A stretch of 32,976 bases of DNA from Sphingomonadales bacterium (GTDB lineage Bacteria > Pseudomonadota > Alphaproteobacteria > Sphingomonadales > Sphingomonadaceae): positions 1 to 32,976 of the forward strand of contig JAFKLT010000080.1 of the NCBI GenBank assembly GCA_017309275.1, in the 5' to 3' direction. The translations under genes and the position numbers were made by a program. Each line of letters opens with the position of its first letter. Position 1 is the stretch's first letter. The notes beneath the pieces are model-generated. The model was not told the DNA's origin. It ran no database searches and was given only the letters and a program-made list of their open reading frames with translations. Shown here one piece after another: positions 1-32,976 of this stretch.

Positions 1-145
1 GCAGCGCGCTGCCGAGCGAGCGTTCGAGTTCGGCCAGCCGCTCGCTCACCACCGACTTCGACAGGCGGAGCTGGCGCGCGGCGCCGCTGATCGAGCCATG
101 CTCGACCGTCGCGACGAATGCGGCGATGCCTTCGATCCGGATCAT
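1..145 (-). CDS. LysR-family transcriptional regulator, N-terminal fragment
   Basis: Only the first 48 codons are inside the window; the gene runs off the left edge. The translation begins MIRIEGIAAFVATVEHGSIS and continues with AARQL and SKSVVSERLAELE, which is the classic LysR winged-helix pattern (helix 2 rich in Ala, recognition helix S-x-S-x-V-S-x-x-L). The ATG at 145 is the natural start, because LysR proteins begin a few residues before this helix. The gene is transcribed away from the SDR gene at 264. That arrangement is typical of a LysR regulator controlling its divergent neighbour, so the SDR gene is the likely target (inference). The effector domain is not visible, so the ligand cannot be guessed. 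Confidence 0.85.
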   Translation of the reverse strand, partial: MIRIEGIAAFVATVEHGSISGAARQLRLSKSVVSERLAELERSLGSAL

Positions 146-147
146 TG

Positions 148-162
148 TTCGGTAATCCCGAA
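148..162. promoter_or_regulatory. Candidate LysR operator (TTCGG-N5-CCGAA dyad)
   Basis: A perfect 5-bp inverted repeat with a 5-nt spacer lies in the divergent spacer between the LysR-type gene (start 145) and the SDR gene (start 264). It contains T-N11-A (T149 to A161), the core of LysR-type binding sites. A further CCGAAC half-site lies at 191-196. The dyad sits 3 bp upstream of the regulator's own start codon, which would suit autoregulation. The assignment rests on pattern and position only. Confidence 0.35.
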
Positions 163-263
163 TTATAGAACCAAGATATGCTGCCTATTCCGAACGACGT
201 GCCAAGTCCATCTTCTCTTCATCGACACGGGCATCGGGCCCGCGACCGAACAGGAGAAAGACC

Positions 264-1028
264 ATGAACCGTCTGCACAACAAGGTTGCGATCGTCACCG
301 GCGCCAGCGCCGGCATCGGCCGCGAAACCGCCAAGCTTTTTGCCGCCGAAGGGGCCAGCGTCGTCGTCGGCGCGCGCCGCCAGGCCGAACTCGACAGCCT
401 GGTCGCCGAAATCGCGGCGGCGGGCGGCAAGGCGGTCGCCGTCGCCGGCGACGTGCGCAGCGAGGCGTTCCACCAGGCGCTCGTCCGCGCCGCGGTGGAA
501 AATTACGGCCGGCTCGACGTCGCGTTCAACAATGCCGGGGTCTTCGGCGAAGCCGGGCCCAGCACCGAAGTCAGCGAAGCGGGCTTCAACGACGCGCTCC
601 AGGTCAATCTGACCGCCTCGTTCCTTGCCGCGAAGCACCAGATCGCCGAAATGGTGAAGCATGGCGGCGGGTCGGTGATCTTCACCTCGACCTTTGTCGG
701 CTACAGCTTTTCCTTTCCGGGCAGCGCGGCCTATTCGGCCAGCAAGTCGGGGCTGATCGGGCTGACGCAGGCGCTCGCCGCCGAATTCGGTCCGCAGCAG
801 GTGCGCGTCAACGCGGTGCTTCCCGGTGCGGTTGCGACCGACATGTTCGAAGCGGTCAACGACAGCGCCGAAAAGCAGGATTTCGTGACCAACCTGCATG
901 CCCTGAAGCGCGTCGCGCAGCCGATCGAGATCGCCCGGTCGGTGCTCTATCTCGCCTCCGACGACGCGAGCTTCGTCACCGGCACGGCGTCGCTGCTCGA
1001 CGGCGGGGCATCGATCACGCGCAGCTGA
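264..1028 (+). CDS. SDR family NAD(P)-dependent oxidoreductase
   Basis: A 254-residue classical short-chain dehydrogenase, close to the family's usual 250. It shows the cofactor motif T-G-A-S-A-G-I-G at residues 12-19, NNAG at 89-92, a candidate catalytic Ser near 142 and the Y-S-A-S-K active-site pair at Tyr157/Lys161. The C-terminus has the common L-x-S-D-D-A-S-F-V-T-G-T pattern followed by L-D-G-G. ATG 264 is preceded by AGGAG at 252-256 with a 7-nt gap. It is a soluble cytoplasmic oxidoreductase acting on an alcohol or carbonyl substrate that cannot be named from sequence. It diverges from the LysR-type gene at the left edge, which probably regulates it. Confidence 0.93.
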   Translation: MNRLHNKVAIVTGASAGIGRETAKLFAAEGASVVVGARRQAELDSLVAEIAAAGGKAVAVAGDVRSEAFHQALVRAAVENYGRLDVAFNNAGVFGEAGPSTEVSEAGFNDALQVNLTASFLAAKHQIAEMVKHGGGSVIFTSTFVGYSFSFPGSAAYSASKSGLIGLTQALAAEFGPQQVRVNAVLPGAVATDMFEAVNDSAEKQDFVTNLHALKRVAQPIEIARSVLYLASDDASFVTGTASLLDGGASITRS

Positions 1029-1132
1029 TCGCGGCCGATAGGCTCAAGTGCGGGGGGTGCCGGGCGGCGCTCTCCGCATTTTTGTGCGCGTGCGAACTTG
1101 ACCCCGCGGCGCTGCACCCCCTACGCAGGGAT

Positions 1133-2770
1133 ATGCCGCACGACACCAGTCTGATCGGAACCGTGGTCGCGGGCCTCGGCGTCGCCTTCCTGATGGGCGC
1201 GCTGGCGCATCGACTGCGTATTTCGCCCATCGCGGGTTATCTGCTCGCCGGGGTGCTGGTCGGGCCGTTCACGCCGGGCTTCGTCGCCGACACCGGCCTC
1301 GCGCTCCAGCTTGCGGAGATCGGCGTGATCCTGCTGATGTTCGGCGTCGGCCTGCACTTCTCGCTGAAGGACTTGCTGGCGGTGCGCCGGATCGCGGTGC
1401 CCGGCGCGATCGTGCAGATGGCGGTCGCGACCGCGCTCGGCATCATGCTGGGCCTGTGGCTCGGCTGGTCGCTCGAGGGGAGCGCGGTGTTCGGCCTTGC
1501 GCTTTCGGTCGCGTCGACCGTCGTGCTGCTGCGCGCGCTCCAGGCGCGCGATATGGTCGAGACCGAAAAGGGTCGCATCGCGGTCGGCTGGCTGATCGTC
1601 GAGGATCTGGCGATGGTCCTTGCGCTCGTGCTGTTGCCGGCGATGTTCGGCGCGCGCGGCGACGAGGGGGCAAGCGCCGGGCTGCTCCAGTCGGCGGGTA
1701 TCGTGATGCTGAAGGTCGTGGCCTTCGTCGCCTTCATGCTGGTGGTTGCGCGGCGTATCCTGCCGTGGATCCTGCACTGGGTCGCGCATTCGGGATCGCG
1801 CGAGCTGTTCCGCCTGGCGGTGCTCGCCACCGCGCTGGGCGTCGCGTTCGGCGCGGCGGTGGTGTTCGACGTATCGTTCGCGCTGGGCGCCTTCTTTGCC
1901 GGCATGATCCTGGGCGAGACGCAGCTTTCGCGCCGCGCGGCGGAAGAGACGCTGCCGCTGCGCGACGCCTTTGCGGTGCTGTTCTTCGTTTCGGTCGGCA
2001 TGTTGTTCGATCCGAAGGTGCTGATCGAACAGCCGCTTCCGGTGCTGGCGACGGTCGCGATCATCGTGTTCGGCAAGTCGCTTGCCGCCTATGCCATCGT
2101 GCGCGCGTTCGGCCATCCCAACCAGACCGCGATGACCGTCGCGGTCAGCCTGGCGCAGATCGGCGAATTCTCCTTCATCCTCGCCGGGCTGGGCGTCGCG
2201 CTGAAGGTGATGCCGGAGGAGGCGCGCGACCTGATTCTGGCGGGATCGATCCTTTCGATCCTGTTCAACCCGATCTTCTTCTCGCTGATGGTGAAGCCGA
2301 TCCGCGCCGACGAGGTGCCCGAAGCCGAGGCGGAGGAGGATGCCGCCCCCGCGCCGTGCAATGCCGGGGTCGTGCTGATCGGCTATGGCCGCGTCGGCAG
2401 CCATATCGGCAGCATGATCTGCGGCCGCGGCGAGGGGCTGACGGTGATCGAGGATCAGAAGGACATGGCCGCCGCCGCGGGTGCCGCGGGCGCGACCGTG
2501 ATCATCGGCGACGCGACCAAGGAAAGCGTGCTGCGCAAGGCACAGCTCGACACGGCGCAGACGCTGCTGATCGCGATTCCCGAAGGGGCGGAGGCCGGCG
2601 CGATCGTGCGGCGCGCCCGCGCGATCAACCCGAAGCTGGTCATCGTCGCCCGCGCGCATTCGGACGAGGAGGTCGAGGATCTGGTGCGCCGGGGCGCCGA
2701 CCATGTCGTGATGGCCGAGCGCGAGACCGCCTCGCGAATGGCCGAACGGGCGATGCTGGCCCGCGCCTGA
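1133..2770 (+). CDS. ybaL: YbaL-like cation:proton antiporter (CPA2 family)
   Basis: A 545-residue inner-membrane protein. Residues 1 to about 390 form a polytopic Na+/H+-exchanger domain with a dozen or so hydrophobic segments. From about residue 410 there is a TrkA-N type nucleotide-binding domain starting V-V-L-I-G-Y-G-R-V-G-S. The N-terminal stretches LRISPIAGYLLAGVLVGPFT and LMFGVGLHFSLKDL are characteristic of YbaL/KefB-type transporters. The family exchanges monovalent cations (K+ or Na+) for protons, gated by the regulatory domain. The ATG at 1133 matches the family's N-terminus although its ribosome site is poor (AGGG only 2 nt upstream). The frame stays open far upstream, but that stretch overlaps the SDR gene and is not coding in this frame. 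The gene symbol is assigned by resemblance. Confidence 0.9.
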   Translation: MPHDTSLIGTVVAGLGVAFLMGALAHRLRISPIAGYLLAGVLVGPFTPGFVADTGLALQLAEIGVILLMFGVGLHFSLKDLLAVRRIAVPGAIVQMAVATALGIMLGLWLGWSLEGSAVFGLALSVASTVVLLRALQARDMVETEKGRIAVGWLIVEDLAMVLALVLLPAMFGARGDEGASAGLLQSAGIVMLKVVAFVAFMLVVARRILPWILHWVAHSGSRELFRLAVLATALGVAFGAAVVFDVSFALGAFFAGMILGETQLSRRAAEETLPLRDAFAVLFFVSVGMLFDPKVLIEQPLPVLATVAIIVFGKSLAAYAIVRAFGHPNQTAMTVAVSLAQIGEFSFILAGLGVALKVMPEEARDLILAGSILSILFNPIFFSLMVKPIRADEVPEAEAEEDAAPAPCNAGVVLIGYGRVGSHIGSMICGRGEGLTVIEDQKDMAAAAGAAGATVIIGDATKESVLRKAQLDTAQTLLIAIPEGAEAGAIVRRARAINPKLVIVARAHSDEEVEDLVRRGADHVVMAERETASRMAERAMLARA

Positions 2771-2875
2771 ATTCGCGCTGACGGGGCGGGAGGCGCGTAG
2801 GGCTTTCCTCTGCTTCCCATCGGTCTTATCGCAGCCCGACGCTCTCTTTTTCGCGCCCTGAACAAGGCCTCCATC

Positions 2876-3838
2876 ATGGCAATATCGACCCGGTTGACGC
2901 AGCGCTTCGGTATCGAGCACCCGATTATCAACGCGCCGATGGCCTTTGCCGCGGGCGGCGAGTTGGCGGCGGCGGTCAGTGCCGCGGGCGGGCTGGGGCT
3001 TATCGGTGGCGGCTATGGCGATCCCGCCTGGGTCGAGGCGCAGTTCGATCGGGCCGGAAACACGCCCGTCGGCTGCGGATTCATCGGTTGGAGCCTGGCT
3101 GAAAATCCGGGCCTGCTCGACAGGGTGCTGGCCCGGGCGCCACGGGCGATCTTCCTGTCGTTTGAAACCCCCGACCGCCTGGCCGCGACCGTCCGCGACG
3201 CGGGCGTTCCGCTGATCCATCAGGTGCAGACCGTCGAGGACGCGCGGCGCGCGATCGATCAGGGCGCCGACGTCATCGTCGCCCAGGGAGCCGAAGCGGG
3301 CGGGCATGGCGAAAAGCGCGCGACGATGACGCTGGTGCCCGAGGTGGCGGATCTGCTGGCGGCGAATGCTCCCGATACCCTGCTGTGCGCGGCGGGAGGG
3401 ATCGCCGATGGGCGCGGCGTTGCCGCCAGCCTGATGCTCGGTGCCGACGGCGTGGTCGTCGGTTCGCGGCTATGGGCCTCGAACGAGGCACAGGTTCATC
3501 CGAATATGCACCGGGCCGCGATCGACGCGAGCGGCGACGCCACCATCCGGTCGCAAGTGATGGACATCGTCCGCGGAAAGCTATGGCCCGAGCGCTTCAC
3601 GGCGCGCGTTTTGCGCAACGGCTTCACCGATGAGTTCCACGGACGCGAAGACACGCTGCGGGACCAGGGCGATCGGCTGGGACCGGCCTGGACCCAGGCG
3701 TGGGCCGATGGCGATGTCTCGTTGGCCAATACGTTCGTCGGCGAAGCAACGGGGCTGATCCGTGGAATCGAGCCGGCGGGAAAGATCGTCGCGGATATGA
3801 TCGAACAGGCCGAGGGGCTGTTGACGCGTCATCGCTAG
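2876..3838 (+). CDS. Nitronate monooxygenase-like flavoprotein (NPD family)
   Basis: A 320-residue TIM-barrel FMN enzyme of the 2-nitropropane dioxygenase/nitronate monooxygenase family. Visible hallmarks are the N-terminal P-I-I-N-A-P-M-A, the central A-Q-G-A-E-A-G-G-H-G loop that binds the flavin phosphate and holds the conserved His, and the later A-A-G-G-I-A-D-G-R-G and G-A-D-G-V-V-V-G-S-R phosphate-binding segments. Characterised members oxidise nitronates to carbonyl compounds with release of nitrite, but many homologues have unknown substrates, so the specific reaction is uncertain. It is a single gene on the + strand with no clear operon partner; recQ starts about 50 nt downstream. 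Confidence 0.88.
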   Translation: MAISTRLTQRFGIEHPIINAPMAFAAGGELAAAVSAAGGLGLIGGGYGDPAWVEAQFDRAGNTPVGCGFIGWSLAENPGLLDRVLARAPRAIFLSFETPDRLAATVRDAGVPLIHQVQTVEDARRAIDQGADVIVAQGAEAGGHGEKRATMTLVPEVADLLAANAPDTLLCAAGGIADGRGVAASLMLGADGVVVGSRLWASNEAQVHPNMHRAAIDASGDATIRSQVMDIVRGKLWPERFTARVLRNGFTDEFHGREDTLRDQGDRLGPAWTQAWADGDVSLANTFVGEATGLIRGIEPAGKIVADMIEQAEGLLTRHR

Positions 3839-3885
3839 GAGACGGGTCTTTCCTCTTGGCGGCATCCGCCCTATCGCCCTCCACG

Positions 3886-5661
3886 ATGTCCGCCGACGCT
3901 CTCCTCCCGCTGCTGAAGTCCACCTTTGGTTTCGATGCCTTCCGCGGGCGCCAGGCAGAGGTCGTGGCGCGCGTGATGGCGGGCGAGCGCACGCTCGCGG
4001 TGATGCCGACCGGGGCGGGCAAGTCGCTGACCTATCAATTGCCGGCGGTCGCGCTCGACGGGTGCGTCGTTGTCGTGTCGCCGCTGATCGCGCTGATGCA
4101 CGACCAGCTTCGCGGCGCGCGCGCGGCGGGGATTCGCGCCGCCAGCCTGACCAGCGTCGACGCCGACTGGGCCGACACGCGGCAGGCGTATCGCGACGGT
4201 CAGCTCGACCTGCTCTATATCGCGCCCGAACGCGCGACGGGCGAGGGCTTTCGCGCGCTGATGGAGGCGCGCACGCCCGCGCTGTTCGCAATCGACGAGG
4301 CGCATTGCGTTTCGGAATGGGGGCATGATTTCCGTCCCGACTACCGCCTGCTCCGGCCATTGCTCGATGCCTTTCCGGCGGTCCCGCGGCTCGCGCTCAC
4401 CGCGACCGCCGACAAGCACACGCGCGAGGATATTCTGGTCCAGCTCGGCATTCCCGCCGAGGGGCTGGTGCTGGCGGGCTTCGATCGGCCGAACATCCGC
4501 TATCGCGTGACGCCGCGGATCAGCCCGGCGAAGCAGCTCACCGACTTCATCGTCGCCAATCCGGGGCCGGGGATCGTCTATTGCCCGACGCGCGACGGGA
4601 CCGAGCGGATGGCGGCAAAGCTGGCCGCCGCGACGGGGCGCAGCGTCGCCGCCTATCACGCCGGGCTCGACCCCGAACGGCGCGCGAAGGTGCAGCATGA
4701 TTTCGTCGCGTCGGAGGACGGCATCGTCACCGCGACGGTCGCTTTCGGCATGGGGATCGACAAGCCCGACGTGCGCTTCGTCGCGCATGCCGGGCTGCCG
4801 AAATCGATCGAGAGCTATTATCAGGAAACGGGCCGTGCGGGCCGCGACGGCGACCCCGCCGAGGCGCTGATGCTGTGGGGGGCGGAGGATTTCGCGCGCG
4901 CGCGGATGCGGCTCGGCGAGCTGCCCGAGGCGCGGATCGCGGGCGAGCGGGCGCGGCTCAACGCGCTGTCGGCGCTGGTCGAGACGGTCGAGTGCCGCCG
5001 CGCGCTGCTTCTCCGGCATTTCGGCGAGACGCCGCCCGAACGCTGCGGCAATTGCGACAATTGCCTCGACCCGCCGAGCCAGGTCGACGCGACGGTGCTG
5101 GCGCAGAAACTGCTGTCGGCGGTCTATCGCACCGGCCAAAGCTATGGCGCCGGGCATGTCGAGGCGGTGCTGACCGGCCGCAACGACGAACGCATCGCCC
5201 AGCGCGGGCACGACAAGCTGTCGGTGTTCGGGATCGTCGCGGGCGAGGAGGCGCGGCTGATCAAGCCGCTCGTCCGCACGCTCGTCGCGCGCGAGGCGCT
5301 GGAGACGACCGAGCATGGCGGGCTGATGTTCGGTCCGGCGGGCCGCGCGGTGATGAAGGGCGAGATCGCGGTGCTGATGGCCGAACCGCCGGTCAAGCGG
5401 ACGCAGCGCGCGTCGCGCGGGGACGGTGCTGCCGCAAATCCCGTCGGCGATCCGCTGTTCGACGCGTTGCGCACGATGCGCCGCGAACTCGCCGCCGAGG
5501 CGGGGGTGCCGCCCTATGTCATCTTTCACGACGCGGTGCTGCGCGCGATGGCGAGCGACCGGCCCGCGACGCGCGCCGAGCTGGGAACCATCCCGGGGGT
5601 CGGCGCCAAGAAGCTGGAGGCGTGGGGCGACGCGTTCCTGAACGTGATCCGGCAGTTCTAG
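3886..5661 (+). CDS. recQ: ATP-dependent DNA helicase RecQ
   Basis: A 591-residue RecQ-family 3'-5' DNA helicase used in recombination and fork repair. Motif order: F-R-G-R-Q near residue 20 (motif 0), Walker A P-T-G-A-G-K-S at 41-47, DEAH box at 137-140, and the arginine-rich motif VI region Q-E-T-G-R-A-G-R-D-G. The RecQ zinc-binding cysteines are at C370, C387, C390 and C393. They are followed by the RQC winged helix and a C-terminal HRDC domain (about 522-591) ending in the helix-hairpin G-T-I-P-G-V-G. Length fits bacterial RecQ. ATG 3886 has no strong ribosome site, and an upstream in-frame TTG at 3856 is an alternative start. Confidence 0.95.
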   Translation: MSADALLPLLKSTFGFDAFRGRQAEVVARVMAGERTLAVMPTGAGKSLTYQLPAVALDGCVVVVSPLIALMHDQLRGARAAGIRAASLTSVDADWADTRQAYRDGQLDLLYIAPERATGEGFRALMEARTPALFAIDEAHCVSEWGHDFRPDYRLLRPLLDAFPAVPRLALTATADKHTREDILVQLGIPAEGLVLAGFDRPNIRYRVTPRISPAKQLTDFIVANPGPGIVYCPTRDGTERMAAKLAAATGRSVAAYHAGLDPERRAKVQHDFVASEDGIVTATVAFGMGIDKPDVRFVAHAGLPKSIESYYQETGRAGRDGDPAEALMLWGAEDFARARMRLGELPEARIAGERARLNALSALVETVECRRALLLRHFGETPPERCGNCDNCLDPPSQVDATVLAQKLLSAVYRTGQSYGAGHVEAVLTGRNDERIAQRGHDKLSVFGIVAGEEARLIKPLVRTLVAREALETTEHGGLMFGPAGRAVMKGEIAVLMAEPPVKRTQRASRGDGAAANPVGDPLFDALRTMRRELAAEAGVPPYVIFHDAVLRAMASDRPATRAELGTIPGVGAKKLEAWGDAFLNVIRQF

Positions 5662-5725
5662 GGCGATGGTGCGTTCGCGGCGCGGCGATATGGCGCACCG
5701 GTCCATCCTGCGATAGCACCGCGCC

Positions 5726-6859
5726 ATGGGGGTTCTCGACATATTCGACCCGATGATTCGCGGCGGCGCGGTCGCGCTGTTCCTGCTGTGGATCGCGATC
5801 CTGTGGCGCGATCATCGCGCGGCGCCCGCGTCGCGGGTCGCGATCGCGATGAACGTGGCGATCATTTCCTACCTGCTCGCGCACGTGCTTAATCCCGACG
5901 GGCCGACGCGCTTTCCCTATGTGATCGCCGACGCCTTGTCGGTGATGGTCCCTGCGCTCTTCTGGCTCTTTGCGCGGCTGTGGTTCGACGATCAGCAGCG
6001 GATCGGCTGGCGAAGCTGGGCGCTGGTCGGCGCCTTCGGCCTTCTTCCGCTGGTTCAGATCGCGCTGATCACGACGGCGGGGACGTTCAGCTGGGCGCTG
6101 GTCGGCGCCTTCGGCCTTCTTCCGCTGGTTCAGATCGCGCTGATCACGACGGCGGGGACGTTCAGCTGGGCGGTGTGGGTGCTGGTGCGTATCGGCATGT
6201 TCGGCTTTGCGCTGGCGGGAATGTGGATCGCGTGGCGCGGACGCGCGAACGACCTGATCGAGGCGCGGCGCGGCTTTCGCCTGGCGCTGGTCGGCGCGAT
6301 CGGCGGCTTCGTCATCTGGGTCAGCTTTATCGAGATGTTCCACAATCGCGACATGAGCCACGATCTGGCGCGGACGCTGACGCTGGCGGCGATCCTGATC
6401 GCGACCTTCATCATTTCGGTCGGCCTCTATCGCTTCCGCTCGGCGGAGCTGTTCGCGGCCCCCGATCCGGCGGCGAAGCCGGTGGCGCGGCCTGCCGAGC
6501 CGACCGCGCTGGCGCGGCGGCTGCACGCGGTGATGGCCGAAGAGCGCGCCTATCGCGCCGAGGGCTTTTCGATCGCCGCGCTCGCGGCGCGGCTGGGGGA
6601 GCCCGAATATCGCGTGCGGCGCGCGATCAACGGCGAGATGGGCTATCGCAACTTCACCGCCTTTCTGAACGGCTTTCGCCTGGAGGAGGTGCGCGCGGCG
6701 CTTGCCGATCCGGCGCAGCGCGAGGTGCCGATCCTGACGATCGCGCTCGACGCGGGATTCGGTTCGCTCGGGCCGTTCAATCGCGCCTTTCGCGACAGCG
6801 AGGCGATGACGCCCAGCGAATATCGCGCCGCGCGGCTGGCCGATTCCGAAATCGGCTAG
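5726..6859 (+). CDS. AraC-family regulator with N-terminal membrane domain, carrying an internal 25-residue tandem duplication
   Basis: A 377-residue protein. Residues 1 to about 235 are hydrophobic with eight candidate membrane helices. The last 110 residues hold an AraC-type DNA-binding domain: first helix-turn-helix around F-S-I-A-A-L-A-A-R-L, second around I-A-L-D-A-G-F-G-S-L-G-P-F-N-R-A-F-R. Such proteins are thought to sense a signal at the inner membrane and regulate transcription directly. The membrane part contains the segment LVGAFGLLPLVQIALITTAG twice in a row, from an exact 75-bp DNA duplication. Without the extra copy the protein would have seven helices, so the duplication may change the topology and the side on which the DNA-binding domain sits. 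No partner operon is evident. Confidence 0.87.
   Translation: MGVLDIFDPMIRGGAVALFLLWIAILWRDHRAAPASRVAIAMNVAIISYLLAHVLNPDGPTRFPYVIADALSVMVPALFWLFARLWFDDQQRIGWRSWALVGAFGLLPLVQIALITTAGTFSWALVGAFGLLPLVQIALITTAGTFSWAVWVLVRIGMFGFALAGMWIAWRGRANDLIEARRGFRLALVGAIGGFVIWVSFIEMFHNRDMSHDLARTLTLAAILIATFIISVGLYRFRSAELFAAPDPAAKPVARPAEPTALARRLHAVMAEERAYRAEGFSIAALAARLGEPEYRVRRAINGEMGYRNFTAFLNGFRLEEVRAALADPAQREVPILTIALDAGFGSLGPFNRAFRDSEAMTPSEYRAARLADSEIG
6014..6172 (+). repeat. Perfect 75-bp tandem duplication inside the AraC-type gene
   Basis: Bases 6014-6088 and 6089-6163 are identical, and the identity runs 9 bases further (6164-6172 repeats the opening AGCTGGGCG). The 84-bp tracts therefore overlap by 9 bp, as expected for slippage or unequal recombination at a 9-bp microhomology. 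The unit is a multiple of three, so the frame is kept. The absence of any substitution between copies indicates a very recent event or an assembly artefact. Confidence 0.97.
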
Positions 6860-6933
6860 CCGATTTTCGACTTCGCGGGGCCAGCGGCGGCCGAACCTGC
6901 TGATCGGTGGGCATTCACGCAAAGGATGCCCGC

Positions 6934-7746
6934 ATGATCGATACCATTCCTCCCCTCGCCATTCTGCTCAAACAGGGTCCGGCCATTTTCGCCTTCGACT
7001 TCGGTCGCTATCTGGTCGCCGCGGGCGTCACCACCGCCGTCGTCTGGGGCCTGCGCCGCTCGAGCATCGCCGCGCGCAAGATCCAGGCGCGCGAGGCGAC
7101 GGCGGCCGACCGGCGGCGCGAATTCCTCCAGTCGTTGCAGGCGGCCGGCGTCTATCTGTTCGTGTCGCTGTTCATCGTGTGGGGCGTCGATGCGGGGGTG
7201 CTGCACCGGTTCCAGGGCAGCTATGGCTTCTGGGGTGACGCCGCGCTGCTCGCCGCGATCGTCGTCGCGCACGATGCCTATTTCTATTGGGCGCACCGCG
7301 CGATGCACCATCCGCGGCTGTTCAAGCATTTCCACCGCGCGCATCACCGGTCGATCACGCCGACGCCCTGGGCCGCGTACAGCTTCGCGATTCCCGAGGC
7401 GTTCGTGATGATCCTGTTCGTGCCGATCTGGCTGTTCTTCGTCGCGACGCCGGTCTGGGTGATGTTCCTGTGGATCAATTTCCAGATCGTCCGCAACGCG
7501 ATGGGCCATGCCGGGTTCGAACTGCACCCGCGCTGGTGGCTTTCGACTCCGGCGACGCGCTGGATCAACACGACGACGCATCACGACCTGCATCATGCGG
7601 GCGGGTTCAACACCAATTACGGGCTCTATTTCACCTGGTGGGACAAATGGATGGGGACCGAGCATCCCCGCTATGCCGAACGGTTCCACGAGGTCGTGTC
7701 GCGGCCGGCGGTCCAGTCCGGCGAGCGGGCGGGGGCAACCGCCTGA
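6934..7746 (+). CDS. Sterol desaturase / fatty acid hydroxylase family membrane protein
   Basis: A 270-residue polytopic membrane oxidase of the di-iron fatty acid hydroxylase superfamily. The iron-binding histidine clusters are all present: H-x7-H-x3-HH at 113-126, H-x-H-x-x-HH at 132-138 and HHDLHH at 216-221, the last followed by the conserved N-T-N-Y-G-L-Y-F-T-W-W-D. Family members hydroxylate or desaturate lipids, sterols or carotenoids using O2; the substrate here is unknown. ATG 6934 is chosen because AAAGGA lies at 6921-6926 with a 7-nt gap; an upstream in-frame GTG at 6907 lacks a site. A second gene of the same superfamily follows at 9306. Confidence 0.9.
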   Translation: MIDTIPPLAILLKQGPAIFAFDFGRYLVAAGVTTAVVWGLRRSSIAARKIQAREATAADRRREFLQSLQAAGVYLFVSLFIVWGVDAGVLHRFQGSYGFWGDAALLAAIVVAHDAYFYWAHRAMHHPRLFKHFHRAHHRSITPTPWAAYSFAIPEAFVMILFVPIWLFFVATPVWVMFLWINFQIVRNAMGHAGFELHPRWWLSTPATRWINTTTHHDLHHAGGFNTNYGLYFTWWDKWMGTEHPRYAERFHEVVSRPAVQSGERAGATA

Positions 7747-7817
7747 CGGCGGGCGCTTGACAGGCGCGGCGACGGCAATAGCTAGAGAACCGGGTCGCGA
7801 TGAAGTTGGGAGATTTC

Positions 7818-8423
7818 ATGCGCGTATCGCCCGTCCGGCTCCTGCCGCTCGCCTTGCTCCTCGCCGCCGCGCCGTCGGCCGCGATCGAGCCGCCCCCGAT
7901 TCCCGCCAAGGACCGGAGCTTCGGTGACGGCTGGAGCTTTCAGTCGCGGGGCAATAATTGCACAGCCACCCGCGCGCTTGGGCCCGGTGTGACCCTGCGG
8001 CTGGGCTTCACCAATTTCGAGGATGGCGTGGTCTCGCTGCTCGGCAAGGGGTTGCCCCCGATCCCCGAGGAACGGATGGATGCGCTGACGGCGCAGCACC
8101 GCAAGGGATCGACGGTCGAGGAGGATGCCGAGGGTTATCCGGTCGACCGGTTCGAATCGGGCGTGACCTATGCCAACTTCCCCGGCACCGCGCTGTTCGT
8201 CGACGGCGCGATCGCGGGGCGGTTCGACTTCGGCCTGACCGAAGGCGGCGCGACCACCTATCGCCTCGGCACGCTGCAGTCCGCGATCTGGTCCAGGGTG
8301 AAGGCGGGCAAGGACATGCGGATCAAGATCCTCGGCAAGGAGGCGGCGGCGATCCAGCTTTCCGCCGCGACGGGGCTGTGGGACGAGATGCAAAAGTGCA
8401 TCGACCAATATCCGGACGGCTGA
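7818..8423 (+). CDS. Exported protein of unknown function
   Basis: I do not recognise this family. The 201-residue product starts with a Sec signal peptide: MRVSPVRLLPLALLLAAAPS, with likely cleavage after the following Ala or nearby. The mature part is mixed alpha/beta with no cofactor motif I can name. It contains two cysteines, one in the segment NNCTAT and one near the C-terminus (MQKCIDQYPDG), which could form a disulfide in the periplasm. An ATG at 7800 would add six residues; the start at 7818 is preferred because of GGGAG at 7808-7812 and a better-shaped signal peptide. It sits on the + strand between a sterol-desaturase-family gene and a rhodanese-like gene, with gaps of 71 and 51 nt. 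Confidence 0.8.
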   Translation: MRVSPVRLLPLALLLAAAPSAAIEPPPIPAKDRSFGDGWSFQSRGNNCTATRALGPGVTLRLGFTNFEDGVVSLLGKGLPPIPEERMDALTAQHRKGSTVEEDAEGYPVDRFESGVTYANFPGTALFVDGAIAGRFDFGLTEGGATTYRLGTLQSAIWSRVKAGKDMRIKILGKEAAAIQLSAATGLWDEMQKCIDQYPDG

Positions 8424-8474
8424 CACGCACCTTCACGCTTGTCAGCAAGTGGCGGGCGGGAGTAGATCGCTGAC

Positions 8475-8909
8475 ATGAGCGATTTTCGACCCCTGTCCGC
8501 CGACTTCAGCGTCGCCCCCCAGATCAGCATCGAGGATGTGGCCGAGGCCAAGGCCCAAGGCTTTGCGATGATCGTCAACAATCGTCCCGACGGCGAGGAG
8601 CCCTCGGCGCCGCAGGGCGGCGACATCGGTCATGCCGCGGCGGCCGAAGGGCTGGCCTATGCCGCGATCCCGATCGGCCATTCGGGCTTCAGCCATGCGC
8701 AGATCGACGCCCTCGACAAATTGCTGACCGACGCGACGGGGCCGATCCTGGCCTATTGCCGGTCGGGTACGCGCTCGACGCATCTGTGGGCGCTGACGCG
8801 CGCGCGGGCGGGCGACGACGTCGACGCGATCGTAGAGGCGGCGGCAAGGGCGGGCTATGACCTCGGCGGGCTGCGGCCGATGCTGGACGCGCTCGCAGGC
8901 GAAAAATGA
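8475..8909 (+). CDS. TIGR01244-type rhodanese-like sulfurtransferase/phosphatase
   Basis: A 144-residue cytoplasmic protein resembling the TIGR01244 family, which also occurs fused to beta-lactamase-like persulfide dioxygenases (Blh type). The active-site loop is C95-R-S-G-T-R100. This C-x4-R six-residue loop is typical of rhodanese-like sulfurtransferases, and the fold also relates to dual-specificity phosphatases. The N-terminal VAPQIS and the segment I-V-N-N-R-P-D-G-E are typical family elements. The stop overlaps the next gene by 4 nt (ATGA), so the two are probably translationally coupled. The physiological substrate, perhaps a persulfide, is inferred from family context only. Confidence 0.85.
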   Translation: MSDFRPLSADFSVAPQISIEDVAEAKAQGFAMIVNNRPDGEEPSAPQGGDIGHAAAAEGLAYAAIPIGHSGFSHAQIDALDKLLTDATGPILAYCRSGTRSTHLWALTRARAGDDVDAIVEAAARAGYDLGGLRPMLDALAGEK

Positions 8910-9313
8910 GCCAGACGGACCTGATCCAGCTTGGCGCGTCGCTGGCCGCGGTGCTGTTCATCGCCTGGCTGGTCAGGACGATCGGTCTTGGCGCCGATCC
9001 CCGCATCCAGGATGCCGAGCACGCCATCCGGCTGGCCGAAGAGGCCGAGACGGGCTTTCGCGGGATCGAGGTCGCGCGCGACCGCGCCGGCTTTGCCGCG
9101 ATCGTCCGCAATGCCGAGGGGCGGATGATGCTGGTGCGCGCGCACGGCAATCATTTCGCGGCGCGGCCGGTCGACGAAAAGGTCGTGGGCCGGCTCGACA
9201 AGGATTTTCTGACGCTGACGATGCCCGAACGCACGTTCGGCGCCGTGACGCTGCAATTGGGAAAGGATGCGGGGGTGTGGGCCAGCCGGATGCGGGATCT
9301 CAACTGTGGATAA
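8906..9313 (+). CDS. Membrane-anchored protein of unknown function
   Basis: A 135-residue protein I do not recognise. One N-terminal hydrophobic helix (about residues 8-26, LGASLAAVLFIAWLV) is followed by a soluble domain of roughly 105 residues with alternating strands and a central R-x-D-R-A-G-F-A-A-I-V-R segment. A single-pass inner-membrane topology is likely. The start overlaps the stop of the rhodanese-like gene in an ATGA junction, and its own stop overlaps the likely GTG start of the following oxidase gene, so the three look like one translationally coupled unit. This links the protein to the membrane oxidase by context only. Confidence 0.82.
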   Translation: MSQTDLIQLGASLAAVLFIAWLVRTIGLGADPRIQDAEHAIRLAEEAETGFRGIEVARDRAGFAAIVRNAEGRMMLVRAHGNHFAARPVDEKVVGRLDKDFLTLTMPERTFGAVTLQLGKDAGVWASRMRDLNCG

Positions 9314-10220
9314 GCTGCCCGATCCGGTAACCTATGCCGTCCCGGCATTCATCCTGCTGCTGATCGTCGAGATGGTGATTTCGCTGCGCGCCGACAAAAG
9401 CCGGTACGACGCACGCGATACGCTGACCTCGCTGCTGCTCGGGACCGGAAGCCAGGTGGCGGGCGCGCTCGTCGGCGCGGCCGTCGTCGGGCTGGCGGTG
9501 TGGCTCTATCAATTCCGCCTGTTCGACATCGGCATCGCCTTCAAGCAGTGGTGGTGGGCGTGGATCCTGTGCTTCTTCCTCGACGACCTGGCCTATTACG
9601 CCTTTCACCGCAGCGCGCATCGCGTCCGCTGGTTCTGGGCGAGCCACGTCATCCATCACAGTTCGCAGCACTATAATCTGTCGACCGCGCTGCGGCAGAC
9701 ATGGACGGGCTTTTTCAGCCTGGGCTTCATTTTTCGCATGCCGCTGTTCCTGATCGGCTTTCCGCCCGCGATGGTCTTTTTCTGCGGCGGCCTGAACCTG
9801 ATCTATCAGTTCTGGATTCACACCGAAGCGATCAAAAAGATGCCGCGCTGGTTCGAGGCGGTGATGAACACCCCGTCGCACCACCGCGTCCATCACGGCG
9901 TAAATCCGCGCTATTTGGACGCAAATTACGCCGGGGTCTTCATCATCTGGGACAGGTTGTTCGACAGCTTCGTCCCCGAACAAAACACCGACCCCGTGCG
10001 GTACGGCATCGTCAAGCAGCTTGGCAGCTTCAACATCCTGTGGGCCGCGGTGCACGAATGGGTCGGGATCGCGAAGGACGTCTGGCACGCGCCGTGGCGG
10101 CACAAACTGTCCTATATGTGGCGCGAACCCGGCTGGAGCCACGACGGCAGCCGACAGACGAGCGCGATGATCAAGGAGCGCTGGGCCGCAACGCGACCCT
10201 CGGAAGAGCCGGCGGAGTGA
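9306..10220 (+). CDS. Sterol desaturase family membrane protein (second copy)
   Basis: A 304-residue membrane protein if it starts at GTG 9306 (V-D-K-L-P-D-P); an in-frame ATG at 9267 would add 13 residues. Histidine clusters of the fatty acid hydroxylase superfamily are present: HRSAH at 101-105, HVIHH at 114-118 and HHRVHH at 192-197, the last followed by G-V-N-P-R-Y-L-D-A-N-Y-A-G. Several hydrophobic segments lie before and between them. It is diverged from the family member at 6934 and closer in style to the alkylglycerol-monooxygenase/sterol desaturase branch. A di-iron lipid hydroxylation is expected, but the substrate is unknown. It overlaps the upstream unknown gene by 8 nt. Confidence 0.88.
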   Translation: MDKLPDPVTYAVPAFILLLIVEMVISLRADKSRYDARDTLTSLLLGTGSQVAGALVGAAVVGLAVWLYQFRLFDIGIAFKQWWWAWILCFFLDDLAYYAFHRSAHRVRWFWASHVIHHSSQHYNLSTALRQTWTGFFSLGFIFRMPLFLIGFPPAMVFFCGGLNLIYQFWIHTEAIKKMPRWFEAVMNTPSHHRVHHGVNPRYLDANYAGVFIIWDRLFDSFVPEQNTDPVRYGIVKQLGSFNILWAAVHEWVGIAKDVWHAPWRHKLSYMWREPGWSHDGSRQTSAMIKERWAATRPSEEPAE

Positions 10221-10342
10221 GCGAGGCGCGCTGGCAGCAGGCGGCATAAGCCTGCCGCATCTCGCCGCTTGCGCTGCGGCTTAATGACATTCATGTAAGC
10301 ACCCGGGCGACCGCCACAGGCGGCGCGAGGGAGAGATGGTTC

Positions 10343-11929
10343 ATGGATCAGTTCGACATCATCGTCATCGGCGGCGGCAGCGCGGGCAGCGCGGCGGCGG
10401 GACGGCTGGCCGAAGACGGCACGCGGACCGTCTGCCTGGTCGAGGCGGGCGGGCGCAACGATACCATAAGGATCAAGACGCCGGGCTTCATGCCCTTCAT
10501 TCCGGACGCGTCGAACTATCGGTACGAGACGGTGCCGCAAAAGGGGCTGAACGGCCGCATCGGATATCAGCCGCGCGGACGCGGGCTCGGCGGGTCGAGT
10601 GCGATCAACGCGATGGTCTATATCCGCGGGCACGCGTTCGATTACGACCAGTGGGCGTCGCTCGGCGCGACGGGGTGGAGCTATGCCGACGTCCTCCCCT
10701 GGTTCAAGCGCAGCGAGGGCAATGAGCGCGGAGGCGACGATTTTCACGGCGCCGACGGCCCGCTCAACGTCATGGACCAACGCTGGCCCAATGTGACGAG
10801 CCGGCGGTTCATCGAGAGCGCGGCGTCGCTGCAACTGCCGCGAACCGCCGATTTCAACGGCGCGCAGCAGGAAGGCTTTGGCCTGTATCAGGTGACGCAA
10901 AAGGCGGGCGAACGTTGGTCGGCCGCCCGCGCCTATGTCGAACCCTTGCGCGAAAGGGCGAATTTCGCGGTGCGCACCGGCGCGCTGGTGGAGCAAATCC
11001 TGATCGAGAATGGCCGCGCGACGGGGGTCGTCATCCGGCGCGGGGGCAGGGCCGAGACGCTGCGCGCACGCGGCGGCGTGGTGCTGTCGGCGGGCGCGTT
11101 CAACAGCCCGCAGATCCTGATGCTGTCGGGGATCGGCCCGGCGGCGCACCTGAAGGACAAGGGCATCGAGGTCGTCGCCGACCGCGCGGGCGTCGGTGCC
11201 GACCTGCAGGATCATATCGATTATGTGTCGAGCTGGGAGACGCGCTCGACCGATCCGCTGGGCGACAGCCTGTCGGGCACGTGGCGGATGGTGAAGGCGA
11301 TCTTCGAGCATCGGACGCGGCGCACCGGCATCATGACGACCTGTTTTGCGGAGGCGGGCGGATTCTGGAAATCGCACCCGGACCTGCCCGCCCCCGACAT
11401 CCAATATCATTTCGTACCCGCGATGCTGGAGGATCATGGCCGCACCAAGGTGAAGGGGCACGGCTTCTCCTGCCACGCTTGCGTGTTGCGCCCCGAAAGC
11501 CGCGGGTCGGTGACGCTGGCATCGCGCGACGCGGCGGCGGCGCCGGTGATCGACCCCGGCTTTCTGACCGACGAGCGCGACATGGCGACGCTGCGCGCGG
11601 GCGTGCGGATGATGCACCGCATAGCCGCCGCGCCGCCGCTGTCGGACTATGCGGGCGTCGATCGGCATCCGGTCGACATCGATGATGATGCCGCACTCGA
11701 CGCGCTGATCCGCAGCCGCGCCGACACCGTCTATCATCCGGTCGGCACCTGCCGGATGGGGAGCGACGCGGCGGCGGTCGTCGACCCGGCGCTGAAGCTG
11801 AACGGCGTCGACGGCCTGTGGGTCGCGGATGCGAGCGTGATGCCGCGGCTGGTCAGCGGCAACACCAACGCCCCCAGCATCATGATCGGCGAACGCGCCG
11901 CCGATTTCGTGATGACCGCCCTGGGCTGA
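10343..11929 (+). CDS. GMC-family FAD-dependent oxidoreductase (choline dehydrogenase-like)
   Basis: A 528-residue flavoprotein. The N-terminal Rossmann motif V-I-G-G-G-S-A-G-S lies at residues 8-16. GMC signature 1 is the [15 protein letters not shown]-x-R-G segment and signature 2 is [15 protein letters not shown]. The C-terminal catalytic region H-P-V-G-T-C-R-M-G and the final [11 protein letters not shown] are intact. Length and order fit bacterial choline/alcohol dehydrogenases, which oxidise primary alcohols. The alcohol used here cannot be read from sequence; sphingomonads use related enzymes on polyethylene glycol and aromatic alcohols. ATG 10343 follows the purine-rich site GAGGGAGAG at 10327-10335. 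Confidence 0.93.
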
Positions 11930-11945
11930 TCCGGTTCCGGCCGAT

Positions 11946-11997
11946 GCCGGGGCCTGAAGGCGGGGCGTAGCGTTTCATGGGCCCCGGCTTTCGCCGG
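11946..11997. terminator. Hairpin region between convergent genes
   Basis: Between the GMC gene and the convergent regulator gene there is GCCGGGGCC at 11946-11954 complementary to GGCCCCGGC at 11980-11988. A compact CCGGC-TTTC-GCCGG hairpin also forms at 11984-11997. There is no clear T-tract on either strand. The position between convergent stops suggests a transcription end, but this could also be one of the GC-rich intergenic palindromes common in such genomes. Confidence 0.4.
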
Positions 11998-12000
11998 GAA

Positions 12001-12543
12001 TCATGAAGCGCAGGCGGCCGCGAGCAGGCGCCCGCTTGGCGTCAGGTCGTAGCGGCTTGCCGGCGGGCGCAGGTCGAGTATCTCGCGCGATACCAGTCCA
12101 TGCTTGCCGAGCGCGGTCAGCCCCTGCGACAGCGCGCGCGGCGTCGCGGGAGCGAGCAGGCGCGACAGCGCGTTGAACCGGTCATGCCCCGCCTCGATCC
12201 CGGCGACGAGCGGCAGGCCCCAGCGCGTCGCGGCACCGGGCGCCAGGCCGATCGCATCTTGTGCGGCGGCGATCGTCGCGGCGCGCGCGGCCGCCGCCTT
12301 GCCCGTTTCGGTCAATATATATTCGGGGCGCAGCGGGTGGCCGTGGCCGGGATTGCGCTGCACCCATCCGGTCGCGGCCGCCGCCTCCAGCGTGCGCGCC
12401 AGGCTGTCGCGCGCCAGCCCCAGGCGGTGGACCAGCTCGACGAAGCGTGCACCATTGTGCGCAGCAAGATCGGCGAGCAGCGGCACCAGCCAGCGATGGC
12501 TGCCGAGCGCGACGAGCAGGGGGTCGGGGGTCCTTGACCGCAT
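12001..12543 (-). CDS. Regulator with two tandem HxlR-like winged helices
   Basis: A 180-residue protein. Two segments resemble each other and the HxlR winged-helix family. The first (about residues 14-85) runs H-R-W-L-V-P-L-L-A-D-L through R-F-V-E-L to P-E-Y-I-L-T-E-T-G-K. The second (about 106-175) runs T-R-W-G-L-P-L-V-A-G-I through R-F-N-A-L and L-T-A-L-x-K-H-G-L-V to P-P-A-S-R-Y-D-L-T-P-S-G-R. HxlR proteins are normally about 110 residues with one such domain and act as dimers, so this looks like a covalent pseudo-dimer. It diverges from the VOC-protein gene at 12640 and probably controls it. The leader just upstream of ATG 12543 is unusually AT-rich for this DNA and may hold the operator. 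Confidence 0.83.
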   Translation of the reverse strand: MRSRTPDPLLVALGSHRWLVPLLADLAAHNGARFVELVHRLGLARDSLARTLEAAAATGWVQRNPGHGHPLRPEYILTETGKAAAARAATIAAAQDAIGLAPGAATRWGLPLVAGIEAGHDRFNALSRLLAPATPRALSQGLTALGKHGLVSREILDLRPPASRYDLTPSGRLLAAACAS

Positions 12544-12575
12544 TTACAACTAACTATACAAACCAGACCATAGAG
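12544..12575. promoter_or_regulatory. AT-rich divergent promoter/operator region
   Basis: The spacer between the HxlR-like regulator and the VOC gene opens with an AT-rich tract holding TTACAACTAACTATACAA on the + strand. On the minus strand this reads with direct repeats of TTGTA (TTGTATAGTTAGTTGTAA). It stands out against the GC-rich surroundings and abuts the regulator's start codon. It is a plausible -10 region and/or binding site for the divergent regulator; no strict palindrome was found. Confidence 0.3.
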
Positions 12576-12639
12576 GCAAGCGATATGCGGCGGGGCGATT
12601 CCGTTCCGGCTGAGCGCGCCGCAGACAGGGAGGCAAGAC

Positions 12640-13014
12640 ATGGCTTTGCAGATCGGATCCGAACTCACCTGTTCGATGGGAGTCCGCGACATGACCGCGT
12701 CGATCGCGTGGTACGAACGCGTGCTGCTGTGCAAGCTGCTCTATCGCGCCGACGAGATCGGCTGGTGCGAGCTGGCGACGCCGATGCAGGGCGTGAACAT
12801 CGGGCTGAGCGAGGTCGAGAGCGTGACGCAGGGCGGCGGCGCGACCAATGTGTTCGAGGTTGCCGATATCGTGGCGGCGAAGGTGCACCTCGATGCCGAG
12901 GGCGTGCGGCAGGACGGCGACATCCAGCATATCCCGGGCCTGGTCAGGTTGCTGACCTTTTATGATCCCGACGGCAACGCTTTCATGTTCTCGCAGTCCG
13001 AGATGGCGGCATGA
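12640..13014 (+). CDS. VOC-family protein (glyoxalase/bleomycin-resistance fold)
   Basis: A 124-residue single VOC module. It begins with the strand S-E-L-T-C-S-M-G-V-R-D-M, followed by helix S-I-A-W-Y-E-R-V-L and strand segments ending Y-D-P-D-G-N-A-F-M-F-S-Q, the conserved closing strand of the fold. Family members bind a metal or a small molecule (glyoxalase, dioxygenase or resistance proteins). The metal ligands are not clear enough to assign an activity. GGGAGG upstream of ATG 12640 supports the start. The stop overlaps the next gene (ATGA), so the two are coupled, and the gene is divergent from the HxlR-like regulator, its probable controller. Confidence 0.85.
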   Translation: MALQIGSELTCSMGVRDMTASIAWYERVLLCKLLYRADEIGWCELATPMQGVNIGLSEVESVTQGGGATNVFEVADIVAAKVHLDAEGVRQDGDIQHIPGLVRLLTFYDPDGNAFMFSQSEMAA

Positions 13015-13526
13015 CGCAATTCTGGTGGGCGGTGGCTCTGGCCGCACCCGCGGTTCCGGCGGCGGACAAGGTTCCGCCCACGCCGCCCGTTGCTTCCCTG
13101 GCGCCCTCGCTTGCAGCATGGCACGGCGAATGGACCGGCACGGGGACCGCCTTCGGCAAGCCCGCGACCGCCGCCTTGACCATTGGGCGTGGCCCGCCCG
13201 GGGGGCGAGCGACCGCGCTCTCTTACCGCCTGAGCATCGAGGGATCGCCGCCCGTGACCTATTCGGCTGAGGCAGCATATGATGTCTACGCGGGCGGCCG
13301 GGTGGATGGGCAATGGACCGATAACCGGGGGCGCACGCGTCCGGTTTCGGGTGCGGTCGGGGGTGCAACATGGTGGACGCACTGGGGCAGCGCCGACGTC
13401 GAGATCGGGCGTTCGACCTACGTGCTCGAAGAGGGCGGAACGCTGGCTGTCAGCGATTCGATTCTGCAGCCCGACGGCAGCTGGCGTGTCTTCGCCATGC
13501 TGCGCTATCACCGCACAAAAGGCTGA
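13011..13526 (+). CDS. Exported lipocalin-like protein of unknown function
   Basis: A 171-residue protein with a signal-like N-terminus (MTQFWWAVALAAPAVPAAD). The mature part is rich in beta strands: W-H-G-E-W-T-G-T-G near the start, then W-W-T-H-W-G-S-A-D and a C-terminal W-R-V-F-A-M-L-R-Y-H-R. This repeated Trp/Gly strand pattern resembles small beta-barrel families such as DUF1579-type or lipocalin-like proteins, but I cannot name the family. It starts inside the VOC gene's stop (ATGA), which indicates co-translation. A role shared with the VOC protein, such as handling a small molecule, is inference. Confidence 0.72.
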   Translation: MTQFWWAVALAAPAVPAADKVPPTPPVASLAPSLAAWHGEWTGTGTAFGKPATAALTIGRGPPGGRATALSYRLSIEGSPPVTYSAEAAYDVYAGGRVDGQWTDNRGRTRPVSGAVGGATWWTHWGSADVEIGRSTYVLEEGGTLAVSDSILQPDGSWRVFAMLRYHRTKG

Positions 13527-13563
13527 AAAACTGGAGTTTTGGCGCCGCGCGCGTGTTGCGCAC

Positions 13564-13596
13564 AAAAAAAGAGGGCCGGGACTTTCGTCCCGGCCC
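13564..13596 (-). terminator. Rho-independent terminator for the TonB-dependent receptor gene
   Basis: A perfect 10-bp stem GGGCCGGGAC / GTCCCGGCCC (13573-13582 and 13587-13596) with a TTTC loop is followed, reading the minus strand, by TC and seven T (the A-run at 13564-13570). This is a textbook intrinsic terminator downstream of the minus-strand receptor gene ending at 13762. A second GC hairpin (13718-13727 with 13745-13754) lies closer to the stop but lacks a T-tract. Apart from these two hairpins, I see nothing in the 13527-13761 spacer. Confidence 0.8.
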
Positions 13597-13761
13597 AGCC
13601 TTTCAGGCTCTCCCCTCCTGAAACTGTTGACGCAATGAATGCCACATTAATGTCATGTTGGGAAGGCTAAAATTGCGGCACACGCGCCTAAAATTTGTGC
13701 AGTCTTTTGTGCAGCTTCGGGAGCGGGAAACCGGTGACCCGGACCCCGCTCCCGAGCGATC

Positions 13762-16128
13762 CTAGAAGGTCTTGCGCGCGGTGATTCCGAACGTCCGCGG
13801 CTGGCCGACAGTATAGCCCAGACGCGCCCGTCCGCCGCGTTCGCGGTCGAAGGACAGCAGCGCATTTTCATCGAACAGATTGTTGACATAGGCGATCAGC
13901 GACAGGCCATTGTCGAAGTCGACCCCGGCGCTGAGGTTCACCAACTGATAGTCGGGCAGCTGCAGGTTGACCGTCGTCGACGCCCCCGCGGGTGCGCCGC
14001 CGAAGGGCAGTCCATGAACGAAGGTGCGCGGGTTGTTTTCCTGGTCCGCCGGCTGCGTGTAGCGCGTGCCGACATGCTGGAACGATGCGCCGACATAGGC
14101 TTTCGCCGTGTCGCTGACCGGCCATTCGTAGCTGCCCGAGGCGGATAGCTGGAACTTCGGCACCGACGGCAGGCGGTTGCCGTCGCGAATGCCCGTCGCG
14201 GTGGTGAGCGCGCCGGGAAGCGTGGTGTCGAACTCGGCCTCGATGATGCTGCCCGACAGGTTGAAGTCTAGCCCTTCGGTGGGATTCAGCCCAAGCTCGA
14301 ACTCCAGCCCCATCGAATGCGCCTTGGGCACGTTGAAGACGATGCGCGACGAACAGGTGCCCGCGTCGAGCGTGACCTGCAGGTTGCGGATGTCGTTATA
14401 GAAGCCCGCGGCGTTGAAGGTGAAGCCGCGGCCGCCCGACTTTACGCCGAGTTCGTAGTTCCACAGCGTCTCGTCCTTATAACTCTGGAAGCCGCCGAAC
14501 AGCGCGGCGTCGCCGGGCGAACAGAGCGGCAGGTTGAGCGGGTCGTTAACGCCGCCCAGGCGGAAGCCCTTCGACGCCTGCGCATTGATCGTGACATCCT
14601 TGCTGATGTCGTACGACAGCAGGAAGCGCGGGGTGAAACCGTTCGACTTGGTGCTGTCGGTGCGGTTGTCGAGGTTCGAGAAGAGGCCCCCCGACTTGAA
14701 GCTGCGCGTTTCCTTGAAGTCGTAATAGCGCCCGCCCGCCGTCGCGGTCAGCGCGTCGGTGATGTCGTAGCTGAGCTCGCCGAAGATCGCGAACTGCTTG
14801 ATGTCATAGGGCAGGTCGGCGTTGTACGGTGAATCCGCCGGGAAGCCATTGCGCGTCGCCGCCGCGGTGCCGGCACCCAGCGTCGCGTCGGTGAAGGCGT
14901 CATAGCCCGGGGTGGGCAGGCGCTGCGCGTAGACGCGGTCGATCTTCGAATAGAAGGCGCCGACCACCCATTGGAACGGACTGTCATTGTCCGAGGCGAG
15001 CCGGACCTCCTGGCTCCAGGTCTCCAGATCGGTGGTGTCGACCAGGTTCGATGGCAGCAGCACGCCCGCGGCCGGATAGCCGAGGTCGACCGACACCGAA
15101 CCGGTCAGCGCGCTCGCGTCGCGGCTGACCAGGATATTGCGGTCGATATAGCTGGTCACCGAGGTCAGCTTCGCGCCGCCCAGCCCGACGTTGATGTTGA
15201 GGTCGGCGATCAGCGTCTCGTCCTCGAACGCCTCGCGCAGCAACAGATATTGCTGGCGCTCGTCAAAGGTCACCGCGGGACGCGTTGTCGTATAGGGGTT
15301 GGCATAGAGGTTATAGATCTCCTGCCGGTTGAAGCCGTCGGCCTTTACCTTCTGATAGACGATGCGCGGGGTGATCGAGAAATTGTCGCTGGGCTCGAAG
15401 GTCAGCGCCAGGCGGCCGCCATAGCGTTCGCCGCTGTTGACGTCGTCGCCTCCCGCCGGGCCGATCGCGTTGATGAAGCCGCCGTAGCGCGTGTAATAAC
15501 CCACCGCGCGCAGCGCCGCGGTGTCGCCCATCGGTATGTTGATCGCGCCTTTCAGATGGCCGCCGATATCGTCGCCGTCGACCAGGTTCAGGTTCGCCTC
15601 GACGCTGCCCTCGACCGTGCCGAGCTTGGGCTGGTTGGTGATGTAGCGGATCGTGCCGCCGACCGAGCCCGAGCCGAAGAGCGTCCCCTGCGGGCCGCGG
15701 AGCGTTTCGACGCGGTTGAGGTCGAACAGGTCGAGGTCCGGCGTGAAGAGCGAGAGCGAAATCACGCTTTCGTCGAGGTAGACGCCGACCTGTTCCTTGA
15801 CGCCCGGCTGATCGCGGACGACCTGGCCCGCCGAAACGCCGCGGACCGAAACCTGGCTTTGCCCCGGCCCGAGATTCTGGACCGACAGGCCCGCGACGTT
15901 GCGGGACAGATCTTCCAATGTGACCGCGCCGGATTTCTGGATGTCCTCGGCGGTCTGCGCGTTGATCGAAAAGGGAATGTCCTGGATGCTGGTGTTGCGC
16001 TTGGTCGCGGTGACGATGATGGCGTTGCCGTCATATTGTTCGGCGGGCGCATTCTGTGCGGCGGCCGAGGTGGTAATTGCGAGCGCGAGCGTCGAAAGCC
16101 CCGCGCGCAGGGTCATGCGTGCATGCAT
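13762..16128 (-). CDS. TonB-dependent outer-membrane receptor
   Basis: A 788-residue receptor. The signal peptide MHARMTLRAGLSTLALAITT continues to SAAAQ. A TonB-box-like I-I-V-T-A-T-K-R follows, then the plug domain (S-I-Q-D-I-P-F-S-I-N ... V-E-T-L-R-G-P-Q-G-T-L-F-G-S-G-S-V-G-G-T-I-R-Y-I-T) and a long beta-barrel. The chain ends in aromatic R-K-T-F, as outer-membrane barrels do. Start ATG 16128 is preceded by GGAGG with a 5-nt gap. The plug style is that of sphingomonad and caulobacter receptors importing organic substrates or siderophores, but the substrate cannot be told. It stands alone between its own terminator and that of the amt gene. No FecI/FecR pair or TonB genes are adjacent. Confidence 0.95.
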   Translation of the reverse strand: MHARMTLRAGLSTLALAITTSAAAQNAPAEQYDGNAIIVTATKRNTSIQDIPFSINAQTAEDIQKSGAVTLEDLSRNVAGLSVQNLGPGQSQVSVRGVSAGQVVRDQPGVKEQVGVYLDESVISLSLFTPDLDLFDLNRVETLRGPQGTLFGSGSVGGTIRYITNQPKLGTVEGSVEANLNLVDGDDIGGHLKGAINIPMGDTAALRAVGYYTRYGGFINAIGPAGGDDVNSGERYGGRLALTFEPSDNFSITPRIVYQKVKADGFNRQEIYNLYANPYTTTRPAVTFDERQQYLLLREAFEDETLIADLNINVGLGGAKLTSVTSYIDRNILVSRDASALTGSVSVDLGYPAAGVLLPSNLVDTTDLETWSQEVRLASDNDSPFQWVVGAFYSKIDRVYAQRLPTPGYDAFTDATLGAGTAAATRNGFPADSPYNADLPYDIKQFAIFGELSYDITDALTATAGGRYYDFKETRSFKSGGLFSNLDNRTDSTKSNGFTPRFLLSYDISKDVTINAQASKGFRLGGVNDPLNLPLCSPGDAALFGGFQSYKDETLWNYELGVKSGGRGFTFNAAGFYNDIRNLQVTLDAGTCSSRIVFNVPKAHSMGLEFELGLNPTEGLDFNLSGSIIEAEFDTTLPGALTTATGIRDGNRLPSVPKFQLSASGSYEWPVSDTAKAYVGASFQHVGTRYTQPADQENNPRTFVHGLPFGGAPAGASTTVNLQLPDYQLVNLSAGVDFDNGLSLIAYVNNLFDENALLSFDRERGGRARLGYTVGQPRTFGITARKTF

Positions 16129-16228
16129 AAAATCCTCCCAGTTTAAGACGCGGGACTATGCTGTCCCGTCGCGGGGAGGATGCTGCGCCTTTGTCCGTGC
16201 CATGGCAATGGTGCGCGAATCGGGGGCG

Positions 16229-16261
16229 AAAAAATGGCCGGGAGCTGTTGCATCCCGGCCA
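16229..16261 (-). terminator. Rho-independent terminator downstream of amt
   Basis: The 9-bp stem TGGCCGGGA / TCCCGGCCA (16235-16243 with 16253-16261) is followed on the minus strand by six T (the A-run at 16229-16234). It ends the glnK-amt transcript before the receptor gene. An additional GC-only hairpin, CCCGCCGCCG with CGGCGGCGGG (16294-16303 with 16323-16332), lies directly after the amt stop. The rest of the 16129-16344 spacer would hold the receptor promoter, but I cannot pin it down. Confidence 0.78.
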
Positions 16262-16344
16262 CAAGTGGTTCGCAGGAGGAACCTCGGTAGGACCCCGCCG
16301 CCGTTTGAAAGAGGAGAGAGAGCGGCGGCGGGTATCCTGTCTCG

Positions 16345-17724
<1,380 letters not shown>

Positions 17725-17741
17725 ATGTTCCCCCTTCGTCA

Positions 17742-18095
<354 letters not shown>

Positions 18096-18114
18096 TTATG
18101 GCACGATGTTGCAG

Positions 18115-18130
18115 TGCAACAGCCGTGCCA
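18115..18130 (-). promoter_or_regulatory. Sigma-54 (-24/-12) promoter of glnK-amt
   Basis: Read on the minus strand the site is TGGCACGGCTGTTGCA. It matches the RpoN consensus TGGCAC-N5-TTGCW exactly, with GG and GC elements 10 nt apart. Transcription would start near 18104, leaving a leader of about 24 nt that contains the glnK ribosome site. Position and sequence agree with NtrC-type activation of glnK-amt known in proteobacteria. Confidence 0.85.
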
Positions 18131-18132
18131 GA

Positions 18133-18149
18133 TTGCGCGGGGTGCGCAA
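18133..18149. promoter_or_regulatory. Palindrome TTGCGC-N5-GCGCAA upstream of the sigma-54 promoter
   Basis: A perfect 6-bp inverted repeat with a 5-nt spacer lies 2 bp upstream of the -24 element. It resembles the TGCRC/GYGCA half-sites of NtrC operators but has a shorter spacer, and it is unusually close to the promoter for an activator site. It could be an NtrC site or a repressor site. Confidence 0.35.
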
Positions 18150-18345
18150 AAGTTAACATTTTGTGACGGTTTTTGAGTCCTGGACGCACTGAAACGTTCG
18201 TTCGGTGGGCAGCCGAGGCAGGTGTTTGCCTAAATTTTGAGCAGCGCGGGCGTGCTTCGGCTCGAAAGGGGGCCAAGCGTCGGGGTGGCGATGGTGCAAT
18301 TGGTCCACCCGCTGCGACCCGCGGTCGAGCACGCGGCGCTCTCCG

Positions 18346-18363
18346 TCTCGCCCGCGGGCGAGA
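18346..18363. terminator. 18-nt GC palindrome after the EEP gene
   Basis: TCTCGCCCGCGGGCGAGA is perfectly self-complementary and lies just downstream of the minus-strand EEP gene stop at 18376. It has no T-tract, so it is only a possible terminator. The spacer from here to the glnK promoter (18150-18345) shows no gene I can support. Confidence 0.35.
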
Positions 18364-18375
18364 GAGGATGTCCGT

Positions 18376-19110
18376 CTATTCCGAAATCGTCGTGAAGCGG
18401 GCCCAGATCGGCAGATGGTCCGACGCGCGCGCCGCCAGTGCGCTCTGGTGCACCCCGGCCTCGATCGGCTCGAGATCGGGCGAGGCGAAGATGCGGTCGA
18501 GTCGCGCGACCGGACGGCGGCTGTGGAAGCTGTGGCCGGTGTCGACCAGCCGGTGCTGCGCGCCGAAATCGTTGAGGCAGCCGCCGCGATTGCGCCATTC
18601 GTTGCAGTCGCCCATCAGGATCGTGGGCAGTTCCTCGCCCTCGGCGACATGGTTCAGGATCGCGCGCGCCTGCTGGCGGCGGCGCAGGCCCGAAATGTCG
18701 AGGTGCATGCCGACGACGCGCAGCCGCGCATCGCCGATGCGCAGCGTCGCCGCGACCGCGCCGCGCGGTTCGAGCGTCGGCAGGTGCAGCGCGTGGCTTT
18801 CCTCCACCTCGATGCCCTTGCGGACGAGCAGCGCGTTGCCGTGCCAGCCGATGCTGTGCGGCCGGTCGGTGAGGGTGACGGGGACATAGTCGCTATGTTC
18901 CTCGAGCATATGCGGCGGAATAGCGCTGGCGCGGGTACCGAAGCGGCGGTCGGCCTCCTGCAGCGCGACGATATCGGCGTCGAGCTCGCCCAGCACCGAC
19001 AGCACCCGGCCGGGATCGCGGCGCCGGTCGAGCCCGATGCCCTTGCGCATATTATAGCTGGCGACCTTGATCATGAGCGGGGGAGAGCTGCTTTCCTTGG
19101 GTTTCTTCAT
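18376..19110 (-). CDS. Endonuclease/exonuclease/phosphatase (EEP) family protein
   Basis: A 244-residue EEP-fold metal-dependent phosphoesterase. Motifs in order: S-Y-N-M-R-K-G near the start, D-I-V-A-L-Q-E-A-D (metal-binding Glu), G-M-H-L-D-I-S in the middle, M-G-D-C-N-E-W (catalytic Asp/Asn), and S-D-H-L-P-I-W-A-R-F at the end. The fold covers nucleases, inositol phosphatases and sphingomyelinases, so the substrate is open. There is no signal peptide, so a cytoplasmic location is likely. Start choice is uncertain: ATG 19110 adds a Lys/Ser/Pro-rich dozen residues before the conserved core, while ATG 19074 begins right at the core. It lies last in a minus-strand gene run with DUF2007, PPOX and DUF924 genes. 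Confidence 0.88.
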   Translation of the reverse strand: MKKPKESSSPPLMIKVASYNMRKGIGLDRRRDPGRVLSVLGELDADIVALQEADRRFGTRASAIPPHMLEEHSDYVPVTLTDRPHSIGWHGNALLVRKGIEVEESHALHLPTLEPRGAVAATLRIGDARLRVVGMHLDISGLRRRQQARAILNHVAEGEELPTILMGDCNEWRNRGGCLNDFGAQHRLVDTGHSFHSRRPVARLDRIFASPDLEPIEAGVHQSALAARASDHLPIWARFTTISE

Positions 19111-19146
19111 GATAAGGACGAATGAAGGCCGGATTCGGTTGCGATT

Positions 19147-19359
19147 CTAGGCAGCGTCGAATTCGACCAGCAGCGCCCGCGCCTCTTCCTCATCTTCGTC
19201 GAGCACCATGACGCGCACTGGAATCAGCAGCCCGACGCTTTCGGCGATATTCATCCCCGCATCGAAGCAGACGGCATGGACGCCCGCGCTTTCCAGCCGC
19301 CCCCGCAGCAGCTCGGCTTCGGCGCCATTGGGCAGGCGAACGAGTTCGACGAGCGCCAT
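19147..19359 (-). CDS. DUF2007-type small protein
   Basis: A 70-residue protein. It begins M-A-L-V-E-L-V-R-L-P-N-G-A-E-A-E-L-L-R-G-R-L-E, continues with G-V-H-A-V-C-F-D-A-G, and ends in an acidic D-E-D-E-E-E-A-R-A-L-L tail. This is the pattern of DUF2007 'putative signal transducing protein' domains, which resemble small ferredoxin-like folds. Function is unknown. Its ATG overlaps the stop of the PPOX gene by one base (TGATG), so translation is coupled. A longer open frame upstream exists but overlaps the PPOX gene and is not supported. Confidence 0.8.
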   Translation of the reverse strand: MALVELVRLPNGAEAELLRGRLESAGVHAVCFDAGMNIAESVGLLIPVRVMVLDEDEEEARALLVEFDAA

Positions 19360-19916
19360 CAGCCGGTGATGAACCGGTCGGTCGGGCGCGTCGGCAGACC
19401 GTCGATGCTTTTCGTGCGGCCGCGGAGCTTCTCGACCCACAATTCGGGGTCCGACTGGCGGTGATATTTCTGCAGCGTGTCGCGCTCGTGCTGCAATTCC
19501 ATCATCGGCACGCCCCAGCCGCAGCTCGTCTGCACGCTCTCGACGTCGATCGCGAAAATCTGGCGCGTGCCCGGCAACAAGGTGAAATTGGCGGCGAACG
19601 CATCCCATTCGGCGTCCTGCGGCAATATCGCGCGCCCGCGACCATAGATGCGCAGGATCAAAGCGGTGCGATCGAAGGCGCAGAACATGATGGTGATCCG
19701 GCCGTCGGCCGCCAGATGCGCGTGGGTTTCGTTTCCCGATCCGCCGAGGTCGAGATAGGCGACCTGCGTTTCGGAGAGGACGCGAAAGCTGTCGGCATAG
19801 CCCTTTGGCGACAGGTTGATCCGCGCACCCTCGGCAGCGGTCGCGGTGAAATAGACCGGCTGCTTTTCGATGAAGGCGATATGCTTGTCGGTCAGCGTGT
19901 CGGTGAATTCGGCCAT
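19359..19916 (-). CDS. Pyridoxamine 5'-phosphate oxidase family flavoprotein
   Basis: A 185-residue protein of the PPOX-like split-barrel FMN family. The pattern includes I-x-x-Q-P-V-Y-F-T-A-T-A, I-N-L-S-P-K-G, V-A-Y-L-D-L-G-G-S-G-N-E-T and I-T-I-M-F-C-A-F, followed by L-R-I-Y-G-R-G. The C-terminal Q-T-S-C-G-W-G-V-P segment is typical of the subgroup annotated as PPOX family rather than true PdxH. It probably binds FMN or F420/haem and reduces or oxidises a small molecule; no substrate is evident. It lies 28 nt downstream of the DUF924 gene and overlaps the DUF2007 gene, forming an operon. Confidence 0.9.
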   Translation of the reverse strand: MAEFTDTLTDKHIAFIEKQPVYFTATAAEGARINLSPKGYADSFRVLSETQVAYLDLGGSGNETHAHLAADGRITIMFCAFDRTALILRIYGRGRAILPQDAEWDAFAANFTLLPGTRQIFAIDVESVQTSCGWGVPMMELQHERDTLQKYHRQSDPELWVEKLRGRTKSIDGLPTRPTDRFITG

Positions 19917-19944
19917 GGCGGTTCTCCGTATCGCATCCTGCCTA

Positions 19945-20526
19945 TCACCAATTCTTGCCCTCTTCTATCGCCGCCAGCTCGTCGGGCCGGGTTTCGCGGC
20001 CGAGCGCTGCATTGCGATGCGGAAAGCGGCCAAAGCGGTCGACGATGTCGAAATGCTTTTGCGCATAATCGTGGAACATCGGATCGGCGAGCTGGCTCAT
20101 CAGCCGCAGGGATTCGCGCTGGTCGGCGATATCCTCGCTATGCTCGAAGGGCAGATAGGCGAACTGCCGGCGCTCGTCGGGCCAGTCGCGATCCCAGCCT
20201 TGGGCGACGATGCCGCGCGCGATCGCGCGCGCCAGATCGTCGGTCGCAAAGGCCTCCGCATGGCCGCGATGGATGTTTCGCGGGACCTGATCGAACAGGA
20301 TCGCCCCGGCAAGCGCGGTATCGGGATCAGCCAGAAAGCTCTCTGCCGGCTGCGACCGCAGCGCCTCGCGCCAGTCGGCGGCGATCGCCGCGACCGCGGC
20401 GTCGAAATCGGGGCCGCCGCCGTACCAGTCGTCCATCCCATGCGCGTCGAACCAGAAGGCGAGCAATTGCTGCGCCCAGTCGGCGGGCGGCGCGGCGGGA
20501 TCGGCGGTTTCGGAATCGTTCGTCAT
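19945..20526 (-). CDS. DUF924 family protein
   Basis: A 193-residue helical protein. The DUF924 pattern is plain: L-L-A-F-W-F near the N-terminus, G-A-I-L-F-D-Q-V-P-R-N-I-H-R-G in the middle, Y-L-P-F-E-H-S-E-D-I-A-D-Q, and F-G-R-F-P-H-R-N-A-A-L-G-R near the C-terminus. The family has a tetratricopeptide-like helical fold of unknown biochemical role. No signal peptide is visible. It is probably the first gene of the DUF924-PPOX-DUF2007 operon. Confidence 0.9.
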   Translation of the reverse strand: MTNDSETADPAAPPADWAQQLLAFWFDAHGMDDWYGGGPDFDAAVAAIAADWREALRSQPAESFLADPDTALAGAILFDQVPRNIHRGHAEAFATDDLARAIARGIVAQGWDRDWPDERRQFAYLPFEHSEDIADQRESLRLMSQLADPMFHDYAQKHFDIVDRFGRFPHRNAALGRETRPDELAAIEEGKNW

Positions 20527-20608
20527 GACGATCGCAGCGAAGCAATCCAGAGCTATCGATGCAACCCCGGATCGCTATCCTGAATGCGGCCTACCGCAAT
20601 ATCGATCC

Positions 20609-21010
20609 TTATTCGGCCTTGGCGCGCCGATAGGGAACGAACTCGCCCAGCGCGACGAAGCCGTTGTACATATGGCTCGTCCGGTCGTGCAGTTGCACCG
20701 CGTCGATGCTGCAAAGCTGGCTACCGGTCGTCCGCGTGACCAGAATATCGTCGTCATCGAGCGATTCGGCGCCGCTGCGCGGGCGGTTGACCCAATAGGT
20801 CCCGCCCGATTTATAGACGATCGCGGTCTTGTTGATGATCTGCGAGCTGCGCGCGTTGAACAGCGAGATACAGTCCTGCGGTTCGCCCGCGACCCGGCCC
20901 TGAAGCAGCTTTGCAAGCTGATCCTCGGGCGCGAGCTTCTCGCGCGCCGAAACGGCGGGGGTGGCGGCCAGCGCGGCAGCGGCGATCAGTGCCGGGATGA
21001 GGTGACGCAT
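20609..21010 (-). CDS. Exported DUF6491-like protein
   Basis: A 133-residue secreted protein. A Sec signal peptide (MRHLIPALIAAAALAATPAV, then S-A) is followed by a domain with D-C-I-S-L, Y-W-V-N-R-P and a later L-C-S-I-D-A-V. This arrangement resembles the DUF6491 family, in which two cysteines flank a small beta domain, though I recognise it only from the pattern. AGGAG upstream supports ATG 21010; the longer open frame to 21085 lacks a ribosome site. Function is unknown. It lies between the DUF924 gene and a larger exported protein gene on the same strand. Confidence 0.75.
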   Translation of the reverse strand: MRHLIPALIAAAALAATPAVSAREKLAPEDQLAKLLQGRVAGEPQDCISLFNARSSQIINKTAIVYKSGGTYWVNRPRSGAESLDDDDILVTRTTGSQLCSIDAVQLHDRTSHMYNGFVALGEFVPYRRAKAE

Positions 21011-21092
21011 GGTTCGACTCCTGTCTTCATCATACCCTACCCACGCGCGTCCTACGCCGACGCGCGTGAACAGGGGCTGACTCACCGTCGTT

Positions 21093-22307
21093 TCAGCACG
21101 CTCCGTCGGGAAGCGGAATGCCGAGCGGACCCTTGCACTTCTTTTTCTTCGCGGGTTCGGCGGGCTGGCTCGCCGCGCCGCCGCCGCTCGATCCGCCCAT
21201 TCCGCCGAAATCGGCGCCGATCAGCAGCATGGTGTGCGACCGGAACCGCACCTTGGCCGTCCAGTCGATGTTCCACACCGCGTTGCCGGCGGGCTTGGGC
21301 GGGTAGGAGAAATTCGCCTCCGGGCCAAAGGCGTTGAGGTTGCCCAGCATCATCTCTCCCGACGCCTTCTTGACCTCGGCCGGGATCTGGCAACTCGTTT
21401 GCGCCGGCGGCATCACGATCTTCTTGGTGATCAGGTTCGCGACGACCGAGGGGGGAAGCCAGTCCCACAGGCCGCCGCCGAATTCCTTCGACGCGCTGCT
21501 GGTCCACCAGACGATATCGCCGCCCTTTTCCTGCCGGTCCATGCCGCCGATCGTCCAGGCGACATAGCCGGTGGCGTTGGGCACCGAATTCCAGCGGATC
21601 ATCACCGACTGGTCGCCCTGGATCGCGGTCGACGCCGACAGGCCCTGCATATAATCCTGCGCGAGGGTGAAGTTGATGTCCGACCCGACGTTGCTCGCGA
21701 CGCGGTGCGCGCCGATCAGCGACGATCCCGATCCGGGCTGCTTGCCGCCCTTCGTGTTCGGCCAGTCGATATAGGAGCGGCTGTTCGCCTGGCTGACCTC
21801 GCGGATTATCGGTACCGCGCTCGAAAACAGGTTCGGGGGCACTTGGCCCGCCGCGACCTTCGCAAAGTCGATGACGACCGGCTGGCCCGGTCCCGCCTTC
21901 GCGCCGCAGCCCCAATAGAGCAACAGGCGGCCCTTCGGACGCTCGAATTCGGTGGGATAGGTGCCTTCCTTGCGTTCGGGCGCGATCAGCGCAACCGATT
22001 TGCCGAGCTTGGCTTGCGGTTGGAAGAAATGGTCGCCCTTCGGCGGCGGCGCGGTGGGCGACTGGTCGGATCCGAGGCGGAGGTTGAGCATATAGGCGAC
22101 GCGGCTCGACGGATCGCCGCCGAACGCCATGCCCAGCGCGCCGCCCAGTCCGCCCTTGCCGCCGGCCATGGCGGCAAAGCCCGACATGGTCGCGACGTCC
22201 ATTTCATAGCGTTCCTTGGGGCCGCTGGTCTTTTGCGCCGAACCAGGAACGGCGGCGAGCATCGCGGCGACGGTGGCGACGGAAACGAAACGTACACTCG
22301 AACGCAT
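21093..22307 (-). CDS. Large exported protein of unknown function
   Basis: A 404-residue protein I do not recognise. It starts with a Sec signal peptide (MRSSVRFVSVATVAAMLAAV, then P-G-S-A-Q) preceded by GGGAGG with a good gap at ATG 22307. A Gly/Met-rich stretch follows (about residues 40-65). The middle contains V-M-I-R-W-N-S-V-P-N-A-T-G-Y-V-A-W, which resembles a fibronectin type III strand. The end has a Gly/Ser-rich linker and a basic, cysteine-bearing tail K-K-K-K-C-K-G-P-L-G-I-P-L-P-D-G-A-C. A periplasmic or surface location is likely. Confidence 0.8.
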   Translation of the reverse strand: MRSSVRFVSVATVAAMLAAVPGSAQKTSGPKERYEMDVATMSGFAAMAGGKGGLGGALGMAFGGDPSSRVAYMLNLRLGSDQSPTAPPPKGDHFFQPQAKLGKSVALIAPERKEGTYPTEFERPKGRLLLYWGCGAKAGPGQPVVIDFAKVAAGQVPPNLFSSAVPIIREVSQANSRSYIDWPNTKGGKQPGSGSSLIGAHRVASNVGSDINFTLAQDYMQGLSASTAIQGDQSVMIRWNSVPNATGYVAWTIGGMDRQEKGGDIVWWTSSASKEFGGGLWDWLPPSVVANLITKKIVMPPAQTSCQIPAEVKKASGEMMLGNLNAFGPEANFSYPPKPAGNAVWNIDWTAKVRFRSHTMLLIGADFGGMGGSSGGGAASQPAEPAKKKKCKGPLGIPLPDGAC

Positions 22308-22382
22308 GAAATCCTCCCTGTTGCGAGGGAGGAGTCCCTCGCGGATGACGATGCGGCCCAATTCTTCTTGTGTTTGAAAGCC

Positions 22383-22754
22383 CTATAAGCGCTGTGGCGG
22401 CGCCCGCCAAGTGAGACGGATCACAGGGCGATCACCTTTCAGCTCGGCGACATTGCCCATCGATCCGCGCCGAATGCCTCGTCGCACATAATCGGCGCAG
22501 CTGGCGTCGGTATCGATCGCCTTTTGGGCGAGCCGGCGAAAGCCGGCGTGCGACAGGATCAGATGATGGGCGTCGTCGATCGAGACGCCGAAAACCTGGC
22601 GGATGGTCTTGACCAGTTCAGGCCAGCTGTTCGGCCGTTCGGCGATCCGGTTCCAGGCCGCGCGGTTGACGAACATGTCGCCCACGACGTCGAAGTCCGG
22701 ATCGGCGGCGATGCGTCCTCGATAGAAGGTCGCGGCCGCGTACCAGTCGCTCAT
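22383..22754 (-). CDS. Small protein of unknown function, coupled to tldD
   Basis: A 123-residue soluble protein without signal peptide, recognised only as hypothetical. It begins M-S-D-W-Y-A-A-A-T-F-Y-R-G-R-I and has a helical middle (W-P-E-L-V-K-T-I-R-Q-V-F-G-V, then D-D-A-H-H-L-I-L-S-H-A-G-F-R-R). The start lies 4 nt after the tldD stop, so it is almost certainly co-transcribed with tldD. The reading frame contains a GCCGGC-GAAA-GCCGGC hairpin sequence, common in GC-rich genomes. Link to TldD function is by context only. Confidence 0.75.
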   Translation of the reverse strand: MSDWYAAATFYRGRIAADPDFDVVGDMFVNRAAWNRIAERPNSWPELVKTIRQVFGVSIDDAHHLILSHAGFRRLAQKAIDTDASCADYVRRGIRRGSMGNVAELKGDRPVIRLTWRAPPQRL

Positions 22755-22758
22755 CGGA

Positions 22759-24201
22759 TCAGGCCGTTCCGCCCACCGTCAGGCCGCTGACCAGCAGCGT
22801 CGGCTGGCCGACGCCCGCGGGGACGCTCTGGCCGCCCTTGCCGCAGATGCCGATGCCTTCGTCGATCGCCATGTCGTTGCCGATGCCGGTGACTTTGGTC
22901 AGCACGCTCGGACCGTCGCCGATCAGCGTCGCGCCCTTGATCGAATCGCCGATTTTGCCGTTCTCGATCTTATAGGCCTCGGTGCAGCTGAAAACGAACT
23001 TGCCCGACACGATGTCGACCTGGCCGCCGCCGAAGCTCTTCGCAAAGATGCCGTTCTTGACGCGGCTCAGCAGCTCTGCGGGGTCGTCGTTGCCGCCGCG
23101 CATGAAGGTGTTGGTCATTCGCGGCATCGGCGCGTGTGCAAAGCTTTCGCGGCGGCCGTTGCCCGTGGGCTCGACCCCCATCAGGCGCGCGTTGAGCCGG
23201 TCCTGCATATAACCCTTCAGGATGCCGTCCTCGATCAGGATCGTCTCGCCGGTCGGCGTACCCTCGTCATCGATGCTCAGCGAACCGCGGCGACCGCCGC
23301 CCACCGGGCTTTCCATCGCGCCATCGTCGACGACGGTCACTCCGGGCGCCGCGACGCGTTCGCCGATGCGGCCCGAAAAGGCGCTGGTGCCCTTGCGGTT
23401 GAAATCGCCCTCCAACCCGTGGCCGACCGCTTCGTGAAGCAGCACACCGGGCCAGCCGGGGCCGAGCAGGACGGTGAATTCTCCAGCGGGGGCATCGACC
23501 GCGCGAAGATTGACGAGTGCCTGGTTCAGCGCCTCGTCGATCGCGCGATTCCACTGCGCCTCCTCGAACAGATGATCGTACATATAACGGCCGCCGAGGC
23601 CGAAATAGCCGCTCTCGCGGCGGCCGTTCTCCTCGACCACGATCGAGACGTTCAGGCGCACGAGCGGACGGATGTCGGTCGCAAGGAAACCGTCGGCGCG
23701 GACGATCTCCACCACCGACCAGCTTCCGGCGAGCGCGACAGAGACCTGGACGATGCGCGGATCGCGCGCCCGCGCGGCGGCGTCGACCTTCTGGCAAAGC
23801 TCGACCTTCTTCGCGAAAGGAACCAGGTCGAGCGGGTTCGCCTCGTCATAGAGATGGCGGTTGGTGCGCGGCGGCGGCCCGGCGGGCGCCTGGTTCGCGG
23901 GGTCGAGCAGGGCCAGCGTCTCCGCGGCGCGGCGGATGGCGCCTGCGCTGACATCGCTGGCATGGGCAAAACCCGTCATCTCGCCCGACACCGCCCGCAG
24001 GCCGAAGCCGGCGTCGGTCGAATAGTCGGCGGTCTTGAGCCGGCCGTCGTCGAAACCGAAGCTCTCGGTCGCGCGATATTGCAGGTAAAGCTCGCCATCG
24101 TCGGCCTTGGCGAGCGCCTCGCGCGCCAGCTTCTGCGCCAGATCGGGGTCGAGCGCGTCGGCGCGATAGAGGAAGCGGCGGGGATCGGTCGGACTTGTCA
24201 T
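22759..24201 (-). CDS. tldD: Metalloprotease TldD
   Basis: A 480-residue TldD protein, standard length. The zinc motif H-E-x-x-x-H is at 256-261 in L-H-E-A-V-G-H-G-L-E-G-D-F. Other landmarks are T-D-A-G-F-G-L-R near residue 62, D-R-L-N-A-R-L-M-G and the C-terminal F-S-C-T-E-A-Y-K-I-E-N-G-K. TldD works with TldE/PmbA as a heterodimeric protease that opens and trims unfolded or leader-bearing peptides such as microcin and CcdA substrates. The partner gene is not in this window. No peptide-toxin precursor is seen nearby, so a housekeeping role is assumed. Confidence 0.96.
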   Translation of the reverse strand: MTSPTDPRRFLYRADALDPDLAQKLAREALAKADDGELYLQYRATESFGFDDGRLKTADYSTDAGFGLRAVSGEMTGFAHASDVSAGAIRRAAETLALLDPANQAPAGPPPRTNRHLYDEANPLDLVPFAKKVELCQKVDAAARARDPRIVQVSVALAGSWSVVEIVRADGFLATDIRPLVRLNVSIVVEENGRRESGYFGLGGRYMYDHLFEEAQWNRAIDEALNQALVNLRAVDAPAGEFTVLLGPGWPGVLLHEAVGHGLEGDFNRKGTSAFSGRIGERVAAPGVTVVDDGAMESPVGGGRRGSLSIDDEGTPTGETILIEDGILKGYMQDRLNARLMGVEPTGNGRRESFAHAPMPRMTNTFMRGGNDDPAELLSRVKNGIFAKSFGGGQVDIVSGKFVFSCTEAYKIENGKIGDSIKGATLIGDGPSVLTKVTGIGNDMAIDEGIGICGKGGQSVPAGVGQPTLLVSGLTVGGTA

Positions 24202-24243
24202 GTCCCCGATATAGGCGCGGCCGCCGCCCCGCGCAAACCGGGG

Positions 24244-24798
24244 TCAGAGATAATTGACGGTCAGCGTGAAGGTGCCGCTGTAATCGCCGGCGGGCTGGTT
24301 CGCCCCGACGTTCAGTGTCCCACCGATATAATAGGTCTGCACCCCGCTCGGCAGCAGCGTTGCCGACGATCCGAGGATGGTGATGCCGCCGCCGCTCGTC
24401 GTTGCCGCCCGCACCAGGGTGGCGGTCATCGTGCCGCCGCCCGCGCGGGTCAGCGTCACGCTGTTGTCGCCGGTGACGGTGATCAGCAGGATGCCGCCTG
24501 TCCCCTGGAAAACCGCGCGTTGCGGCGTGGTTCCGGCCGGCGTTACGCCCCCGCTCGTCGTGCGCGCGTTGGTGACGGGGTTGATCGTCGCGGTGCCGGC
24601 GGTCGGGCTGCTGACCAGCGTACCGAAATCCAGGTCGTCGGTCTTGATCAGCGTGTTCGGACGAACGACCGCCGCATTGGCGGTGCCGCTCTGGTCGGCC
24701 GCATGGGCCGGTGCGCATGCGGGCATGCTGGCCGCCGCAGCGACGAAGGCGAGGCGGCGGAGCGCCGCTCGCTTATTGTTGGTCCCTTGAATCCCCAC
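24244..24798 (-). CDS. DUF4402 exported protein (copy A)
   Basis: A 184-residue protein. A signal peptide (hydrophobic core A-F-V-A-A-A-A-S-M-P-A-C-A-P-A-H-A) precedes a DUF4402 domain. That domain opens with the D-D-L-D-F-G-T-L strand and ends with G-A-N-Q-P-A-G-D-Y-S-G-T-F-T-L-T-V-N-Y-L, the typical DUF4402 end. These domains are secreted beta sandwiches related in style to pilin-like proteins, with no known activity. The start is GTG 24798, supported by AGGAG 7 nt upstream. A second copy lies at 25130-25690. No chaperone/usher genes are adjacent. Confidence 0.88.
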   Translation of the reverse strand: MGIQGTNNKRAALRRLAFVAAAASMPACAPAHAADQSGTANAAVVRPNTLIKTDDLDFGTLVSSPTAGTATINPVTNARTTSGGVTPAGTTPQRAVFQGTGGILLITVTGDNSVTLTRAGGGTMTATLVRAATTSGGGITILGSSATLLPSGVQTYYIGGTLNVGANQPAGDYSGTFTLTVNYL

Positions 24799-24890
24799 GA
24801 TTCTGCTCCTGTCTGGAACAGACTATGCCAGCGGGACGTGAATCGATGATGCGCGGCTTTGGTAAACGCGGCGTTTAGGTTTCGGCGCGC

Positions 24891-25088
24891 TCAGGCGTGA
24901 TCGGCGACGCCACCGGTCAGGATGAAGCGCCGGTCGCAATAGCCGCAGTCGGCAAAGCCCTGATCGGGATCGATTTCCAGCCACACGCGCGGATGGCCGA
25001 GCGCCGCGTCGGCGAGTCCGTCGCCGGTGCCGTCACAGGCGATGCGGGTCTTGGGCGTGCGGATCGTTTCGGGTGCAGGCTGGGTCAT
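24891..25088 (-). CDS. zf-CHCC zinc-finger domain protein
   Basis: A 65-residue protein with the pattern A-C-D-G near residue 18, a central L-G-H-P-R-V-W-L and D-C-G-Y-C-D-R-R-F close to the end. Together these give the Cys/His/Cys/Cys ligands of the CHCC zinc-finger family, related to the NDUFS6 subunit of complex I. Alphaproteobacteria commonly have such a short version, often annotated as zinc-finger domain-containing protein. ATG 25088 starts just before the conserved part; the open frame continues upstream without support. It lies between the two DUF4402 genes on the same strand, an unusual neighbourhood with no obvious functional link. Confidence 0.88.
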   Translation of the reverse strand: MTQPAPETIRTPKTRIACDGTGDGLADAALGHPRVWLEIDPDQGFADCGYCDRRFILTGGVADHA

Positions 25089-25129
25089 CGACGCGCCTTT
25101 AGCAAGCGGTGCGGCCGCCCGCAATCGCC

Positions 25130-25690
25130 TCAAAGATAGTTCAGCGTGATCGTGAAGGTACCGCTATAGTCGCCCGGCGCCTGGTTCGCCCCGACCTCCA
25201 GCGTCGCGCCGACCGGGAAGTTGTAATTGCCGATCGCCGTCGCGATGCTGAAGCGCGTCGGCGTGGTCGACAGGATCGCGGTCGGGGTCGATCCGATCTC
25301 GAAATCGCGCACCCGCATTCGCGTCCCCGGCCCGGTGATCCAGATCGTGTTCGAACCCAGCGAGATATTGACCTGACGGTTCGGCGTGCCGAGCCCGGCG
25401 AAGCGCGCGGGCTCGCCGTCGTTGCCGGCCAGCGTCGCCCCGCCGGTACGCGTGCGCGTCCCGTCGGGGGCGAGTCGCACGGTCCCCGCCGTTCCCGACG
25501 CGATGATGCTCCCGAAATCGAGATCGTTGACCTTGAAGAAGCTGAGCGGCCGCAGCACGATGGCTTCGGCTTCGGCCTGCGTGTTGGTCTGCGCGAGCGC
25601 CGGCGTTGCGGCGGCGGTCGCGAAGATGAACGCAATGGCGGCTAGGCCGCGCTGCATCGGCAGCGGGCAAAAGATGTGGCTGGTCCTCAC
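25130..25690 (-). CDS. DUF4402 exported protein (copy B)
   Basis: A 186-residue protein if begun at GTG 25690, where AGAAGGGG lies 4 nt upstream. ATG 25657 (start of MQRGLAAIAFIFATAAATPA) and TTG 25717 are alternatives. The signal peptide ends P-A-L-A-Q. The DUF4402 domain opens V-N-D-L-D-F-G-S-I and closes G-A-N-Q-A-P-G-D-Y-S-G-T-F-T-I-T-L-N-Y-L, nearly the same as copy A; the middle parts differ clearly. It was therefore probably an old tandem duplication with the zf-CHCC gene in between. Function is unknown, with a secreted or surface location. Confidence 0.86.
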   Translation of the reverse strand: MRTSHIFCPLPMQRGLAAIAFIFATAAATPALAQTNTQAEAEAIVLRPLSFFKVNDLDFGSIIASGTAGTVRLAPDGTRTRTGGATLAGNDGEPARFAGLGTPNRQVNISLGSNTIWITGPGTRMRVRDFEIGSTPTAILSTTPTRFSIATAIGNYNFPVGATLEVGANQAPGDYSGTFTITLNYL

Positions 25691-25804
25691 ATCGCCCCTT
25701 CTAGCGGCGACCTTCAAATTTACCGTTAACGCGGCGCTCAGTCAGAAATCGCGTCGGGACGGCAGGGCTTTCGCGCGGCCCGGCGCGCGGCTATGGAGGC
25801 CGCC

Positions 25805-26728
25805 ATGAGTGAAGCCGCCATCCGCATCGACGCCGTCTCGAAACTTTATGCCGGGGGCAAGCAGGCGCTCGACAATGTCAGCTTCGACGTACCGCGCGGT
25901 CAGATTTTCGGCCTTCTCGGGCCGAACGGCGCGGGCAAGTCGACGCTGATCAACATCCTGGCGGGGCTGGTCAACAAGACGGCCGGGCATGCGAGCATCT
26001 GGGGCTTCGACATCGACTCCGATCCCCGGAACGCGAAATATTCGATCGGCATCGTGCCGCAGGAGATCGTCTTCGATCCCTTTTTCACGCCATTCGAGAC
26101 GCTGGAGAATCAGGCGGGCCTTTACGGCGTGCCGAAGGACAAGCGGATTTCCGACGCGCTCCTCGCCGCGGTGCACCTCAGCGACAAGCGCGATGCCTAT
26201 GCGCGCACGCTCTCGGGCGGCATGAAGCGCCGCCTGCTGGTTGCGAAGGCGATGGTGCATTCGCCGCCGATCATCGTGCTCGACGAACCGACGGCGGGCG
26301 TCGACATCGAATTGCGCCCGCAGCTTTGGGAATATGTCCAGTCGCTCAACGATCGCGGCGTCACCGTCGTGCTGACGACGCATTATCTGGAAGAGGCCGA
26401 GGAGCTTTGCGATCGCATCGCGATCATCAACCACGGCAAGCTGATCGCGAACAAGCCGACACGCGAACTGGTCGACATGGCGCGCGAGAAGATCGTTGTC
26501 GTGACGCTCGATCAGGATATCGCCGTGCTGCCGTCGCATCCCGCCTTCGACAAGATCGAGCGCGAGGGCGAACGCGGGCTTGCCATCAGCTATAACAAGG
26601 ACCGGATGAACGCGGGCGAGGTACTCGCCGCGGTCAATGCGATGGGCCATGGCATCGTCGACGTCTCGACGCGCGAGGCCGACCTTGAGGATGTGTTCCT
26701 CAACCTGACCCGCGCGGCGAATGGCTGA
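25805..26728 (+). CDS. ABC transporter ATP-binding protein
   Basis: A 307-residue ABC ATPase. Walker A G-P-N-G-A-G-K-S-T is at 39-47, the Q-loop Gln at 86, the signature L-S-G-G-M at 136-140, Walker B I-I-V-L-D-E-P at 156-162 and the H-loop His at 193. The C-terminal extension after about residue 220 is typical of multidrug or ABC-2 type exporters (YadG-like subfamily). The expected ABC-2 permease is not adjacent, because the next gene is on the other strand. The start at 25805 is preferred because of GGAGG about 6 nt upstream. The transported substrate cannot be told. Confidence 0.93.
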   Translation: MSEAAIRIDAVSKLYAGGKQALDNVSFDVPRGQIFGLLGPNGAGKSTLINILAGLVNKTAGHASIWGFDIDSDPRNAKYSIGIVPQEIVFDPFFTPFETLENQAGLYGVPKDKRISDALLAAVHLSDKRDAYARTLSGGMKRRLLVAKAMVHSPPIIVLDEPTAGVDIELRPQLWEYVQSLNDRGVTVVLTTHYLEEAEELCDRIAIINHGKLIANKPTRELVDMAREKIVVVTLDQDIAVLPSHPAFDKIEREGERGLAISYNKDRMNAGEVLAAVNAMGHGIVDVSTREADLEDVFLNLTRAANG

Positions 26729-26743
26729 AGGCTCGCCGAACCC

Positions 26744-27580
26744 CTAGCGGCCGATTGCCTTTCGCGTCAGGCGCGCGGCGACCCCGAAATGGTCGGACGG
26801 ATATTCGCCGTCCGTCGCCTCGCTGCCGATAACTTGCGCGGCAGCGACGGTGAAGTGTGCTGAGTCGGCGAAGATATGATCGATCACGCGCAGCGGGTGG
26901 CCGCGCGCGGGATTGAGCGTGGTCGGCGCGGCCCCCGCGGGCAGCGCCGAGGTGAAGCGCGGCGGCGCCATCGCCGCGAGCCCCGGATCGTCGAGCGGCG
27001 CGTTGAAATCGCCCATGATCACGAGCGGCGTGCCGTCCTGCGGCAGCCAGGCGAACAGGTCGGCGATCTGCTGCGCGCGCACCGCGCCGGCCTCGGGCTG
27101 CCAGGCGAGATGCGCCGTCACGACGTCGACCGGGCCGTTCGCGGTGCGGACGCGTACGCGGATCGCGGTGCGATAGTCCGACAAGGGCTCCAGCTTGCGG
27201 CGCGCGACCTCGATCACCGGCAGCCGCGTCAGGATCGCATTGCCATAGCGGCGCGGCGCGCCCTCGGGCTCGACCGCGACGAAATGGACCGCGGGATAGC
27301 CGAGGTCGCGCGCGATGGTTTCGGCCTGGTTCGGCAGGTCCTTGCCCGAATCCTCCAGCACCTCCTGCAACGCGATGACGTCGGCGTCGGCGGCGCGCAG
27401 CGCGGCGACGAGCAGTGGGAGCCGGGCGGGCCAGTTGCCGCCGGCGTCGTGCCAGATGTTGAAGGTCGCGACACCGATGCCGCGCCCCGCGCCCGCACCG
27501 ATACGATGCGCGCAGGCGGCGAGCGGTAGCACCGCCATTCCGGCCAGCAGCGTGCGCCGGCCAAGTTTCGCTTTGAGCAT
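26744..27580 (-). CDS. EEP-family hydrolase, probable Tat-exported lipoprotein
   Basis: A 278-residue protein of the endonuclease/exonuclease/phosphatase fold: T-F-N-I-W near residue 40, D-V-I-A-L-Q-E-V, V-T-A-H-L-A-W, I-M-G-D-F-N-A-P and a final S-D-H-F-G-V-A-A-R-L. The N-terminus has a twin arginine (R8-R9 followed by T-L-L-A-G) and a lipobox P-L-A-A-C with Cys23, so a membrane-anchored periplasmic lipoprotein exported by Tat is likely. This differs from the cytoplasmic EEP protein at 18376. The start ATG 27580 fits the signal; the longer open frame upstream overlaps nadB antisense and is rejected. It shares a 72-nt divergent spacer with nadB. Confidence 0.88.
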   Translation of the reverse strand: MLKAKLGRRTLLAGMAVLPLAACAHRIGAGAGRGIGVATFNIWHDAGGNWPARLPLLVAALRAADADVIALQEVLEDSGKDLPNQAETIARDLGYPAVHFVAVEPEGAPRRYGNAILTRLPVIEVARRKLEPLSDYRTAIRVRVRTANGPVDVVTAHLAWQPEAGAVRAQQIADLFAWLPQDGTPLVIMGDFNAPLDDPGLAAMAPPRFTSALPAGAAPTTLNPARGHPLRVIDHIFADSAHFTVAAAQVIGSEATDGEYPSDHFGVAARLTRKAIGR

Positions 27581-27613
27581 CCCGATATTTTCCCGTCGCT
27601 GGCGTCGTCGAAC

Positions 27614-27648
27614 CCTCTGTTGCACGCCGCGTTGCTGTGCAACAGAGG
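27614..27648 (+). promoter_or_regulatory. 12-bp inverted repeat containing the nadB ribosome site
   Basis: CCTCTGTTGCAC (27614-27625) and GTGCAACAGAGG (27637-27648) are perfectly complementary with an 11-nt spacer. The right arm contains the nadB Shine-Dalgarno AGAGG, and ATG 27653 follows 4 nt later. In RNA the stem would hide the ribosome site; in DNA the dyad would suit a dimeric repressor. It sits between nadB and the divergent EEP gene. Confidence 0.6.
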
Positions 27649-27652
27649 CGCG

Positions 27653-29230
27653 ATGAGTGAATACGACATCATCATCGTGGGATCGGGCGCGGCCGGGCTG
27701 ACCGCGGCGATCGCGCTCGCCGACCATTGCCGCGTGCTCGTGCTCGCGAAGGGCGAGCTTACCGGCGGCTCGACGGCCTGGGCGCAGGGCGGCATCGCGG
27801 CGGTGCTCGACGCGGGCGACACGTTCGAGAATCATATCGAGGACACGATGGTCGCGGGCGCGGGGCTCAACCGGCGCGAGACGGTCGAATTCGTCGTCGA
27901 GAACGCGCCGCATGCGATCGAGCGGCTGATCGAGATGGGCGTGCCCTTCAACAAGGAGGCCGAGGCGCTTCACCTGACGCGCGAGGGCGGGCATTCGCAC
28001 CGCCGCATCGTCCATGTCGACGACGCGACCGGGTGGGCGGTGCAGGCGGCGCTGCTGAAGACGGCAGAGGCGCATGCGAACATCACGCTGTTGCCGGGCC
28101 AGGCGTGCATCGACCTGATCACCGGTCGGCACGAGGAACGCTATTCGGGATCGGGCCGCGTCTGGGGCGTCTATGCGCTCGACGAGAGCACGGGGACGGT
28201 GCACGCGCATGTCGGTCGCGCGACGATCCTCGCGAGCGGCGGCGCCGGGCGCGTCTATCAATTTTCCACCGCGCCGCGGGGCGCGACGGGTGACGGGATC
28301 GCGATGGCGTGGCGCGCGGGCGCCCGCGTCTCCAACATGGAGATGATGCAGTTCCACCCGACCTGCCTCTATAATCTGGAGGTCAAGAATTTCCTGATTA
28401 CGGAGGCGGTGCGCGGCGAGGGCGGCATATTGAAGCACCCGGTCACCGGGCACCGCTATATGCCCGATTATGACGAACGCGCCGAACTGGCCCCGCGCGA
28501 CGTCGTCGCACGCGCGAACGACGATCAGATCAAGCGCTCGGGCCTGGACTTCGTCCACCTCGACATCAGCCACAAGGACCCCGATTTCGTCGCGGGCCAT
28601 TTCCCGAACATCTATGAAAAGCTGCTGACGCTGGGCATCGACATGACGAAGCAGCCGATCCCGGTCGTGCCCGCGCAGCATTACACCTGTGGCGGCATAT
28701 TGATCGACCTGGCCGGGCGCACCGACCTGCCCGGCCTATATGCCGCGGGCGAGTGCACCGAAAGCGGGTTGCACGGCGCGAACCGCCTGGCGTCGAACAG
28801 CCTGCTCGAATGTTTCGTCTTCGGCGAGGCGGCGGCGAAGGATATCATCGCGCGCTGGGACCAGCTCGACGCGCCGCCGCCGATCCGGCCGTGGGACGAA
28901 AGCCGCGTGACCGATTCGGACGAAGAGGTGGTGATCAAGCAGAACTGGACCGAAATCCGACGCTTCATGTGGAATTATGTCGGTATCGTGCGCACGACCA
29001 AGCGGCTGGAGCGCGCGCAGCACCGGATCAAGATGATGACCGGCGAGATCGAGGATTATTACGGCCATTTCCGCGTCACGACCGATCTGATCGAACTGCG
29101 TAACCTGCTGCAATGCGCCGACCTGATCGTGAAGAGCGCGCTGCACCGCAAGGAAAGCCGCGGGCTGCACTATACGCTCGATTATCCCGCCTTGCTGCCG
29201 GAGGCGGTCGACACGGTGCTGGTGCCCTGA
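27653..29230 (+). CDS. nadB: L-aspartate oxidase (NAD biosynthesis)
   Basis: A 525-residue FAD enzyme that oxidises L-aspartate to iminoaspartate, the first step of quinolinate and NAD synthesis. The FAD motif G-S-G-A-A-G is at 10-15. Family segments H-L-T-R-E-G-G-H-S-H-R-R, F-H-P-T-C-L-Y, E-A-V-R-G-E-G-G and Y-T-C-G-G are present, as is the G-L-H-G-A-N-R-L-A-S-N-S-L-L-E stretch near the active site. The same flavoprotein family includes fumarate reductase, but the H-S-H-R-R and length favour NadB. nadA and nadC are not next to it. AGAGG upstream supports ATG 27653, and this site lies in an inverted repeat that may control expression. Confidence 0.94.
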   Translation: MSEYDIIIVGSGAAGLTAAIALADHCRVLVLAKGELTGGSTAWAQGGIAAVLDAGDTFENHIEDTMVAGAGLNRRETVEFVVENAPHAIERLIEMGVPFNKEAEALHLTREGGHSHRRIVHVDDATGWAVQAALLKTAEAHANITLLPGQACIDLITGRHEERYSGSGRVWGVYALDESTGTVHAHVGRATILASGGAGRVYQFSTAPRGATGDGIAMAWRAGARVSNMEMMQFHPTCLYNLEVKNFLITEAVRGEGGILKHPVTGHRYMPDYDERAELAPRDVVARANDDQIKRSGLDFVHLDISHKDPDFVAGHFPNIYEKLLTLGIDMTKQPIPVVPAQHYTCGGILIDLAGRTDLPGLYAAGECTESGLHGANRLASNSLLECFVFGEAAAKDIIARWDQLDAPPPIRPWDESRVTDSDEEVVIKQNWTEIRRFMWNYVGIVRTTKRLERAQHRIKMMTGEIEDYYGHFRVTTDLIELRNLLQCADLIVKSALHRKESRGLHYTLDYPALLPEAVDTVLVP

Positions 29231-29239
29231 ACGGCGAAT

Positions 29240-29275
29240 GGGTGCGCCGCGGGACCGGTTTCCCGCGGCGCACCC
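29240..29275. terminator. 15-bp perfect hairpin after nadB
   Basis: GGGTGCGCCGCGGGA (29240-29254) pairs fully with TCCCGCGGCGCACCC (29261-29275) across a 6-nt loop, giving a very stable stem between the convergent nadB and the small membrane protein gene. There is no T-tract on either side, so this is a terminator-like structure rather than a standard intrinsic terminator. Confidence 0.6.
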
Positions 29276-29297
29276 GTCCCGGCGGGCGTCCGATCCC

Positions 29298-29732
29298 CTA
29301 AAGTGTCGCGACGATCGCCGCGACGACCAGGCCCCACGCCAGGATCAGGACGGGCAGCATCAGCACCTGTGCGACTGCCCCCGCACCGCCGAGGTGCCCC
29401 GTGTGCGTCACCACGCCGTCGTGCATGAAGCGGCTCCAGCTCGGCGGCTTTGCGCCATGATCGGGCTTCATGCGCACCCACATCGCGGGGGTGCCGAACG
29501 CCATGATGATATAGATCGAAAAGATCGCCATCGGGATCGCCAGCCCCTTGTCGGCGAAAGTCGCGGCCATCACGCCCAGAAAGGCGAAATAGAGCGCGAC
29601 CGTCGCGGCAAACAGCCCGGTCGGCAGGTCGAAGCTGCGGACGACCCGAACGCTGTGGTCGGGCAGGATGGCGGCGAGCGGTGCAGGCGCATCGACACGC
29701 TGAAAGGCGGCGGCGGGAATATGCTTGCTCAT
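29298..29732 (-). CDS. Small membrane protein of unknown function
   Basis: A 144-residue protein I do not recognise. An N-terminal soluble stretch of about 35 residues precedes three hydrophobic helices: roughly 39-60 (L-F-A-A-T-V-A-L-Y-F-A-F-L-G-V), 64-87 (A-I-P-M-A-I-F-S-I-Y-I-I-M-A-F-G) and 118-144 (V-A-Q-V-L-M-L-P-V-L-I-L-A-W-G-L). A loop between the last two helices contains two histidines and a tryptophan. It is likely an inner-membrane protein. It is convergent with nadB and lies 79 nt downstream of the chimeric gene on the same strand. Confidence 0.78.
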   Translation of the reverse strand: MSKHIPAAAFQRVDAPAPLAAILPDHSVRVVRSFDLPTGLFAATVALYFAFLGVMAATFADKGLAIPMAIFSIYIIMAFGTPAMWVRMKPDHGAKPPSWSRFMHDGVVTHTGHLGGAGAVAQVLMLPVLILAWGLVVAAIVATL

Positions 29733-29811
29733 GATCGGGCTCCTTCGATGAGCCCGTCATGCGCCGATTCGTCGCCTCAAGCTTTGACGTCGATCAACAA
29801 GCGTGCGTGGC

Positions 29812-31062
29812 TCAGCCGCCGATGCCGAGCAGCCGCCCGACGAAGATCAGCGCGATCCCGCCGATGATCGAGGCAAGGCAGCCCGCGCGATTGAAATCGG
29901 CCTGGCCGCGCGTGGTCACCAGTCCGGCGAGCAGCGAGCCGCCGATGCCGAGCAGGATCGTGGCGATCCATCCCATCTGCACCGCGCCGGGACCGGTTTG
30001 CGGTGGCGTCGACCACTTAAGGTAGTCGGCATGAAGCTGCTTCGTCTGTTCGGCCCATGCCGGAGCTGTCTTCGGCTTGCGGCTCGAGAAGGCTTGGGCA
30101 AAGGCTGCGGGCGAGGCATTGATGGCAAGCGTCGGACGATAGACGCGGCCAAGTTCGCTGGTATCTGGATGAATGTGGACAAGCTGCTGATCGGGATACG
30201 GGCTCTTGAGCAGCGTGTAGTCCGATGACGGCATCTCGCCGAAGCGGCCGCCGACGAGCAGGACGAGATCGGAGCCCTTGATGTAGTCGCCGAGCTTCGG
30301 GTTGATGCCGATGCCGACATCGCCGGCATAGTTCTCGTCAAGATGGTCGAACAGCATCTGGCGGCGGAACTCGACGCCGACAGGCAGCGACCAGTTGCGG
30401 GCGATTTCTTGCATGTCCGCTACGGCCTGTTCGCCCCATCGGGTGCCGCCGAGAATGGCGATAGGGCGCTTGGCCTTGGCAAGCAGCGTTTCGAACTGGG
30501 CAAGCTCGGCTTCGCCGGGCCGGGTCTCGACCGGAGCCGAAGGCAGCGCTGCAGGTGCGTCGACGAGGCTGGTCAACATGTCTTCCGGCAAGGCGATGAC
30601 GACCGGGCCGGGGCGGCCGGAGGTCGCTACCGAGAAAGCACGGGTTAGGATTTCGGGGATGCGGGCAGCATCCTCGATCTCCGTCGCCCATTTTGCGATA
30701 GGGCCGAAGAAGGCGCGGTAGTCCACTTCCTGGAAGGCTTCGCGCTCGCGGGCCTTCTGGGCGATTTGGCCGATGAACAGGATCATCGGGATGGAATCCT
30801 GGCGGGCAATATGAATGCCCGGCGAGGCGTTGGTTGCGCCGGGTCCGCGGGTGACGAAGCAGATGCCGGGTTTGCCGGTGAGGCGGCCGTGGCAGTCAGC
30901 CATCATCGCTGCGCCGCCTTCCTGCCGGCAGACGACGGTTTCGATCTTCGAATCGTGCAGCGCATCGAGGACGGCGAGATAGGATTCGCCCGGCACGCAG
31001 AACACGCGGTTGACGCCGTTGGCTTCCAGAGCGTCGACGATCAGTTGTCCGCCGGTTTTCAT
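29812..31062 (-). pseudogene. Truncated TPP-dependent enzyme fused to the C-terminal half of a GlsB/YeaQ-type protein
   Basis: A 416-residue open frame made of two unrelated parts. Residues 1 to about 363 are the N-terminal pyrimidine-binding domain (catalytic Glu48 in C-R-Q-E-G-G-A-A-M-M-A) and central domain of an acetolactate-synthase-like TPP enzyme, as far as G-P-G-A-V-Q-M. The C-terminal domain that holds the G-D-G...N-N diphosphate/Mg motif is absent. From G364 the sequence becomes hydrophobic, with G-W-I-A-T-I-L-L-G-I-G-G-S-L-L-A-G-L and S-I-I-G-G-I-A-L-I-F-V-G-R-L-L-G. This is the C-terminal part of a GlsB/YeaQ/YmgE transglycosylase-associated membrane protein that lacks its first helix. 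Neither half should be functional as a full enzyme or membrane protein. The junction is near 29970-29976. The start overlaps the CoA transferase stop (ATGA). Confidence 0.85.
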
Positions 31063-32231
31063 GATTTCGTCTGCTCCAGTTCGGCAAGGATTTCTCTGGT
31101 GTGCTCGCCAAGCCGGGGCGAGGGGCGATTGTAGGTCAGCGGCGTCTCAGACAAAACGATGGGGGCACGCACGGACGGCAAAGCGTTGTCGTCGCCGTCG
31201 TCGAGATCGAGGCGCATGCCGCGCGCGACGACCTGCGGGTCGGCGAAGGTCTGGCCGATGTCGTTGATGGGGCTGGCCGGCACATGCGCTTTTTCCAGCG
31301 CCGCGAGAATGTCGTCGCGTTTGCGGTCGGCAAGGGCTTCGACCATGTGGTCGTGCAGGGCGACGCGGTTGGCGACGCGGGCCGAATTGTTGATGAAGGC
31401 CGGGTCGTCGGCCAGATCCTCGCGGCCGATGATGGCGCAGAATTTGCGGAACTGGTTGTCGTTGCCGGTGGCGAGGATGAAGTGACCGTCCTTGACCGGC
31501 AAAACCTCGTATGGCGCGATGTTGGGATGCGCATTGCCCATCCGCGTCGGTGGCGTGCCTGAGACGAGATAGTTCAGGTTCTGGTTGGCGAGGACCGAAA
31601 CCTGGGCATCGAACAGCGCCATGTCGACATGCTGGCCTTGCCCGGTCGCCTCGGCATGGCGAAGCGCTGCCTGGATGGCGATGACGGAATAGAGGCCGGT
31701 GAAGATGTCGGTGACGGCGACGCCGACCTTTTGCGGCTCGCCATCGGCGGCACCGGTGATCGACATCAGGCCGGACATGCCCTGCACGATGAAGTCGTAG
31801 CCGGCGCGCGGCGCATACGGCCCGTTCTGGCCGAAGCCGGTGATGGAGCAGTAGACGAGGCGTGGGTTCACGGCCTTCAGGCTCTCGTAGTCGAGGCCGT
31901 ATTTCTTGAGGCCGCCGAGCTTGAAGTTCTCGATCAAGACATCGGCGCCGGCGGCGAGCTTGCGGATGGTCTCAGCACCTTCCGGGGTCGAGAAGTCGAC
32001 GACGATGGAGCGCTTGCCGCGATTGCAGGAATGGTAATAGGCGGCGGAGAGGTTTTCGCCGTCCTTGCCGGTGACGAAGGGCGGCCCCCATTTGCGGGTA
32101 TCGTCGCCGTCGGGGCTTTCCACCTTGATGACGTCGGCACCCAGATCGGCCAGCAACTGCCCGGCCCAAGGACCGGCGAGGATGCGGGCAAGTTCAATTA
32201 CGCGGACGCCTTTGAGCGGAGCTTCGGTCAT
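31059..32231 (-). CDS. CaiB/BaiF-type (class III) CoA transferase
   Basis: A 390-residue class III CoA transferase. It begins L-K-G-V-R-V-I-E-L-A-R-I-L-A-G-P, continues with L-L-A-D-L-G-A-D-V-I-K-V-E and the N-R-G-K-R-S-I segment, and has the G-Y-D-F-I-V-Q-G-M-S-G motif whose Asp (about 146) corresponds to the catalytic Asp of the family. It moves CoA from one acid to another, but the substrate acids are unknown. It overlaps the TPP-enzyme gene by 4 nt and lies 93 nt downstream of the hydrolase gene. In intact form the operon would couple CoA transfer to a TPP-dependent lyase or decarboxylase. Start ATG 32231 is chosen because the family sequence begins there; the open frame goes on upstream without support. 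Confidence 0.92.
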   Translation of the reverse strand: MTEAPLKGVRVIELARILAGPWAGQLLADLGADVIKVESPDGDDTRKWGPPFVTGKDGENLSAAYYHSCNRGKRSIVVDFSTPEGAETIRKLAAGADVLIENFKLGGLKKYGLDYESLKAVNPRLVYCSITGFGQNGPYAPRAGYDFIVQGMSGLMSITGAADGEPQKVGVAVTDIFTGLYSVIAIQAALRHAEATGQGQHVDMALFDAQVSVLANQNLNYLVSGTPPTRMGNAHPNIAPYEVLPVKDGHFILATGNDNQFRKFCAIIGREDLADDPAFINNSARVANRVALHDHMVEALADRKRDDILAALEKAHVPASPINDIGQTFADPQVVARGMRLDLDDGDDNALPSVRAPIVLSETPLTYNRPSPRLGEHTREILAELEQTKS

Positions 32232-32324
32232 GGATTTCTGCGCCGTTGGTCGAGAGGATAGACGTGCTCTACCAACCCGTAGTGGCGATGTCACGGACCT
32301 TGCGCTGGGCCAGCAGCGGAGGCG

Positions 32325-32976
32325 CTATTTCAGCACGCCATCCAGCCATGCGGCGAAGTCGGCCATGACCTGATCGCGGTTGATCTCGTTCAAGCTTTCG
32401 TGCCGTGTTTGCGGGTAAATGGTTGAAACGAGATTCGAAAAGCCCATCCGGCGCATGCGCTTGGCCAGATGCTCGACCGCCTTGCCGCCGTCGGTCGCGG
32501 GGTCGTTCTCACCGCCGACGAGATTAAACGGCAGGGCCTTGCGGACGGCGGCAAAGTTGGCGTCGTCTGCTCCATCGAAGATGAAGCCGAACAGGTCGCG
32601 CCACAGCGATACCGAAGCTGGCCACCCGCAGAGCGGGTCGGCGATGTATTTGTCGACTTCGGCGGAATCGCGAGACAGCCAGTCGAACAAGGTTCGGTGG
32701 CCGGCAATCTTGCGGCCCCATGCGCCGAACGTCAAGCGCGGCAAGAGCTGTGACGGGACATCAGAGCCGAGCCGGAAGCGCTCCCAGGCGAGGATGGCGA
32801 GTGCGGCGCGACCGGGCAGGCCGGCGGTGAAGTTGGCGTTCCACACTGCGGCGGCGTGGATGCGCGCGGAATGCCGGAGCACGAAGTTGAGCGCAATGAG
32901 GCCGCCCATGGAATGGCCGAAGGCGATGACAGGCAGGCCCGGATGGCTTTTCGCGATGAGGTCGTGGACGGCGACA
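32325..32976 (-). CDS. Alpha/beta hydrolase (serine aminopeptidase S33/monoacylglycerol lipase type), partial
   Basis: The gene enters from beyond the right edge, so its 5' part is missing. The last 217 residues are visible. Near the window edge the nucleophile elbow is G-H-S-M-G-G-L (G-x-S-x-G), preceded by a strand V-I-A-F. Further on N-L-V-G-G-E-N-D-P-A holds the acid residue and T-R-H-E-S-L-N-E the catalytic His. This order fits lysophospholipase/monoacylglycerol lipase-like hydrolases (S33-type). An internal ATG at 32909 is not the start, since the elbow begins before it. It is the first of three genes on the same strand with the CoA transferase and the TPP enzyme. Substrate is unknown. 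Confidence 0.88.
   Translation of the reverse strand, partial: VAVHDLIAKSHPGLPVIAFGHSMGGLIALNFVLRHSARIHAAAVWNANFTAGLPGRAALAILAWERFRLGSDVPSQLLPRLTFGAWGRKIAGHRTLFDWLSRDSAEVDKYIADPLCGWPASVSLWRDLFGFIFDGADDANFAAVRKALPFNLVGGENDPATDGGKAVEHLAKRMRRMGFSNLVSTIYPQTRHESLNEINRDQVMADFAAWLDGVLK

Follow-up and report, generated by a model that had tools for sequence, protein, structure and literature searches.

An in-frame fusion of a thiamine pyrophosphate enzyme and a GlsB/YeaQ-like protein in a Sphingomonadales genome is most likely an inter-genome assembly chimera

The window analysed here is the whole of contig C86 (32976 bases), from a genome of 121 contigs, and its main features are given in Table 1. 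The minus strand of positions 29812-31062 contains an ORF of 416 amino acids that is open across the joint of two genes, with no internal stop. The Pfam scan places TPP_enzyme_N at residues 3-116 (E 4.1e-38) and TPP_enzyme_M at residues 192-324 (E 3.4e-23) and finds no match to TPP_enzyme_C (PF02775) in this ORF at E 0.001. In the same frame, the ORF then ends in 59 residues that form the C-terminal part of a GlsB/YeaQ-like small membrane protein. The intact homologue of Mesorhizobium sp. Root552 (L077) is complete at 549 amino acids and carries TPP_enzyme_C at residues 383-529; the C-terminal TPP-binding domain required of a functional acetolactate-synthase-like TPP enzyme is missing from the ORF of the window. 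The enzyme part resembles the NCBIfam family NF006052 (PRK08199), a thiamine pyrophosphate protein related to acetolactate synthase, and scores above the family cut-off (565 bits against 539, profile positions 8-376), whereas the intact Root552 homologue reaches 914 bits against the same cut-off. Unlike a full member of the family, the ORF has no match to profile positions 377-559, which would be the site of the C-terminal TPP-binding domain. That the truncated ORF still scores above the cut-off has no bearing on the joint.

Table 1. Positions of the native-side, joint and Mesorhizobium-like features in the window
Feature	Position	Strand	Remarks
nadB (L-aspartate oxidase)	27653..29230	+	FAD_binding_2 and Succ_DH_flav_C; start codon chosen by eye; native-side marker
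Native 3' part of glsB/YeaQ-like gene	29812..29992	-	59 residues and stop; first 22 codons missing
Joint fitting both parents	29972-29992	-	21 bases, PGAVQMG, same frame on both sides
5' part of TPP-enzyme gene, Mesorhizobium-like	29993..31062	-	N-terminal and middle domains; C-terminal TPP-binding domain missing
Family III (CaiB/BaiF) CoA-transferase gene, Mesorhizobium-like	31059..32294	-	CoA_transf_3, E 7.9e-134; inside the 99.73% match
Alpha/beta-hydrolase gene, Mesorhizobium-like	32325..32976	-	Hydrolase_4, E 6.2e-25; inside the 99.73% match; cut by contig end

Of the 40 relatives searched, 16 have a small protein to which this end of the ORF (residues 358-416) is 76-88% identical, and all 16 fall among the 24 relatives of the same genus. 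The corresponding DNA is 79-87% identical in 16/16 same-genus loci fetched. The native protein has 81 amino acids, and a 22-residue N-terminal segment, which in the relative L036 starts with MINIIGAIISGLIIGALARFFY, is missing from the window copy. Native proteins from 13 of the 16 relatives (all except L045, L050, and L051) were aligned and scanned against Pfam, and the alignment shows the native product to be short, glycine-rich, and hydrophobic. All 13 match Transgly_assoc (PF04226) at E values up to 0.1, and the best of them (E 6.6e-5, 23.5 bits) lies just under the curated cut-off of 25.3; the window fragment alone gives E 0.015 and 16 bits. The native parent protein therefore matches the profile of the family that includes GlsB and YeaQ, but at a score just below the curated cut-off, and the window copy departs further from the family in having lost its first 22 residues. 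On these profile scores the GlsB/YeaQ label for the putative small membrane protein is weak but consistent. The initial annotation had described the frame as a chimera of a TPP enzyme without its TPP/Mg domain and a GlsB-type membrane protein without its N-terminal helix. The open ORF, its domains and 59-residue end, the TPP_enzyme_C domain present in the Root552 homologue alone of the two, and the 81-residue native form bear out this description, with the GlsB label only as far as these scores go.

For the native side of the contig, loci were fetched from all 16 same-genus genomes that show the glsB part. The order nadB-glsB is kept in every one of them; strains with an intact glsB at this locus are what the initial annotation had proposed to look for. 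Alignments over nadB show 84-90% DNA identity in all 16 loci, and DNA homology to the window ends at 29991 or 29992. Positions 1-29992 are collinear with the relative G007, with a largest gap of about 1.1 kb (2780-3844); they are collinear with the relative G016 as well, but with gaps that are more numerous and larger, e.g. 26714-27664. In the plasmid collection the native flank is best matched by two records, from Qipengyuania citrea, which belongs to the order Sphingomonadales, and Sphingomonas parapaucimobilis, at 75-77% identity, and nadB is annotated beneath the best of these matches. Positions 1-29992 are thus probably chromosome of one Alphaproteobacterium of the order Sphingomonadales.

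Two further ORFs lie in this part of the window. Between nadB and glsB, a 144-residue ORF on the minus strand (29298-29732) matches nothing in Pfam or NCBIfam at E 0.001, and the stretch containing it (29299-29992) is 80.6% identical to L036 at the DNA level. The two flanking genes are almost adjacent in seven of the 16 relatives (L037, L039, L044-L047, and L051) and about 150 bases apart in L050, and another seven (L038, L040-L043, L048, and L049) have a gap of approximately 490-905 bases with no DNA match. The nadB-glsB interval is, as far as these alignments indicate, a variable site flanked by two conserved genes. The minus-strand ORF at 26744-28681 (645 amino acids) runs antisense to the first part of nadB and is protein-like only in its C-terminal part, which is presumably of the endonuclease/exonuclease/phosphatase type; the true start of this ORF probably lies far downstream of the listed one.

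The remaining part of the window has a different affinity. Positions 29972-32976 are identical at 2997 of 3005 bases (99.73%, eight differences) to MKRZ01000068.1 (L076), a scaffold of the metagenome-assembled Mesorhizobium sp. 61-13 with the label SCNpilot_expt_1000_bf. The eight mismatches indicate that the Mesorhizobium strain of the window is not identical to the deposited one. Over the same stretch the identity is 90.5% to Mesorhizobium sp. Root552 and 77-82% to the next three loci. Mesorhizobium belongs to the order Hyphomicrobiales. In the scaffold of strain 61-13 the TPP-enzyme gene continues through the position of the joint until the scaffold ends, 506 codons into the frame. For the wider comparison 80 loci were kept of 113 relatives found; 76 of these 80 cover at least 80% of 29992-32976, and the other four (L122, L132, L144, and L149) cover 57-75%. 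In all 80 the foreign-side homology extends left no further than 29964, and in three of them it starts only at 30002-30097. The GC content of the last 3 kb is within the range of the remaining window. Third-position GC is 0.77-0.80 on the foreign side compared with 0.87 in nadB, which agrees with a foreign origin and decides nothing, and composition was rejected as deciding evidence. Searched separately, as the initial annotation had also suggested, the two halves of the ORF lead to different lineages, the enzyme half to Mesorhizobium by DNA and the small-protein half to the window's own genus by protein.

The TPP enzyme (NF006052), the family III CoA-transferase, and the alpha/beta-hydrolase are grouped together in Mesorhizobium and its kin (L076-L155), and the same stretch of Rhizobium leguminosarum has an annotated DMT transporter. 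A few of the Mesorhizobium-side loci also match the window briefly and separately at another place, around 25864-26458. In the plasmid collection, only one of 590 records for the foreign side falls in the 90-95% identity band, and the best-covering record is 71.8% identical. Several other sources for the foreign stretch were considered and rejected. A TPP paralogue within the genome itself is not the source, since the five further matches in this genome reach only 28-37% identity. The edge of a mobile element was rejected because the stretch is kept together across Mesorhizobium and its kin, as the coverage in 76 of the 80 loci shows, and Pfam finds no transposase or integrase among its three genes. 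The Mesorhizobium scaffold is not itself the chimeric sequence, as the same 3 kb is carried by five complete chromosomes at 86-100% coverage.

The identity to the Mesorhizobium scaffold extends to 29972 and the homology to the window's genus to 29992, leaving an overlap of 21 bases that fits both parents. The initial annotation had placed the joint at a point at about 29970-29976; that two genes are cut there was confirmed, and the joint proved to be this 21-base stretch and not a point. On the gene strand the word reads TCCCGGCGCGGTGCAGATGGG and is exact in the Mesorhizobium parent. Among the 16 same-genus relatives it is exact in none, with a nearest match of 20 of 21 bases, and the full 21-mer would be present in the native glsB of the window's own species. 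The fusion is in frame because these 21 bases read PGAVQMG in one frame in both genes, so that no selection is needed for an in-frame product. By calculation, approximately 70 shared 21-mers are expected by chance between two such genomes, assuming that these measure 5.1 and 6.3 Mb with 65% and 63% GC. Such words being plentiful, a joint on a shared 21-mer is the outcome expected of a graph crossing. A probe of 301 bases across the joint was compared with 80 genomes of the genus, the window's own included, and none of the 79 others gave a joint-spanning match. The native half of the probe was matched by 51 of the 79, in each case stopping at probe base 150 or 151, while 21 gave no match and seven only matches of 25-46 bases; the sole match to the foreign half in these 79 genomes was 24 bases on a different contig of one of them (G078). 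The same junction is also absent from the 80 kept Mesorhizobium-side loci. The check for the same fusion in other genomes, another of those put forward in the initial annotation, thus turned up no second case among the 79.

The missing continuation of the native locus was located on contig C14. The last 400 bases of this contig are the end of an M20 peptidase gene with a match in 16/16 relative loci, and the contig end maps 10 bases upstream of the glsB start in 15 of the 16; the exception is L049, where the M20 gene lies about 550 bases from glsB and does not adjoin it. C14 terminates at base 12246, 10 bases before the expected glsB start, and with L036 as reference 74 native bases are absent from both C86 and C14. 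The final 348 bases of C14 are single-copy in the genome, indicating that C14 was not ended by a repeat present elsewhere. The native continuation is therefore found on another contig that stops near the joint, the pattern expected of an assembly chimera. The two sides of C86 come from different lineages, and each stays collinear with the one it belongs to as far as the joint, which is likewise the pattern of a chimera.

We put the probability that the fusion ORF belongs to a contig chimeric between two genomes, whether the assembler or the library preparation produced it, at about 93%. The contig would derive from one Alphaproteobacterium over positions 1-29992 and then from a co-occurring Mesorhizobium for 3 kb. 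A 21-base word of glsB apparently coincides with a word in the TPP-enzyme gene of this Mesorhizobium, and at this word the assembler, or a template switch in library preparation, would have switched genomes and continued into Mesorhizobium, leaving the remainder of the native locus, the M20 peptidase gene and beyond, stranded on C14. What is directly observed is that the sides differ in origin, where the joint lies, that the two homologies overlap by 21 bases, and where C14 ends; that the genomes crossed in software or in the library, and not in a cell, is the likely interpretation of these observations. Among the failures of metagenome assembly that the accessible text of PMC7299287 describes are chimeric contigs arising from linked k-mer graphs, and the same text gives idba_ud as a de Bruijn assembler. 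The present case shares with the chimeras described in that text its collinear sides and a continuation elsewhere, and its joint lies on a short word that fits both parents. It differs from the typical one in that the joint lies inside two coding frames of the same phase, and for this reason the contig chimera resembles a gene fusion. The SCNpilot label of the Mesorhizobium scaffold would refer to a thiocyanate bioreactor, judging from the paper on the SCN pilot bioreactors (PMC5458468). On the strength of the 99.73% match, the genome of the window may itself come from a metagenome, or from a bioreactor of this kind. According to the accessible part of that paper, idba_ud was the assembler of two 'solids' datasets, whose reads had been trimmed to 150 bases; the scaffold label denotes a dataset other than the 'solids' datasets given there, and the accessible main text names neither Mesorhizobium nor Sphingopyxis. 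In consortia derived from mine tailings, a Mesorhizobium and a Sphingomonadales species are both among the network hubs in the accessible text of PMC10409787, indicating that the two can co-occur.

A recent real transfer, in which at least 3 kb of Mesorhizobium chromosome recombined into glsB via the 21-base microhomology to give an in-frame fusion with its far edge unassembled, is in our estimate very improbable. In its favor, the scaffold match of 99.73% falls short of full identity, and a microhomology of 21 bases could serve recombination in a cell too. However, a real insertion should carry on in a further contig or leave Mesorhizobium DNA at the end of C14, and the searches made revealed neither. 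The end of C14 is native and contains no Mesorhizobium DNA, the foreign 3 kb has no second near-identical copy in the genome, and for the next 4.1 kb of MKRZ01000068.1 beyond the window end there is nothing near-identical in the genome either, the longest match being 74% over about 1.5 kb and the short pieces reaching at most 87%. The three foreign-side genes include no integrase or transposase by Pfam, and the lack of the join in the 79 other genomes of the genus argues against a transfer as well. An established fused gene, i.e. a membrane-tethered TPP-enzyme fragment under selection, has the frame open through the joint in its favor but can practically be dismissed, given the missing C-terminal TPP-binding domain, the confinement of the junction to this one genome among all those compared, and halves that match intact genes of different orders at 99.7% (DNA) and 76-88% (protein). 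The initial annotation, too, had held a functional membrane-tethered enzyme to be the less likely reading. Its overall interpretation stands as far as two unrelated genes joined in frame, each of them cut, are concerned. The recombination or insertion edge that it gave as the likely cause is not supported in view of the two orders, the near-identical scaffold, the 21-base joint, and the break at C14, and an assembly error, which it had named only as what would refute it, is the alternative that these observations favor.

Most likely the fusion is an artefact of the assembly rather than a new protein. If the contig is indeed chimeric, uses of this genome's gene content should omit the last 3 kb of the contig, whose TPP-enzyme part, CoA-transferase, and hydrolase would then be Mesorhizobium genes. 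An apparent in-frame gene fusion can arise where two genomes cross at a coding word of about 20 bases, which calls for caution, and such a crossing is possible in a genome with good scores; the values of this one, 99.99% completeness and 1.51% contamination, give no sign of a chimeric contig end. Other contig ends of the genome may merit the same check.
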